64,000 nucleotides of DNA from Chromobacterium subtsugae (GTDB lineage Bacteria > Pseudomonadota > Gammaproteobacteria > Burkholderiales > Chromobacteriaceae), in NCBI RefSeq assembly GCF_001676875.1, contig NZ_JYKA01000003.1, positions 248,001 to 312,000 of the forward strand, read 5' to 3'. Under the pieces are notes generated by a model. That model ran no database searches. It had not been told where the DNA came from and worked only from the letters and a program-made list of their open reading frames with translations. Made by a program: the position numbers and the translations under genes. Numbering within the stretch: the stretch's first letter is position 1; the number at the start of each line of letters is the position of its first letter. Shown piece by piece: positions 1 to 64,000 of this stretch.

Positions 1-1
1 C

Positions 2-958
2 ACCGCGGGACTGCGTCGGCCCCATTGCCGCAACGGCTGCGCCCAGGAGGGGACCGACACCATTTTCGCCCTGCCTATGCTGCTGGCCTGCGGCGCGGAC
101 GCCGGCTATCTCGACTTGCTGGCCCGCCGCAGCGCGCCGACGCCGGGGGCCGCCCGGATGCTGGCTGAGCTGGACAGGATGGGCATGATGGCGGTGGGCA
201 TCACCACCGCGCCGCAACAACCCTACCGCAATCTGGTCGCCGCGAGCGGCCTGCTGCCGCGGGAGCGCATCCTGGGCTCGCCGTTTCCGCTGAACGAGGC
301 CGCGGAGCTGCTGCGCGGCCACCGGCGCTGGGATGAGGAAATCGGCGCGGTGAACCGCTATCTGGACGACGCTTTCGCCATCATCGACGGCTATTCGGAG
401 ATTTACCGCGGCGTGGATGGCCAGATACGCCGTCTGTCGGACTGCGGCCGGCAGCTGCTGCAAGCGCGCTTCATCCGGCATTGTCGCGATGAGCTGGGCA
501 TCAGCCATGACCCGGCGACGCGGCGCCGCCGGACGGCGCCCACCCTGCTGGGCGAGATCATCGAGGCCTGCGCGATGATGGGCGACCGCTCGAAAGCGGC
601 GACGGCCCTTAACCTGGGGCGCTCGCTGCGCGGCGGCCAGCCGCTGGTGGCGATGGGAGATGGCGGCAACGATGCCGAGATGCTGCGGCGGGTTCCGTTG
701 TCGATAGGCGTGAACGGCCCGGAAGCCGCCAGCGCGGCCAAGATAGGCGTGGTGACCGCCGACATGGCCTGCGTGCTGCCCATCCTGCGGCAGATGTTGC
801 TGGGCGAGCGGGATATCGACGCCATCATCGTCCGGGCGCAGGCCGAGGTCGGCGACGCCGCTTTGATCCACCGCGGCGGCGGCCGCCTGGCGCCGGCGCT
901 GTTGGCGCGGCACCGGGAGATGAAACGGCAGCTGCGCGGAGCCTTCGTCACTTTCTGA
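2..958 (+). CDS. HAD-superfamily hydrolase, 5' end outside the window
   Basis: The frame is open to the left edge with no stop, and the first in-window ATG is at 77, so the true start and the nucleophile motif DxDx(T/V) probably lie upstream. The C-terminal half carries GDGGNDAEML, the acidic motif IV of HAD phosphatases that binds Mg2+, followed by a SIGVNGPEAASAAK stretch typical of the Cof/trehalose-phosphatase-like branch, where inactive residues flank an ageing substrate loop. The middle third (about residues 90-190 of the visible part) may be a cap domain. The substrate cannot be told. The gene ends 9 bases before the next start, so the two may be cotranscribed. Family call is firm, function unknown. 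Confidence 0.7.
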   Translation, partial: TAGLRRPHCRNGCAQEGTDTIFALPMLLACGADAGYLDLLARRSAPTPGAARMLAELDRMGMMAVGITTAPQQPYRNLVAASGLLPRERILGSPFPLNEAAELLRGHRRWDEEIGAVNRYLDDAFAIIDGYSEIYRGVDGQIRRLSDCGRQLLQARFIRHCRDELGISHDPATRRRRTAPTLLGEIIEACAMMGDRSKAATALNLGRSLRGGQPLVAMGDGGNDAEMLRRVPLSIGVNGPEAASAAKIGVVTADMACVLPILRQMLLGERDIDAIIVRAQAEVGDAALIHRGGGRLAPALLARHREMKRQLRGAFVTF

Positions 959-967
959 CTGGCCGCC

Positions 968-1882
968 ATGTCCGAGCCCCCGGTCCATTCCTTGCCCCAA
1001 CCCGCCTGCCGGGCTTTGTCCCGGAAGCCGGCCGGCGTTGTCGTCCGCCGCGATGGGCGATTGCTGCTGGGCGTGTTGTCGGGCTTGTTGTCCATGGTCT
1101 GCGTGCAGTTGGGATCGGCCTGGTCGGTGCCGGCGATGCGGGAGCAAGGCCCGTACGCGCTGACCTGGCTGCGGCTGTGCTGCGCGGCCTTGGCGCTGCT
1201 GGCTTGGGCGCGCCCGCCGCTATGGCGTTTGCTGCGCGCTCATGGCGGCCAACTGGCGGCCTTGGGCGCGGCGATGGCCGGCATGATGCTGTGTTTTTTC
1301 GCCGCCATCCGCAGCATGCCGCTGGGCCTGACGGTGGCGATCAACTTTCTCGGCCCCTTGCTGGTGGCTTTGGCCGGCGCGGGCCGCCGGTTGGCGCTGG
1401 CATGGCCGCCGCTGGCTTTCTTGGGCGTGGGATTGCTGGCCTGGCATGGCGGGCAGTGGCAGGGCGATGCCGCCGGGTTGGCGTTCGCCTGCGGCGCGGC
1501 GGTCTGCTGGGGGGCTTACATCTTGCTGATGAAGCGGGTGGGGCGGCTGGGCGGCGGGCTGGATGGGCTGGCGGCCTCCATGCTGATGGCCGCCTTATGG
1601 TGCGCGCCTTTCGGCTTGGCCGGCCTGCATGGCCGCCCACTGCCGGATTTGCCGCAAACGGCGGTTTTGGCATTGTTGACGCCCCTGCTGCCTTATGTGT
1701 TGGAAATGCTGGCGTTGCGACGGATGCCGGCGGCGTCGTTCGGCATCTTGGCCAGCCTGGAGCCGGCCATCGCCGTGCTGGCGGGCTGGTTGCTGTTGGC
1801 GCAGCCGGTCGCGCCGGCGCAGCTGCTGGGCGTGGCTATGGTGGTCGGCGCCAGCCTGGGCTCGCTGCTGACGGCGCGATGA
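968..1882 (+). CDS. DMT/EamA-family exporter, RhtA-like
   Basis: 304 residues, almost wholly hydrophobic after residue 35, compatible with the ten-helix EamA-repeat fold of the inner membrane. The order of conserved patches follows E. coli RhtA, the threonine/homoserine exporter: SMPLGLTVAINFLGPLL, AVCWGAYILL, LLPYVLEMLALRRMPAASFG and SLEPAIAVLAGWLLL. Export of amino acids or related small metabolites is therefore inferred. There is no clear Shine-Dalgarno before the ATG at 968; the unusually long polar N-terminus leaves open a later start. It converges with the HD-GYP gene, 11 bases away. Confidence 0.75.
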   Translation: MSEPPVHSLPQPACRALSRKPAGVVVRRDGRLLLGVLSGLLSMVCVQLGSAWSVPAMREQGPYALTWLRLCCAALALLAWARPPLWRLLRAHGGQLAALGAAMAGMMLCFFAAIRSMPLGLTVAINFLGPLLVALAGAGRRLALAWPPLAFLGVGLLAWHGGQWQGDAAGLAFACGAAVCWGAYILLMKRVGRLGGGLDGLAASMLMAALWCAPFGLAGLHGRPLPDLPQTAVLALLTPLLPYVLEMLALRRMPAASFGILASLEPAIAVLAGWLLLAQPVAPAQLLGVAMVVGASLGSLLTAR

Positions 1883-1893
1883 TCCGGCGGCGC

Positions 1894-3240
1894 TTACGCC
1901 GCGACGCCTTCGAGGCGCAGCACCTGCTCCAGCGCCGAAAAACAGGCGGGATCGATGGCGCTGCCCAGGCTGCGGCGCATGATGTCCAGGGTTTCCGCTA
2001 TCGGCGTGGCGGGGTGGTAGGGGCGTTCGGCGTTGATGGCGTCGAAGATGTCCGCGGTGGTGATGACGCGGGTTTCCAGCGCGATGGCGTCGGCCTTCAG
2101 CCCGCGCGGATAGCCGCCACCGTCCAGCCGCTCGTGATGGGCGCCCGCCATCAAGGCCAACTCCCCGAAAGAGTCTATCCGGCTGAGAATGGCTTCGGTG
2201 TAGCCGGCGTGGCGTTTCACGGCCTCCCATTCCTCCGGCGTCAGCTTGCCGGGCTTGTCCAGAATGGTGTTGCTCACGCCCAGCTTGCCGACGTCGTGCA
2301 GCAGCGCGCCGCGTTTCAGCCAGCGCCGGCGTTCCGGCGCCACGCCCATCCGTTCGGCGATGCGGTCGGCGTAATGGCCGACGCGCAGGCTGTGGCCGGC
2401 GGTGAACGGGCTTTTGGAGTCCACCACCAGGCCGAAGCCTTCGGCGATTTCATCTAGGTAGTCTTCGTCCAGCGGCACTTCACATTGCGAGGGCTCCAAC
2501 GCCAGCACCGCCTGCTCGACGTCGTCCGCCTCCAACTGGCGCCAGAAGGCTTCGTCCCGGCCGATGCCGGCCAGCGCCCGCGCCAGTTCGGGGTCGAACC
2601 AGCCGCCGGCGCGGCCTGTGGCCTCGTCCAGCGCCGCGGCGCGGCCATGGGTGGCGTGCAGCACGTCGGTCACCTGCGACAGCAGCGCGATGCGCGCGTT
2701 CAACGGAATGCCGTCTCCCTGCAGGCCGCGCGGCCGGCCGGAGCCGTCCCAGTGCTCGTCCAGGCACTGGATGCCCATCGCCACCCCCTCGTTGAAGCGC
2801 AATTGCCGCGCGATGTCGGCGCCGCGGTGACAGCGGGTGTTGATCAGTTCGTCGGCCATTTCCTTGCCGCGCAGCAGCACATTGAAGATGGAGGCGGCGC
2901 GCCGGCGCCAGCCGTCGGCATGGGTGCCGGTCTGGCTGAAGACGAAGTTCAGCATTTGCGGCAGGCTGGCGCCCACCTGTTTGAAAGCCTGTTTGAAGCG
3001 GCGGTCGTCGGCCAGGTACAGCTCGCTGATGCGGGCGGCATTGCTGCTGCAGCCCAGGTCTTTCAGCAGGATGGTGTAGTACAGTTCCCACAGCGCTTGT
3101 TCTTCCAGGCCGATGGCGCGGCCTATGTGCATGCCTATCCAGCAACTGCGCAGGCAATGCCCTTCCGGCTGGCCTTCGGTGATGTCCAGCGCGTAGCTCA
3201 GCGCGCTGATCAGTTGCGACAGTTTCAGGGTGGCGGCCAT
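1894..3240 (-). CDS. Tandem HD-GYP protein (putative c-di-GMP phosphodiesterase)
   Basis: 448 residues with two HD-GYP-like halves. The C-terminal half has an intact signature: HDVGKLG at 315-321, HHERLDGGGYPRGL at 368-381 (GYP 376-378) and TTADIFDA near 394-401, so it can be expected to hydrolyse c-di-GMP with a di- or tri-iron centre. The N-terminal half looks like the same fold worn down: LLKDLG at 58-63 replaces the HD pair with KD, and DEHWDGSGRPRGL at 161-173 replaces GYP with GRP. It has no sensor domain or membrane segment, so it is probably cytoplasmic. The duplicated architecture suggests an internal regulatory or dimerising module. Monocistronic by position. Confidence 0.85.
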   Translation of the reverse strand: MAATLKLSQLISALSYALDITEGQPEGHCLRSCWIGMHIGRAIGLEEQALWELYYTILLKDLGCSSNAARISELYLADDRRFKQAFKQVGASLPQMLNFVFSQTGTHADGWRRRAASIFNVLLRGKEMADELINTRCHRGADIARQLRFNEGVAMGIQCLDEHWDGSGRPRGLQGDGIPLNARIALLSQVTDVLHATHGRAAALDEATGRAGGWFDPELARALAGIGRDEAFWRQLEADDVEQAVLALEPSQCEVPLDEDYLDEIAEGFGLVVDSKSPFTAGHSLRVGHYADRIAERMGVAPERRRWLKRGALLHDVGKLGVSNTILDKPGKLTPEEWEAVKRHAGYTEAILSRIDSFGELALMAGAHHERLDGGGYPRGLKADAIALETRVITTADIFDAINAERPYHPATPIAETLDIMRRSLGSAIDPACFSALEQVLRLEGVAA

Positions 3241-3404
3241 GCGGTGTCCTCGTCGCGGGGAATGCTTTGTTTATCTGCGGCCGGCCGCGTTTTGGCAATG
3301 CTTGTTCGCGGCGCGGCTGGACGAGGCGGGCTGGCGGCGGTAAAAATGCTTACAGCATGTGCTGTGGTTTCGCCCTTTCGCAAACTTGCCTGGAGCCTGC
3401 CCTG

Positions 3405-3911
3405 ATGTCTGCCGCCATCACCCTGGATTTTCTCACCGATCACGATTTCGACACCGTCGCGGCGCTGGGCGCCGAAATCTGGCGCAAGCATTTCATCATG
3501 ATGATCACGCGGGAACAGATCGATTACATGGTTTCCAGCCGCTACACGCCGGAAAAGCTGAGCCGCTACCTGGACGCGCCCGACCGCTGGTTCCGCCTGC
3601 TGCGGGTGGGTGGCCGTCCATCCGGCTATTGCAGCTACGCGCTGAGCGGCCGGCCCGGCGAAATGAAGCTGGAGCAGCTGTATCTATTGGAAGAGATGCG
3701 GGGAAGAGGGTTGGGCGGCAGGATGATGGACGAAGCGGAAGCCGCGGCCGGCACTCAGGGCTGCGCCACGCTGATGCTGACTGTCAACCGGCACAATGCC
3801 GACGCCATCGCCGTGTATGAAAAGCGCGGTTTCACTGTGCGGGAAGAGGTGGTGGCCGATATCGGTAATGGATTTGTGATGGATGACTATGTGATGGTTA
3901 AAAATTTATAA
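3405..3911 (+). CDS. GNAT-family N-acetyltransferase
   Basis: 168 residues from the ATG at 3405, which is preceded by GGAG; the open frame extends further upstream but that part reads as noise. The acetyl-CoA pyrophosphate loop is EMRGRGLGGRMM (97-108, RxxGxG type) and the later NADAIAVYEKRGF (131-143) is the motif B that closes the cofactor site, with Tyr138 as the usual general acid. The acceptor substrate cannot be predicted. Oriented away from the HD-GYP gene and convergent with the small gene that follows. Confidence 0.85.
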   Translation: MSAAITLDFLTDHDFDTVAALGAEIWRKHFIMMITREQIDYMVSSRYTPEKLSRYLDAPDRWFRLLRVGGRPSGYCSYALSGRPGEMKLEQLYLLEEMRGRGLGGRMMDEAEAAAGTQGCATLMLTVNRHNADAIAVYEKRGFTVREEVVADIGNGFVMDDYVMVKNL

Positions 3912-3929
3912 GGGGATGTATTTATAGAT

Positions 3930-4154
3930 TTATTTCTTGGATCGAACTGGCGTTCCCTCGTGTTCCATAATTTCAGCGAAGCGTTTCCAAGTCATACGCT
4001 TTTTATTGATGGAATTTCCTGAAGGTAGCCACCCGATATTACCCTTGCTGATCAGCAGTGTACCCAGTTTTGCACCATCAAGCTTTATTTCAAATTCCAC
4101 ATCTTTGTGTAAGATGATTTTTTCCTGGAGGTTGAGGGTGACTTCATGGGCCAT
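3930..4154 (-). CDS. Small hypothetical protein, AT-rich
   Basis: 74 residues, starting at an ATG 9 bases after a GGAG. I do not recognise a named family. The product is charged and soluble, with the patches LISKGNIGWLPSG and KKRMTWKRFAEIMEHEG, which look like a short beta segment followed by a helix. Base composition is clearly lower in GC than the flanking genes, suggesting recent acquisition or a horizontally mobile small gene. It lies downstream of selO on the same strand, separated by the selO terminator hairpin. Confidence 0.6.
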   Translation of the reverse strand: MAHEVTLNLQEKIILHKDVEFEIKLDGAKLGTLLISKGNIGWLPSGNSINKKRMTWKRFAEIMEHEGTPVRSKK

Positions 4155-4220
4155 GGTTTATGCTCCAGTGCTTTGCTAAGTAATTGCGTAAAGCGGAACG
4201 CCTCTTGGTGCTGTTTATAG

Positions 4221-4248
4221 CAAAAAAGCAAGCATGTTTGCTTGCTTT
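4221..4248 (-). terminator. Rho-independent terminator of selO
   Basis: Arms AAAGCAAGC (4225-4233) and GCTTGCTTT (4240-4248) pair perfectly around a 6-base loop. Read on the minus strand, the stem is followed by a run of six T. Confidence 0.8.
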
Positions 4249-4278
4249 CCCAAAGATGATCTCCTGACGCTATTGTCA

Positions 4279-5754
4279 CTACGTTCCGCAAAACGTCCGA
4301 TATCCCTCCGCGACCTCCGGCGCGGCTGGCAGCGCGTAGCGCATCAGGCCTTCGCGTTCGGTGAACGGGTCGCGCAGCACTTCCAGCAGCCGCAGTGCCG
4401 GCTCCATGTCGCCGCGTTCGCTGGCGGCGTCCAGCGCTTCTTCCACCAGATGGTTGCGCGGGATGTAGAGCGGGTTTTGCTTGCGCATCGCCGCCGCCAC
4501 GTCGCTGGCGCGGCGGGTCTTGATGGCGAGGCGGGTCAGCCACTGCAGCAGCCACGGCTCCAGTTCCTGCGGGGCGGGGAACAGCGCGGCGAGCGGCGCG
4601 CGCTGTCCTTCGGCGGCGTCGGCCAGGTAGCGCCAGGCCAGCGTGTGGTCCACGCCTTGGGCGGCCAGCAGCGTCAGCCAGTCCTCAATCAAAGCCAGGT
4701 CGCCATTTTGCGCGTCCGGCAAGCCCAGCTTGCGGCGCGCCTGTTCCAGCCAGATGGATTGATAGCGGTTGGCGAAGCCTTCGATGATCTCGGTCGCGGC
4801 CGGCACCGCGCCGCCCGGGTCGGCCGGCGAAATCAGCGGCAGCAGGGTTTCGGCGAAGCGGGCCAGATTCCACTGCGCGATCGCCGGCTGGTTGCCGTAG
4901 GCGTAGCGGCCGTTGCGGTCGATGGAGCTGAACACGGTGTCCGGGTGGTGCGCGTCCATGAAGGCGCAGGGGCCGTAGTCTATGGTTTCGCCGGACAGCG
5001 CCATATTGTCGGTGTTCATCACGCCGTGGATGAAGCCGGCGTGCATCCAGCGGGCGATCAGCGCCGCCTGGCGCTCGGCCGCGGCGGCCAGCAGCGCCAG
5101 GTAGCGGTCGTCCCGGCCGGCCAGCTCCGGGTAGTGGCGGGCGATGGCGTAGTCGGCCAGCTTGCGCAGCATGTCGGTTTCGCCGCGGATGGCGAAGTAC
5201 TGGAAGGTGCCGACGCGCAGATGGCTGGCGGCGACGCGGGTGAGCACCGCGCCGGGCAGCGGCCGCTCGCGGTGCACGGTTTCGCCGGTGGCGGCCACTG
5301 CCAGCGCGCGGGTGGTGGGAATGCCCAGCGCCTGCATCGCCTCGCCGATGATCAGTTCGCGCAGCATCGGCCCGACGGCCGCCTTGCCATCGCCGCGGCG
5401 GGAAAACGCGGTGCGGCCGCTGCCTTTGAGGGCGATGTCGCGGCGTTGGCCGTTGTGGTCGATGACTTCGCCCAGCAGCATGGCGCGGCCATCGCCCAGC
5501 GACGGCGACAGGCCGCCGAACTGGTGGCCGGCGTAAGCCTGGGCGATGGCTTGCGCGCCGGCGGGCAGCGCCGCGCCGGAGAAGGCCGCGGCCAGCTCCG
5601 CCGCGCTGGCGTCGGCGGCGTCCAGCCCCAGCTCGGCCGCCAGTGGCGCGTTCCAGTACAGCAGCGCCGGCGCGGGCGGCGCGTCGGGCAGCGCGGGCTC
5701 GTAAGCGCCGGGCAGGTCGCGGGCGTAGCTGTGGTCGAAGGCGATGCGGATCAT
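4279..5754 (-). CDS. selO: SelO/YdiU protein adenylyltransferase
   Basis: 491 residues from the ATG at 5754, which has AAGGA in front; an in-frame upstream extension of 50 residues is not SelO-like and is dropped. SelO is a pseudokinase that transfers AMP from ATP to Ser/Thr/Tyr of target proteins, linked to redox stress. The family signature is present: AYAGHQFGGLSPSLGDGRA (74-92), LKGSGRT with Lys110, NTDNM (247-251) and DYGPCAFMD (259-267) supplying the metal and nucleotide ligands. It keeps a cysteine third from the C-terminus (FCGT), the position of the redox Cys/Sec in the family. It follows ygiQ in orientation but faces its own terminator. Confidence 0.93.
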   Translation of the reverse strand: MIRIAFDHSYARDLPGAYEPALPDAPPAPALLYWNAPLAAELGLDAADASAAELAAAFSGAALPAGAQAIAQAYAGHQFGGLSPSLGDGRAMLLGEVIDHNGQRRDIALKGSGRTAFSRRGDGKAAVGPMLRELIIGEAMQALGIPTTRALAVAATGETVHRERPLPGAVLTRVAASHLRVGTFQYFAIRGETDMLRKLADYAIARHYPELAGRDDRYLALLAAAAERQAALIARWMHAGFIHGVMNTDNMALSGETIDYGPCAFMDAHHPDTVFSSIDRNGRYAYGNQPAIAQWNLARFAETLLPLISPADPGGAVPAATEIIEGFANRYQSIWLEQARRKLGLPDAQNGDLALIEDWLTLLAAQGVDHTLAWRYLADAAEGQRAPLAALFPAPQELEPWLLQWLTRLAIKTRRASDVAAAMRKQNPLYIPRNHLVEEALDAASERGDMEPALRLLEVLRDPFTEREGLMRYALPAAPEVAEGYRTFCGT

Positions 5755-5889
5755 GGCGGAATCCTTGTGGTGTGCTGTCGGCTGGCGGCGGCTGCGCATG
5801 GCATGACGATATCTTAATTTCGCGCCGCCGGGCTCTTGAATTTTTCTTTGCGATGCCGCGTCCGCCGTCATGGCCAGGGCCGGGCGCGG

Positions 5890-5914
5890 CAAAAAGCCGC
5901 CCATCGGGCGGCTT
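5890..5914 (-). terminator. Rho-independent terminator of ygiQ
   Basis: Arms AAGCCGCCC (5894-5902) and GGGCGGCTT (5906-5914) with a 3-base loop; the minus-strand transcript ends in five U. It lies 10 bases beyond the ygiQ stop. Confidence 0.85.
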
Positions 5915-5923
5915 GGTCGGGAC

Positions 5924-8182
5924 TTAGCGGCTGCGGCTGGTTTTGCCGCCAGGCTTGCCGCCGCCGCTCTTGGCGGTTGCGGGCTTGCCCGATTGCGGCC
6001 TGGCGCCGACGGCCGGCTTGCCGCGCTGCGGGGCGTTGCCCGCCGCGCGCTGTCCCGGCGCCTTGCCGCGCGCGGCCGGCGCGCCCATGCGGTGGCGCAC
6101 CGCGGCGGCCTTGTCGCCCGGCGGGGTCGGCGGGATCAGGCAGTGCTTGCTGTGGCCGATCAGATCGCTGCGGCCCATCTGGATCAGCGCGTCGTGGAGG
6201 ATCTGCCAGTTGTCCGGATGGTGATAGCGCAGGAAGGCCTTGTGCAGCTTGCGGCGGTAGCCGTCGCGCACCACGTCCACCTTTTCCGAGCTGCGGCTCA
6301 GGCGCTTCAGCGGATTGCGGCGGGTGTGCCACATGGTGGTGGCCATCGCCATCGGCGTCGGGGTGAAGGTTTGCACCTGGTCCAGGCGGAAGTTGTTCTT
6401 CTTCAGCCACAGCGCCAGATTCATCATGTCCTCGTCGCTGGTGCCCGGGTGGGCGGCGATGAAGTAGGGGATCAGGTACTGTTCCTTGCCGGCCTGGCGG
6501 CTGAAGCGCTCGAACAGTTCCTTGAACTTGTCGTAAGCGCCCATGCCCGGCTTCATCATCTTGGACAGCGGGCCGTCCTCGGTGTGTTCCGGCGCGATCT
6601 TCAGATAACCGCCGACGTGGTGCTGCACCAGCTCCTTGATGTATTCGGGCGAGCGCACGGCCAGGTCGTAGCGCAAGCCGGACTGGATGTTGATCTTCTT
6701 CACTCCCGGCAGCGCGCGCGCCTTGCGATACAGCTGGATCAGGTGGCTGTGGTCGGTGTTGAGGTTTTCGCAGATGTCCGGGAACACGCACGAGAGCTTT
6801 CTACAGGACGATTCGATCTTTGGGTCCTTGCAGCTGAGGCGGTACATGTTCGCGGTCGGGCCGCCCAGGTCGGAGATGTGGCCGGTGAAGCCCGGGGTCT
6901 TGTCGCGGATCTCCTCGATCTCGTGCAGGATCGATTCTTCCGAGCGGCTCTGGATGATGCGGCCTTCGTGCTCGGTGATGGAGCAGAAAGTACAGCCGCC
7001 GAAGCAGCCGCGCATGATGTTGACCGAGTACTTGATCATTTCCCAGGCCGGGATGTGGGCGTCGCCGTAGGCCGGGTGCGGGTTGCGGGCGTAGGGCAGG
7101 CCGTAGACGAAGTCCATTTCCTCGGTGGTGAGCGGAATCGGCGGCGGCGTCAGCCATACGTCGCGCTCGCCATGCATCTGCACCAGCGCGCGGGCGTTGC
7201 CGGGGTTGGATTCCAGATGCAGGGTGCGGCTGGCGTGGGCGTACAGCACCGGGTCGTGGGCGACGGCCTCGTAGGCCGGGATGCGGATCACGGTCTTGGC
7301 GCGTTCGGCGCGGCGCTTGGCCAGGCGCTCCTCGCGCGATTCGATGCGGATCACCTGCGGTTTGGACGGATCGATGTCCTTGGTGGCCTCGGCTGCCTGC
7401 TCCGGTATCTCTTGGTACGGGTTCAGGTGCGGGTCGACGCGGCCCGGCACGTCCACCACGCTGGAGTCCATCTCCTGCCATTCGTCGTCCGGCCGCCAGC
7501 CGTGCGGCACGATGAAGGCGGTGCCGCGGATGTCGCGCATCTCGGACAGCTTCTCGCCCTTGGCGGCGCGGTGGGAGATTTCCACCAGCGCGCGCTCGGC
7601 GTTGCCGTACAGCAGGATGTCGGCCTTGGAGTTGACCAGCACCGACGGGCGCACCTTGTCGCTCCAGTAGTCGAAGTGGGCGATGCGGCGCAAGCTGGCC
7701 TCGATGCTGCCTATCATCACGCCGATGCCGGGGTAAGCCTCGCGGCAGCGCTGGGCGTAGACGGTGACCGCGCGGTCCGGGCGCTTGTTGGGCTCGGCGT
7801 TCGGCGTGTAGGCGTCGTCGGAGCGGGCGCGGCGGTCGGCGGTGTAGCGGTTGATCATCGAATCCATATTGCCGGCGGTGACGCCGAAGAACAGGTTCGG
7901 TTTGCCCAGTTCGCGGAACGCGTCGGCGCTGTGCCAGTCCGGCTGGGCGATGATGCCGACGCGGAAGCCTTGCGCCTCCAGCAGGCGGCCCACCAACGCC
8001 ATGCCGAAGCTGGGGTGGTCGATGTAACAGTCGCCCGTGACCAGGATGATGTCACAGGAGTCCCAACCCAGCTGGTCCATTTCGGCGCGGGTCATCGGCA
8101 GGAACGGGGCGGTGCCGAAACGGCTGGCCCAGTACTTGCGGTAGGAATCGATTGGTTTGGCGGCGGCTTGCGGAGTAGTCAT
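5924..8182 (-). CDS. ygiQ: YgiQ-family radical SAM protein
   Basis: 752 residues, the normal size for the UPF0313/YgiQ family. The radical SAM cluster ligands are Cys393, Cys397 and Cys400 in CFGGCTFC. Upstream of it sit an N-terminal B12-binding-like segment and the long YgiQ-specific region ([10 protein letters not shown] near 251); after the TIM barrel comes a Pro/Ala/Gly/Lys-rich, basic tail of about 60 residues that is probably disordered. The reaction is not established for the family. Starts at ATG 8182. The 284-base space up to kdoO is divergent and carries an AT palindrome. Confidence 0.93.
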
Positions 8183-8241
8183 GCGTTCACGTCGAATTCA
8201 GGCAGCCGCACATTATGCCGTATCCGGATAAAAAAATCAGC

Positions 8242-8257
8242 ATAAACAATTGTTTAT
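8242..8257. promoter_or_regulatory. 16-bp perfect AT palindrome between ygiQ and kdoO
   Basis: ATAAACAATTGTTTAT is a perfect palindrome 60 bases before ygiQ and 210 before kdoO, in otherwise GC-rich DNA. It looks like an operator; the regulator is unknown. The rest of the divergent region (8183-8466) shows no other clear signal to me. Confidence 0.4.
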
Positions 8258-8466
8258 TATGGCGAATCGCCCGGCTGGCGGTAGGGGTTTGTCCGCGGCG
8301 GGCCGGCGCGGGGTTTTGTGATGAAAATCAAGGGTCTGTCGCGCGGACGGCCCGCGGCGGATGCCTGGGGCATGAGTTTGGTGTACCCTTGCGGGCTTGT
8401 GCGGCGCAGCACCCGGCGGGTTGGCGCCGCCGCGGACATTTTATCGATCAGGATCAAGGAGGGAAT

Positions 8467-9318
8467 ATGGGCGAGCGTATCGTGAGCGTGGCGGCGGGGG
8501 AGCGCGATCTGGTGCGGAAACTGGAGGCGGGCGCCGTGCTGCATGTGCCAGACTTCGGCTTCACCTTGAGCCCGGCCGAACAGGCGCTGCTCAATCCGGC
8601 GCTGTCCGATCCCAAGCGCAAGAACATCAGCCTGGAGCCGAACAACGGCGCGCTGCACGGCGTGCTGGGCGGCGACGAGACCCAGGCGGCGGTGCGCGCG
8701 CTGATCTCGCGCTATCAGCAAGCGGCGGCCGGCCTGCTGGCCCGCGTGCTGCCGGAATATCAAGGCAAGACGCGCGCCGCCCCTACCAGCCTGCGCCTGG
8801 TGCGGGTGGAAGACCGCAAGACCTCCTGGCGCAAGGACGACAGCCGCCTGCACGTGGATGCCTTCCCGTCGCGGCCCACCTACGGCGAGCGCATCCTGCG
8901 TGTGTTCTGCAACGTCAACCCGGCCGGCGAGCCGCGGGTATGGCGGGTTGGCGAGCCGTTCGAGGACATGGCGAAGAAGATGCTGCCGCGGGTGCCCGCG
9001 CAATGGCCCGGCTCGGCCGCCCTGCTGGCGGCGCTGAAAATCACCAAGCGCAAGCGCAGCGGCTACGACCACATCATGCTGCATCTGCACGACGCGATGA
9101 AGGCTGACCTGGAATACCAGCGCAGCTGCCCGCAGGAAACCGTGCCCTTCGCGCCCGGCGGCGCCTGGATCTGCTTCTCCGATCACGCTTCTCACGCGGT
9201 GATGTCAGGCCAGTTCATGCTGGAGCAAACCTTGTGGCTGCCGCTGGACAAGATGGACGACCCGGCCAAGTCGCCGCTGCGGCAACTGGAGCGCATCGTG
9301 GGCCGGGCGCTGGCGTGA
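8467..9318 (+). CDS. kdoO: Kdo 3-hydroxylase (Fe(II)/2-oxoglutarate dependent)
   Basis: 283 residues from the ATG at 8467, preceded by AAGGAGGGAAT, an excellent ribosome site; longer in-frame starts are rejected for that reason. KdoO converts Kdo to Ko (3-hydroxylated) in the inner core of lipopolysaccharide, strengthening the outer membrane. The iron triad is visible as LHVDAF with His129 and Asp131 and a distal histidine in SDHASH (240 or 243). Family features SWRKDDSRLHVDAFPSRP and NPAGEPRVWRVGEPFE are intact. It stands alone, ended by a 10-bp hairpin shared with the convergent lectin gene. Confidence 0.88.
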   Translation: MGERIVSVAAGERDLVRKLEAGAVLHVPDFGFTLSPAEQALLNPALSDPKRKNISLEPNNGALHGVLGGDETQAAVRALISRYQQAAAGLLARVLPEYQGKTRAAPTSLRLVRVEDRKTSWRKDDSRLHVDAFPSRPTYGERILRVFCNVNPAGEPRVWRVGEPFEDMAKKMLPRVPAQWPGSAALLAALKITKRKRSGYDHIMLHLHDAMKADLEYQRSCPQETVPFAPGGAWICFSDHASHAVMSGQFMLEQTLWLPLDKMDDPAKSPLRQLERIVGRALA

Positions 9319-9331
9319 GTTGGGACCTGGC

Positions 9332-9360
9332 GGGCGATGGGGCTATGACTCCCATCGCCC
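9332..9360. terminator. Hairpin between kdoO and the H-type lectin gene
   Basis: GGGCGATGGG and CCCATCGCCC form a perfect 10-bp stem with a 9-base loop in the gap between two convergent genes. There is no U run on either side, so it may be a bidirectional processing or weak termination structure. Confidence 0.5.
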
Positions 9361-9370
9361 GGCGCGGGAC

Positions 9371-9676
9371 TTAAGCGTCTCCCACTACGACGAAGGAGGC
9401 GACGAGACTGTATATGGCGGAGTCGGACCAGGTTTCGAAATTGGCGTTGAAGCCGTTATTGTCGATGCCATTTGCGTAAAGATTGATTCGCAGGTTCTCA
9501 TTGTGAGAGGCGTCGACGTCCTTGATGGACATGATGACTTGCGGATTGCGCAGCGAGACTACGGCCCCGTTATGGAGCTTGAACGGTACCCGGATGGTGA
9601 CGGGCACGCCGGACGGGAGCTGCTGGGGATGTTTGTAGCCCGAGGAAACCTCTCCTACCAATACGATTTGCGTCAT
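9371..9676 (-). CDS. H-type lectin domain protein
   Basis: 101 residues, start ATG 8 bases after AAGGAG. From about residue 28 the sequence follows the H-type lectin fold (Helix pomatia agglutinin, C-terminal domain of Dictyostelium discoidins): a PF motif, NPQVIMSIKDVD, a central RINLYANGI strand, then NNGFNANFETWSDSAIYSL and a final strand. These domains are trimers that bind N-acetylgalactosamine and related sugars. There is no signal peptide, cysteine or membrane segment, as in other small bacterial lectins exported by unusual routes. I saw no other gene with it; a LecB-type lectin lies 4 kb away. The domain call is from pattern matching by eye, the sugar specificity is inference. Confidence 0.7.
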   Translation of the reverse strand: MTQIVLVGEVSSGYKHPQQLPSGVPVTIRVPFKLHNGAVVSLRNPQVIMSIKDVDASHNENLRINLYANGIDNNGFNANFETWSDSAIYSLVASFVVVGDA

Positions 9677-10017
9677 GATGATGCTCCTTCGTTGGAAACG
9701 GATTGAACGCGATCCCCTTGATGGTCTATCCGGCTGCTGGTTTGGGCGGCTTGCTTGTCTGGCGTAAGCCTGGACTGGTGGCTAGGCCGGCTCAGCGTTC
9801 TTGCCGCGGCTGAGCCGGATGCGCGAGCCATGCCCCTTTCTATATCGTGCGATGCGGCAATGAAATCGTTGGATATACTTATCGTATTTGCACGGATGGC
9901 GGATCGCATGCGCGGGCCGTCAGCGAGCAGTAGCATCTAGAGTGGCCAGCTTGCGCCCGATATTCAGTCAAAATCGGGTACAATGGCCGATTCGCTATCC
10001 ATACCCACAGCCAGAAC
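9677..10017. other. Intergenic region between lectin gene and glnS, with a strong hairpin
   Basis: No convincing gene in 341 bases. CCGGCTCAGC (9787-9796) and GCTGAGCCGG (9809-9818) form a perfect 10-bp stem with a 12-base loop, without a T run. A TACAAT box at 9979-9984 is a likely -10 for glnS, with no good -35 at 17 bases. The part next to the lectin gene must hold its promoter, which I cannot define. Confidence 0.45.
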
Positions 10018-11703
10018 ATGAGCACGGAAAACAACGCGCCGGTTGTCAACAACTTCATCCGAACCATCATCGACCAGGACCTCGCGTCGGGCAAGCACAG
10101 CAGCATCGTCACCCGCTTTCCGCCGGAGCCCAACGGATTCGCCCATATCGGCCACGCCAAGGCCATCTGCATCAACTTCGGCCTGGCCGAAGACTACAAG
10201 GGCAAGTGCAATCTGCGCATGGACGACACCAACCCGGAGAAAGAGTCGCCGGAGTATGTGCAATCGTTCATCGACGATATCAGCTGGATGGGCTTCAAGT
10301 GGGATGGCGACGTGCGCTTCGCGTCCGACTATTTCGATCGCCTGTACGGCTACGCGGTGGAGCTGATCCAGGCCGGCAAGGCCTATGTGGACGACCTGTC
10401 CGCCGAGGAAATGCGCCAGTACCGCGGCAGCCTGACCGAACCGGGCAAGAACAGCCCCTACCGCGACCGCAGCGTCGAAGAGAATCTGGACCTGTTCGCC
10501 CGCATGAAGAACGGCGAGTTTCCGGACGGCAGCAAGACGCTGCGTCTGAAGATAGACATGGCCTCCGGCAACATCAATCTGCGCGATCCGGCCATCTACC
10601 GCATCCGCCGCGTGCATCACCACCGCACCGGCGACAAGTGGTGCATCTATCCGATGTACGACTACACCCACTGCATCTCCGACGCCATCGAAGGCATCAC
10701 CCACTCGCTGTGCACGCTGGAATTCGAAGACCACCGCCCGCTGTACGACTGGGTGCTGGACAATATCAGCATCGGCTGCCACCCGCGCCAGTATGAATCG
10801 TCGCGGCTGGAGCTGCTGTACACGCTGACCTCCAAGCGCAAGCTGCTGGCATTGGTCAACGAAGGCGTGGTGACCGGCTGGGACGACCCGCGCATGCCCA
10901 CCATCGCCGGCATGCGCCGCCGCGGCTACAGCCCGGAGGGCATCAGGCTGTTCGCCCAGCGCATCGGCGTGTCCAAGGGCGAGAACATCATCGACATGAG
11001 CGTGCTGGAAGGCGCGGTGCGCGAGACGCTGGAAAACGAATCGCCGCGCGTGATGGCGGTGGTGAAGCCGCTGAAGGTGACGCTGACCAATTACGACGCC
11101 GCCGTCACCGCCAGCCGCAGCGCGCCGTTCCACCCGCACCATCCGGAATTCGGCGAGCGCGAAGTGCCGATCTCCCGCGAGATCTGGATCGAGCAGGACG
11201 ACTTCGCGGAAGTGCCGCCGCCGAAGTGGCAGCGCCTGACCGCCGGCGGAGAAGTGCGTCTGCGCTATTCCTACGTGATCAAGTGCGAGGAAGTGGTGAA
11301 AGACGCCGCCGGCAACGTGGTGGAGCTGAAGTGCTCCATCGACCACGACACGTTGGGCAAGAATCCGGAAGGCCGCAAGGTCAAGGGCGTGATCCACTGG
11401 GTGTCGGCCGAGCACGCGATCCAGGCCGATGTGCGCTGGTACGACCGCCTGTTCACCGAGCCGCGTCCGGACGCGGTGCGCGGTGAAGATGGCGAGTACG
11501 TCGACTTCCGCCAGTTCATCAACCCGGAATCGCTGACGCTGGTGCCGGCCTATGTCGAAGCCTCGGTGCTGCAGGCCGCGCCGGAATCGCGTTTCCAGTT
11601 CGAGCGCCTGGGTTACTTCGTCACCGACCGCAAGGAGCACCAGCCGGGCGTCAAGGCGGTGTTCAACCGCACCGTCGGCCTGAAGGACAGCTGGAGCAAA
11701 TAA
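10018..11703 (+). CDS. glnS: Glutaminyl-tRNA synthetase
   Basis: 561 residues, class I synthetase charging tRNA-Gln. The Rossmann signature is [13 protein letters not shown] with HIGH at 43-46, followed by the DDTNPEKE acceptor-binding segment; the second class I motif appears as TSKRKL. The C-terminal anticodon-binding beta barrels are full length. Monocistronic: its own terminator follows. Confidence 0.96.
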
Positions 11704-11721
11704 GCGACAGCAGCGATGTCG

Positions 11722-11750
11722 AATGGCGAGCCCCCGGGTTCGCCATTTTT
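11722..11750 (+). terminator. Rho-independent terminator of glnS
   Basis: AATGGCGA and TCGCCATT pair around a GC-rich loop and are followed by TTTT. Confidence 0.85.
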
Positions 11751-11788
11751 ACGTGCGGTCCGGCGATCGGCCGCAAGGAGAAGAAAAA

Positions 11789-13435
11789 ATGCGTGTTTCG
11801 CCCGGATCCATCCTGCTTTCCCTGCTGGCCGCCGGCCTGTTGTCCGCTTGCGCGGCGGCGCCAGGCAAAGGCGGCTACGTCGCCGGCAAGACCTACAAGA
11901 TCACCATCCTGCACACCAACGACCATCACGGCCGTTTCTGGCCCAATGCCGACGGCGAGTACGGCTTGGCCGCGCAGAAGACGGTGGTCGACCAAGTGCG
12001 CGCCGAAGTGAAGGCGGAGGGCGGCTACACGCTGCTGCTGTCCGGCGGCGACGTCAACACCGGCGTGCCCGAATCCGACCTGCAGGACGCCGAACCCGAT
12101 TTCCGCGCGATGGACCGCATCGGCTACGACGCGATGGCGGTGGGCAATCACGAATTCGACAAACCGCTGCCGGTGCTGATGAAACAGCGCGGCTGGATAC
12201 ATTTTCCGATGCTGTCCGCCAACATTTATCAGGATGGCAAGCGGATGTTCGATCCTTACGCCATGTTCAATCTGGGCGGCGTCAAGGTGGCGGTGCTGGG
12301 CCTGACCACCGACGATACCGCCAAGATGGTCAATCCGGCGCAGATCCGGGGCATAGAGTTCAAGAGCCCGATCGCCGAAGCCGGCCAACTGGTGCCGGCA
12401 TTGCGCAAGCAGGCCGACATCGTCATCGCCGCCACCCACATGGGCCACTACGCCGACGGCAAACATGGCGTGAATGCGCCGGGCGACGTGGAAATGGCGC
12501 GCGCGGTGAAGGGGCTGGACCTGATCGTCGGCGGCCACAGCCAGAACCCGGTGTGCATGAAGGCCGAAAACGTCCGCGACGACGCTTACATGCCGGGCGC
12601 CCCCTGCGCGCCCGATCGCCAGAACGGCGCCTGGATCGTGCAGGCGCACGAGTGGGGCAAATACGTCGGACGCGCCGATTTCGAATTCCATAACGGCAAC
12701 CTCAAGCTGGTGAAGTATCGGCTGATCCCGGTCAACTTGAAAAAGACAATGGTCGACGCGGACGGCAAGGCGCAGAAAACGCTGTATGAGGCGCGAATTC
12801 CGGAAGACGGCAAATTGCGCAGTTTCCTGAAGAACTACCAGGATCGGGGGCAGACCGAATTGGATGTCAAGGTGGGCGAGCTATCCGCCAGGCTGGAGGG
12901 CGACCGCGCCGCGGTGCGCAGCCGGCCCACCAGCCTGGGCGTGCTCGTCGGCCGGGCGATGATGGCCAAGACCCACGCAGACTTCGCGGTGCTCAACTCG
13001 GGCGGCATCCGCGACTCGCTGCCGGCGGGCGCGGTCAGCTATCGGGATGTGCTCAAGGTGTTTCCGTTCGGCAGCACCGTAGCTTATGTGGACCTGCCGG
13101 GCAGCGAGGCGCTGGGCTATCTGCGGGCCGCGGCGAAGATGACGCCCGGCGCCGGCGCCTTCGCGCAGTTTGCCGGCGTGAAGCTGCGCATCGTGGGCGG
13201 CGAGCTGCGGGAGGCGAAGGTGGCCGGAGCGGCCATCGATCCGGCCAGGACCTACCGCGTGGCGATCAACAGCTTCATGGCGGCGGGCGGCGACGGCTAC
13301 CCGAAGATGGCCGGGCATCCCGGCTATGTGAATACCGGATTTGTCGATGCCGAGATGCTGAAGGCTTATCTCGCCAGCCATGCGCCGGTGCAGGCTGGGG
13401 CTTATGCGCCATCGGGCGATGTGACGCGCGAATAG
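11789..13435 (+). CDS. ushA: Lipoprotein 5'-nucleotidase / UDP-sugar hydrolase (UshA family)
   Basis: 548 residues from the ATG at 11789 with AAGGAG in front. The N-terminus is a lipoprotein signal ending in LLSAC (Cys21), so unlike E. coli UshA the enzyme is probably lipid-anchored, as in Vibrio. The calcineurin-like metallophosphatase domain shows HTNDHHG (42-48), GGDVNTG, GNHEFD and GGHSQNP, the di-metal ligands. The C-terminal 5'-nucleotidase domain carries NSGGIRDSLPAG and the substrate clamp FPFGSTV. Role: hydrolysis of extracellular nucleotides and UDP-sugars for scavenging. Single gene between glnS and the LecB-type lectin gene. Confidence 0.9.
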   Translation: MRVSPGSILLSLLAAGLLSACAAAPGKGGYVAGKTYKITILHTNDHHGRFWPNADGEYGLAAQKTVVDQVRAEVKAEGGYTLLLSGGDVNTGVPESDLQDAEPDFRAMDRIGYDAMAVGNHEFDKPLPVLMKQRGWIHFPMLSANIYQDGKRMFDPYAMFNLGGVKVAVLGLTTDDTAKMVNPAQIRGIEFKSPIAEAGQLVPALRKQADIVIAATHMGHYADGKHGVNAPGDVEMARAVKGLDLIVGGHSQNPVCMKAENVRDDAYMPGAPCAPDRQNGAWIVQAHEWGKYVGRADFEFHNGNLKLVKYRLIPVNLKKTMVDADGKAQKTLYEARIPEDGKLRSFLKNYQDRGQTELDVKVGELSARLEGDRAAVRSRPTSLGVLVGRAMMAKTHADFAVLNSGGIRDSLPAGAVSYRDVLKVFPFGSTVAYVDLPGSEALGYLRAAAKMTPGAGAFAQFAGVKLRIVGGELREAKVAGAAIDPARTYRVAINSFMAAGGDGYPKMAGHPGYVNTGFVDAEMLKAYLASHAPVQAGAYAPSGDVTRE

Positions 13436-13490
13436 CGCGGGTGGGCCGCTTGTCGTTGGCCGGGTGGGCAATCATGCGAGGTTTGCCTGC

Positions 13491-13510
13491 CCAGGGGTAC
13501 TAGCCCTTGG
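13491..13510. promoter_or_regulatory. Imperfect 20-bp dyad upstream of the LecB-type gene
   Basis: CCAgGGG and CCCtTGG arms flank a TACTAG centre, giving six of seven arm pairs matched, about 150 bases before the lectin start. With no T run it resembles an operator more than a terminator. Quorum-sensing control of lecB genes is known in Pseudomonas, but this dyad is not a convincing lux box. Confidence 0.3.
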
Positions 13511-13660
13511 TACCGGTGTGCCGGCCGGAGCGATGGCTTAGGGTGATGGGGGCGAAAGCATTTCGATGCTTGAACAATCGCGATTCCCCGCCGCATTGTG
13601 CGTTCCGGCCCGCGCGCGGCCGGACGGCCAGCGGGGTTGGCATCACCTGGAGGAATCACC

Positions 13661-14005
13661 ATGGCTCAGCAAGGCGTATTCACTCTTCCGGCGCGCATCA
13701 ATTTCGGCGCCACTGTATTGACCAATGCCGCCAATGTGCAGAATGTCGCCATTCTGGTCGACAACGAAGTCCGCGCCACCTTCAGCGGCAGCGGCATCAC
13801 CGACAAGAACCTGGGCACTCAGGTGGTCAACTCCGGCACCGGCAACGTCCGGGTGACGGTGACTGTCAACGGCAAGGCTTCCGACCTGGTGTCCACCCAG
13901 GTGATCCTGGCCAACAAGGTGAATCTGGCCTTGCTGGGTTCGGAAGACGGCACCGATGCCGACTACAACGACGCCATCGTCCTGTTGAACTGGCCGCTGG
14001 GCTAA
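13661..14005 (+). CDS. lecB: LecB/CV-IIL-type calcium-dependent lectin
   Basis: 114 residues from the ATG at 13661, 7 bases after GGAGG. The match to Pseudomonas LecB and C. violaceum CV-IIL is end to end: the opening MAQQGVFTLPA, the two-calcium loop SEDGTDADYNDA (94-105) and the invariant C-terminal NWPLG whose carboxylate binds calcium in the neighbouring subunit. These lectins are tetramers that bind fucose or mannose. The specificity loop right after the conserved Asn22 reads Ala-Ala-Asn, where LecB has Ser-Ser-Gly and CV-IIL, as I recall it, Ser-Ala-Ala; loss of the first Ser is tied to mannose preference. No signal peptide, as usual for the family. Confidence 0.95.
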   Translation: MAQQGVFTLPARINFGATVLTNAANVQNVAILVDNEVRATFSGSGITDKNLGTQVVNSGTGNVRVTVTVNGKASDLVSTQVILANKVNLALLGSEDGTDADYNDAIVLLNWPLG

Positions 14006-14039
14006 GCTGCCCGCGCGCTGGGCCCGCGCTTGCCGCAGG

Positions 14040-14066
14040 CTTGGCGCGCCCCCGTTTGGCGCCAAG
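14040..14066 (+). terminator. Possible terminator hairpin after the LecB-type gene
   Basis: CTTGGCGC and GCGCCAAG form a perfect 8-bp stem with an 11-base loop 35 bases past the stop. No immediate T run, so weak or Rho-assisted. I see nothing else in the stretch up to the phosphofructokinase start. Confidence 0.35.
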
Positions 14067-14278
14067 TCGCCGCTCGCGTTGTTTTCGCAGGCGGCGATTT
14101 GCCGTGTCTACTGTAATTCCCCCGCAACTTCGCAAGCGGTTTGCCGCCGGTCAAGGAATCCCGTTTTGCCGCGGATGCGCGGCTTGAGGCGGCTTTCCCG
14201 CAAGTGGTATGTTGGTGGTGTCAGCGGCGCCGCTATGCCTGCGCCGCCTTGTCCGTCCACTCATTCCAGGTTGCGATC

Positions 14279-15496
14279 ATGTCCAAGCTCCGAGCCGTAT
14301 ATCTGCAATCCGGCGGCCCCACCGCCGTGTTGAACGCTTCCGCCCAGGGGGCGATAGAGACGGCGCGCCGCCTCGGTCTGTCGCTCTATGCCGCTTTCGA
14401 CGGCCTGGCGGGCCTGCTGGACGGCCGGTTGTGCGATACGGACGGCGTGCCCGATACCGCCATCGCCCAGCTGGCCTTCATGCCTGGCGGCAGCTTCGGC
14501 GTCAGCCGCCGCATGATAGGCACATTCGAAGAGGCGCCGGAAGATTGGCTGCGGCTGCGCGATGTCTTGGCCAGGCATGATATCCATTACCTGCTGATCA
14601 ACGGCGGCAACGGCTCGCTCGGCTGCGCCGAGCGTCTGGTCGATTTCGAAAAGCACACCGGCTACAAGCTGGGCGTGATCGGCGTGCCCAAAACCATAGA
14701 TAACGACCTGATGGGCACCGACAACAGTCCGGGTTACGGCTCATCGGCCAAATTCCTGGCCAGCGCGATGCGCGAGGTGGGGCTGGACATGACCAGCATG
14801 GGCTGGGGGCGGGTGTTCATCATGGAAACCATGGGCCGCCACACCGGCTGGCTGGCGGCCGCTTGCGCCGCTGCCGCGCGCGCGCCGAACGAGGCGCCGC
14901 ACTTGCTGCTGCTGCCCGAGGTGCCGTTCGAGCCGGCGCGGTTTCTTGCGGCGCTGGACGCCAGCCTGGCCAAGTACGGGCAATGCGCGATCGCGGTGGC
15001 CGAAGGCATCACCGGTCAGGACGGCCGCTTCGTCGCCGAAGCCAAGCAGTCGGAAACCTACGGCCATGAGCAGTTGGGCGGCGCCGGCCATTGGCTGGCG
15101 CAGCTGATCCTGCGCGAGCGCGGCATTTCCGCCCATGTCGCCCAGGTCGACTACCTGCAGCGCGCCGGCGGCCACCTGGCTTCGAATACCGACGTGCGCC
15201 AGGCTTATCTGATGGGCGAGCGGGCGGTGGAGTGGCTGCTGGCCGGCAAAACCGGGTTGATGGCCGGCATTCGGCGCTTGAACGACCACCCCTATTGCTG
15301 GGACGTGGCCGAGGTGCCGCTGTCCGAGGTCGGGGACAAGGAAAAGCGCCTGCCGCCGGCGTTCATCGGCGCCGACGGTTTCAGCGTGACCCCGGCTTTT
15401 CTGGACTATGTGAAACCGTTGATGGAGGGCGAGCGCATTCCGCCTTTCAAGGACGGCTTGCCGGATTACCGGCCGATAGCCTGGCCAAAAGTTTGA
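14279..15496 (+). CDS. pfp: 6-phosphofructokinase, PPi-type B2 group with unusual donor site
   Basis: 405 residues from the ATG at 14279; a longer frame upstream is not family-like. The length and the motifs SGGPTAVLNAS (11-21), PGGSFGVSRR (69-78) and MGRHTGW (185-191) place it in the pyrophosphate-dependent B2 group, which makes fructose 1,6-bisphosphate reversibly from PPi. The donor motifs disagree: Lys138 in PKTIDND (137-143) is the PPi-type residue, but the glycine-rich loop reads GGNGS (109-113), with Gly112 where B2 enzymes usually have Asp and ATP enzymes have Gly. The donor is therefore uncertain. Flanked by its own terminator. Confidence 0.85.
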   Translation: MSKLRAVYLQSGGPTAVLNASAQGAIETARRLGLSLYAAFDGLAGLLDGRLCDTDGVPDTAIAQLAFMPGGSFGVSRRMIGTFEEAPEDWLRLRDVLARHDIHYLLINGGNGSLGCAERLVDFEKHTGYKLGVIGVPKTIDNDLMGTDNSPGYGSSAKFLASAMREVGLDMTSMGWGRVFIMETMGRHTGWLAAACAAAARAPNEAPHLLLLPEVPFEPARFLAALDASLAKYGQCAIAVAEGITGQDGRFVAEAKQSETYGHEQLGGAGHWLAQLILRERGISAHVAQVDYLQRAGGHLASNTDVRQAYLMGERAVEWLLAGKTGLMAGIRRLNDHPYCWDVAEVPLSEVGDKEKRLPPAFIGADGFSVTPAFLDYVKPLMEGERIPPFKDGLPDYRPIAWPKV

Positions 15497-15519
15497 CTAT
15501 CCATATATTTCCATGTCAT

Positions 15520-15544
15520 AAACCGTCGGCGTGCCGGCGGTTTT
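15520..15544 (+). terminator. Rho-independent terminator of the phosphofructokinase gene
   Basis: AACCGTCGGC pairs with GCCGGCGGTT (one G-U pair) and is followed by TTTT. Confidence 0.75.
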
Positions 15545-15629
15545 GCATTATTCAAGCGCCTGTAACAGAGTCAGGCCGCGCTCTGCTACAATCGTCCCTT
15601 TCGATAGTCCAACCATAGGTTTTTTGATC

Positions 15630-17003
15630 ATGCTGAGCTTGTACAACACACTGACCCGCCAGAAGGAAGCGTTCAAACCCATCGAACCCGGCAAAGTGAG
15701 CATGTACGTCTGCGGCATGACCGTTTACGACCTCTGTCACATCGGCCACGCGCGTATGCTGGCCGCCTTCGACGTGATCTACCGCTGGCTGAAGGCCTCC
15801 GGCTATGAAGTCGACTACGTGCGCAACATCACCGACATCGAAGACAAGATCATCAAGCGCGCGCTGGAGCGCGGCATCACGCCGGAGCAGCTGGTGGAGG
15901 AGACCATCGCCGACATGCACCAGGACGCCGCCGCGCTGGGCCTGCTGCCGCCGACGCACGAGCCGCGCGCCACCCACCACGTGGGCGGCATGATAGCGCT
16001 GATCGAACAGCTGATCGCCAACGGCAAGGCCTATCCGGCCGCCAACGGCGATGTCTACTACGCGGTGCGCGAATTCGAAGGCTACGGCAAGTTGTCGGGC
16101 CGCACGCTGGACAAGCTGCGCGCCGGCGAGCGGGTGGAAGTGGACCCGAACAAGCGCGATCCGCTGGATTTCGTGCTGTGGAAGGCCGCCAAGCCGGGCG
16201 AGCCGTCCTGGGACAGCCCGTGGGGCAAGGGCCGTCCGGGCTGGCATATCGAGTGCTCGGTGATGAGCTGCCACCATCTGGGCGAGCATTTCGACATCCA
16301 CGGCGGCGGCGAGGACCTGCAGTTCCCGCACCATGAGAACGAAATCGCCCAGTCCGAGGGCGCGCACGGCCATCAGTATGTCAACTACTGGCTGCACAAC
16401 GGCTTCATCAATGTCGACGGCGAGAAAATGTCCAAGAGCCTGGGCAACTTCTTCACCATCCGCGATGTGCTGCAGCATTTCGATGGCGAAGTGATTCGTT
16501 TCTTCATCGTGCGCAGCCACTACCGCAGCCCGGTCAACTACACCGATGGCATCCTCAACGACGCCAAGCACGGCCTGACCCGCCTGTACACGGCGCTGCG
16601 CGGCATCGAACTGCCGGCCGCCAGCGGCATAGACTGGAACAATGCCTACGCCGCGCGCTTCAAGAAGGCGATGGACGACGATTTCAATTCATCCGAGGCG
16701 GTGGCGGTGCTGTTCGAGCTGGCCGGCGAGGTGAACAAGAGCCACGATCCGCAACAAGCGCGCTTGTTGAAGGATCTGGCCGGCGTGCTGGGCTTGCTCG
16801 GCCGCGACCCGGAAGCCTTCCTGAAAGGCGGAGTGGGCGAGGGCGAGCTGTCGGCCGAACAGGTGGAAGCGCTGATCCAGGCGCGCAAAGATGCGCGCGC
16901 CGCCAAGAACTGGGCCGAGTCCGACCGCATCCGCGACGAGTTGACCGCCAAGGGCATCGTGCTGGAAGACGGCGCGGCCGGCACCAGCTGGCGCCGCGCC
17001 TGA
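15630..17003 (+). CDS. cysS: Cysteinyl-tRNA synthetase
   Basis: 457 residues from the ATG at 15630. Class I synthetase with the zinc ligand Cys28 in [14 protein letters not shown] at 37-40, the second zinc site residues [14 protein letters not shown] (205-218) and KMSKS at 266-270. The C-terminal DALR-type helical domain is complete. A TACAAT at 15587-15592 is the likely -10 box. The start chosen is the family-conserved [10 protein letters not shown]; in-frame upstream sequence overlaps the preceding terminator. Confidence 0.96.
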
Positions 17004-17110
17004 GCGATCTGCCGTTTGCGCGCTTGTCAAGTGGCGGCAAACGGCGGATAATGCCACGTTTCGCAAGCAGTGCAGGCAAAACCCCTGCACCCGTTATGAA
17101 AGGTAGAGAG

Positions 17111-17326
17111 ATGAAAACCGATATTCACCCGAATTACAAAGAACTGTCCGTTACCTGCTCCTGCGGCAGCCAGTTCGTGACCAAGTCCACCATGGCCAAA
17201 GACAGCTTCGGCATCGAAGTGTGCTCCAACTGCCACCCGTTCTACACCGGCAAGCAGAAGATCGTCGACACCGCCGGCCGCGTGGACAAGTTCAACCAGA
17301 AATTCGGCGGCTTCTTCAAGCGCTAA
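17111..17326 (+). CDS. rpmE: 50S ribosomal protein L31 (zinc form)
   Basis: 71 residues from the ATG at 17111, with AGGTAGAG in front. It is the zinc-binding type: cysteines in the N-terminal TCSCGSQF and the central VCSNCHPFY make the four-ligand site. Ends with the family-typical basic tail. A strong terminator follows. Confidence 0.96.
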
Positions 17327-17347
17327 GCCTGGCCGTTTCTGGAAGAC

Positions 17348-17377
17348 AAAAAAGGCAGCCCTGCGGCTGCCTTTTTT
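17348..17377 (+). terminator. Rho-independent terminator of rpmE
   Basis: GGCAGCC and GGCTGCC pair around CTGC; an A run precedes and six T follow, so it could work in both directions. Confidence 0.9.
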
Positions 17378-17437
17378 CATGCCGCCAAGGCATGGGATAA
17401 TTGATTTGACCCTTCAGAACGCTAAGGTGGCAATCGG

Positions 17438-19087
17438 ATGCTGACTTATTCCGCGCAGGCCAGTTCGCTGGCCAAGCCAACCGAGAAACCCTGGGTGCTG
17501 CTGCTGCTGTGCTTCATCTGGCTATGGCCGGGCATCCTGGGGCATGACCCCTGGAAACCGGACGAGCCTTTCGTGCTGGCGGCGGCGCAAGGCATGCTGC
17601 ATACCGGCAACTGGCTGTTGCCGACCCTGCAGGGCGCGCCGTATCTGGACAACCCTCCGCTCTATTACTGGCTGGCTGCCGGCTTGATCCGGCTGTTCTC
17701 GCCCTGGCTGCTGCCGGCGCATGACGCCGCCAGGCTGGCCACGCCGCTGCTGATGTCGCTGTCGCTGCTGTTGGCCGGCATGGCCGGCCGCGAGCTGATC
17801 GGCAGGCGTCATGGCCGCAGCGTGGTGATGATCTTGATAGGCTGCATCGGCCTGGTGGAGTCCGGCCACCAGCTGACGCCGATGATAGCGGGCTTTGCCG
17901 GCTTCGCCGCCGCCTTCTACGCGCTGGCGCTGGCGCTGCGCTCGCCTGGCCTGGCCGGCGCCATGCTGGCGGCTTCCAGCGTGGCGATTTTCCTGGGCGG
18001 AAGTCTGGCCGATCTGCTGCTGATCTGGCTGGCGGCGTTGCTGCTGCCGGCGTTCAGCGGCTGGCGCAACCGGCAGTACGCGATCACTCTGCTGCTGGCG
18101 CTGTTGCTGGCGGTGCCGGCCATCCTGGTATGGCCGATGCTGCTGCTGCGCGATTCGCCCGCGCTGTTCGCCGACTGGTGGGGCAATTACGCGCTGGGGC
18201 AGACCAGCGGCTTTCATCGTCTGCGGCTGTTTCATGATTTCGGCTATTACAGCCTGAACGCGCTGTGGTTCGCCTTCCCGGCCTGGCCGCTGGCCTTGTG
18301 GACGCTGCACCGCAATCGCTATCTGCAGTCGCCCAAGTTGCAGCTGCCATTGTTGTTTTCAGTGGTGATCGCGCTGGGCCTGACCCTGTCCGACCGGGCC
18401 AACATCACCGACGCGATGCCGCTGCTGCTGCCGCTAGCCGTGCTGGCCGCGGTGGAGCTGGACAGTTTGCGGCGCGGCGCGGCGGCTTTCCTCAACTGGT
18501 TCGCGTTGATGACTTGCGGCCTGTTCGGCCTGCTGGTGTGGCTGGGATGGGCGGCGATGAACTACGGCTGGCCCGAGCGCCTGGCCGGACGCGCGCAGTA
18601 TTTCAGCCCGTTCTACCAGCCGCATGTGTCGTGGTGGCAGGCCGGCGGCGCGCTGGCGGCCACGCTGGCGTGGCTGTGGGCGTTGACGCGGCCGCACTTG
18701 CGCGGGCGCCAGGCCATCACCAACTGGGCGGCGGGGCTGACCTTGCTGTGGGGCCTGGGCATGACTTTATGGCTGCCCTGGTTCGATGCCGCCAAGAGCT
18801 ATCGTCCGGTGGTGGCCGCCATGGAGGCCAAGCTGCCCGCCGACGCGCGCTGCGTCGCCACCGAAAGCCGCAACCGCCTGGCGCAGATCAGCTGGCGCTA
18901 TTACGCGGGGATGGATCTGGTATCGTTCCCGGCCGGCGAGACGCCTCCCTGCGATTATTGGCTGATCGTGCGGGACAAGAGCGAAGGCATGGCGGAACCC
19001 GGCTGGCAAGTGCTGTGGGTGGGCCACCGTCCGCGCGAACAGAACATGACTTTCGCGCTGCTCAGGCGCCTGCCGACGGCGCAGTAG
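17438..19087 (+). CDS. ArnT/PMT-family membrane glycosyltransferase
   Basis: 549 residues, about a dozen membrane segments. The first periplasmic loop holds the GT-C acidic motif: Asp37 in GHDPW and Asp42-Glu43 in PDEPFVLAAAQ, followed by YLDNPPLYYWLAA, both diagnostic for ArnT and related polyprenyl-phosphate sugar transferases. The C-terminal 100 residues form a periplasmic domain. ArnT adds aminoarabinose to lipid A; here there are no arn genes nearby, so the sugar and acceptor (lipid A, protein or glycan) are open. Alone, with its own terminator. Confidence 0.8.
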   Translation: MLTYSAQASSLAKPTEKPWVLLLLCFIWLWPGILGHDPWKPDEPFVLAAAQGMLHTGNWLLPTLQGAPYLDNPPLYYWLAAGLIRLFSPWLLPAHDAARLATPLLMSLSLLLAGMAGRELIGRRHGRSVVMILIGCIGLVESGHQLTPMIAGFAGFAAAFYALALALRSPGLAGAMLAASSVAIFLGGSLADLLLIWLAALLLPAFSGWRNRQYAITLLLALLLAVPAILVWPMLLLRDSPALFADWWGNYALGQTSGFHRLRLFHDFGYYSLNALWFAFPAWPLALWTLHRNRYLQSPKLQLPLLFSVVIALGLTLSDRANITDAMPLLLPLAVLAAVELDSLRRGAAAFLNWFALMTCGLFGLLVWLGWAAMNYGWPERLAGRAQYFSPFYQPHVSWWQAGGALAATLAWLWALTRPHLRGRQAITNWAAGLTLLWGLGMTLWLPWFDAAKSYRPVVAAMEAKLPADARCVATESRNRLAQISWRYYAGMDLVSFPAGETPPCDYWLIVRDKSEGMAEPGWQVLWVGHRPREQNMTFALLRRLPTAQ

Positions 19088-19105
19088 GACTGCAACAAGC
19101 TGGCG

Positions 19106-19142
19106 AAGCCATTCCGGCTGGCGCCGGGATGGCTTTTGTTTT
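19106..19142 (+). terminator. Rho-independent terminator of the glycosyltransferase gene
   Basis: AAGCCATTCCGG pairs with CCGGGATGGCTT over 12 bp (one G-U pair), loop of 6, then TTGTTTT. Confidence 0.8.
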
Positions 19143-19504
19143 GGGATGGCCGAAGTTTCGCGCGGATTGCCCCGGCTTGGCCCGGGCAATGGCTTTTTCT
19201 TGCGGCGGCCGCTTTGGCGCGGCCTCGGCCGGAGCGGCTTTTCCCGATCGGGATGTTCCTGCGCGCGGCGTCATGGATGCGCGAGCAGCGGGATCCGCGA
19301 GATCCTCTTGTTTACCATACCCTGCCAGACTGTCTTGTCATCCACCGCGTAGCGCCAGCATTGGGCGCCGGGGTCGGCCAGGCAAATCGACAGGGCCTTT
19401 TTCATCGCATCGGCATCATGGCTGATCCGGCGCCAGCCGCCGCGCTGGTGGGTCGCCAATGCCTTGGGACTGGCCGCCTGCAAATACGAGCTATCCCGGC
19501 CGGC
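19143..19504. other. Intergenic stretch with one doubtful small ORF
   Basis: No firm gene. A minus-strand frame at 19271-19483 could encode up to 70 residues with a reasonable-looking core (ADPGAQCWRYAVDDKTVWQG), but it would need a TTG start and has no good ribosome site, and I recognise no family. It may be a small hypothetical gene or a decayed one. Confidence 0.3.
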
Positions 19505-20353
19505 TCATTCCATTTGCAGGCCGGCGAGAATATGGGCTTGCTGGGTTTCGGAAATCGGCAGCACCGAGACCAGCTTTTCCTTGGCGACGCCGGGAATATA
19601 TTGGGAGATATTGCCGATGTCGGACGGCAGGGCCGGATTGTCGGGGTTCTGCATCAGATGCCGGGCGCAGTCGATGGCGATTTGGGCGATATGCGTGCGC
19701 GGCCTGTCGACGCCGCGGATCAACTGGCTGATCATCTGCGGCAATTGCCAGATGTCGGCCAGGGCCAGCGTCAATTGCCGAAACGTGAATCCGGCGGTAT
19801 TCAATTGCGCCAGGCCAGTTCGGTTGGCGCGTCCGGCTTCGAATTCCGCGATGGCCTGGGCCGGCAACTCCGGCGCGAAATGCCATAACAGCAATTCGCC
19901 CGTTTCGGAAAGCAGCGTGGCCAGGGAGATTTCTTCGGGGGAGGTGTCGGAGCGGAAATTCGACCAGGCCCGCGCGATGCCGGACGCCAGGACTGCGGTG
20001 GCCACGGCGGCTTTCCAGCCCGGGTGGTTCACCGCCACGACCGGGCTTCTGGAGATCAGCGAATACAACTCATCGCTGCCGAGCTGGAGTATGGCGCCCA
20101 ACTGGGTGGTAGTTTCCTTGCCGAGGCGTCTGGAGCGATGCCGTTCGGCTTCTATCAGCAATTTGAGGGCGAGATAGGGGTCGTCGTGCACCATGTCCAC
20201 CAGTTCCCGCGGCGAAAACTCAGGCGCGTCGTTTCCCTGGGATTTCAGCGCCTGGAAACTATCTCTCGTCGCCGATAAAACGGGTATGTCCTTGTCTTTC
20301 AGATAGGCTGCCCATTGTTCAATACCCCAGCTTTGCTGGTGCCGGCTCAACAT
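19505..20353 (-). CDS. HDOD-like domain protein
   Basis: 282 residues from the ATG at 20353, chosen because GGAG lies 7 bases upstream; an in-frame start 66 bases earlier lacks one. The profile of helices and the segments ELVDMVHDDPYLALKLL, LQLGSDELYSLI and TLLSETGELLLWHFAPELP follow the HDOD domain (a catalytically silent HD relative found in signalling proteins), where DP-LA-LL and LG---- are the usual landmarks. No catalytic HD pair is evident. Likely a cytoplasmic signal-transduction adaptor; partner unknown. Moderately confident. Confidence 0.6.
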   Translation of the reverse strand: MLSRHQQSWGIEQWAAYLKDKDIPVLSATRDSFQALKSQGNDAPEFSPRELVDMVHDDPYLALKLLIEAERHRSRRLGKETTTQLGAILQLGSDELYSLISRSPVVAVNHPGWKAAVATAVLASGIARAWSNFRSDTSPEEISLATLLSETGELLLWHFAPELPAQAIAEFEAGRANRTGLAQLNTAGFTFRQLTLALADIWQLPQMISQLIRGVDRPRTHIAQIAIDCARHLMQNPDNPALPSDIGNISQYIPGVAKEKLVSVLPISETQQAHILAGLQME

Positions 20354-20584
20354 GTTTCCGCTCCGAAAATCGCTGCGCTTCGCTTGCTGGCGCGATGGGC
20401 GGATTCCGCTTGCGTCCACGCAATCCGCCGCTGCTCAAAAGCGCTTGTATTCATGATAATTCAGTTCAGCGCATCCCGTGTTTGAAAGCATGCCGATAGC
20501 GCCCTGATTTGGCGCATTTGGCGGATTTTGGAATGAAATGGTCGCGTCGGCGCGGTTTGGCCGGGCGCTTGGCTATCGAGCGGC

Positions 20585-20610
20585 CAAAAAAACGAGGGCT
20601 GCCGCCCTCG
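20585..20610 (-). terminator. Rho-independent terminator of the liu operon
   Basis: CGAGGGC (20593-20599) and GCCCTCG (20604-20610) with a 4-base loop; seven T follow on the minus strand. It ends the whole liuA-to-aacS run. Confidence 0.88.
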
Positions 20611-20636
20611 TCCTTTTCATGGCATGCCGCCGATGT

Positions 20637-22598
<1,962 letters not shown>

Positions 22599-22660
22599 GG
22601 TTTCTCCTGTGGCGCGGCCCGTGGTTGTTGATCTTGCTTGTGCGGGCGCGCCGGTTTGTA

Positions 22661-23554
22661 TCAGGCCTGGCGTCCGAGCGCGTGCGCGAGCTTGGACGCG
22701 GGCGGCTTGCCCAGCGCATCGCTGACGTGCCAGGCGGCGGCCACCAGTTTAGTCAGATCGATGCCAGTGTGGTAGCCCTCGCCGCGCAGCAGATAGGCGA
22801 CGTCCTCGCTGGCGACGTTGCCGGAGGCGCCCTTGGCGTACGGGCAGCCGCCCAGGCCGGCGACCGAGGCGTCGAACACCCGGATGCCAGCGTTGAGGGC
22901 TTCGCGGATATTGGCGATGGCCATGCCGTAGGTGTCGTGGAAATGCCCGGCCAGCCGCGCGGCCGGCGCGGTTTTCAGCACGGCGTCCAGCATCTGGTGC
23001 ACCGAGGCCGGGGTGCCCACGCCTATGGTGTCGCCCAGCGACACTTCGTAGCAACCCATGTCCAGCAGGGTTTGCGTCACTTCGGCCACCTTGGCCGGCG
23101 CGATCGGGCCTTCGTAGGGGCAGCCCACCACGCAGGACACGTAGCCGCGCACGCGGAGCTTCTCCGCCTGGGCGCGCCGCATCACCGATTCGAAGCGCTG
23201 CAGGCTTTCGGCGATGCTGGCGTTGATGTTTTTCCGGCTGAAGCTCTCGCTGGCGGCGCCGAATACCGCGATCTCGCGCGCGCCGGCCTCCAGCGCGGCG
23301 TCCAGTCCCTGGTCGTTGGGCACCAGCACCGGATAGGCGACGGCGCCGCCAAGGTCCAGAGCCTTGAGCACTTCGGCGCTGTCCGCCATTTGCGGCACCC
23401 ACTTGGGCGAGACGAAGGCGCCGGCCTCGATGGCGGAGAGGCCGGCGTCGGCCAGCCGGCGGATCAGTTCCAGCTTGACGGCCAGCGGCACCAGCTGTTT
23501 TTCGTTCTGCAGCCCGTCGCGCGGGCCGACTTCCACAATCTTCACGTGTTGCAT
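22661..23554 (-). CDS. liuE: Hydroxymethylglutaryl-CoA lyase
   Basis: 297 residues, cleaves HMG-CoA to acetoacetate and acetyl-CoA. The TIM-barrel enzyme shows VEVGPRDGLQNE (8-18, Asp13 metal ligand), HFHDTYG (204-210) and the catalytic-cysteine loop GLGGCPYAKGASGN (Cys237), all intact. Its start overlaps the end of the GyrI-like gene by 13 bases, which suggests translational coupling. Also called mvaB. Confidence 0.95.
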   Translation of the reverse strand: MQHVKIVEVGPRDGLQNEKQLVPLAVKLELIRRLADAGLSAIEAGAFVSPKWVPQMADSAEVLKALDLGGAVAYPVLVPNDQGLDAALEAGAREIAVFGAASESFSRKNINASIAESLQRFESVMRRAQAEKLRVRGYVSCVVGCPYEGPIAPAKVAEVTQTLLDMGCYEVSLGDTIGVGTPASVHQMLDAVLKTAPAARLAGHFHDTYGMAIANIREALNAGIRVFDASVAGLGGCPYAKGASGNVASEDVAYLLRGEGYHTGIDLTKLVAAAWHVSDALGKPPASKLAHALGRQA

Positions 23555-24075
23555 GGTTTTCCTTGGCGCAGCTTGGGCTGAATCGGGAGGTAGATGTCCA
23601 TCTGGAGGCGGGTCTGGCCTGGCGCGCAGCGTCCGTCGTAGCGCTCAAAGACATCGCCGGGCGCATGCTGCCAGTCGGCGGAAGCAGGCAACCAGTCCTG
23701 GTAGATGCGTTGCCAGGTCTGAGCGATGCGCTGGCCGAACTCGGCGGGGCCGGCGGCCGGCGGGGTGGTGAAAACGGCGTATCTGGCAGGGGGCAGACGC
23801 CGTCGTTCGACGCCGGGAGGCAGGGCGGCCGCGTCCGGGCATTCGATGGCGATCAGATAGCGGAAGCCGCCGCCGGCGGGGTCGAAATCGTAGACCACGC
23901 CGTACTCCGCGGCATGGGGCAGGCGCAGCGCATCCAGCAGCGGCTGGCGCAGGCGGGCGGCGTAGTCCGCCCAGAAAGCGGGGATGTCGCGCAGATTGTC
24001 GCCGTCCGCCTTGCGGGTGGCGATGCTGTGGCCCGCCAGCGCCAAGCCGGGGCAGTCGATGATGGCAGCTTCCAT
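23542..24075 (-). CDS. GyrI-like/AraC effector-binding domain protein
   Basis: 177 residues with the two-fold SHS2 layout of GyrI-like small-molecule-binding domains: an opening beta strand and LALAGHS motif, a YGVVYDFDP-like strand, RRLPPARYAVFTTPP in the middle, and the closing DGRC....MDIYLPI. There is no DNA-binding domain. Its place between liuD and liuE, overlapping the latter, suggests it binds or detoxifies a pathway acyl compound, but that is inference only. Confidence 0.7.
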   Translation of the reverse strand: MEAAIIDCPGLALAGHSIATRKADGDNLRDIPAFWADYAARLRQPLLDALRLPHAAEYGVVYDFDPAGGGFRYLIAIECPDAAALPPGVERRRLPPARYAVFTTPPAAGPAEFGQRIAQTWQRIYQDWLPASADWQHAPGDVFERYDGRCAPGQTRLQMDIYLPIQPKLRQGKPCNT

Positions 24076-24098
24076 GCCGGCTTCCTTGTTGGGTTTCG

Positions 24099-24581
24099 TT
24101 ACCAGGCGCGGTCCAGGTCTTCGGCGTAGAAGCGCAGCGTTTGCCGATGGTTCTGGATGCCGGCGTCGCCGCTGGTGCCGGCCAGCAGCTGCAGCAGGCT
24201 TTGCGTGGCTTCCTTGTGCTGGCCGCGGTTGTACAAGGCCATCGCCAGGAAAGCCTGTAAGGCCGAGTTGTCCGGGAAATGCTGCAGGCCGTGGCGCAAG
24301 GCGGCTTCCGCGTCGGCGTACTGCCCCAGCGCCCGCAGGCTGCTGCCCAGGCCCAGCCAGGCGTGGGCGGCGTTGTCGCCGCTCAGGCCTAGCTCCAGCG
24401 CTTGCTGGTAATGCGGAATGGCCGCGGCCTCCAGCCCCATGCCATCGTGGATGCAGGCGGTCAGATAATGCAGATCGGCGTGCTGTGGCTGGTGCTGCAG
24501 CAATTCCAGCGCCTGTTTGCGAGCGGCGTCGTGCTCGCCGCGAGCGCGCAATTGCTGAATTTTCTCCAGAGCGATATGCAT
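24099..24581 (-). CDS. TPR-repeat protein
   Basis: 160 residues, almost all helical, with about three tetratricopeptide units recognisable by W/G/Y/A/P spacing (LHYLTACIHDGMGLEAAAIPHYQQAL, AWLGLGSSLRALGQYADAEAAL, LQAFLAMALYNRGQHKEATQSL; each here is a fragment of one 34-residue repeat). No signal peptide. TPRs mediate protein contacts. Found inside the liu operon, 34 bases after liuD; a role in assembling or regulating the carboxylase is possible but unproven. Confidence 0.75.
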   Translation of the reverse strand: MHIALEKIQQLRARGEHDAARKQALELLQHQPQHADLHYLTACIHDGMGLEAAAIPHYQQALELGLSGDNAAHAWLGLGSSLRALGQYADAEAALRHGLQHFPDNSALQAFLAMALYNRGQHKEATQSLLQLLAGTSGDAGIQNHRQTLRFYAEDLDRAW

Positions 24582-24615
24582 GGTGTCGATTCCTTTTTAT
24601 GCATTAATGACTAAG

Positions 24616-26560
<1,945 letters not shown>

Positions 26561-26571
<11 letters not shown>

Positions 26572-26692
26572 GGCGGTCTCCCGCGGCGAAACCGCCCTGG
26601 CGCTGGGGCGCCGGCAGGCGATGTTGCTTCGCAGCTGCGCAGCCTTGCGGCTGCTGGTCGCCTCTGTTTGCGATCAGTATCTTGTTGAACAT
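26561..26692 (-). repeat. Duplicated liuD start forming a 43-codon leader ORF
   Basis: About 36 bases around the liuD ATG recur 121 bases upstream with few changes, so an ATG at 26692 opens MFNKILIANRGD and runs out of frame for 43 codons, stopping on a TAA inside codons 3-4 of liuD (11-base overlap). AGGA precedes this ATG at normal distance. The middle contains GCAGCC/GGCTGC (26639-26654) and a GCAGCTGC palindrome. Either a scar of local duplication or a leader peptide coupled to liuD translation. Confidence 0.65.
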
Positions 26693-26705
26693 GGCTTTGT
26701 CCTGG

Positions 26706-27494
26706 TTATTCCTGCCACTTCGGCGCGCGTTTCTCGAAGAACGACGCCAGCCCCTCGCGCGCCTCGTCGCCGGCGCGGATGGAGGCGATGCGGCCGGCGG
26801 TGTGCTCCAGCAATTGGTCGTCCCACGGCGAGCCTTCCCGCAGCTCGGCCAGCAACAGCTTGGCTTCGCGCAGCGCGCCCGGCGCGCCCTTGGCTAGCTC
26901 TTCGGCGATTTCGGCCACCCGCTGGTCCAGCAGTTCTTCGCTGACCAGCTCGTGGATCAGCCCCAGCTTCAGCGCGGTGCCGGCGGGGATGCGCTCGGCG
27001 GAGAGGAAATAGCGCCGCGCCTGGCGCGGGCCGATGGCGTCGGCGACATAGGGGCCGATGGTCGCGGGGATCAGGCCCAGCCGCACTTCGGTCAGCGCGA
27101 ACTTGGCGGCGTCGGTGGCGATGGCGATGTCGCAAACCGCCGCCAGGCCGGTGCCGCCAGCCATCGCCGCGCCGTGGATGCGGGCGATCACCGGCTTGGC
27201 GCTGCGGTAGACGGCCTTCAGCATGGCGGCCAGCTTTTGCGCGTCGGCCAGGTTTTCGGCTTCGCTGTAGCCGGCGGCGCGCCGCATCCAGTCCAGGTCT
27301 GCGCCGGCGCAGAAGCTCTTGCCGCGGCCGGCCAGCACGATCACGCGGACGTCTTGCTTGCGGTTCAGCTGGCGCATCGCCTCGGTCAGCTCGGCGATCA
27401 GCACTTCGTTCAGCGCGTTGTGCAGCTCCGGCCGGTTCAGCCAGACGGTGGCTACCTTGCCGGCTTGCTCGATTTGCAGCGTGGTGTGGCTCAT
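26706..27494 (-). CDS. liuC: Methylglutaconyl-CoA hydratase (enoyl-CoA hydratase family)
   Basis: 262 residues from the second of two adjacent ATGs (27494), 6 bases after AAGGAG that overlaps the liuB stop. Crotonase fold: AGRGKSFCAGADLDWM supplies the first oxyanion residue, and HGAAMAGGTGLAAVCDIAIATDAAKFALTEVRLG (parts of it) the second with the catalytic Glu region. It hydrates 3-methylglutaconyl-CoA to HMG-CoA; assignment among crotonases comes from operon context. Confidence 0.9.
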   Translation of the reverse strand: MSHTTLQIEQAGKVATVWLNRPELHNALNEVLIAELTEAMRQLNRKQDVRVIVLAGRGKSFCAGADLDWMRRAAGYSEAENLADAQKLAAMLKAVYRSAKPVIARIHGAAMAGGTGLAAVCDIAIATDAAKFALTEVRLGLIPATIGPYVADAIGPRQARRYFLSAERIPAGTALKLGLIHELVSEELLDQRVAEIAEELAKGAPGALREAKLLLAELREGSPWDDQLLEHTAGRIASIRAGDEAREGLASFFEKRAPKWQE

Positions 27495-27504
27495 CATCCG
27501 CTCC

Positions 27505-29103
27505 TTACATCCGGAACACGCCGAAGCGCGTGGCTTCGACCGGGGCCGACAACGCGGCATCCAGCGCCAGCGCCAGCACGTCGCGGGTCTGGGCCGGGTC
27601 GATCACGCCGTCGTCCCACAAGCGGGCGCTGGCGTAATAGGGGTGGCCTTGTTCTTCGTACTGCTGGCGCACCGGGGCTTTCAGCGCCTCTTCCTGTTCA
27701 GCCGTGAAGGCGTCGCCCAGTTGTTCCTTCTTCACCTGCGCCAGCACGCCGGCGGCCTGTTCGCCGCCCATCACCGAGATGCGGCTGTTCGGCCACATCC
27801 ACAAAAAGCGCGGCGAGTAGGCGCGGCCGCACATGCCGTAGTTGCCGGCGCCGAAGCTGCCGCCTATCAGCACAGTGAACTTGGGCACCTTGGCGCAGGC
27901 CACCGCGGTCACCAGCTTGGCGCCGTCCTTGGCGATGCCGCCGTTCTCGTACTTCTTGCCCACCATGAAGCCGGTGATGTTCTGCAGGAAGATCAGCGGA
28001 ATGCCGCGCTGGCAGCACAGCTCGACGAAGTGCGCGCCCTTCAGCGCCGATTCGCTGAACAGGATGCCGTTGTTGGCGAGGATGCCGACGCGATAGCCGT
28101 TCAAACGGGCAAAGCCCGTGATTAATGTGGTCCCGTAGTTCTGCTTGAATTCGTCGAAGTCCGAATCGTCCACCAGCCGGGCGATGATCTCGCGCACATC
28201 GAACGGCTTTTTCAGATCGGCCGGGATCACGCCGTAGATTTCCTCGGCGGCGTAGCGCGGCGGTTTGGGCTCGGCGCGGTCGAGTTCGCCTTGTTTCTTC
28301 CAGTTCAGGTCCGACACGATGCGGCGGGCGATGGCCAGCGCATGGGCGTCGCTTTGCGCCAGGTGGTCGGCCACGCCGGAGATTTTGGCGTGCACGTCGC
28401 CGCCGCCCAATTCCTCGGCGCTGACCACCTCGCCGGTGGCGGCGCGCACCAAGGGCGGGCCGCCCAGGAAGATGGTGCCCTGTTCCTTGACGATGACGGT
28501 TTCGTCGCTCATCGCCGGCACATAGGCGCCGCCGGCGGTGCAGCTGCCCATCACCACGGCGATCTGCGGAATGCCGGCGGCGGACAGATTGGCCTGGTTG
28601 TAGAAGATGCGGCCGAAGTGGTCGCGGTCCGGAAATACCTCGTCCTGCAGCGGCAGGAAGGCGCCGCCGGAATCCACCAGGTAGACGCAGGGCAAGCGAT
28701 TGTCGCGGGCGATTTCCTGCGCGCGCAGATGCTTCTTCACCGTCATCGGGTAATAGGTGCCGCCCTTGACCGTGGCGTCGTTGGCGATGATCAGGCAGTC
28801 GATGCCGGAAATGCGGCCGATGCCGGCGATCACGCCCGCGCCGGGCGCGTCGCCGCCATACATGTTGTAGGCGGCTAGCTGGGACAGCTCCAGGAACGGC
28901 GCGCCGGGGTCCAGCAGCAGGTCGATGCGCTCGCGCGGCAGCAGTTTGCCGCGCGCGGTGTGCTTGGCGCGGGCTTTTTCGCCGCCGCCCCACGCCGCCT
29001 GGGCGACTTTTTGTTTCAGATCGTCCACCAGCGCGCGCATCTTGTCGGTGTTGGCGACAAAGTCCGCGGCGCGCGGCGACAGCTTGGATTCGAGGATGGG
29101 CAT
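27505..29103 (-). CDS. liuB: Methylcrotonyl-CoA carboxylase, carboxyltransferase beta subunit
   Basis: 532 residues, tandem crotonase-like carboxyltransferase halves. Landmarks are [22 protein letters not shown] near the N-terminus (usual start of the family), [30 protein letters not shown] and, in the second half, [16 protein letters not shown] that binds biotin/acyl-CoA. Partner of LiuD in a dodecameric holoenzyme. Separated from the preceding NTF2-like gene by 13 bases. Confidence 0.94.
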
Positions 29104-29116
29104 GTGGTTTACCTTG

Positions 29117-29461
29117 TCATTCGGCGTCGACGAACCAGACGGCTGCTATCAATCCATCGGCGTTGATATCGTAGATGGCGACGGCGCGAAAGCGGTTTTC
29201 GCCGTCCAGCGTCACCTCCTCGTGGTCGATGACGCGGCTGCCCTGCACGATGCGGTGCAGCAGCGCGGCGTGCAGCTTGGGCAGGTTGAAGCGCTTGCCG
29301 GCGTAGTGGTCGGCCAGCGCGGCGCGGCCGGATAGGCTCAGCGCCATGGACGGCAGGCGGTAGACCTTGACGTCTTCGGCGTAGCAGGCGGCGAAGGCCT
29401 CGAGATTGCGGGCGTTGTAGGCGTCCAGCTGGGCCTGGACGATGCGTTCGGCGGCGTTCAT
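29117..29461 (-). CDS. NTF2-like (SnoaL-type) small protein
   Basis: 114 residues with the cone-shaped NTF2-like pattern: helix with [34 protein letters not shown], then a GR-ALADHY helix and three long strands ending in [13 protein letters not shown]. Such proteins are steroid-isomerase-like enzymes or ligand binders. It sits between liuA and liuB, which is not standard for liu clusters I know, and just below a Correia-like element. Function unknown. Confidence 0.75.
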
Positions 29462-29489
29462 GTTTTGGTTTTCCTCGGTATGGCCGGGG

Positions 29490-29590
29490 CATGGTTGGAA
29501 AAATCGTCCGAGACAAGGCGCGCCGCCGCAGACAGTACAAATAGTACGGCCAGGCGGCGCAACGCCGTATCGGACGATTTAGCCACCATG
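29490..29590. mobile_element. Correia-like (CREE/nemis-type) miniature inverted-repeat element
   Basis: 101 bases bounded by inverted ends reading CATGGT..GG..AAATCGTCCGA from both sides. The core on the minus strand contains TACGGCGTTGC, GTACTATTTGTACTGTCTGC (29528-29547) and CGCCTTGTC in the same order and spacing as the short Correia element of Neisseria, whose ends are TATAGTGGATTAA. The ends here share the GTGG and AA parts. It starts one base after the liuA stop and ends 28 bases before the next ATG, so it is transcribed within the operon. No transposase. Confidence 0.85.
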
Positions 29591-29591
29591 C

Positions 29592-30761
29592 TTATCGGGT
29601 TTCGGCCATCAGTTCGCGGCCGATCAGCCAGCGGCGGATCTCGCTGGTGCCGGCGCCGATCTCGTACAGCTTGGCGTCGCGCAGCAGGCGGCCAGTGGCG
29701 TATTCGTTGATGTAGCCGTTGCCGCCCAGGCACTGGATGGCGTCCAGCGCCAGCTGGGTGGCGTTCTCGGCCGCGTACAGGATGGCGCCGGCGGCGTCCT
29801 TGCGGGTCTGGCGGCCGGTTTCGCCGCGGTCCAGCGCCTGGCCCACGGCATAGACGTAGGCGCGGCTGGCGGACAGCTTGACGTACATGTCCGCCAGCTT
29901 GCCCTGCATCAGCTGGAAGTCGCCGATGGGCTGGCCGAACTGGCTGCGGTCGTTCAGATAGGGCACCACGATGTCCAGGCTGGCCTGCATGATGCCCAGC
30001 GGGCCGGCGGCCAGCACCGAGCGCTCGTAATCCAGGCCGCTCATCAGCACTTTCACGCCATTGCCTTCGCCGCCCAGCACGTTTTCTTCCGGCACGAAAC
30101 AGTTGTCGAAGAAGATCGGGTAGGTGTTGGAGCCGCGCATGCCCAGCTTGTCCAGCTTGCTGCCGTGGCTGAAGCCGGCGAAGGACTTTTCAATGATGAA
30201 GGCGGTGATGCCCTTGGGACCGGCGTTGACGTCGGTTTTGGCGTATACAACCAGCGTGTCGGCGTCGCCGCCGTTGGTGATCCACATCTTGCTGCCGTTC
30301 AGCAGGTAGCCGCCGTCAGTCTTGTCGGCCTTCAGCTTCATGCTGACCACGTCGGAGCCGGCGTTCGGTTCGGACATCGCCAGCGCGCCGACGTGCTCGC
30401 CGGAGACCAGCTTGGGCAGGTATTTCGCGCGCTGTGCGTCGTTGCCGTTCTTGTAGATCTGGTTGACGCACAGATTGGAGTGCGCGCCGTAAGACAGGCC
30501 CACCGAGGCGCTGGCGCGGCTGATTTCCTCCATCGCGATCATGTGGGCGAGGTAGCCCATGTCCACGCCGCCGTACTGCTCGCCGACGGTGATGCCGAGC
30601 AAGCCCAGCTCGCCGAACTTGCGCCACAGATCGGCCGGGAACAAGTTGTCCTGGTCGATGGCGGCGGCGCGCGGGGCGATTTCGCGATCGGCGAAGTCGC
30701 GCACCGATTCGCGCAGGAGGTCGTAAGTCTCGCCGAAGGCGAAGCGCAGGCTGCTGTACAT
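29592..30761 (-). CDS. liuA: Isovaleryl-CoA dehydrogenase
   Basis: 389 residues from the ATG at 30761 (GAGGAG 7 bases before); 17 upstream codons are excluded. FAD acyl-CoA dehydrogenase: [12 protein letters not shown] for the FAD/substrate site, [11 protein letters not shown], the catalytic glutamate in [13 protein letters not shown] (isovaleryl type, on helix G) and [22 protein letters not shown] at the C-terminus. It oxidises isovaleryl-CoA to 3-methylcrotonyl-CoA, the first committed step. First gene of the operon. Confidence 0.94.
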
Positions 30762-30810
30762 GGAATTCTCCTCGTTGGGCGTGCGGCGCGGCTGGCGGCG
30801 CCTGATGAGC

Positions 30811-30841
30811 ACATCATCGCTTACGTTTACGTAAGCGTCAA
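30811..30841 (-). promoter_or_regulatory. liu operon promoter with LiuR operator
   Basis: CGCTTACGTTTACGTAAGCG (30818-30837) has perfect 9-base arms around TT. On the minus strand it fills the 19-base spacer between TTGACG (-35, 30836-30841) and TGATGT (-10, 30811-30816). Long spacers with a central dyad are the hallmark of MerR-family activators such as LiuR. Confidence 0.8.
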
Positions 30842-30882
30842 TATGTCGCCATGATGAGGAGCCGACTGGGCACGGCGGGCGC

Positions 30883-31353
30883 TTATTCGCGATTGATCAC
30901 ATGGCGCAGGCTGCGGTCTTCGCTGATCAGCATGTCTTTCATGGGCTGCGGCAGGATGCGCAGCTCGCCGAGCTGCTCGCGGCTGAACCAGTCGAACTCC
31001 AGGCGAGCGCCGCCGTCTTCGATTGCGAACGGCGTGGCGCGGCTAGGCAGCGCGGAGCCCGCGGCCAGATGAGTCTGGAAATACAAGCCCAGCTCATGGT
31101 TGCGCTGGCCGCCCGCGCTGAAGAAGTTTTCAATCAGCATGACCATCTCGCCGCAACGCACGGCTTCGCCCAGCTCCTCCAGCATTTCTCGTTCCACCGT
31201 TTTGGCCGCTTCCTCGTCGGGGTCTACACGGCCGCCGGGCAGGGTCCAGAAATCGTCGCGGATCAGGCGGTGCAGCAAGACCTTGCCCTCATGCTCGATG
31301 ATGGCGGCGGCGCGCAGATTGAAACGGGTGCCGGCTATGTCGACGCTGATCAC
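30883..31353 (-). CDS. Nudix hydrolase
   Basis: 156 residues with a complete Nudix box: Gly41, Glu47, Arg55-Glu56, Glu59-Glu60, Gly62 (G-x5-E-x7-RE-U-x-EE-x-G). The front strands [22 protein letters not shown] are typical of small nucleoside-diphosphate-derivative hydrolases. Substrate not predictable. Divergent from the yaiI-like gene and tail-to-liuA-promoter. Confidence 0.85.
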
Positions 31354-31458
31354 TTGCTATCTCCTTGGCATTTTTGGCGGGCGCGCAGCATAGCGCTTTC
31401 TCCCGTCATGGACAAGGGCAGGTATCATGGCGGCCTGTTGATAGAGAAAGAAGCCGAC

Positions 31459-31905
31459 ATGACGATCTGGGTAGACGCCGATGCCTGTCCCAAGGTGATA
31501 CGGGAAGTGTTGTTCCGCGCGGCGCAGCGCACCGGCGTGGAGTTGGTGTTGGTCGCCAACCAGCTGCTGACGGTGCCAAAGGCGCCGAACATCCGCGCGC
31601 TGCAAGTGCCCAAGGGCTTCGATGTGGCGGACAATGAGATCGCCCGCCGCATCGAGCCGACCGATTTGCTGATCACCGGCGACATTCCGCTGGCGTCCGA
31701 GGTTCTGGCCAAGGGCGCGCAGGCGCTGAACTGGCGCGGCGAGGCGTTTTCCAAGGAAACCATCGCCGCGCAACTGACGATGCGCGATTTCATGGACAAT
31801 CTGCGCGCCAGCGGCGTGCAGACCGAGGGACCGCCGCCTTTGAGCCAGGCCGACCGGCAGGCCTTCGCACGCCAGCTGGACATCTGGCTGGCGAAGCGGC
31901 GCTAG
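31459..31905 (+). CDS. YaiI/YqxD family protein (UPF0178, DUF188)
   Basis: 148 residues from the ATG at 31459, which matches the family N-terminus [20 protein letters not shown]. Other family marks are [33 protein letters not shown] and [11 protein letters not shown]. The fold is PIN/NYN-nuclease-like with conserved aspartates, but the activity has not been shown. Single gene followed by a hairpin. Confidence 0.88.
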
Positions 31906-31910
31906 GGGGG

Positions 31911-31936
31911 AAGCCCGGCTTGAGCCGGGCATTATG
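31911..31936 (+). terminator. Probable terminator of the yaiI-like gene
   Basis: GCCCGGCT and AGCCGGGC form an 8-bp stem; the following ATTATG is only a weak T-rich tail. Confidence 0.5.
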
Positions 31937-32058
31937 CCAAGTAGTGGCCGCAGAGGGGATGATTTGTGGTGCAGCTTCCGCCAGTAGGCGGGTCAGGGGG
32001 CTGCGCGGCCAGCCCCCCGACACCCCCAGGCCGCCCCGACAGCGCGTCGAAACCCCGT

Positions 32059-32187
32059 CTTCAAAGCCATTTCCAAGGAGCCGCCGGAACTACATGCGTG
32101 CGAATCTCTGATTCGCTCAGCAGTACGCGCTACCGTCGCGCGGCGTCGAACAACCGGCGTCTTAAAACCTCGGAAATGGCTTCGAAG
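32059..32187. mobile_element. 129-bp inverted-repeat (MITE-like) element
   Basis: CTTCAAAGCCATTTCCAAGG at the left and, inverted, CTTCGAAGCCATTTCCGAGG at the right match at 18 of 20 positions. Inside are nested CGCCGG/CCGGCG arms and a perfect GCGAATC-TCT-GATTCGC hairpin (32100-32116). There is no ORF. The architecture resembles Correia-type elements, but sequence similarity to the one at 29490 is weak. Confidence 0.6.
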
Positions 32188-32292
32188 CCGGCTAGCGCTG
32201 ACGGGGATGACGCACATCGGTTCGGTTTCACAGCATTTGTATAAGTTGTCGCCAAATTGATTGATCGTCAAAGCGGTATCCGCCATTTATGC

Positions 32293-32317
32293 AAAAGCCC
32301 CCGAATCCGGGGGCTTT
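32293..32317 (-). terminator. Rho-independent terminator of yhjX
   Basis: AAAGCCCCCG and CGGGGGCTTT pair around AATC; four T follow on the minus strand. Confidence 0.85.
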
Positions 32318-32340
32318 GTCTTGTCTGGGAGGCGAGAGAC

Positions 32341-33564
32341 TCAGGCCTTGCCCAGATGCGGTTCGGCGTCGAATTCTTCCTTGTCGGCTTGGGCCGCGCC
32401 CGGCTGGCGGATGGTCAGCGAGAACAGCAGGGCGACGATCAGCAGCGCCAGAATCAGGTGGAAGGTGGCGAGGAAGCCGCCGAACAGCGAGGCCACGATG
32501 GAGCCGACGATGCTGCCGATACCGAAGCCCAGGTAGATCACGCCGTAGTTCTTGGTCAGGTTGTTCAGGCCGAAGAAATCGCTGACCAGCGAAGGGTAGA
32601 CGGTGATGGTGCCGCCGAAGCTGAATGCGATGCAGGCGATAGCGGCGAAGAACAGGCCGGCGTTGAGCGGGGCGAACAGCAGGGTCAGCATGCCGGCCAG
32701 CGCGGCCACTTGGGCGATGGTGATGACGCGGATGCGCGGCATCTTGTCGGACAGCACCCCCAGCACCAGGCGGCCGGACAGGTTGGCCACGGCGATCACG
32801 GCGACGGCGTTGGCGGCGGTGGTGGCCGACAGGTGGACGAAGCTCTCGCCGATGTCCTTGGCCACACCGATCACGTACAGGCCGCTCATGCACACGGTCA
32901 GGAACATCAGCGCCAGCATCCAGTACTGCGGCTGGCGCATCGCCTCGGCCAGCGTGAAGTCGCGGCTGCCGCCGGTTTGCGCGGCGGCCGGCTGTTGCGG
33001 CGCGTCAGTCATCAGCAGGGCGCCTGCCACCACCATGGCCATGGCGATCAGGCCCCACAGCTGGAAAGTGGCTTCCAGGCTGAAATGCGACAGCAGCGCC
33101 AGGTTGATGAACTTGAAGCCCAGGCTGCCCAGGCCGTAAGCGCCGATGGCGCAGGCCGAGATCAGGCCCTTGCGCTCCGGGAACCATTTCACGCAATTGG
33201 ACAGCGACATCAGGTAGCCGGCGCCGTCGGCGAAGCCCACCAGCAAACCGGCGCACAGGTAGAGCATGATCAGGCTGCCGGCATGCGAGGTCAGGTAAAA
33301 GCCCAGGCCCAGCAGCAGGCCGGAGGCGATGGCCACCTTGCGCACGCCGAAGCGCTCCTGCAATTTGCCGGCCATCGACGACGCCACCGCCAGCGCGAGG
33401 CTGAGCAGGCCGAAGGCGAAAGCCACCTGGCTGACCGGCTCGCCCAGCTTGTGCGACAGCTGGGCGTTGAACAGGCTCCAGGTATAGACGGAACCCAGCG
33501 CGAACTGGGTGAGGACGGTACCGGCCAGGGTACGGTAGCGGATGGCGTTGCTTGAGGCGTTCAT
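32341..33564 (-). CDS. yhjX: YhjX-type MFS transporter (OFA family)
   Basis: 407 residues, 12 membrane segments. Long stretches agree with E. coli YhjX, including TQFALGSVYTWSLFNAQLS, VSQVAFAFGLLSL, SNCVKWFPERKGLISACAIG, SGLYVIGVAKDI and SLVSDFFGLNNLTKNYGVIY. In E. coli YhjX is made in response to pyruvate under the YpdA/YpdB system; homologues of both regulators lie 560 bases away here. Likely substrate is pyruvate or another small carboxylate. The promoter holds two YpdB-type direct repeats. Confidence 0.92.
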   Translation of the reverse strand: MNASSNAIRYRTLAGTVLTQFALGSVYTWSLFNAQLSHKLGEPVSQVAFAFGLLSLALAVASSMAGKLQERFGVRKVAIASGLLLGLGFYLTSHAGSLIMLYLCAGLLVGFADGAGYLMSLSNCVKWFPERKGLISACAIGAYGLGSLGFKFINLALLSHFSLEATFQLWGLIAMAMVVAGALLMTDAPQQPAAAQTGGSRDFTLAEAMRQPQYWMLALMFLTVCMSGLYVIGVAKDIGESFVHLSATTAANAVAVIAVANLSGRLVLGVLSDKMPRIRVITIAQVAALAGMLTLLFAPLNAGLFFAAIACIAFSFGGTITVYPSLVSDFFGLNNLTKNYGVIYLGFGIGSIVGSIVASLFGGFLATFHLILALLIVALLFSLTIRQPGAAQADKEEFDAEPHLGKA

Positions 33565-33573
33565 GGCGCTGCT

Positions 33574-33624
33574 CGCTTATAAAGTCATTACTGTTGGCAT
33601 GACTATAAGCCCGCGCTTATAAAG
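33574..33624 (-). repeat. Repeated CGCTTATAAAG boxes in the yhjX promoter
   Basis: The 11-mer occurs at 33574-33584 and 33614-33624, 40 bases apart. Read on the minus strand each contains a TATAAG that could serve as a -10 box, so yhjX may have two promoters or a factor bound at both. Confidence 0.4.
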
Positions 33625-33640
33625 GCGGCGCAGCGTGGGA

Positions 33641-33671
33641 ATGAAATGCAGACGATGGGGAATGAAATGCA
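33641..33671 (-). promoter_or_regulatory. YpdB-type direct repeats upstream of yhjX
   Basis: On the minus strand TGCATTTCAT occurs twice (33662-33671 and 33641-33650) with exactly 11 bases between, placing both on one DNA face. The E. coli YpdB site, as I recall it, is GGCATTTCAT-N11-GGCATTTCAT; each repeat here differs only in the first base. They lie just upstream of the candidate -10 boxes. Confidence 0.8.
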
Positions 33672-33747
33672 ATCGGGGGGGCATCAGTCACAATGCGGCT
33701 GAATGGGCGACGCTACTGAAGCGGTAAAATCTTGATACGGAGGGAGG

Positions 33748-34146
33748 ATGGACTTTCAGTTCGAGTTTGACTGCAACGGGGTGGATGGCAGTCGACCGTT
33801 GCTTTATTTATGGGATGTGGGCGGCCGTCTTTACATTGGGAAGGCGAGCCGAGGAAGTAAACGTCCGTTGAAGCATTACGCGCGAAACGTGAGCCGCTTG
33901 TTGGCCGGCCAGCCGTACCGTCGAGGCAAGCCGAATGGTTTTAGGAAAGTGCATCTAGCCATGCAGGCTGCCGTATTGCAGTCGCAACGGATCAGGCTGG
34001 TGCTATTGAAAAACGTCGAGCTTGCACGAATTAATGAAGAAGAACTGACGGCAATTAAACAGTATGGTTGTGAGTTGAATGAGCAATGGCCGCGGGGTTG
34101 TTTGTTGACTCAATGGCCTAGCGCTAGAGATGCATCAGCTGCCTGA
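33748..34146 (+). CDS. GIY-YIG-like small protein
   Basis: 132 residues, start ATG after GGAGGGAGG. The N-terminal part reads LLYLWDVGGRLYIGKASRGSKRPLKHY, which matches the GIY...YIG...R/K...H layout of GIY-YIG nucleases, and RINEEELTAIKQYG supplies the late conserved glutamate. The usual GIY is LLY here. No second domain. Base composition is lower in GC than the neighbours, and the gene overlaps the ypdB 3' end by 23 bases on the other strand, which suggests late insertion. Could be a stand-alone nuclease or an inactive relative. Confidence 0.55.
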   Translation: MDFQFEFDCNGVDGSRPLLYLWDVGGRLYIGKASRGSKRPLKHYARNVSRLLAGQPYRRGKPNGFRKVHLAMQAAVLQSQRIRLVLLKNVELARINEEELTAIKQYGCELNEQWPRGCLLTQWPSARDASAA

Positions 34147-34870
34147 ACGCCTTGATATTGCTGCGGCTGACCGGGATTTCCGCCTTCAGGTCGTACAGTT
34201 TGATGATGTAGGTGCTGTTCTGCCACGGCGCGATTTCGCGGATCTTGTGGATGTTGACGCAGAAAGAGCGGTGGCAGCGGAAGAAGCTGTCGGCCGGCAG
34301 CCGCGACACGAATTCGCTGATGCTCATCGCCATCACGTAGCGGTCGCGGGCGGTGTAGACTAGGGTGACTTTCTCGTCGGCCTCCACGTAGTAGATGTCG
34401 TCGCAGGGGGTGACGATGATGCTGTCGCCCTTGGCCAGGTTGACGGTGCGGCTGGCCGGCGCGGCGTCGGCGGCCGGGGCGCTTGCCGCGGCGGCGGGCG
34501 GCGGCGCCGGCTCCAGCGCTTCCAGCTTGTGCAGCACGTGGGCGATGCGCTGTTCGTTGTAGGGCTTGAGGATGTAGTCGAAGGCCTCCACTTCGAACGC
34601 TTCCACCGCGAATTCCTTGTAGGCGGTGACGAAAACGATGCGCGGCGGACGGGTGGTCTTGTGCAGGTTCTTGGCCAAGAGCAAGCCGTCTATCGACGGG
34701 ATGTGGATGTCGAGAAACACCACGTCCACCTCGTTTTCCTGCAGAAACTTGAATGCCTCCAGGCCGTCCTCGACGCTGGCCAGGATCTCGATGCCGCTAT
34801 GCTCGCGGATCAGGTAGGCCAGCTCCTGGCGCGCCAGGTATTCGTCTTCCACAATCAGCGCCTTCAGCAT
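34124..34870 (-). CDS. ypdB: LytTR-family response regulator (YpdB/BtsR type)
   Basis: 248 residues. Receiver domain with phospho-acceptor Asp54 (FLDIHIP), Thr82 and Lys102 (LKP); then an Ala/Pro-rich linker (about 121-140) and a C-terminal LytTR DNA-binding domain (RTVNLAKGDSIIV to AFRQLMHL). Its ATG overlaps the stop of the kinase gene by 7 bases. The adjacent yhjX promoter carries its expected repeats, which favours YpdB over BtsR. Confidence 0.85.
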   Translation of the reverse strand: MLKALIVEDEYLARQELAYLIREHSGIEILASVEDGLEAFKFLQENEVDVVFLDIHIPSIDGLLLAKNLHKTTRPPRIVFVTAYKEFAVEAFEVEAFDYILKPYNEQRIAHVLHKLEALEPAPPPAAAASAPAADAAPASRTVNLAKGDSIIVTPCDDIYYVEADEKVTLVYTARDRYVMAMSISEFVSRLPADSFFRCHRSFCVNIHKIREIAPWQNSTYIIKLYDLKAEIPVSRSNIKAFRQLMHL

Positions 34871-36537
34871 GCCGCCTCCTCCGCCGGCAGGTCGAAGCAT
34901 ACCGCGGTGCCGGGCTCCAGCCGCGTCAGCCGCAGGCCCTCGCCGTACAAAAGCTTCACCCGCTCGTTGACGTTCATCAGCCCGATGCTGCGGCTCTCCA
35001 CCTTGCCGTCGGCGATGCCGTCTATCACTTCCTGGCTGATGCCGTAGCCGCTGTCTCGCACGCAGACATGGATGCGCGCGCCGTCGCGCTTCACCGCGAT
35101 GCACACCTCGCCCGGCCCCTTGCGCGGCTGGATGCCGTGCAGGATGGCGTTTTCCACCAAGGGCTGCAGCAACAGGCTGGGCACCCGCACATGCACGTCG
35201 TCGACGTCGAACACCACTTTCAACTTGTCGCCGAAGCGCGCCTGCTCGATGGCGACGTAGTCGCGCACCTGCTTCAGCTCTTCCTGGATGTCGATCAGCG
35301 TGTCGCCCAGCGACAGGTTGTAGCGCAGGTAGTCGGCCAGCTTGGCGATCAGCTGGCGCGCTTCCGACGGCTGGATGCGGATCAGCGACGAGATGGCGTT
35401 CAGCGCGTTGAACAGGAAGTGCGGGTTGATCTTGCTTTGCAGCGCGGCGAATTCGGCCTTGCGCGCCATTTCCTGCAGCTGCTTGATCCGCGACGCCTCC
35501 ATCTGGGTGGAGATCAGCTGCGACAGGCCGACGGCCAGCTCGCGCAGCGAACTGGTGATGCCGCCGCTCTTGCGATAGAAGATTTTCAGCGTGCCGGTGA
35601 CGCGGGCGTTTTCGCGCAGCGGGATGATGATGACCGAGTGGAAGTCGGCCACCCGGTAGCGCTGCAGATTGTTCTCGATGATGATCTGGTCCTGTTGCAC
35701 CGCCTGGCGGGTGATTTCGCCGATGGCGGAGTGGGCGGCCGGTTCGTAGTAGTCCTTGCCCAGGCCGACATAAGCCTGCACGTCGGCGGTGTCGGTGATG
35801 GCCACCGCGTCGGCGCCGATGTGGTTGCGGATCACCGTGCACACCTCCACCAGCGCGTCGCGGTCCACGTTCTGGAAATAGGGCAGGGTCTGGTTGGCGA
35901 TGGTCAGCGCCAGCTTGGCCTGGCGCGCCGCCAGCAGCTCCTTTTCGTCATCCAGGTCTTGCACCAGCTTGATGACCAGGCCGATGCAGACGGTGCCGGT
36001 GATCATCGGGTAGGCGATATGGCCGACGATGGCGCGGCCGATGGCCGGCTCGGTGAACCACAGGATCAGCGCCATGGTCAGGCTCTCGCAGGCTATGCCG
36101 GCGGCCACGCCGTACAGCCACAGCCGGCGGCGGCCGGCGCGGAAATGGATGATGGTGGCGAGCAAGCCGGCGCAGATGCTGGAGATCAGGCAGGGCAGCG
36201 AGGTATAGCCGTGGATGTCTATCAAATAACGGTGCAGGCCGGAGACGATGCCTGCCGGTATGCCCACCCAGGGGCCGAACAAGATGCCGCCGGCCAGGAT
36301 GGCGATGGTGCGGACATTGACCAGCGAGCCGTCCACCGGAATGCCGGTATAGGTGCTGAACACGGCGAACAGGCAGAACAGCAGCGACACGCCGGCCAAT
36401 TCCGCCGGGGTGTGGCGTTGCTGGCGCAACAGGTCCTGGAACGGCCGGATGCGGGTGAGGAAGAACAGCGCCATCAGCATCAGCGCCGCGCGCTCGAACA
36501 CCGCGAGCAGCAACATATTCGGGTTGTTTTCTATCAT
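34864..36537 (-). CDS. ypdA: LytS-type sensor histidine kinase (YpdA type)
   Basis: 557 residues. About six N-terminal membrane segments form the 5TM-LYT sensor (GIPVDGSLVNVRTIAILAGG and GIVSGLHRY are typical), followed by a GAF domain (about 205-340), the His_kinase domain with phospho-His373 in NPHFLFNALNAISSL and an HATPase domain with the N box LVENAILHG (460-468) and DSGYGI (495-500). In E. coli this system senses pyruvate with low affinity. First gene of the ypdAB pair. Confidence 0.87.
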   Translation of the reverse strand: MIENNPNMLLLAVFERAALMLMALFFLTRIRPFQDLLRQQRHTPAELAGVSLLFCLFAVFSTYTGIPVDGSLVNVRTIAILAGGILFGPWVGIPAGIVSGLHRYLIDIHGYTSLPCLISSICAGLLATIIHFRAGRRRLWLYGVAAGIACESLTMALILWFTEPAIGRAIVGHIAYPMITGTVCIGLVIKLVQDLDDEKELLAARQAKLALTIANQTLPYFQNVDRDALVEVCTVIRNHIGADAVAITDTADVQAYVGLGKDYYEPAAHSAIGEITRQAVQQDQIIIENNLQRYRVADFHSVIIIPLRENARVTGTLKIFYRKSGGITSSLRELAVGLSQLISTQMEASRIKQLQEMARKAEFAALQSKINPHFLFNALNAISSLIRIQPSEARQLIAKLADYLRYNLSLGDTLIDIQEELKQVRDYVAIEQARFGDKLKVVFDVDDVHVRVPSLLLQPLVENAILHGIQPRKGPGEVCIAVKRDGARIHVCVRDSGYGISQEVIDGIADGKVESRSIGLMNVNERVKLLYGEGLRLTRLEPGTAVCFDLPAEEAAC

Positions 36538-36692
36538 CGGAAACAGAGCCGCGGCGGCGGCTGGGCAAGCGGTGAAAACGGAATGGTTGCCGTCATTTTA
36601 AAGCATGAGGGGGAAGGGAGCAGCCCGACGGCCAATAAAAGAACATGGGCATGCCGGGGCCGGAAGCCCGCAGGCCTCCGGCGATGGCGGGT

Positions 36693-37235
36693 TTACGCGC
36701 GGGTTTGGACCAGCGGGAAGTCCACCGCGGTGGCGGCGGCGTTGTTGATGTAGTTGGTCAGGATATTGAGCGCTACCACCGCTACGATTTCCAGCGTTTC
36801 CGCCTCATCGAATCCTGCCTCGCGCAAGGCCGCCAGCTCGGCGTCGGCCACGCGGCCGCGCTGTTCCGCCACATTCAGCGCGAAGCGCAGCGCGGCGGCC
36901 TGTTTGGCGTCGGCGCTGGAAAAATCGCGCGCGGCGACGATTTCGTCATCGCCGAGCCTGGCCACATGTTTGGCCAGATAGCTGTGGGCGGACAGGCAGT
37001 AGTCGCAGCCGTTGAATTCGGCTACCGCCAGCGCGATGCGCTCGCGCAGCGCGGCGCCCAGCCTGCCCTTGCCCAGCGCGCCGTTCAGCGACAGATACCC
37101 TTCCAGCGCGGCAGGGCTGTGGGCCAGCAGCTTCATCAGATTGGGCACCATGCCCAGTTGTTGTTGCACGGCGGCCAGCAGCGGCTGGCTGGCGGCGGGA
37201 ATGTGTTCGGGGGCGGGAATGGCGATGCGGTTCAT
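36693..37235 (-). CDS. AhpD-like/carboxymuconolactone decarboxylase family protein
   Basis: 180 residues from the ATG at 37235 (GGAG in front). The redox motif EFNGCDYCLSAHSYL carries the CxxC pair and the histidine of AhpD-type peroxidase partners. Such proteins reduce peroxides or act as thiol reductants. It faces a LysR gene across 117 bases holding a dyad operator, so it is the probable target of that regulator. Confidence 0.85.
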   Translation of the reverse strand: MNRIAIPAPEHIPAASQPLLAAVQQQLGMVPNLMKLLAHSPAALEGYLSLNGALGKGRLGAALRERIALAVAEFNGCDYCLSAHSYLAKHVARLGDDEIVAARDFSSADAKQAAALRFALNVAEQRGRVADAELAALREAGFDEAETLEIVAVVALNILTNYINNAAATAVDFPLVQTRA

Positions 37236-37289
37236 GGCAAGACTCCTGGGTGGATGCGGAACGTTTCCGCGATGGGTGTACTTTGCCAA

Positions 37290-37309
37290 ATTCTTCATTT
37301 TGGAAGAAT
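37290..37309. promoter_or_regulatory. LysR-type dyad between ahpD-like and lysR genes
   Basis: ATTCTTC-N6-GAAGAAT, perfect 7-base arms, with a second TTCTAGAA at 37317-37324. This fits the T-N11-A interrupted dyad of LysR regulators. Confidence 0.6.
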
Positions 37310-37352
37310 ATCTGTTTTCTAGAATGGATTATTTCAGTATGAGGAATAGCGG

Positions 37353-38252
37353 ATGGACCGATTCCACTTGATGAGCGTGTTCGTCGCCGTGGCTGAGGAA
37401 GAGGGTTTCGCCGGCGCGGCGCGCAGGCTGAAAGTGTCGCCGCCGGCGGTGACGCGCGCGGTGGCGGCGTTGGAGGAAAGCCTGGGTGTGCGTCTGCTTA
37501 ACCGGACCACGCGCTATGTCAGGGTGACCGAGGCCGGCGCGCGTTATCTGGACGACGCGCGCCGCATTCTGGCGGCGGTGGCCGAGGCGGAGGATGCGGC
37601 GGCGGGGGGCAACGCCGAGCCGAGTGGCCTGATCCGCCTGACCGCGCCGGTGTTGTTCGGCCGGCTGTACGTGATGCCGGCGGTGGTGGATTTTTTGCGC
37701 CAGCATCCGCTGGTGGAGGTGTCGGCGCAGCTGCGCGACAACGTGGTGAACCTGATGGAGGAGGGGCTGGACGCGGCGGTGCGCATCGGCCACTTGCCGG
37801 ATTCTTCGCTGCGCGCGCTCAAGGTGGGCGAGGTGAGGCGGCTGGTGTGCGCGGCGCCGGACTATCTGGCGCGCCATGGCGCGCCCGCCGCGCCTGAGGA
37901 TTTGCGGGAGCACACGGTGATTGCTTCCACCGCCGCGTCGACCTCGCTGGAGTGGAAATTCGGCGCGGACGGCGAGCGGCGGGTGCGGGTGAGGCCGCGG
38001 CTGACGGTCAGCGGCAACGACGCGGCGATAGACGCGGCGCTGAGCGGCTTCGGCTTGATCCGGGTGATGTCCTACCAGGTGGCGGAGGCGCTGGCGGCGG
38101 GCGAGCTGGAACGGGTGCTGACAGCTTACGAGAGCGCGCCGCTGCCGATACACATCGTCCATGCCGAAAGCCGTTACGGCTCGACGCGGATGCGCCGCTT
38201 CATCGACCTGCTGGCCGAACGGCTGCGCGCCGACCCGCGGCTTAAAGATTGA
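37353..38252 (+). CDS. LysR-family transcriptional regulator
   Basis: 299 residues. N-terminal winged helix-turn-helix (FVAVAEEEGFAGAARRLKVSPPAVTRAVAALEE, in part) and the LNRTTR segment of the LysR linker helix, followed by a substrate-binding-like effector domain of the CrgA/AaeR subgroup. Transcribed away from the AhpD-like gene, so probably its regulator. Its 3' end overlaps the convergent oxidoreductase gene by 11 bases. A ribosome site GAGGAA precedes the ATG. Confidence 0.9.
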   Translation: MDRFHLMSVFVAVAEEEGFAGAARRLKVSPPAVTRAVAALEESLGVRLLNRTTRYVRVTEAGARYLDDARRILAAVAEAEDAAAGGNAEPSGLIRLTAPVLFGRLYVMPAVVDFLRQHPLVEVSAQLRDNVVNLMEEGLDAAVRIGHLPDSSLRALKVGEVRRLVCAAPDYLARHGAPAAPEDLREHTVIASTAASTSLEWKFGADGERRVRVRPRLTVSGNDAAIDAALSGFGLIRVMSYQVAEALAAGELERVLTAYESAPLPIHIVHAESRYGSTRMRRFIDLLAERLRADPRLKD

Positions 38253-40233
38253 TTTCCAGCTTGTCCGCGCCGGCGGCCGGATAGGCGCAGCACAGCAGGA
38301 TGTCGCCGGCTTGGGCGGCGTACTCGGGGGGCTGCAGATAGGTGGCCGCGCCGGACAGCAGAACGCCGCGGCAGCTGCCGCAAGTGCCGCCGCGGCAGCT
38401 GAAGTCCGGATTCAGGCCGCAGGACTCGGCCAATTCCAGCAGGCTTTGGCCCGGTTGCCACTCGGCGTCGATGGCGGAGGCGGCAAAGCGCACCGGCACC
38501 GCGTGATCGGCCGGCGGCGGCAGGGCCTGGGTGGCCGAGCCGGCGCGCTTCAGCCCTGCCGGGCCGAAGGCTTCGGCGTGGATGCGCGCGTCTGTCACGC
38601 CGGCTGCGATCAACTCGTCGTACAGCGCCTGCATGAAGCCGGCCGGGCCGCACAGGTAGAAGTCGCCATCAAGATCGGCGCCTGATTGGCGCAGCAGCGC
38701 GAGGTCGGCGCGGCCGGCGTGCTGGTAGTCGACGCCGGCGCGGCTGGAGGTTTCCGGCCGGCTCACCGCCGTCACAATGCGCAGCTTGCCCGCGGATTGA
38801 CGCCGCAGCTGTTCCAGCTCGGCGTCGAAGGCGCGCTCGGCCACGCTGCGGGTGGCGTAAAGCAACAGGGTGGGCGGCATGGCGGCGGGCTGCCCGGCCA
38901 GTTGGTGCAGCATCGCCAGCAACGGAGTGATGCCTATGCCGCCGGCCAGCAGCGCGATGGGGCGCCGCGGCGGCAGCAGTATGAAATCGCCGCGCGGCGG
39001 CAGCGCTTCCACGATGTCGCCCGGCGCCAGCTGATGCAGCCGGGCCGACGCCTTGCCCTGCAGTTTGACGCTGATGCGGTAGCCGCCTGTCTGCGACAGC
39101 GTGTAGTTGCGCAGCCTGACCCCGTCCACGCCGGCCACCTTGACGCTCAGGTGCTGGCCGGGGACGAAGGGCGGCGGCGGGCTGCCGTCCGCCGGCTCCA
39201 GATAGAAAGAGCGGACTTGCGGGCTTTCCTCCACCACCCGCGCCACCCGCAAGGGCAGCCATTGCCGGGCGGCGGTTTGCGGCCAGGCGCCGGTGGCCAG
39301 CGCATATGGCGAAAACTCCCGCAGCTGCCAGCGCAGGGCCAGCGCGTTGCGGCGGCGCACCACCCGCTCCGCGGTGACGCGCCATAGCCGCTCGGCGCCG
39401 GCGAAGCCTTGCCCGTCTTCCGGCAGCACTTCCGCGCCACCGCACAGCTGCAAGGTGTCGCCGCTGGAAAAATCGATGAACAGCAGGCCGGCCTGCGGAT
39501 GCCGCAGCAGATTGCCCAGCGTGTTGAAGTAGCCGTTGCCGGCGAAGTCCGGGATGGTGAGGGTGTCGCCGTCGACGCGGACGAAGCCGGGTTTGCCGCC
39601 GCGGTGGGAGATGTCCACTTGCCAGTTGCTTGCGCCGGGCGCCGCGCTGGCGACGAAGAAAGTATCGGCGGCGGCGATGAAGGCGCGGGCGTCGTCGTCC
39701 AGCCGGTCCATCCATTCCACGGTGCCGACGATGCGGCCGTCGGGCGGGCGGGCGAAGCTGAATTCGCGCAGCTGGATGTATTTGGGGCAGTTGCCGAACG
39801 ATTGTTCTGCCGCCAGCGTGAAGCCGGCGTCGTCAAGCTCGGCCAGCGCGCCGTTCAGGCGGTTGCGGCGGCGGGTGTGCAGCTCTATGCCCAAGAGCGC
39901 CAGCTGCGCGCCGGCCCGCAGGCAGTCGCGCAGCGGATCGGCGCGGCTGGGCAGGCTGTCCACCCGCAGCCGGCGCGGGTCGGGCGAGCGGGCGAAGCCG
40001 GGCTGGCTTTCGATCAGTCCGGCCCAGGGGCGGCCGGCCTCGTCCACCGCCGCCGCCGCCAGAAACGGCAGTTGCGGGAAGAAGTCGCGGTGCTGCTGCG
40101 GCATGTGGTCGCGGATATTGCGCGGACCGGCCGCCGCCATCCGCTCCAGGCTGCCGGCGCGGCGCTGCATTTCCAGCTCGCCCGCGTGCCAGGGGCTGGG
40201 GGTTTTGGCTTCAGCCATGCCGCTAGACGCCAT
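38242..40233 (-). CDS. Three-part oxidoreductase: PNPOx-like, ferredoxin reductase, 2Fe-2S ferredoxin
   Basis: 663 residues. Residues about 40-320 form a split-barrel FMN/PNPOx-like region (LPFLAAAAVDEAGRPWAGLI, GYFNTLGNLLRHPQAGLLFIDF, in part); 330-560 is a ferredoxin-NADP reductase module (PGQHLSVKV, RNYTLSQ, LLAGGIGITPLLAMLH); the last 90 residues are a plant-type ferredoxin with Cys613, Cys618, Cys621 and Cys648/649. Electron flow from NAD(P)H through flavin to iron-sulphur is expected; the substrate of the split barrel is unknown. Starts directly at the GST stop (TGAATG) without a visible ribosome site, so it is likely coupled. Confidence 0.8.
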   Translation of the reverse strand: MASSGMAEAKTPSPWHAGELEMQRRAGSLERMAAAGPRNIRDHMPQQHRDFFPQLPFLAAAAVDEAGRPWAGLIESQPGFARSPDPRRLRVDSLPSRADPLRDCLRAGAQLALLGIELHTRRRNRLNGALAELDDAGFTLAAEQSFGNCPKYIQLREFSFARPPDGRIVGTVEWMDRLDDDARAFIAAADTFFVASAAPGASNWQVDISHRGGKPGFVRVDGDTLTIPDFAGNGYFNTLGNLLRHPQAGLLFIDFSSGDTLQLCGGAEVLPEDGQGFAGAERLWRVTAERVVRRRNALALRWQLREFSPYALATGAWPQTAARQWLPLRVARVVEESPQVRSFYLEPADGSPPPPFVPGQHLSVKVAGVDGVRLRNYTLSQTGGYRISVKLQGKASARLHQLAPGDIVEALPPRGDFILLPPRRPIALLAGGIGITPLLAMLHQLAGQPAAMPPTLLLYATRSVAERAFDAELEQLRRQSAGKLRIVTAVSRPETSSRAGVDYQHAGRADLALLRQSGADLDGDFYLCGPAGFMQALYDELIAAGVTDARIHAEAFGPAGLKRAGSATQALPPPADHAVPVRFAASAIDAEWQPGQSLLELAESCGLNPDFSCRGGTCGSCRGVLLSGAATYLQPPEYAAQAGDILLCCAYPAAGADKLEINL

Positions 40234-40845
40234 TCAGCTTGCGGTGTTGGCCGGCATCGCCACGAAGCCGGGCAGCGCCTCGACGCGGGTCAGCCAGGCG
40301 CGCACATGCGGGTAGGGCGCCAGCGGGATTTCGCCTTCCGGCGCGTGCGCAGTGTAGGTGTACAGCGCGACGTCGGCGATGGTGGCGGCTTGGCCGGCCA
40401 GGAACGGCCGTTCCGCCAGTTCTTGCTCCATCACTTGCAGCAGCGCTTCGGCGCGGCTGACAGCCAGCGGGTAGTCCAGCGGCACGCCGCGCCATTTGTG
40501 CAGCCGCGCCTGCGCGGCGCCGAAGGCCAGCGGGCCGGCGGCGGCGGACAGCCAGCGCTGCACTTGCGCTTCGGCGGCGGGGTCGGCCGGGATCCAATCG
40601 CCATGGCCGTAGCGGCGCGCCAGATAAACCAGGATGGCGTTGGAGTCGGCGATGACGGCGTCGCCGTCCACCAGCACCGGCACCTGGCCGAAGCGGTTGC
40701 GCTTCAGATATGCCGGCTGCTTGTGCTCGCCGGCCGCCAAATTGACCAGGATGGCTTCGTATTCCAGGCCCAGCAGAGACAGCATCAGCCGCGCGCGATG
40801 GCTGTGGCCGGACAGGGGGAAGTCATATAGCTGGATGGCGCTCAT
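40234..40845 (-). CDS. Glutathione S-transferase
   Basis: 203 residues. Thioredoxin-like N-terminal domain (YDFPLSGHSHRARLMLSLLG, NRFGQVPVLVDGDAVIADSNAILVYLA in part) with the cis-proline loop QVPVL and the DS glutathione pair, then the all-helical C-terminal domain. It is the first gene of a two-gene unit with the ferredoxin-reductase fusion, hinting at a shared detoxification role. Confidence 0.88.
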   Translation of the reverse strand: MSAIQLYDFPLSGHSHRARLMLSLLGLEYEAILVNLAAGEHKQPAYLKRNRFGQVPVLVDGDAVIADSNAILVYLARRYGHGDWIPADPAAEAQVQRWLSAAAGPLAFGAAQARLHKWRGVPLDYPLAVSRAEALLQVMEQELAERPFLAGQAATIADVALYTYTAHAPEGEIPLAPYPHVRAWLTRVEALPGFVAMPANTAS

Positions 40846-41021
40846 GGAGGTTTCCTGTATTGGGGGGCGATGTCACTGTGCCAGCAAATGGTCTTTTCAA
40901 GAATGCCTGAACAAGACAATAGATTATTCCGCCGCTTGCAATAAAGCCAGCGCGGCGTCCAGGCAGGATGGCAGGAGGTGCTTCCATTTTGACGGCAATA
41001 TTGATGCGCAATCTCAACTGA

Positions 41022-42569
<1,548 letters not shown>

Positions 42570-42598
42570 GCGGCGTGCAGGCTTGATTGTCGCTATTC

Positions 42599-42650
42599 GG
42601 CGCGGGCGGCGGATCGAGGCTGCATCCGCCGCTCCGCGCCGGATTTATCT
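42599..42650. terminator. Strong hairpin after the M4 protease gene
   Basis: GGCGCGG.CGGCGGAT (42599-42614) pairs with ATCCGCCG..CCGCGCC (42624-42640), about 15 bp, followed by a T-rich ATTTATCTTTT. It also lies at the 3' end of the convergent marR gene. Confidence 0.65.
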
Positions 42651-43172
42651 TTTGCCGCTGGCCGCCGTCGCATCCTCCAGCGCGGCGAGCAGCTCCGCCA
42701 GCCGTTTTTCCAGCGCGTCCAGGCTGCGCGGGGGCAGCGCCGACAAAATGGCGTGCTCATTGGCCACATGCGCTTCCAGCGCGCGCTCGATCAAGGCGAA
42801 GCCGACTTCGCTCAGCCGCACCAGCGTGCTGCGCGCGTCTTGCGCGCTGGCCTCGCGCGAAATCCAGCCTTTTCCTTCCAGCACTTTCAGCCGGTGCGTC
42901 ATGGTGCCGGATGTCACCATCAAGGACGAAAACAGCTCGGTCGGCGCCAGGCAATAGGGCGCGCCGCTGCGCCGCAGCGTGGCCAGCATGTCGAACTCCC
43001 AGCCGCTCAGCCCGTATTGTCCGAACACCGCGTCCATCCGTTGCGACAGCAGCGCCGCGCAGCGGTTGAGGCGGCCTATCACGCCCATCGGGCTGGCGTC
43101 CAGATCGGGTCTTTCCCTGGCCCATTGCGCCAGAATTCTGTCTACCGCATCGCCTTCCCGTTGTACGGCCAT
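42645..43172 (-). CDS. MarR-family transcriptional regulator
   Basis: 175 residues with the MarR winged helix (LSGWEFDMLATLRRSGAPYCLAP, MVTSGTMTHRLKVLEGKGWI, in part, and RSTLVRLSEVG for the wing). It diverges from an EamA exporter gene, and three near-identical palindromes lie in the shared promoter, so it very probably represses both itself and the exporter. Ligand unknown. Confidence 0.9.
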   Translation of the reverse strand: MAVQREGDAVDRILAQWARERPDLDASPMGVIGRLNRCAALLSQRMDAVFGQYGLSGWEFDMLATLRRSGAPYCLAPTELFSSLMVTSGTMTHRLKVLEGKGWISREASAQDARSTLVRLSEVGFALIERALEAHVANEHAILSALPPRSLDALEKRLAELLAALEDATAASGKR

Positions 43173-43184
43173 TCATGTTCCTTG

Positions 43185-43243
43185 TCTTGAATTCAAGATT
43201 TATTTGCCTTGAATTAAAGATAAATGTTATCTTGAATTCAAGT
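43185..43243. promoter_or_regulatory. Three-site MarR operator
   Basis: TCTTGAATTCAAGA (43185-43198), CTTGAATTAAAG (43208-43219) and TCTTGAATTCAAGT (43230-43243) are centred 22 and 23 bases apart, about two helical turns each, between the divergent marR and EamA genes. Confidence 0.85.
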
Positions 43244-43283
43244 TAATTGATCTCGATTATAAATCGAATGGAAAGGCTTGCCC

Positions 43284-44162
43284 ATGTCTCTTCGGCGCGC
43301 ATCCGCTCTGTGGAGCGATGTCTTGATCACCGCCATGGTGCCGGTGATCTGGGGTTCTACCTATATCGTCACCACCCAGTTGCTGCCGCCGGACCGGCCC
43401 TTCACCGCCGCCTTGCTGCGCGTGTTGCCCGCCGGTTTGCTGCTGGCTTGCCTGGGCGGCTGGCGGCCGGCCAAGGGGCAGTGGGGAAAATTGCTGGCGC
43501 TGTCGGCGTTGAACATCGGCGTGTTCCAGGCTTTGCTGTTTGTCGCCGCCTATCGTCTTCCCGGCGGACTGGCCGCGGTGGTGGGCGCTTGCCAGCCGCT
43601 GCTGGTGATGGCGCTGGCCTGGCAGGTGGAAAAGCGCAAGCCGGCGCGGCTGGCTTTGTGGGCCAGCTTGAGCGGCGTAGCCGGCATGGCGGCCTTGCTG
43701 TTGTCGCCGGGTTCGCGCTGGGACGGCTTGGGCATGCTGGCGGCGTTCGGCGGCGCGGTGGCGATGGCCTGCGGCACCTATCTGACCCGGCGTTGGCGTT
43801 TGCCGGTGCCGGTGGCGGCCTTGACCGGCTGGCAGCTGACTTTGGGCGGCCTGATGCTGCTGCCCCTGGCGCGGATCATCGATCCGCCGTTGCCGGTTTT
43901 GACCGCGGCGCAGATCGGCGGCTATGCCTATTTGACGGTTTTCGGCGCGTTGATCGCCTACTGGCTGTGGTTTCGCGGCATCGCCCGCTTGTCGGCGGTG
44001 GCGGTGACATCGCTGGGCCTGCTGAGCCCGTTGACGGCGGTGGTGCTGGGCTGGGCCTTGCTGGGCCAGGCCTTGTCGGCGCAATCGATGCTGGGCCTGG
44101 CCATTGTGCTGGCCAGCGTGCTGGCGGTGCAGTGGAGCATGCTCAATGCCGCGGCCAAATAA
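43284..44162 (+). CDS. EamA/DMT-family transporter
   Basis: 292 residues from the ATG at 43284, 7 bases after GGAAAGG; a TTG two codons earlier is possible. Ten hydrophobic segments in two EamA halves; WGSTYIVTTQLLPPDRP, the paired repeat VVGACQPLLVMALAW / SLGLLSPLTAVVLGW and a final ASVLAVQW are typical of the YedA/YdcZ-like drug/metabolite exporters. It is the likely output of the divergent MarR regulator. Converges with the GNAT gene, 6 bases apart. Confidence 0.85.
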   Translation: MSLRRASALWSDVLITAMVPVIWGSTYIVTTQLLPPDRPFTAALLRVLPAGLLLACLGGWRPAKGQWGKLLALSALNIGVFQALLFVAAYRLPGGLAAVVGACQPLLVMALAWQVEKRKPARLALWASLSGVAGMAALLLSPGSRWDGLGMLAAFGGAVAMACGTYLTRRWRLPVPVAALTGWQLTLGGLMLLPLARIIDPPLPVLTAAQIGGYAYLTVFGALIAYWLWFRGIARLSAVAVTSLGLLSPLTAVVLGWALLGQALSAQSMLGLAIVLASVLAVQWSMLNAAAK

Positions 44163-44168
44163 GAGGTC

Positions 44169-44696
44169 TTATGGCTTGGACGACGCGGTAGGCGTCAGCC
44201 GCGCCATCATCAAGACATCCTTGTAGCGCCCATCGATGCAGATCGCCTCGCGTTTGCGGCCTTCCAGCAGAAAGCCGTGTCTTTCGTAGAGCTTGATCGC
44301 GTTGAGGTTGTCTTCATGCACGGTCAGCTCCAGGCGGCGATAGCCGCGCTGCTCGGCCAATTGCAATGTGCTGTCCAGCAGCCATCCGCCCAGGCCCATG
44401 CCGCGGTAGCGCGGCAGCAGGCCCATGCCCAGCGTGCCGCCATGCTGGTAGATGGGAAAGTGCTGGGGGGCGACATCGCACCAGCCGACGACCTGCTTGC
44501 CGTCCAGCAGCAGCAAGTGCGGGGCTTTCCGGGCCAATTGGCTGCGCGCGTATTCGGCCGAAGCCGCTTGCGGGATTTCCAGAAAGGCCAGGTAGCGCCG
44601 TTCTCGGGCCACGCTGTCGGTGACGCGCCAGAAATTCTCGATATGCTCGGCGCTCAGGTGTCGCAGGGAAAATGCAGTGGTGTAGGGATTGGGCAT
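44169..44696 (-). CDS. GNAT-family N-acetyltransferase
   Basis: 175 residues from the ATG at 44696 (AAGG in front). Acetyl-CoA loop LPRYRGMGLGGWLLD and the later NLNAIKLYERHGF are present; GMGLL and YQHGGTLGMGL mark the central strand. Similar in layout to YhhY/RimJ-like enzymes. Substrate not predictable. Confidence 0.85.
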   Translation of the reverse strand: MPNPYTTAFSLRHLSAEHIENFWRVTDSVARERRYLAFLEIPQAASAEYARSQLARKAPHLLLLDGKQVVGWCDVAPQHFPIYQHGGTLGMGLLPRYRGMGLGGWLLDSTLQLAEQRGYRRLELTVHEDNLNAIKLYERHGFLLEGRKREAICIDGRYKDVLMMARLTPTASSKP

Positions 44697-44762
44697 GGCA
44701 ATGGCCTTCTTTGAGAGGGCCATTTTATGGAGTGGGAGATGACGTTGCAATATTGCTGTCGG

Positions 44763-45155
44763 TCAGGCGGCTGTGCTCTGGCTGCCGATCACGTTGCGGC
44801 AATGGTTTTCCAGCGCGCCGATTTCGTCCAGCACCGCGTCGATGTCATGGCGCTGCGATTCCAGCTGGTTGCGGCGGGACTGGAGCAGATCCAGCAGCTT
44901 TTGCGACTGGCTGGCTTCATCGCGCGCCAATTGGTACAGGTCGATGATTTCGCGGATCTCCGCCAGCGACAGGCCGATGCGCTTGCCGCGCAGGATCAGC
45001 TTCAGACGGGCGCGGTCGCGGCGGTTGAACAGACGCTGGCGTCCTTCGCGCTGGGGCTCGATCAGCCCTTGTTCCTCGTAGAAGCGGATGGTGCGCAGGG
45101 TGACGTCGAATTCTTGCGCCAGATCGGAGATGGTGAAAAATTCTGCTTGGTTCAT
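44763..45155 (-). CDS. liuR: MerR-family regulator LiuR
   Basis: 130 residues from the ATG at 45155 (AAGGA upstream); the family start FTISDLAQEFDVTLRTIRFYEE fits. Winged HTH at about 6-40, then a long dimerisation coiled coil. No cysteines in metal-binding positions. The same TTACGTTTACGTAA palindrome occurs upstream of its own divergent promoter and of the liu operon 14 kb away, so I assign it as LiuR, regulator of leucine/isovalerate breakdown. Confidence 0.85.
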   Translation of the reverse strand: MNQAEFFTISDLAQEFDVTLRTIRFYEEQGLIEPQREGRQRLFNRRDRARLKLILRGKRIGLSLAEIREIIDLYQLARDEASQSQKLLDLLQSRRNQLESQRHDIDAVLDEIGALENHCRNVIGSQSTAA

Positions 45156-45210
45156 ATGTTTTCCTTCAGGCGGCGATTGTAGCGTTTTTCCCACTCCAAC
45201 AGATGAAAGC

Positions 45211-45236
45211 TTGATTTACGTTTACGTAATCGTCAA
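45211..45236. promoter_or_regulatory. LiuR operator between liuR and the acyl-CoA ligase gene
   Basis: TTACGTTTACGTAA (45216-45229) with flanking GAT/ATC, followed by CGTCAA as at the liu promoter. In the plus direction TTGATT lies before it, in the minus direction TTGACG; the -10 boxes are poor. Confidence 0.75.
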
Positions 45237-45272
45237 CCTGTGTCTTCGCGCAACCGACACGGGGAACCGTCG

Positions 45273-46961
45273 ATGCAACAGGCCAGCTACGCCCAGGGGG
45301 CCAGCGATCAGCCGCTATTGGGACAGACCATAGGACGTTTTTTCGACCAGGCTTGCGAACGCCATGCCGACCGGCTGGCGCTGCGCGTGCGGCAGCAGGA
45401 CATCCGCTGGAGCTACGCCGAATTGCGGCGGCAGGTGGATCGGCTGGCCTGCGGCTTGCTGCGGCTGGGCCTGGCCCCGGGGGAGCGGGTAGGCATCTGG
45501 TCGCAGAACCGCGCCGAATGGGTGCTGATGCAGTTCGCCAGCGCCAAGGCCGGCCTGGTGCTGGTCAACATCAACCCGGCCTACCGCCGCGCCGAGCTGG
45601 AGTACGCGCTGAACAAAGTGCAGTGCCGCGCGCTGGTGCTGTCGCCCGGCTTCAAAAGCAGCGACTACGTGGAGACGATGCGCCAGCTGGCGCCGGAACT
45701 GGACGCCTGCAGGCCGGGCGAGCTGCGCGCGGGGCGCGTGCCCGAGCTGCGCTGGGTAGTGCGGATGGGGCAGCAGGCGCTGCCGGGCATCCTGCCGTTT
45801 TCCGAGCTATTGGCCGAGCCGACGGCGGCCGAGCTGGCGGCGCTGCAGGCGGTGGGCGAGGCGCTGCAGTGCGGCGACGCGGCGAACATCCAGTTCACCT
45901 CAGGCACCACCGGCCATCCCAAGGGCGCGACGCTGTCGCATCGCAATATTCTCAACAACGCCTGGTTCGTCGGCGCGGCGATGCGGCTGCGCGCCGACGA
46001 CAGGCTGTGCATTCCGGTGCCGCTCTACCATTGCTTCGGCATGGTGATGGGCACGCTGTGCTGCCTGTGCCGCGGCGCGGCGATGGTGCTGCCGGCGGAG
46101 GGTTTCGACGCGCTGGCGGTGTTGCAGACGGTTGCCGAGGAGCGCTGCACCGCCTTGCACGGCGTGCCGACCATGTTCATTTCGCTGCTGGACCACCCGC
46201 GCTTCGCCGAATTCGAGCTGTCCAGCCTGCGCACCGGCATCATGGCCGGCAGCCCCTGCCCGGTGGAGGTGATGAAGCGGGTGTTGTCGCAGCTGCACAT
46301 GGCCGAGGTGACCATCTGCTACGGCATGACCGAAACCAGCCCGGTCAGCCTGCAAAGCGCCGCCGACAGCCCGCTGGAGCAAAGGGTGAGCACGGTGGGC
46401 GGCGTTCATCCGCATGTGGAGGTGAAGATAGTGGACGCCGAGGGGCGCGTCGCGCCGCGCGGCCAGCGCGGCGAGTTGTGCGTGCGCGGCTACTCGGTGA
46501 TGCTGGGCTATTGGGACGATCCGGACATGACGCGCGCCGCCATCGATGCGGAAGGCTGGATGCACAGCGGCGATCTGGCGATCATGCGCGACGATGGTTT
46601 GGTCAACATCGTCGGCCGGGTCAAGGACATGGTGATCCGCGGCGGCGAAAACATCTATCCGCGCGAGGTGGAGGAGTTCCTCTACCGCCATCCCAAGATC
46701 CAGGACGTGCAGGCGATAGGCGTGCCGGACGCGCGCTACGGCGAGGAGCTGTGCGTGTGGATACGGCTGCGCGACGGCGAAACCGCGACCGAGGAGGAGA
46801 TCCGCGCCTTTTGCCAGGGCGAGATCGCTCATTACAAGATTCCGCGTTACATCGAGTTTGTCGATGGCTTTCCGATGACGGTCACCGGCAAGGTGCAGAA
46901 GTATCTGATGCGGCGGAAAATGCTGGAAAAGCTGGGTTTGCCGGATGTCAAAACAGCCTGA
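45273..46961 (+). CDS. Acyl-CoA ligase (AMP-forming)
   Basis: 562 residues from the ATG at 45273; a GTG 33 bases earlier has no ribosome site. ANL signature [18 protein letters not shown], the [10 protein letters not shown] motif, the hinge [16 protein letters not shown] and C-terminal Lys in [13 protein letters not shown] are all present. It resembles medium-chain/acyl-CoA synthetases of branched-chain acid pathways. The LiuR box in front predicts activation of free isovalerate or similar acids for the liu pathway. Confidence 0.85.
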
Positions 46962-47052
46962 TTCCAGACCGTCCAGGCAGCGAAATGCCGGCCAGAAGCG
47001 CGCTTTTGGCTTACAATGCGCCCAGACCTGATTCACCCTTGAGGAATACACC

Positions 47053-47730
47053 ATGACCGTTACCGCTTTCAACGATGCCGACCTGGCCCGTCTCGAAACG
47101 CTGTTGACCCCGTTGTCCGCCAGCGGCAGCACCATGCGCCCGGACGAAGTGCAGGGCTTCTTCGCCGCGTTGGTGAGCGGACCAGATGCGGTCGATACCG
47201 ATTTCTGGCTGCCGGAAGTGCTGGGCGACGCGCCGGCTTTCGAAAGCCAGGCCGATGAAGCCGAGCTGAAAACCCTGCTGCAAAAGCTGTTCGACACCAC
47301 CCGCGACGTGCTGGCCGCCGGCGAAGAGCTGGACATGATCTTGTACGCGGAAGAAGACAGCGAAGAAGAGGGCGAGCCGGACTACTGGCCGTGGGCGAAC
47401 GCCTACCTGTACGCGCTGGATCTGGTCGACACCGACTGGTTCGAAGTGGCGGAAGAGGACGAGGGCTTCGAAAGCCTGATGATGCCGATGCTGGTGCTGG
47501 GCGGCGCGTTCGAGGAAGAAGACGGCGAAGACCTGCTGACTTTCACCGACGAAGAGGTGGAAGGCTACAAGGAAGAGCTGACCGACGCCCTGCAGGCGGT
47601 GTTCGGCTACTGGCGCGCCAAGGAGCAGGCGCCGACCACGGTTCGCCGCGATGGCGACAAAGTGGGCCGCAACGACGTGTGCCCGTGCGGCAGCGGCAAG
47701 AAGTACAAGGCTTGCTGCGGCAGCAACTGA
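47053..47730 (+). CDS. YecA/UPF0149 family protein with SEC-C zinc motif
   Basis: 225 residues. The N-terminal UPF0149 domain ([20 protein letters not shown], in part, and [12 protein letters not shown]) is acidic and helical. The last 22 residues are a SEC-C motif [19 protein letters not shown] that binds zinc through CxCx8CC, as in the SecA tail and YecA, where it contacts ribosomes. A role near translation/secretion is inferred. A TACAAT at 47012-47017 may be its -10 box. Strong terminator follows. Confidence 0.88.
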
Positions 47731-47748
47731 GCCGGCCGGCCGATCATG

Positions 47749-47775
47749 AAAGCGGACCATGGGTCCGCTTTTTTT
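47749..47775 (+). terminator. Rho-independent terminator after the yecA-like gene
   Basis: AAAGCGGACC and GGTCCGCTTT around ATG, then seven T. Confidence 0.9.
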
Positions 47776-47899
47776 ATGGCCATGCATCCGGAACGCGCGC
47801 AGGCGGGCCCCATCGACGCGGAGACGCTAGGCGCGGGTGCTTAGGCATGGCTTAATATGCCTTTGAAATTTTCGGCCGCAAGCCTAGCCTGGACCCGCG

Positions 47900-49057
47900 A
47901 TGAACCCCGCCCTCGTTTTCGATTACTACAATCCCACCCATCTTCATTTCGGCGCCGGCCAGTTGGCCGGCCTGGAGCGGCTGCTGCCTGCCGGCGCCAG
48001 GATCCTGCTGCTGTACGGCGGCGGCTCGATCAAGCGCAACGGCATCCACGCGCGCTTGCAGCAAGCCTTGCGCGGCCATGACTGGCTGGAGTTCGGCGGC
48101 GTGGCGCCCAATCCAGACGTGGAGGCTTTAGCCGGCGCGCTGGCGCTGCTGCGCGAGAGCCGGCGCGATTTCATCCTGGCGGCGGGCGGCGGTTCCGTCA
48201 TCGACGCCGCCAAATACCTGGCGGCCGCGGCCTTGCATGACGGCGATGGCTGGGAGCTGGTTTCCGGCAAGCAGCCAGTGCGGGCGGCATTGCCGCTGGG
48301 CGTGGTGCTGACGCTGGCCGCCACCGGTTCGGAAGGCAACGGCACCGCGGTGATTTCGCGGCTGTCCAGCCAGGAGAAGCTGGCTTTTCGCTCGCCGCTG
48401 CTGCGGCCGCGTTTCGCGGTTCTCGACCCCGACACCCTGGCCACCCTGCCTGACCGGCAACTGGCCAACGGCGTGACCGACGCCTTCGTCCATGCCTGCG
48501 AGCAATACCTGACCTACCCGGTAGGCGCGCTGGTGCAGGATGGCTGCGCCGAGGCGGTGCTGCGGGCGCTGTACCGGCTGGCTTGCCGTTTCGACGAGCG
48601 CGGCACGCCGGACTGGCGGCAGAACATGATGTGGGCCGCCAACCAGGCGCTGTCCGGCGCCATTGGCCTGGGGGTGCCGCATGACTGGGCCACGCACGGC
48701 ATCGGCCGGGCGCTGACCGCGCTGTACGGCATAGACCACGGCCGCACCCTGTCCATCGTACAGCCGTCGCTGCTGCGCGAGGCCTGCGCGGAAAAAGCCG
48801 CCAAGCTGCGCCAGATGGGCGCGCGGGTGTTCGACGCTCCGGAATTGGCCGCGGAGCGGGTGATAGACAAGGTGGAAGACATGTATCGCGCGCTCGGCAT
48901 GCCGGTGACGCTGGCCGAGGCCGGCGTGCCGGATGCCGGGGCGGCCGCCGACGATGTGCTGGCCTTGCTGCGGCGCGACGGCCGGTTCGGATTGGGGGAG
49001 GGCGGCATCTTGATCGAGGCGCGCGTCGGCCGCATCGTGCGGGCGTTTTGCCGCTGA
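47900..49057 (+). CDS. Iron-dependent alcohol dehydrogenase, YqhD-like
   Basis: 385 residues, NAD(P)-dependent group III alcohol dehydrogenase. Nucleotide loop GGGSVIDAAKYLAA (96-109); metal ligands Asp194, His198, His266 and His280 (GVTDAFVHACE, PHDWATHGIG, YGIDHGRT). The 39-residue spacing of early glycines and the YG...D..LT.MYG core match YqhD, which reduces short aldehydes during oxidative stress. Stands alone. Confidence 0.9.
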   Translation: MNPALVFDYYNPTHLHFGAGQLAGLERLLPAGARILLLYGGGSIKRNGIHARLQQALRGHDWLEFGGVAPNPDVEALAGALALLRESRRDFILAAGGGSVIDAAKYLAAAALHDGDGWELVSGKQPVRAALPLGVVLTLAATGSEGNGTAVISRLSSQEKLAFRSPLLRPRFAVLDPDTLATLPDRQLANGVTDAFVHACEQYLTYPVGALVQDGCAEAVLRALYRLACRFDERGTPDWRQNMMWAANQALSGAIGLGVPHDWATHGIGRALTALYGIDHGRTLSIVQPSLLREACAEKAAKLRQMGARVFDAPELAAERVIDKVEDMYRALGMPVTLAEAGVPDAGAAADDVLALLRRDGRFGLGEGGILIEARVGRIVRAFCR

Positions 49058-49059
49058 GG

Positions 49060-49575
49060 CTAGTTTTGCGCCAGGCGCTCGCGCAGCAACCGGGCCGTCA
49101 GCTGGCACAGGCCCTGCAGCTGGGCGGCGGTGGCTGGCGGATAGGCATTCAGTTGCCGCAGCACCTGGCAGGTTTCCTGATGGCCGCGCTCCAGCCCGGC
49201 CTCGGCCAGCGGCGCGAAGGCCTGGCCGGCTTCCTGCCGCGCCAGTTGCGGATGCCGGCCGCAATAGTGCTCGAACAGGGCCGCGATGCCCAGCAGCAGG
49301 TGCTGGCTGTGGCTGTCGCCCGGCAGCGCGCTTTCCTGCAGCTGGCCCGGGTCGACGTCCAGTCCGGCCAGTTGCGCGACTTGGTCCATCACCGCGCTGT
49401 ACAGCAGCTGGGCGGCCTGCCGGCCATGGCTGAGGCTGATGTCGGCATTGTCTTCCGTGTCCTGGCGGCGCCCGCGCTGTCCGTGCTGGGCCAGCGCGTG
49501 CACGCCGCGCGCCCCCCCGGCGCGCGGGTGGACGCCGCCTATCGGCGCGACGATGATGTCGTCATCGATTGCCAT
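49060..49575 (-). CDS. DUF5610-like protein, diverged paralogue
   Basis: 171 residues. The second half (IAALFEHYCGRHPQLARQEAGQAF, LERGHQETCQVLRQLNAYP, in part) aligns with the next gene's DUF5610 segment but lacks its DLVEQGLDAFL ending. The N-terminus is Gly/Arg/His-rich and probably disordered. Its 3' end stops 2 bases before the alcohol dehydrogenase stop. Probably arose by duplication of the gene at 49601. Confidence 0.6.
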   Translation of the reverse strand: MAIDDDIIVAPIGGVHPRAGGARGVHALAQHGQRGRRQDTEDNADISLSHGRQAAQLLYSAVMDQVAQLAGLDVDPGQLQESALPGDSHSQHLLLGIAALFEHYCGRHPQLARQEAGQAFAPLAEAGLERGHQETCQVLRQLNAYPPATAAQLQGLCQLTARLLRERLAQN

Positions 49576-49600
49576 GGCCGACTCCCGCGGTCATGCCTGC

Positions 49601-50254
49601 TCAGCTGCCGCTCTGGCTGTCGCCGGCGGCCGCCTGCGAGGACTGCGTGCCGGCGGACTGATTCTGCTGCAGGAAGGCGTCCAGTCCCTGCTCGACCAGG
49701 TCGTGGGTTTGCTGGATGCCGCTGGAGACATCGCCGTTGAAGACATTGAGGTTTTTCAGGATGCCGGTGGCCTCCTGATAACCTTGCTCGAAGCCTTGGC
49801 GGATCAGCCCGACGAAGTTTTGCGCCTGCTGGTCGGAGCTCAGCTCCGGGTGCTGCTGCTTGTACAGGCCGAACAGGCTGGTGGCGCCGTCCAGGATGCG
49901 CTTGGCGGTGGCTTGCGGCGAATTGTCGTCGTCGCTGTTCTGTCCGCTTTGCTGCTGCACCGAAATGCTCAGCTGCGTGCTGTTGATCTGCAGCGTGGAC
50001 GAGGAGGCGTTGCCGCTGCCGTCGCTGTTTTGTCCGCCGCTGTCGGCGCTGAGGATCTGGTTGATATTGGTGATCGAGGCGTGGAACAGCAGCGTTTGCG
50101 ATTGCTTGCCGCTGCTGATGGATACGTCCAGCGACTCCACCAGCACCGAGTTGAGCTGGTTGCGGGCAGTCTGGGCGCTGTAGCCGGCGTTCTGCGTCTG
50201 GCTGGCGCCGCCGGTCTGGCCGGCCTGGTTGCTGTTCAGCGATGAGATCGACAT
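49601..50254 (-). CDS. DUF5610 domain protein
   Basis: 217 residues from the ATG at 50254 (AGGAG upstream); a TTG start 189 bases earlier is rejected. Ser/Gln/Asn-rich low-complexity first half; the DUF5610 signature follows (ATSLFGLYKQQHPELSSDQQAQNFVGLIRQGFEQGYQEATGIL in part, and HDLVEQGLDAFLQQ). No signal peptide. The family is of unknown function, often found with flagellar or surface genes; nothing here fixes that. Tandem with a diverged paralogue. Confidence 0.75.
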   Translation of the reverse strand: MSISSLNSNQAGQTGGASQTQNAGYSAQTARNQLNSVLVESLDVSISSGKQSQTLLFHASITNINQILSADSGGQNSDGSGNASSSTLQINSTQLSISVQQQSGQNSDDDNSPQATAKRILDGATSLFGLYKQQHPELSSDQQAQNFVGLIRQGFEQGYQEATGILKNLNVFNGDVSSGIQQTHDLVEQGLDAFLQQNQSAGTQSSQAAAGDSQSGS

Positions 50255-50390
50255 CACGGACTCCTGTCGGCGCGTCTCTGCAATCCGGCGCACTGTATAG
50301 GGTTGAGGGAACGACTTCAGTATGACCTGATTTCGGCAGCGGCACGGAAAACTTGTGGATTGCCGATTCGGGCTAGGTGGTTTCGCTGAA

Positions 50391-50429
50391 GAAAAAGCAA
50401 CAGGCCGCATGCCTGCATGGCATGCGGCC
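50391..50429 (-). terminator. Rho-independent terminator of the acyl-CoA dehydrogenase gene
   Basis: GGCCGCATGCC and GGCATGCGGCC, a perfect 11-bp stem with a 5-base loop; GCTTTTTC follows on the minus strand. Confidence 0.85.
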
Positions 50430-50457
50430 CGTTCGCGGCGCAATCCGCGGCGTCATA

Positions 50458-52242
50458 TCAGAAGCCGAAGTGCGCTTCCTCCAGCGCCATCAGCGGCTTG
50501 GCGCCCGTTTTGATGCTGGCCTTCAGCGCTTCCGCTTCCGGCAGCAGCTTGGCGTAGTAGAAGCGGGCGGTGGCGATCTTGGCGTTGTAGAACGCGTCCT
50601 CGCCCTGGCCCAGCTTGGCGTAGGCGACTTCGGCCATCCGCGCCCACAGCCAGGCGTAGGTCAAGTGGCCGACCAGGCGCAGGTAGTCGGTGGCGGCGGC
50701 GCCGGCCTCATCCTTGTTGGACAGGCTGGCCATGCCGATGCCCATGGTGATCTCGCCGATTTCCTTCATCAGCTTGGCGAGCGGATTGACGAATTCGCCC
50801 AACTGCGCATGGCCTTCGTACTGCTGGCAGAACTTGTGGATCAGCTTGGTGAATTTGCGCAGCTTGGCGCCCTGGTCCAGCAGCACTTTGCGGCCCAGCA
50901 GGTCTATCGCCTGGATGCCGTTGGTGCCTTCGTAGATCTGCGAGATGCGGGCATCGCGCACCAGTTGCTCCATGCCCCATTCGCGGATGTAGCCGTGGCC
51001 GCCGAACACTTGCATGCCCAGATTGGCGGCGGTGTAGCCGTTGTCGGTCATGAAGGCCTTGGCCACCGGGGTCAGCAGCGCCACCAGGTCGGCGGCGTCG
51101 GCGCGGACGCCGGCGTCCGGATGCTTGTCCTCTATGTCCAGCTGCAGCGCCAGCAGCGCCGCCAGCGCGCGGCCGGCTTCGGTATAGGCTTTCTGAGTCA
51201 GCAGCATGCGGCGCACGTCCGGGTGGACGATGATGGGGTCGGCAGCCTTGTCCGGACACTGCGCGCCGTTCAGCGCGCGCATCTGCAGCCGTTCGCGGGC
51301 GTAGGAGAGCGCGCCCTGGAACGAGGCTTCGCCTATGCCCAGGCCCTGCATGCCGCAGCCCAGGCGGGCGGCGTTCATCATGGTGAACATGCAGGACAGG
51401 CCCTTGTTAGGCTCGCCTATCAGCCAGCCCTTGGCGCCGTCCAGATTGATCACCGCGGTGGCGTTGGCCTTGATGCCCATCTTGTGTTCCAGGCTGCCGC
51501 AGGACACGGCGTTGCGGCTCTTGTCGTCGAGGAATTTGGGCACGATGAACAGCGAGATGCCCTTCACGTCTTTCGGCGCGTCCGGCAGGCGGGCCAGCAC
51601 CAGATGGATGATGTTGTCCGATAGGTCGTGCTCGCCGGCGGAGATGAAGATCTTGGTGCCGGTGATGCGGTAGCTGCCATCGCCGTTCGGCTCGGCCCTG
51701 GATTTGAGCAGGCCGAGGTCGGTGCCGCAGTGGGGTTCGGTCAGGCACATGGTGCCGGTCCAGCTGCCGTCCACCAGCTTGGGCAAGTAAGCGGCTTTCT
51801 GTTCTTCTGTGCCGTGCGCGTGGATGGCAGAATACGCGCCATGGGACAGGCCCGGATACATCGACCAGGCGACGTTGGCCGAGCATTGCATCTCCATGAT
51901 GGGGAAGGCCAGGCTCTTGGGCATCCCCTGGCCGCCGTAGGACGGATCGCAGTCCAGCGCCGGGAAGCCCAGTTCGCAGTACTGTTTGTAGGCTTCCTTG
52001 AAGCCCGTGGGAGTGGTCACCGATTTGGTCGCGCTGTCGTACTGGCAGCCTTCTTCGTCCGCCTGGCGGTTGAGCGGCGCGAGCTCGGACTCGCAAAACT
52101 GGGCCGCCGCCTCCAGGTAGGAGCTGAAGATGTCCTGCGTGGCCTCTTCGTAGCCTGGCAGAGAGGGGATGATGTCCTGTACCTTGATCAACTCGTTGAG
52201 AACAAAGTCGAAGTCGCGCAGCGGTGCTTTGTAGACAGGCAT
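50458..52242 (-). CDS. Long acyl-CoA dehydrogenase (DmdC/FadE5-like)
   Basis: 594 residues from the ATG at 52242 (GGAG in front). Longer than ordinary acyl-CoA dehydrogenases because of a C-terminal helical domain, as in 3-methylmercaptopropionyl-CoA dehydrogenase and FadE5. Landmarks: MPVYKAPLRDFDFVLNE, MCLTEPHCGTDLGLLKSRA, KIFISAGEHDL, and QVFGGHGYIREWGMEQLVRDARI. It oxidises medium/long acyl-CoA. A PsrA-like operator lies in its promoter. Confidence 0.9.
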   Translation of the reverse strand: MPVYKAPLRDFDFVLNELIKVQDIIPSLPGYEEATQDIFSSYLEAAAQFCESELAPLNRQADEEGCQYDSATKSVTTPTGFKEAYKQYCELGFPALDCDPSYGGQGMPKSLAFPIMEMQCSANVAWSMYPGLSHGAYSAIHAHGTEEQKAAYLPKLVDGSWTGTMCLTEPHCGTDLGLLKSRAEPNGDGSYRITGTKIFISAGEHDLSDNIIHLVLARLPDAPKDVKGISLFIVPKFLDDKSRNAVSCGSLEHKMGIKANATAVINLDGAKGWLIGEPNKGLSCMFTMMNAARLGCGMQGLGIGEASFQGALSYARERLQMRALNGAQCPDKAADPIIVHPDVRRMLLTQKAYTEAGRALAALLALQLDIEDKHPDAGVRADAADLVALLTPVAKAFMTDNGYTAANLGMQVFGGHGYIREWGMEQLVRDARISQIYEGTNGIQAIDLLGRKVLLDQGAKLRKFTKLIHKFCQQYEGHAQLGEFVNPLAKLMKEIGEITMGIGMASLSNKDEAGAAATDYLRLVGHLTYAWLWARMAEVAYAKLGQGEDAFYNAKIATARFYYAKLLPEAEALKASIKTGAKPLMALEEAHFGF

Positions 52243-52327
52243 TCGGTTTCTCCAGTGGGTTGGCGCGGCCTGGTGCATGCCAGGTCGATACGCTTTATGA
52301 TGACCCCTTGGCCGGGGCGGTTTAATT

Positions 52328-52341
52328 CAAACGCTTGTTTA
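52328..52341 (-). promoter_or_regulatory. PsrA-like operator upstream of the acyl-CoA dehydrogenase gene
   Basis: CAAAC-GCTT-GTTTA, nine of ten arm positions symmetrical, fits the (G/C)AAAC-N2-4-GTTT(G/C) box of the fatty-acid regulator PsrA. It sits 86 bases before the start codon. Confidence 0.5.
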
Positions 52342-52427
52342 GATTATTCCCGGCCTTTTGACAACAAAATGCGTTGCCGCGCGCGGGCGGGTGTGGCATT
52401 ACGACAACGTAGCGGCATGAAAATGGA

Positions 52428-52985
52428 ATGACCTGGCTCAAGCGGAAAATGCGGCGGTTCGCCGGACGGCGCCACCAATGGTTCGCCCGGCCGGGCATGC
52501 GCCGGCTGGCGCCGTATCTGGACCAGCCGGCCTATTGGGCGTTCAATCGGCGCAAGGTGGCGATGGGCGTGGCGGTGGGACTTTATTCCGGCGTGATGCC
52601 AGGCTTCACCCAGAAGGCCACCGCGCTGGCGCTGGCGCTGCTGCTGCGGGTGAACCTGCCGGCGGCGATGGTGGTTTCCCTGTACAGCAATCCGTTGACG
52701 GTGTTGCCGCTCTATTATCTGGCCTACTGTTATGGCAGATGGCTGCTGGGCGGCCCCACCTCCCTGTCGATGGCGCCGCCTCCCGGCCTGGGCGGAGCGG
52801 GCTTGGCGGCTTGGCTGGCCGGCACGGTCGGCTGGCTGGTGGACATGGGGTGGCCGCTGCTGGTGGGCATGCCGGCGCTGGGGCTGACCCTGGGGGCGGC
52901 GGGCTATCTGGCGACGCGAGTGATGTGGCGCTGGGCTGTAGTCAGCGCCTGGAACAATAGAAAGGCGAAGTGTGGATCTGCTTGA
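52428..52985 (+). CDS. DUF2062 membrane protein
   Basis: 185 residues. Basic N-terminus, then three or more membrane segments; MGVAVGLYSGVMPGFTQKATALALALLLRVNLPAAM and YSNPLTVLPLYYLAYCYG (in part) match DUF2062, an inner-membrane family of unknown function, found next to glycosyltransferase and Nudix genes. It overlaps the next gene by 14 bases. Confidence 0.85.
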   Translation: MTWLKRKMRRFAGRRHQWFARPGMRRLAPYLDQPAYWAFNRRKVAMGVAVGLYSGVMPGFTQKATALALALLLRVNLPAAMVVSLYSNPLTVLPLYYLAYCYGRWLLGGPTSLSMAPPPGLGGAGLAAWLAGTVGWLVDMGWPLLVGMPALGLTLGAAGYLATRVMWRWAVVSAWNNRKAKCGSA

Positions 52986-53529
52986 AAAACAATTGACGTC
53001 GGAGCTGGTGTACGAGGGCGGCTTCCTGCGCGTGCGCAAGGACCAGGTGGCGCTGCCTGATGGCAAGCAAGCCGCCCGCGAGTACATCCTCCATCCCGGC
53101 GCGGTGGCCATCCTGGCCCTGACGCCGCAGCGCGAGCTGGTGCTGGAGCGGCAGTACCGCTATCCGGCCGGCCGCGAGTTCATCGAGATTCCCGCCGGCA
53201 AGATCGACCCGGACGAGGCGCCGGAAGAGACCGCGCGCCGCGAGCTTTTCGAGGAAACCGGCTATCGCGCCGCCAGCTGGACTTATCTGGGCACCGCCCA
53301 CCCCTGCATCGGCTATTCGAATGAAAAAATCAGCTATTACCTGGCGCAAGATCTTATTCTTAGCGAAAGGCGGCTGGACGAGGGCGAGTTTCTGGAGGTG
53401 CTGACCAAGCCGCTGGACGAAGCGATGGAGATGGCGCTGAGCGGCGGGATCTGCGACAGCAAATCGATAGTCGGCCTGCACTGGCTGGCGGCTTATTTGA
53501 GCGGGAGGATGCGAGGTGTCCCGATTTGA
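52972..53529 (+). CDS. nudF: ADP-ribose pyrophosphatase (Nudix)
   Basis: 185 residues with a GTG start at 52972. Full Nudix box Gly76, Glu82, Arg90-Glu91, Glu94-Glu95, Gly97, and the ADP-ribose pyrophosphatase features FLRVRKDQV, ERQYRYPAGREFIEIPAGK (68-77 region) and a Pro about 16 residues after the box. Hydrolyses ADP-ribose to AMP and ribose-5-phosphate. Coupled to both neighbours by overlaps of 14 bases. Confidence 0.9.
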   Translation: MDLLEKQLTSELVYEGGFLRVRKDQVALPDGKQAAREYILHPGAVAILALTPQRELVLERQYRYPAGREFIEIPAGKIDPDEAPEETARRELFEETGYRAASWTYLGTAHPCIGYSNEKISYYLAQDLILSERRLDEGEFLEVLTKPLDEAMEMALSGGICDSKSIVGLHWLAAYLSGRMRGVPI

Positions 53530-53833
53530 CGCGTATTACGACCGTCGGCGCGGCCGACGCGTCAGCATGGGGTGCAAGGCCCGGATCAAGTCGCTGTTGA
53601 GCGGGCAGACCTATTACGGCGAGTGCGTGGACTTGTCGGTGGACGGCATGGCGCTGCGCTCAGCCTTTGTGCCGCAGTACGGCGAAAAGCTCAATGTGAT
53701 CGTGCTGGTGCCCAGCGTGGGCGGGGTGTCGGGCAAGCCATTCGAGGCCGAGGTCGAGGTCAAGCGCTGCAATGAAGTGCAGCGTGGACTCATATATGAA
53801 ATCGGTGTCCGCATCCTGCAGAGAAAAAGCTGA
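53516..53833 (+). CDS. PilZ domain protein
   Basis: 105 residues with a GTG start. The c-di-GMP signature is complete: RxxxR at 11-15 (RRGRR) and DLSVDGM (Asp40, Ser42, Gly45). A single PilZ domain without partner, probably an adaptor that reads c-di-GMP. It overlaps nudF by 14 bases and ends the three-gene cluster. Confidence 0.9.
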   Translation: MSRFDAYYDRRRGRRVSMGCKARIKSLLSGQTYYGECVDLSVDGMALRSAFVPQYGEKLNVIVLVPSVGGVSGKPFEAEVEVKRCNEVQRGLIYEIGVRILQRKS

Positions 53834-54140
53834 CAAGCCTTTGTAATTTCAGATTTTTATATCCAATTATTCCTTTCGGCATTACAAGAATTTACTAAGC
53901 TTCATCAATTGTTACAAAATTCCAAAATTAAAAATCCTTATTGATTCAACGGCTTTTCCCACGCGATGCCGGCTGTGCTGGTTGATTCCAGTTTTTGCCG
54001 GCTTTTGTCCGGTCGTTTCGTACTGCTATGCTATACCCAAAAAAAGACCGGAGACACAGTCAGCACTCTAATTCAGCAAGGGGAACGGCCTCATGCGAGG
54101 TGCATTTCGCCCAGCCCCTGCTACCAGCCAGGAGAGAGTC
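53834..54140. other. Promoter region of the prkA operon with an AT-rich island
   Basis: About 120 bases (53838-53955) are strikingly AT-rich, unlike the rest of the window, suggesting an H-NS/IHF-type or UP-element binding region. Near the 3' end TTGTCC (54005-54010) and TATGCT (54027-54032), 16 bases apart, form a plausible promoter; CTATACC just after resembles the RpoS -10. TCCGGTC and GACCGGA flank this promoter. No gene seen. Confidence 0.5.
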
Positions 54141-56069
54141 ATGCACCCGGATATCTTCAGTCACTACGCAGTGCGCTACGACAAGACCCGCGAGGAAGAG
54201 TACACGATCCAGGAGTATCTGGAGCTGTGCCGGCAAGACCCCGGAGCCTACGCCACTGCCGCAGAGCGCATGCTGGCAGCCATCGGCGAACCGGAGCTGG
54301 TGGACACCCGCCACGACTCCCGGCTGTCGCGCATCTTCTCCAACAAGGTCATCAAGGTATATCCGGCCTTCCGCGACTTCTACGGCACCGAGGAAGTCAT
54401 TGAACAGGTGGTCGCCTACTTCCGCCATGCCGCGCAAGGGCTGGAAGAGAAGAAGCAGATTCTCTACCTGCTGGGGCCGGTGGGCGGCGGCAAGTCCTCC
54501 ATCGCCGAGAAGCTGAAGGAGCTGATGGAGCTGGTGCCGTTCTATTGCCTGAAGGGCAGCCCGGTCAACGAGTCGCCGCTGTCGTTGTTCAATTACGACG
54601 AAGACGGCCCCATCCTGGAAGAACAGTACAATATCCCGCGTCGCTACCTTAAGGGCATTCCCAGCCCCTGGGCGGTGAAGCGGCTGCATGAATTCAACGG
54701 CGACATCGGCCAGTTCCGCGTGGTCAAGCGCTATCCGTCCGTGCTGCGCCAGGTGGCGGTGGCCAAGACCGAACCGGGCGACGAAAACAATCAGGACATC
54801 AGCTCGCTGGTGGGCAAGGTGGACATCCGCAAGCTGGAAAAATACGCGCAGGACGATCCCGACGCCTACAGCTACTCCGGCGGCCTGTGCCTGGCCAACC
54901 AGGGGCTGCTGGAATTCGTCGAGATGTTCAAGGCCCCGATCAAGGTGCTGCACCCGCTGCTGACCGCCACCCAGGAAGGCAACTTCAAGGGCACCGAAGG
55001 TTTCGGCGCGATTCCGTTCGAAGGCATCATCCTCGCCCACTCCAACGAGAGCGAATGGAAGCAGTTCCGCAACAACAAGAACAACGAGGCCTTCCTCGAC
55101 CGGATCTACATCGTCAAGGTGCCGTACTGCCTGCGGGTGGCCGAGGAAATCAAGATCTACGACAAGCTGATCCGCAACTCCTCGCTGGGCAAGGCGCCGT
55201 GCGCGCCGGGCACGCTGAAGATGATGGGCCAGTTCGCCGTGCTGTCGCGGCTGAAGGAGCCGGAAAACTCCAGCCTGTACAGCAAGATGCAGGTGTACGA
55301 CGGCGAAAACCTGAAGGACACCGATCCCAAGGCCAAGTCGCTGCAGGAGTACCGCGACTACGCCGGCGTGGACGAGGGCATGAGCGGGCTGTCGACGCGC
55401 TTCGCCTACAAGATCCTGTCCAAGGTGTTTAATTTCGACCACAGCGAAGTCGCCGCCAATCCGGTGCATCTGCTGTACGTGATCGAGCAGCAGGTCGAGC
55501 GCGAGCAGTTCCCGGCCGAAACCGAACAGAAGTACCTGACCTTCCTGAAGGAGTATCTGGCGCCCAAGTACGTCGAGTTCATCGGCAAGGAAATCCAGAC
55601 CGCCTATCTGGAAAGCTATTCCGAGTACGGGCAGAACATCTTCGACCGCTACGTGACCTTCGCCGACTACTGGATCCAGGATCAGGAATACCGCGATCAG
55701 GACACCGGCGAAATCTTCGACCGCACCTCGCTGAACGCGGAGCTGGAAAAGATCGAGAAACCCGCCGGGATCTCCAACCCCAAGGACTTCCGCAACGAAA
55801 TCGTCAACTTCGTGCTGCGGGCCCGGGCCAACAACGGCGGCAAGAACCCGACCTGGACCAGCTACGAGAAGCTGCGCACGGTGATAGAGAAGAAAATGTT
55901 CTCCAACACCGAAGAGCTGCTGCCGGTGATTTCCTTCAATGCCAAGGCCAGCGCCGAGGACGCCAAGAAGCACGAGGACTTCGTCAACCGCATGGTGGAA
56001 AAGGGCTATACCGCCAAGCAGGTGCGCCTGCTGTGCGAATGGTATCTGCGGGTGCGCAAGTCCTCATAA
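54141..56069 (+). CDS. prkA: PrkA serine protein kinase / AAA+ protein (YeaG)
   Basis: 642 residues from the ATG at 54141 (GGAGAGAG in front). N-terminal PrkA AAA domain with Walker A GPVGGGKSS (112-120), and the C-terminal PrkA kinase-like region ending LLCEWYLRVRKSS. In E. coli YeaG it is made in stationary phase and nitrogen starvation. It forms the classic operon with yeaH and spoVR. Confidence 0.95.
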   Translation: MHPDIFSHYAVRYDKTREEEYTIQEYLELCRQDPGAYATAAERMLAAIGEPELVDTRHDSRLSRIFSNKVIKVYPAFRDFYGTEEVIEQVVAYFRHAAQGLEEKKQILYLLGPVGGGKSSIAEKLKELMELVPFYCLKGSPVNESPLSLFNYDEDGPILEEQYNIPRRYLKGIPSPWAVKRLHEFNGDIGQFRVVKRYPSVLRQVAVAKTEPGDENNQDISSLVGKVDIRKLEKYAQDDPDAYSYSGGLCLANQGLLEFVEMFKAPIKVLHPLLTATQEGNFKGTEGFGAIPFEGIILAHSNESEWKQFRNNKNNEAFLDRIYIVKVPYCLRVAEEIKIYDKLIRNSSLGKAPCAPGTLKMMGQFAVLSRLKEPENSSLYSKMQVYDGENLKDTDPKAKSLQEYRDYAGVDEGMSGLSTRFAYKILSKVFNFDHSEVAANPVHLLYVIEQQVEREQFPAETEQKYLTFLKEYLAPKYVEFIGKEIQTAYLESYSEYGQNIFDRYVTFADYWIQDQEYRDQDTGEIFDRTSLNAELEKIEKPAGISNPKDFRNEIVNFVLRARANNGGKNPTWTSYEKLRTVIEKKMFSNTEELLPVISFNAKASAEDAKKHEDFVNRMVEKGYTAKQVRLLCEWYLRVRKSS

Positions 56070-56223
56070 GCCGTCATGAACCGCTCGCTCCGATTGGAGC
56101 GGGCGGGTTGGCGATGTCCGGCGGTTGACGCCGGTCGACAAGGAGACACAACCGCGCGCGGCGTCGGGCGGCGGGTTTCGGAACGGAACCGGCCGCCCGC
56201 GGCTGCGCGCAAGAGAGGTGGCT

Positions 56224-57504
56224 ATGTCCCACATCATAGACAGACGCCTCAACGGCAAGAACAAGTCGGCGGTCAATCGCGAACGCTTTCTTCGCCGTTT
56301 CAAGGCGCAAATCAAGGAAGCCGTCTCCAAGGCGATCAAGGGACGGAGCATTACCGATATCGAAAGCGGGGAAAAGGTCTCGATACCGGTCAAGGATATT
56401 TCCGAACCCAATTTCCATCATGGCAAGGGCGGGGTGTGGGAGAACATCCACCCGGGCAATGAGGAATTCATCAAGGGCGACCGCATCCCGCGGCCGCAGG
56501 GCGGAGCGGGCGGCGGGGGCAGCAAGGCCAGCCAGGACGGCGAGGGCGAGGACGATTTCGTGTTCCAGCTGTCGCGCGAAGAATTCATGAACGTGTTCTT
56601 CGATGATCTGGCGCTGCCCAATCTGATCAAGACCCAGCTGATGGGAATCGAGGAGCTGAAAACCGTGCGCGCCGGCTACACCAACGACGGCACGCCGGCC
56701 AACATCAATATCGTCCGCTCGCTGCGCGGCGCGCTGGCGCGGCGGGTGGCGATGGCGGCGCCCACCTTGTCGAGCCTGGACGACGCCGAGGAAGAGCTGG
56801 ACACGCTTATCGAGTCGGACGACGACAACGCGCTGGATGTCCGCGAAAAGCGCCAGCGCATCCACCAGATGCGCGAGCGCCTGGCCAGCATCCCCTTCAT
56901 CGATCCCTTCGACTTGCGCTACAACAACCGGGTCAAGCAACCCAAGCCGACAAGCCAGGCGGTGATGTTCTGCATCATGGATGTGTCCGGCTCGATGGAT
57001 GAGCAGAAAAAGGACATGGCCAAGCGTTTCTTCATCCTGTTGTACATGTTCCTGCAGCGCAATTACGAAAAGATCGAGGTGGTGTTCATCCGCCACCATA
57101 CCAGCGCGGTTGAAGTCAACGAGCAGGACTTTTTCCACTCGCGCGAGAGCGGCGGCACGGTGGTGTCGTCGGCGCTCAACCTGATGAGCGACGTCATCCG
57201 CAAGCGCTATGCCAGCAGCGAGTGGAACATCTACGCCGCCCAGGCATCCGACGGCGACAACTGGGACAGCGATTCCGCCAACTGCGGCCGCATCCTGGAG
57301 GAGAACCTGCTGCCGTACTGCCAGTACTTCGCCTACATCGAGATCACCGAGGGCGAGCCGCAAAACCTGTGGTACGAGTACCTGAAGGTCAAGTCGCAAT
57401 GCCCGCAGTTCGCGATGCAGAAAATCCGCTCGGCGTCGGACATCTACCCGGTGTTCCGGGAGTTGTTCAAGCGCCAGCCAGCCAATGGAAGGGTCGGCAC
57501 ATGA
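56224..57504 (+). CDS. yeaH: YeaH-family VWA-domain protein
   Basis: 426 residues, same length as E. coli YeaH. N-terminal DUF444 region ([22 protein letters not shown]) with a Gly/Asp-rich linker (about 95-115), then a von Willebrand A-like fold with MIDAS motif [11 protein letters not shown]. Partner of PrkA in stress survival. The ATG at 56224 has AGAGAGG; the stop overlaps the next ATG by ATGA. Confidence 0.94.
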
Positions 57505-59048
57505 AACGGACTCGCAAGGGGGAAGAGGAGGTCGGCAAGCCGATTTCCACCGGTTCGGAATGGACTTTCGACCTGATAGGCGAATACGACCGGCAGATCC
57601 GCACCATCGCGGTGGACGAATTCAAGCTGGACGTCTACCCCAATCAGCTTGAGGTGATCACCGCCGAGCAGATGATGGACGCCTACGCCTCGGTCGGCAT
57701 GCCGGTCAACTACCACCACTGGAGCTACGGCAAGCATTTCGTCTCCACCGAGAAAAGCTACAAGCGCGGCCAGATGGGGCTGGCCTACGAAATCGTCATC
57801 AATTCCAACCCCTGCATCGCCTATCTGATGGAGGAAAACTCCATGATGATGCAGGCGCTGGTGATCGCCCACGCCGCTTACGGCCACAACAGTTTCTTCA
57901 AGGGCAATTACCTGTTCCGCTCCTGGACCGACGCGTCGGCCATCATCGATTACCTGGTGTTCGCCAAAAGCTATATCAGCAAGTGCGAGGAGCGCTACGG
58001 CATAGACGAGGTGGAGGAGCTGCTGGACTCCTGCCATGCGCTGATGAACTACGGCGTCGACCGCTACAAGCGGCCGCAGAAACTGTCGCTGGCCAAAGAG
58101 CAGGCGCGGCAGGAGGAGCGCGAGCAATACCTGCAGATGCAGGTGAACGACCTGTGGCGCACGATACCGAAGCGCGACAAGGACGACAGCGGCAAGCCGG
58201 CGTCGCGCTTCCCGCTGGAGCCGCAGGAAAACCTGCTGTACTTCATCGAGAAATCGGCGCCGTTGCTGGAACCCTGGCAGCGCGAGGTGGTGCGCATCGT
58301 GCGCAAGGTCGCCCAGTATTTCTATCCGCAGCGCCAGACCCAGGTGATGAACGAAGGCTGGGCCACCTTCTGGCACTACACCATCATGAACCGGCTGTAC
58401 GACAAGGGCCTGATCACCGACGGCTACATGCTGGAGTTTCTGCAGAGCCACACCAATGTGGTGACGCAGCCGCCGGTGACGGCGCGCTGGTACAACGGCA
58501 TCAATCCCTACGCGCTGGGTTTCGCCATGTATCAGGATATCAAGCGCATTTGCGAGGCCCCCACCGACGAGGACCGCGCCTGGTTCCCGGACCTTGCCGG
58601 CAGCGACTGGCGCGAGTCGCTGGAGTTCGCGATGCGCAATTTCAAGGACGAAAGCTTCATCTCGCAGTATCTGTCGCCGAAGTTGATCCGCGATTTCCGC
58701 TTTTTCGCCATCCGCGACGACGACAAGGACGACAAGCTGGAGATTTCCAGCATCCACGACGAAGAAGGCTACCGTGATATCCGCGGCAAGTTGGCCGAGC
58801 AGTACAACCTGGGTTCGCGCGAACCCAATATCCAGGTGTGGTCGGTCAATGTGCGCGGCGACCGCAGCCTGACGCTGCGCCACGTGATGCACAACAGGCG
58901 GCCGCTGGAAGACCAAAGCGCCCAGGAGGTGCTCAAGCACGTCTGCCGGCTGTGGGGCTTCGATGTGAAGCTGGAAAGCGTGGACGGCAACGGCGAGGTC
59001 AAGCAGTCGTACGAGGTTCAGGCGGTCAGGGATCCGGAGATGGCCTGA
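57501..59048 (+). CDS. spoVR: SpoVR family protein (YcgB)
   Basis: 515 residues from the ATG at 57501, overlapping the yeaH stop by 4 bases. Family patches [57 protein letters not shown] (in part) are conserved, the last two with histidines suited to metal binding. In Bacillus SpoVR acts in spore cortex formation; in Proteobacteria it belongs to the prkA-yeaH stress unit. Confidence 0.95.
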
Positions 59049-59071
59049 ACGCCGGCGGGAACGCCGCGATG

Positions 59072-59108
59072 AAAGCCGGGCAGCCAAATGGCGGCCCGGC
59101 TTTGTTTT
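59072..59108 (+). terminator. Rho-independent terminator of the prkA operon
   Basis: AAAGCCGGGC and GCCCGGCTTT enclose an inner GCC/GGC pair; TTTGTTTT follows. Confidence 0.85.
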
Positions 59109-59121
59109 GGCTCCGCCGCAC

Positions 59122-59589
59122 TCAGGCGGTGCCGGCGACGGGCGTCAGGCTGCAGCGCGAGCGGTCTTCGAAACTGCAGTTGGGCAGGCCCCAGCCATGG
59201 GTGTATTGCATCTGGCCATTGGCTTCCAGCCGAATGGTGATTTCCTGGCGGAATTGCTCGGTCAGACTGCGCGGCGCGCTGGCGAACACCACTTCCAGCG
59301 TGCCGTGGGCGCCCTCGGCCAGGCGCACCGCAGGGTGGGGCAAGACGAAGGGAAGCTCTTCCATCACCGGCCACAGGCATAGCGTGCCGTCCGGCAGGTA
59401 GCCCAGCAGGGTGGTTTCGCGGTGCAGCACATCGCCGCTGGTGCCGCTGGCTGTGTAGTGCAGCAGCAGGGCTCTTTGGCCGGGCAGCGCCTGCCAGTGC
59501 AGGCAGCCGGTGAAGGTCTGGTCCTCGTGGTTGATGCCTTCGCCACAGAACTGGTTGGGAAGCGATTGCAAAGCGGCAAGCAGCGGCAT
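59122..59589 (-). CDS. Hypothetical protein downstream of hmuV
   Basis: 155 residues from the ATG at 59589 (GGAAG at good distance). I recognise no family. Mainly beta, with LQSLPNQFCGEGINHEDQTF, two central strands, and a C-terminal YTHGWGLPNCSFEDRSRC; four to five cysteines, no signal peptide. It lies 68 bases after hmuV on the same strand, so it may belong to the haem-uptake unit, but no motif proves that. Confidence 0.6.
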   Translation of the reverse strand: MPLLAALQSLPNQFCGEGINHEDQTFTGCLHWQALPGQRALLLHYTASGTSGDVLHRETTLLGYLPDGTLCLWPVMEELPFVLPHPAVRLAEGAHGTLEVVFASAPRSLTEQFRQEITIRLEANGQMQYTHGWGLPNCSFEDRSRCSLTPVAGTA

Positions 59590-59657
59590 GTTCAATCTTC
59601 CAGTCGCAAATGCGAGATGGTCAGAATGGCAGGTTTGCCGTTCCGGCGCAATATGGA

Positions 59658-60452
59658 TCAGCGTTGCGGGCTGTCGGGCAGGGGGATGAAGGCCCGCCAT
59701 GGCTGTTCTGGGTGGCTCAGCTCCGCCAGTCTGACGCCGTATACCGCTTCCAGCCGCTCGCGCCGCATCATCTCCTGGTTGTCGCCGTAGCCGGCCGCCT
59801 GGCCATTGTTGAGCAGCAACACCTTGTCGGCGTGGCGCAGCGCCAGGTTGAGGTCGTGGATCACGGCCAGGCCGCCTATTTGCAGGCGGTGGCATAGCTG
59901 GCGGACCTGCGCCATCAATTCGTCGGCCAGTCCGAAGTCCAGCGCCGCGGTGGGCTCGTCCAGCAGCAAATAGCGCTCGGTTTCGGGAGAGAGCAGCAAC
60001 TGGCACAAGGCGCGCGCCAGTTGCAGGCGCTGCAGCTCGCCGCCGGATAATTCGTTCAGGCTGCGCGCCGCCAGTCGTTCGGCGCCGGTCAGCGCCAGCG
60101 CTTCCGAAATGGCTTCGCGAATCTGCCGCGAAGGCAGGCGGGGATAGCGGTAGGCGCCGGCGGCGACCAGCTCGGCGCCGGTCCAGCCGGCGGGCGTCAC
60201 CGGATGCTGCTCGACCACCGCGCGCCAGCCGGCTTGCGCGGCGGCCGGCAGATCATCCAGATTTTCGCCGGCCAGGTGGATCGCGCCGGAATCGGGCCGC
60301 CACAGGCCAGACAGCAGCTTGAGCAGGCTGCTCTTGCCGGCGCCGTTGGGGCCCAGCGCGATCAGCAGCTCGCCCGGGCGCAGCGCCAGGCTGATGTCCT
60401 GAAGCAAAAGCCGGCCGTTGCGGCGGAGGGTCAATCGGCTGGCTTCAAGCAT
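59658..60452 (-). CDS. hmuV: Haem/siderophore ABC transporter ATP-binding protein
   Basis: 264 residues. Walker A GPNGAGKSS (34-42), signature LSGGELQRLQLARAL, Walker B LLLDEPTAALD and the switch histidine in VIHDLNLALRHADKV are intact. The sequence pattern suits the FecE/HmuV group, which powers import of haem or Fe-siderophores. It overlaps hmuU by 8 bases. The periplasmic binding protein gene is not in the window. Confidence 0.9.
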   Translation of the reverse strand: MLEASRLTLRRNGRLLLQDISLALRPGELLIALGPNGAGKSSLLKLLSGLWRPDSGAIHLAGENLDDLPAAAQAGWRAVVEQHPVTPAGWTGAELVAAGAYRYPRLPSRQIREAISEALALTGAERLAARSLNELSGGELQRLQLARALCQLLLSPETERYLLLDEPTAALDFGLADELMAQVRQLCHRLQIGGLAVIHDLNLALRHADKVLLLNNGQAAGYGDNQEMMRRERLEAVYGVRLAELSHPEQPWRAFIPLPDSPQR

Positions 60453-61410
60453 GGCGGCGCTCCTGCCGGCGCAGCAGCCACAGGAAAAACGGCGCGCCCA
60501 GCAAGCTGGTGATCACGCCGACCGGCAACTCCGCCGGCGCGAGCAAGCCGCGCGCCAGCCAATCGGACGAGACGGCCAGCCAGGCGCCCAAGAGCGGCGC
60601 GGCCAGCAGCAAGCGGCGCGAATCGCTGCCCAGCAGCTGGCGGGCCAGGTGCGGCGCCATCAGGCCGATGAAGCCTATCATGCCGCAGCCGGACACCACC
60701 AGGCCGGTGGCCAGCGCCGCCAGCATCACGATGCGCCACTCCAGCCGGCGCACGGCGAAGCCCAGGTGGAAGGCCGTGCTTTCCCCCAGCTGCAGCGCGT
60801 TGAGAAAGCGCCACTGGCGGAACAGGGCCAGCCAGACCAGCGGCGCGGCCAGCAGCATCAATAGCGCTTGCGGCCACTCCACGCTGGCGAAGCTGCCCAT
60901 CAGCCAGAAGGTGACGATGCGCAGCGAGCCGTCGGGCAGCATGGTGATCAGCAGGGTCAGCAGGCTGCCGAGCAGGGTGCTGACCGCCAGTCCGCTCAAG
61001 ATCAGCCGGTTGCCGTCCTGATCGGCGCCCAGGAGGCGCACCAGCAGCAGGGCCGCCATGCCGCCGCCGAAGGCCGAGGCGGCGACCCCGTACAGGCCGG
61101 CGCCCAGGCTGAGCGCCAGCGCCGATGCCAGCGCCGCGCCGCTGTTGACGCCTATCAGGCCGGGCTCGGCCAGCGGATTGCGAAAGCGCGCCTGCATCGC
61201 CGCGCCGGCGCTGGCCAGCAGGGCGCCGGCGCCGGCCGAGGCCAGCAGCCGGGGCAGGCGCAACTCCACCAGCAATTGCCATTCCAGCGCCGGCTGAGGC
61301 TGCAGCCGCCACAAACTGGCGAGCAGCAGATGGCTGTGATGGAGCAGGGACGCGATGGACGTCAGCGCGAGCAGGAGCAGCAGAGTGAGGGTCAGCGTGA
61401 GCGCGCGCAT
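60445..61410 (-). CDS. hmuU: Haem/siderophore ABC transporter permease (FecCD family)
   Basis: 321 residues, about ten membrane segments. FecCD landmarks RLPRLLASAGAGALLASAGAAMQARFRNPLAEPGLIGVNSGA (in part), GCGMIGFIGLMAPHLAR and the closing GVITSLLGAPFFLWLL are clear. There is no Shine-Dalgarno: the 30 bases before the ATG form the dapB terminator hairpin and a pyrimidine run. Expression may depend on read-through or on an upstream transcript. Confidence 0.9.
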   Translation of the reverse strand: MRALTLTLTLLLLLALTSIASLLHHSHLLLASLWRLQPQPALEWQLLVELRLPRLLASAGAGALLASAGAAMQARFRNPLAEPGLIGVNSGAALASALALSLGAGLYGVAASAFGGGMAALLLVRLLGADQDGNRLILSGLAVSTLLGSLLTLLITMLPDGSLRIVTFWLMGSFASVEWPQALLMLLAAPLVWLALFRQWRFLNALQLGESTAFHLGFAVRRLEWRIVMLAALATGLVVSGCGMIGFIGLMAPHLARQLLGSDSRRLLLAAPLLGAWLAVSSDWLARGLLAPAELPVGVITSLLGAPFFLWLLRRQERRHA

Positions 61411-61440
61411 AGGAAGGAAAGGGAGGGGATGCCCCCTCCC
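61411..61440 (-). terminator. Hairpin between dapB and hmuU
   Basis: GGGAGGGG (61421-61428) and CCCCTCCC (61433-61440) with a 5-base loop; on the minus strand a TTTCC-TTCC tail follows and runs directly into the hmuU start. Confidence 0.75.
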
Positions 61441-61443
61441 GGA

Positions 61444-62627
<1,184 letters not shown>

Positions 62628-62723
62628 GATACTCCGATTGACTCAAGTGTTTATGAGGCTGTAATTAGGCAAAGCCGTCAAAAGGCTTTATCATGATTCG
62701 AAATCGACACACTTTATATCACG

Positions 62724-63155
62724 ATGAGCAAAGCCAGTCACCTCAAAGATATCGGCCTGAAAGCCACCGGTCCGCGCCTGAAAATCCTCGACTTGTTCGA
62801 GGAGGCGGACTCCGGTCACATGTCCGCCGAAGACGTTTACCGCAAGCTTCTGGCGGAGAACATCGACATCGGTCTCGCCACCATTTACCGGGTGCTGACC
62901 CAGTTCGAGCAGGCCGGCATCCTGGTGCGCCACCATTTCGAAACCGGCAAGGCGGTGTACGAGCTGAACCAGGGCGGCCACCATGATCACATGGTCTGCG
63001 TCAGCTGCAGCAAGGTGGTGGAGTTCTTCGATCCAGAGATCGAGGCGCTGCAGGACCGCATCGCCGAGCAGCATGGTTTCCGCATCGTCGACCACGCGCT
63101 GTACATGTACGGCGAGTGCCCGGACTGCCTGGCCAAGGGCGGCCGCCGCGGATGA
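62724..63155 (+). CDS. fur: Ferric uptake regulator Fur
   Basis: 143 residues. Winged helix N-terminus, metal ligands [21 protein letters not shown] region, the structural zinc pairs CVSC and CPDC. Iron-dependent repressor of uptake genes such as hmuUV nearby. No strong ribosome site; the ATG at 62724 is the family-conserved start. Its stop overlaps the aat start (ATGA). Confidence 0.96.
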
Positions 63156-63853
63156 TTCCCTGGCTCGGTCCCGAGCCTGTCTTCCCGCCGGTGGCGCAGG
63201 CCTTGAGTCATCCCAACGGCCTGCTGGCCGCCGGCGGCGATTTGTCGCCCAGGCGCATCCTTAGCGCCTACTCCGAAGGCATTTTCCCCTGGTTTTCCCT
63301 GGGCGAGCCCATTTTATGGTGGTCGCCCGCCCCGCGCATGGTGCTGTATCCGTCGCGGCTGAGGGTCAGCCGTTCGCTGGCCAAGGCGCTGCGTCGTCCC
63401 GATTACGAAATTCGCACCGATCAGGCCTTTTTCGAGGTGATGGAAGCCTGCTCCCAGCCTCGGGCGGGCCAGGACGGCACCTGGATCGTGCCGGAAATGG
63501 TGGCTGCCTACTGCCGGCTGCATCAGCTTGGCTACGCGCACAGTTTCGAAACCTGGATCGACGGCGAGTTGGCCGGCGGCCTGTACGGCGTGGCGATCGG
63601 CAGGATGTTCTACGGAGAGTCGATGTTCGCGCGCCGCACCGACGCCTCCAAGCTGGCCTTCGTGCACATGGTGCGGCACCTGGCCACGCAAGGCGTGGAA
63701 ATGATCGACTGCCAGATGCATACCGCGCATCTGGAAAGCCTGGGCGCCTGCCTGGTGCCGCGCGATGTTTTTCTTGCTACTCTGAAGGAGAAGATCCGGC
63801 AGCCGCAGCCCGGCCAAATGTGGGACTATCATTACCGCCATGAGTCATCGTGA
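63152..63853 (+). CDS. aat: Leucyl/phenylalanyl-tRNA-protein transferase
   Basis: 233 residues from the ATG at 63152, overlapping the fur stop. Family marks FPPVAQAL....[37 protein letters not shown] (in part), [19 protein letters not shown] and [14 protein letters not shown] are intact. Adds Leu/Phe to N-terminal Arg/Lys of proteins, marking them for ClpAP via the N-end rule. The next gene, also an N-end rule enzyme, starts 14 bases inside its end. Confidence 0.96.
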
Positions 63854-64000
63854 AGCCGGCCAGGTCGCGGCCATCCATTTCTACGCCACTGCGCCTTATC
63901 CCTGCAGCTACCTGTCGGGCCATCAGGCGCGTTCCCAGGTAGCCATTCCCGCCGAGGCGATAGACGGCGGGGTGTATAGCCAGCTGGTGCGGCTGGGCTT
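63840..64000 (+). CDS. bpt: Aspartate/glutamate leucyltransferase, cut by the window edge
   Basis: Only the first 53 residues are visible. They read [23 protein letters not shown] in part, the N-terminal ATE/Bpt signature with the CSYL cysteine. It attaches Leu to N-terminal Asp/Glu. It overlaps aat by 14 bases, forming an N-end-rule pair. The rest lies beyond 64000. Confidence 0.9.

Follow-up and report, generated by a model that had tools for sequence, protein, structure and literature searches.

About 2% of the genome of the meningococcus consists of Correia elements, also known as CREE or NEMIS (PMC3898611). Their 26-bp ends follow the pattern TATAG[CT]GGATTAA... (PMC2911385), and the long neisserial elements contain a 50-bp insert that carries an IHF site (PMC2229807). 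The mechanism of their mobilisation was given as not determined by Snyder et al. 2009 (PMC2649163), and IS1106, an insertion sequence (IS) of the IS5 family, has been proposed (PMC3898611). The RUP elements of pneumococcus and the ERIC elements of enterobacteria are likewise short non-autonomous hairpin repeats, comparable in kind to the element described here; RUP has IS630 ends and TA targets (PMC2229807), and ERIC affects mRNA (PMC10969869). Our literature search, which covered titles and abstract openings and does not settle priority, returned no Correia-core elements outside Neisseria and no description of an IS630 parent.

A Correia-type core in the liu operon of Chromobacterium

The window analysed is a stretch of 64,000 nucleotides from Chromobacterium subtsugae (genome G000, contig 23, positions 248001-312000). 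It contains a 101-bp inverted repeat at 29490-29590, between a liuA-like gene and a SnoaL-like gene. The features of the locus, in window coordinates, are as follows.

27505..29103, minus strand, carboxyltransferase gene (liuB-like; PF01039)
29117..29461, minus strand, SnoaL-like gene downstream of the palindrome (PF12680; start codon at 29461)
29490..29511, no strand, left arm of the palindrome, AAATCGTCCGA at 29501-29511 plus an outer part (fold and alignment)
29512..29569, no strand, Correia-type core, GACAAGGC...GCAGACAGTAC-AAATA-GTACGGC...GCAACGCCGTA (aligned to Correia elements)
29535..29547, no strand, terminal stem-loop of the core, GTAC-AAATA-GTAC (family alignment A2, fold)
29570..29590, no strand, right arm of the palindrome (fold and alignment)
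29592..30812, minus strand, acyl-CoA dehydrogenase gene (liuA-like; PF02771, PF00441, PF02770)

A sequence-only reading of this DNA had described a 101-base inverted repeat with three Correia core blocks in order, placed between the liuA stop and the next gene. All of this is found: the repeat has the expected extent, the blocks follow one another on the minus strand, and the liuA-like stop codon occupies 29592-29594, so that the gene ends 1 base short of the palindrome, with the next start codon at 29461. The carboxylase genes, which had been placed directly after liuA, come later, as the SnoaL-like gene is followed by the carboxyltransferase, an enoyl-CoA hydratase and a biotin carboxylase/MCC-alpha gene. 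We take this set of acyl-CoA dehydrogenase, carboxyltransferase, hydratase and biotin carboxylase genes to be a liu-type operon; the element lies within it, and a read-through transcript would carry the hairpin, as had been expected. The arms of the window copy consist of CATGGTTGGAAAAATCGTCCGA and its partner. Five loci of the genus (L056-L060; G005, G013, G006, G001 and G014) lack the SnoaL-like gene that elsewhere separates liuA from the carboxyltransferase gene, and in G005 and G013 half of the liu hairpin is missing along with it.

Local alignment of the palindrome with a Correia element of N. gonorrhoeae DSM 9188 (L066) scored 79, with 54/63 positions identical, against maxima of 37 in 2000 dinucleotide shuffles and 27 in 2000 pairing-keeping shuffles. 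With a Correia element of N. sicca (L064) the score was 81, with 52/59 identical, against maxima of 28 and 27 in the same numbers of shuffles. A likeness by chance is excluded, because these scores lie far beyond all 2000 shuffles; the resemblance of the cores noticed from the letters is thus far better than that of shuffled sequence. The alignment runs from 29512 onward. Judged by these alignments, the core of the liu palindrome is homologous to the neisserial Correia core, outside Neisseria.

The ends tell otherwise. The 26-bp Correia ends are absent from the arms of the window copy: the inverted ends differ, as had been claimed. The element is not a Correia element in the strict sense, because those ends are absent. 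The GAGCSGCTAACAAAA ends of an IS5-type MITE of Chromobacterium, present in the 39 relatives that we counted, are absent as well, which leaves the window copy with neither end type; its outer boundary is eroded, with no recognisable edge, and the intact relatives in the genus are flanked by a 3-bp TWA repeat. What the family shares with Correia elements is the core sequence, a length near 105 bp and a long hairpin, predicted in the window copy. What sets it apart are the ends, of TATAGTGGATTAA type in Correia elements but not in the window copy or the intact Chromobacterium copies, and the flank repeat, TA in Correia and 3-bp TWA in Chromobacterium. Nor does the window copy contain a 50-bp insert of the kind in which long neisserial elements have their IHF site. 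An Rfam scan of 27000-32000 returned nothing at the gathering cut-off, and its 3 chance-level matches (E 1.7-3.6) lay elsewhere than over the element.

The Chromobacterium family and the liu site across the genus

Relatives of the palindrome are present throughout the genus. With about 40 candidates scored per genome, matches at E <= 0.001 numbered between 1 and 41 in each of the 19 Chromobacterium genomes, and the case of a single copy without relatives therefore does not apply. The genome of the window has one further clear copy (C34:142383-142443, 82%) and gave 4 matches to a covariance model. Intact Chromobacterium copies bear GAGCSGCTAACAAAA at both ends, and most are 112 bp long. We collected 39 distinct copies with such ends from the loci at hand, some of them from Vogesella, Aquitalea and other genera. 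Identical 3-bp flanks border 24 of these (p about 1e-33 at 1/64, 1e-19 at 1/16), 23 of them TWA (TAA or TTA), and a 4-bp flank repeat was found in none. The flank repeat in these intact relatives is TWA, where a TA duplication had been named as something to look for. Five further similar copies in G006 have a shorter loop and were left out of the 39; four of them have matching 3-bp flanks, and three (L183, L184 and L186) are identical by eye.

The same GAGCSGCTAACAAAA ends also bound an 864-bp IS in G014 (L207), whose ORFs carry DUF4096 and DDE_Tnp_1 domains. Its two ORFs (PF13340, PF01609) match NCBIfam transpos_IS5_3, each below the whole-protein cut-off because each is only a part, and its own flanks show no perfect 3-bp repeat. 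Degraded relatives occur in G012 (L209, flanks TAA/TAA) and in G014 (L214), and G006 has 24 DUF4096 matches, many of them at contig ends. L207 shares the GAGCSGCTAACAAAA ends and the TWA context with the intact copies, but it and the other ISs that we read lack the core; the exception is the defective IS5-family IS L214:1222-1874, which has a Correia core directly beside its right end. Going by ends and flanks, the Chromobacterium family is one with IS5-type ends and TWA flank repeats, like the co-resident IS5-family IS, and as a class the family elements are MITEs.

Tandem arrays of 2-4 Correia-core units, spaced by about 100-113 bp, were seen in G012 (L194-L199); their arms are not alike from one array to the next, and complementarity is frequent between the outermost ones. 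A search for composite ISs by end pattern in three genomes yielded end pairs in G006 and G014, at spacings of 997 and 1341 bp, each of which proved to be two MITEs around an ordinary gene. For one copy in G006 (L312) we sought the left flank in 19 genomes and read 7 of 18 loci, none of which proved to be a clean empty site: G001 seems to have a deletion, and beyond the gene G017 and G009 differ too much. In G004, G005 and G013, the TTA that holds the Correia-core MITE in G006 holds another MITE. This other MITE (L313 in G005, L315 in G013, L316 in G004) lies just after a response-regulator stop codon and has GAGCCTGTTCAAAGTC or close variants at one end and ..GTAAACAGGTTC at the other. With its GAGACAAGGCG- and GTACNNNNNGTAC-like pieces, it may be a distant cousin of the core.

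The end of liuA is present in 19/19 Chromobacterium genomes, and a full core follows it in eight (G000, G001, G002, G007, G012, G015, G017 and G018). Parts of the element are kept in seven more: G016 has a loop deletion, G004, G006, G008 and G009 have lost the middle and kept the arms, and G005 and G013 retain half an element. Three genomes have palindromes of other sequence, in which two unrelated repeats, GCCACGAAACCC.. and GCCACGGAAGCACACGG.., replace the Correia-core hairpin (L051/L053 in G010 and G011, L054 in G003). In the remaining genome, G014, the site has no palindrome. Comparison of these sites indicates that the liu copy is an old, inherited element, a site passed down in most of the genus rather than a fresh insertion, and that liu-site hairpins arose from at least two unrelated repeats besides the Correia-core one.

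The eight full liu copies align over 123 columns, and multi-base differences between the orthologs affect both arms at once. Of 343 cells placed on the fold predicted for the window copy, 84.8% are paired, against 80.5 +/- 0.9 in shuffles (0/500), and 19 cells are doubly changed, against 9.0 +/- 2.4 (0/500), counts that can be inflated by relatedness of the sequences. The pairs with double change (8; 59/500 shuffles as high) and the further pair types (15; 271/500) show no excess. Twelve liu-site sequences were folded, and z fell below -4 in eight of them, six core-bearing and two with other palindromes. Folds were weak in G007 (-1.4, hairpin broken), in the deletion variants G009 (-1.6) and G006 (-1.1), and in G014 (+0.2). 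On these predicted folds a hairpin at the liu site is common and not indispensable, since it is broken in G007, weak in two deletion variants and missing along with the palindrome in G014.

Spread of the core and IS630 elements as candidate mobilisers

An exact pattern scan of one genome per species, over 84,980 species, found at least 119 stretches, and the taxa among the matches listed were Neisseria, Vogesella, Chromobacterium, Aquitalea, Cardiobacterium valvarum, Pasteurella testudinis, Janthinobacterium and a MAG. Correia-core elements thus turn up in two gammaproteobacteria, Cardiobacterium valvarum (L088, L306) and Pasteurella testudinis (L158); the copy of the latter shares its type of arm with a Neisseria MAG, and the Cardiobacterium copies have arms of their own. 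From 194 distinct copies in hand we picked 38 by hand as the rows of alignment A2; the search patterns account in part for the lack of variation in GCAGACAGTAC...GTACGGC there. The model built from A2 (covariance model R1), with at most 11 candidates scored per genome and rough E-values, matched 141 of 399 genomes of the order, in 73 of 158 genera, at E <= 0.001; 113 of the 141 reached E <= 1e-6 by our own count, and 258 genomes had no match. Against the window it matched 29500-29582 with 94.7 bits (E 1.1e-30), the window copy being one of its 38 training rows.

In 30 loci from the R1 search the common core sits between arms that are often unrelated yet complementary. The pairing test on A2 used only the outer helix and the GTAC stem of its structure; all 89 doubly changed cells fall in the outer helix, against 35.1 +/- 4.8 in shuffles (0/500), and the 8 pairs with double change show no excess (443/500). 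Inside the core, the column pair 14-70 is AU, GC or CG in 34/38 rows, and the asymmetric bulges of the core persist in distant copies.

Among the L061-L179 loci, 110 core copies end in TATAG, with 28 different arm 14-mers, several of them within one MAG. Nesting at the TA of another core's GTACTATCTGTAC was present among the matches listed. In L371 (N. viridiae) and in L063 and L095 (Neisseria MAG S5R_Sa_39), an IS630 end and whole Correia-type elements are nested inside other cores, at the TA of the GTACTATNTGTAC loop, and one junction in L371 shows an N. elongata-type IS630 in the TA of a Correia core. The core itself is therefore a target.

An IS5-family parent was tried for the neisserial elements and rejected: DUF4096 genes exist in 4/5 genomes (3/4 Neisseria plus Cardiobacterium), and the ends do not fit, since of the five Neisseria loci L261, L263 and L264 have other ends and L262 no clear ones (L267 left out). 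In 8-kb neisserial loci no TATAG-bounded pair was taken as an IS among the long pairs listed, most of which enclose cores. A DDE_3 search of four Neisseria genomes gave 2 matches, in one genome. One of these two, L280, is a 918-bp IS630 element with the ends TATAGTCAATTAAAATAAGAAC and TATAGTGAGTTAAAATAAGAGT, and a protein search of 14 genomes found its relatives in 6. A TATAG end pair was present in 20 of the 32 loci L280-L311 (at least 15/20 bases alike in 18 of them) and absent from 12, some of which are cut by contig ends; ten more stretches of G309 all have TATAG-type end pairs and supply two further IS630 types. The last IS630 search covered 14 genome entries and gave matches in 7, which are 5 distinct genomes as two pairs are duplicates, one of them N. 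gonorrhoeae DSM 9188, which has eight partial matches, with 2 of 3 loci examined ending in TATAGTCAATTAAAATCAAAATAGGACAGT. The proteins match NCBIfam transpos_IS630 (above cut-off for L280 only), PF13358 and PF01710.

Since the IS630 search used TATAG or TA ends, that feature was selected for and any match beyond it was not. Six MITE end sets, picked by hand, were set against six from ISs over positions 6-28, using 20000 letter shuffles. Three sets have a clear partner, with scores that 0/20000 shuffles reached in each case: classic Correia with the N. elongata IS (17/23), the TATAGCAGA type (G418) with the type-B IS of G309 (16/23), and the Cardiobacterium MITE with its own IS (18/23). The other three sets are less clear: for L281 (G418) three ISs are tied, at 16/23 on one arm; for L330 (G309) the best partner is the N. 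elongata IS (16/23), the G309 ISs reaching 10-13; and L259 (G309) has no clear partner (13/23). G309 is rich in IS630, and neither L330 nor L259 matches best to any of its own three types. The remaining MITE-IS pairings give 6-14 of 23. The N. elongata IS (L284), 905 bp long and with two ORFs that overlap (116 and 197 aa), comes from the ATCC 25295 genome in which L157 also lies (G365, the same as G425); its two ends read TAGGACA and TAGTACA, where classic Correia has CAGGACA and CAGTACG.

The IS630 ISs of N. elongata, G309, G418 and Cardiobacterium thus share with the neisserial and Cardiobacterium core elements the TATAG ends and an inner GACA/GTAC or TAAC box, but those that we read have no core, and the window copy has no IS630-type end. 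In the neisserial copies the arm together with the inner box (GACA/GTAC) resembles an IS630 end, and the rest of the core beyond the box is in no IS read except the defective L214. An IS5-type end aligned to the Correia arms did better than 99.6% of 20000 shuffles with one of the two arm types and did not align at all with the other. The Chromobacterium copies keep the box GANCAAGG inside their IS5-type ends, which suggests that the ends may have been exchanged around an older core. One hairpin core thus appears, by comparison of the ends, inside those of two unrelated transposase families. An IS5-family transposase would move the Chromobacteriaceae copies in trans, and IS630 transposases would move those of Neisseria and Cardiobacterium; on this reading IS630-family ISs, whose ends match 3/6 of the end sets examined, from their own or a sister genome, are a new candidate for the mobiliser of Correia elements.

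The hairpin at the liu site and its possible explanations

The liu-strand RNA of 29480-29600 (121 nt) folds at -65.9 kcal/mol (z -8.3, 0/200 shuffles as low), and the other strand, folded as DNA, gives z -6.8. The liu copy looks immobile, and we infer that it can no longer be mobilised. Between liuA and the SnoaL-like gene its RNA would fold into a long hairpin. This would most likely serve in processing or protect the 3' end, leaving the level of the liuA message free to differ from that of the downstream genes; such an RNA-hairpin role is a prediction. A promoter, which such elements can bring in Neisseria, did not appear, a scan of 29100-30000 giving 0 sites. With a crude ORF caller we placed 151 copies relative to genes, 89 tandem, 47 convergent and 15 divergent (p 6e-5), and 24 further copies lay inside ORFs or were unplaced. 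The convergent excess rests mainly on the L061-L179 group (38 vs 13) and not on the Chromobacterium loci (2 vs 1); the order loci gave 7 vs 1. It fits 3' ends better than promoters, contrary to a review according to which most Correia elements lie immediately upstream of genes (PMC10969869).

The reading that we hold probable is that a large MITE family with one bulged-hairpin core, moved in trans by IS5 and IS630 transposases, left an old copy at liu that has since been inherited and serves there as an RNA hairpin. An insertion received recently from Neisseria is scarcely credible: the 54/63 identity of the core would suit it, but the site is inherited in most of the genus, Correia ends are lacking and the genus has a family of its own. 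That the hairpin acts instead on transcription, as an attenuator or intrinsic terminator separating liuA from the other operon genes, we consider unlikely. It is very stable, its 3' arm on the liu strand ends in UUUUU and copies are in excess between convergent genes; against this, the terminator scan of 29100-30000, which allows loops of 3-8 only, found 0 sites, and the genes downstream belong to the same pathway.

The complementarity of the arms might also be a product of mutation, template switching at quasi-palindromes copying one arm onto the other, with the liu hairpin neutral. The multi-base differences on both arms at once are what such copying would leave, and G007 shows that a broken hairpin survives; yet distant copies retain the asymmetric bulges of the core, which correction of this sort should remove, and three palindrome families occupy one liu site, so that we regard this account as somewhat unlikely. 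More improbable still is that the core is a mobile hairpin in its own right, which inserts into the middle of other palindromes and for that reason lies between unrelated arms. A common core between unrelated but complementary arms, in several families, and the defective L214, with a core beside its right end, would agree with it, but the flank repeats stand at the outer ends of the elements, the GACA/GTAC box beside the core is also in IS630 ends, and no palindrome with the same arms and no core was shown at an orthologous site.

Beyond the liu copy as an inherited MITE, Correia elements may be the neisserial branch of an order-wide superfamily defined by its core, with ends exchanged between IS630 (TA) and IS5 (TWA) types and with IS630 as the mobiliser of Correia; we put this forward tentatively, as at best an even prospect. 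The core would then be kept as folded nucleic acid, for movement of the element or for tolerance by the host. For the family as a whole, these comparisons mean that the Correia core is not confined to Neisseria, and that Correia elements have concrete candidate mobilisers in IS630 elements with matching ends, one of them in N. elongata ATCC 25295. The old question of how Correia elements are mobilised can now be tested, and a new one takes its place beside it: why one hairpin core would be kept inside the ends of two unrelated transposase families.
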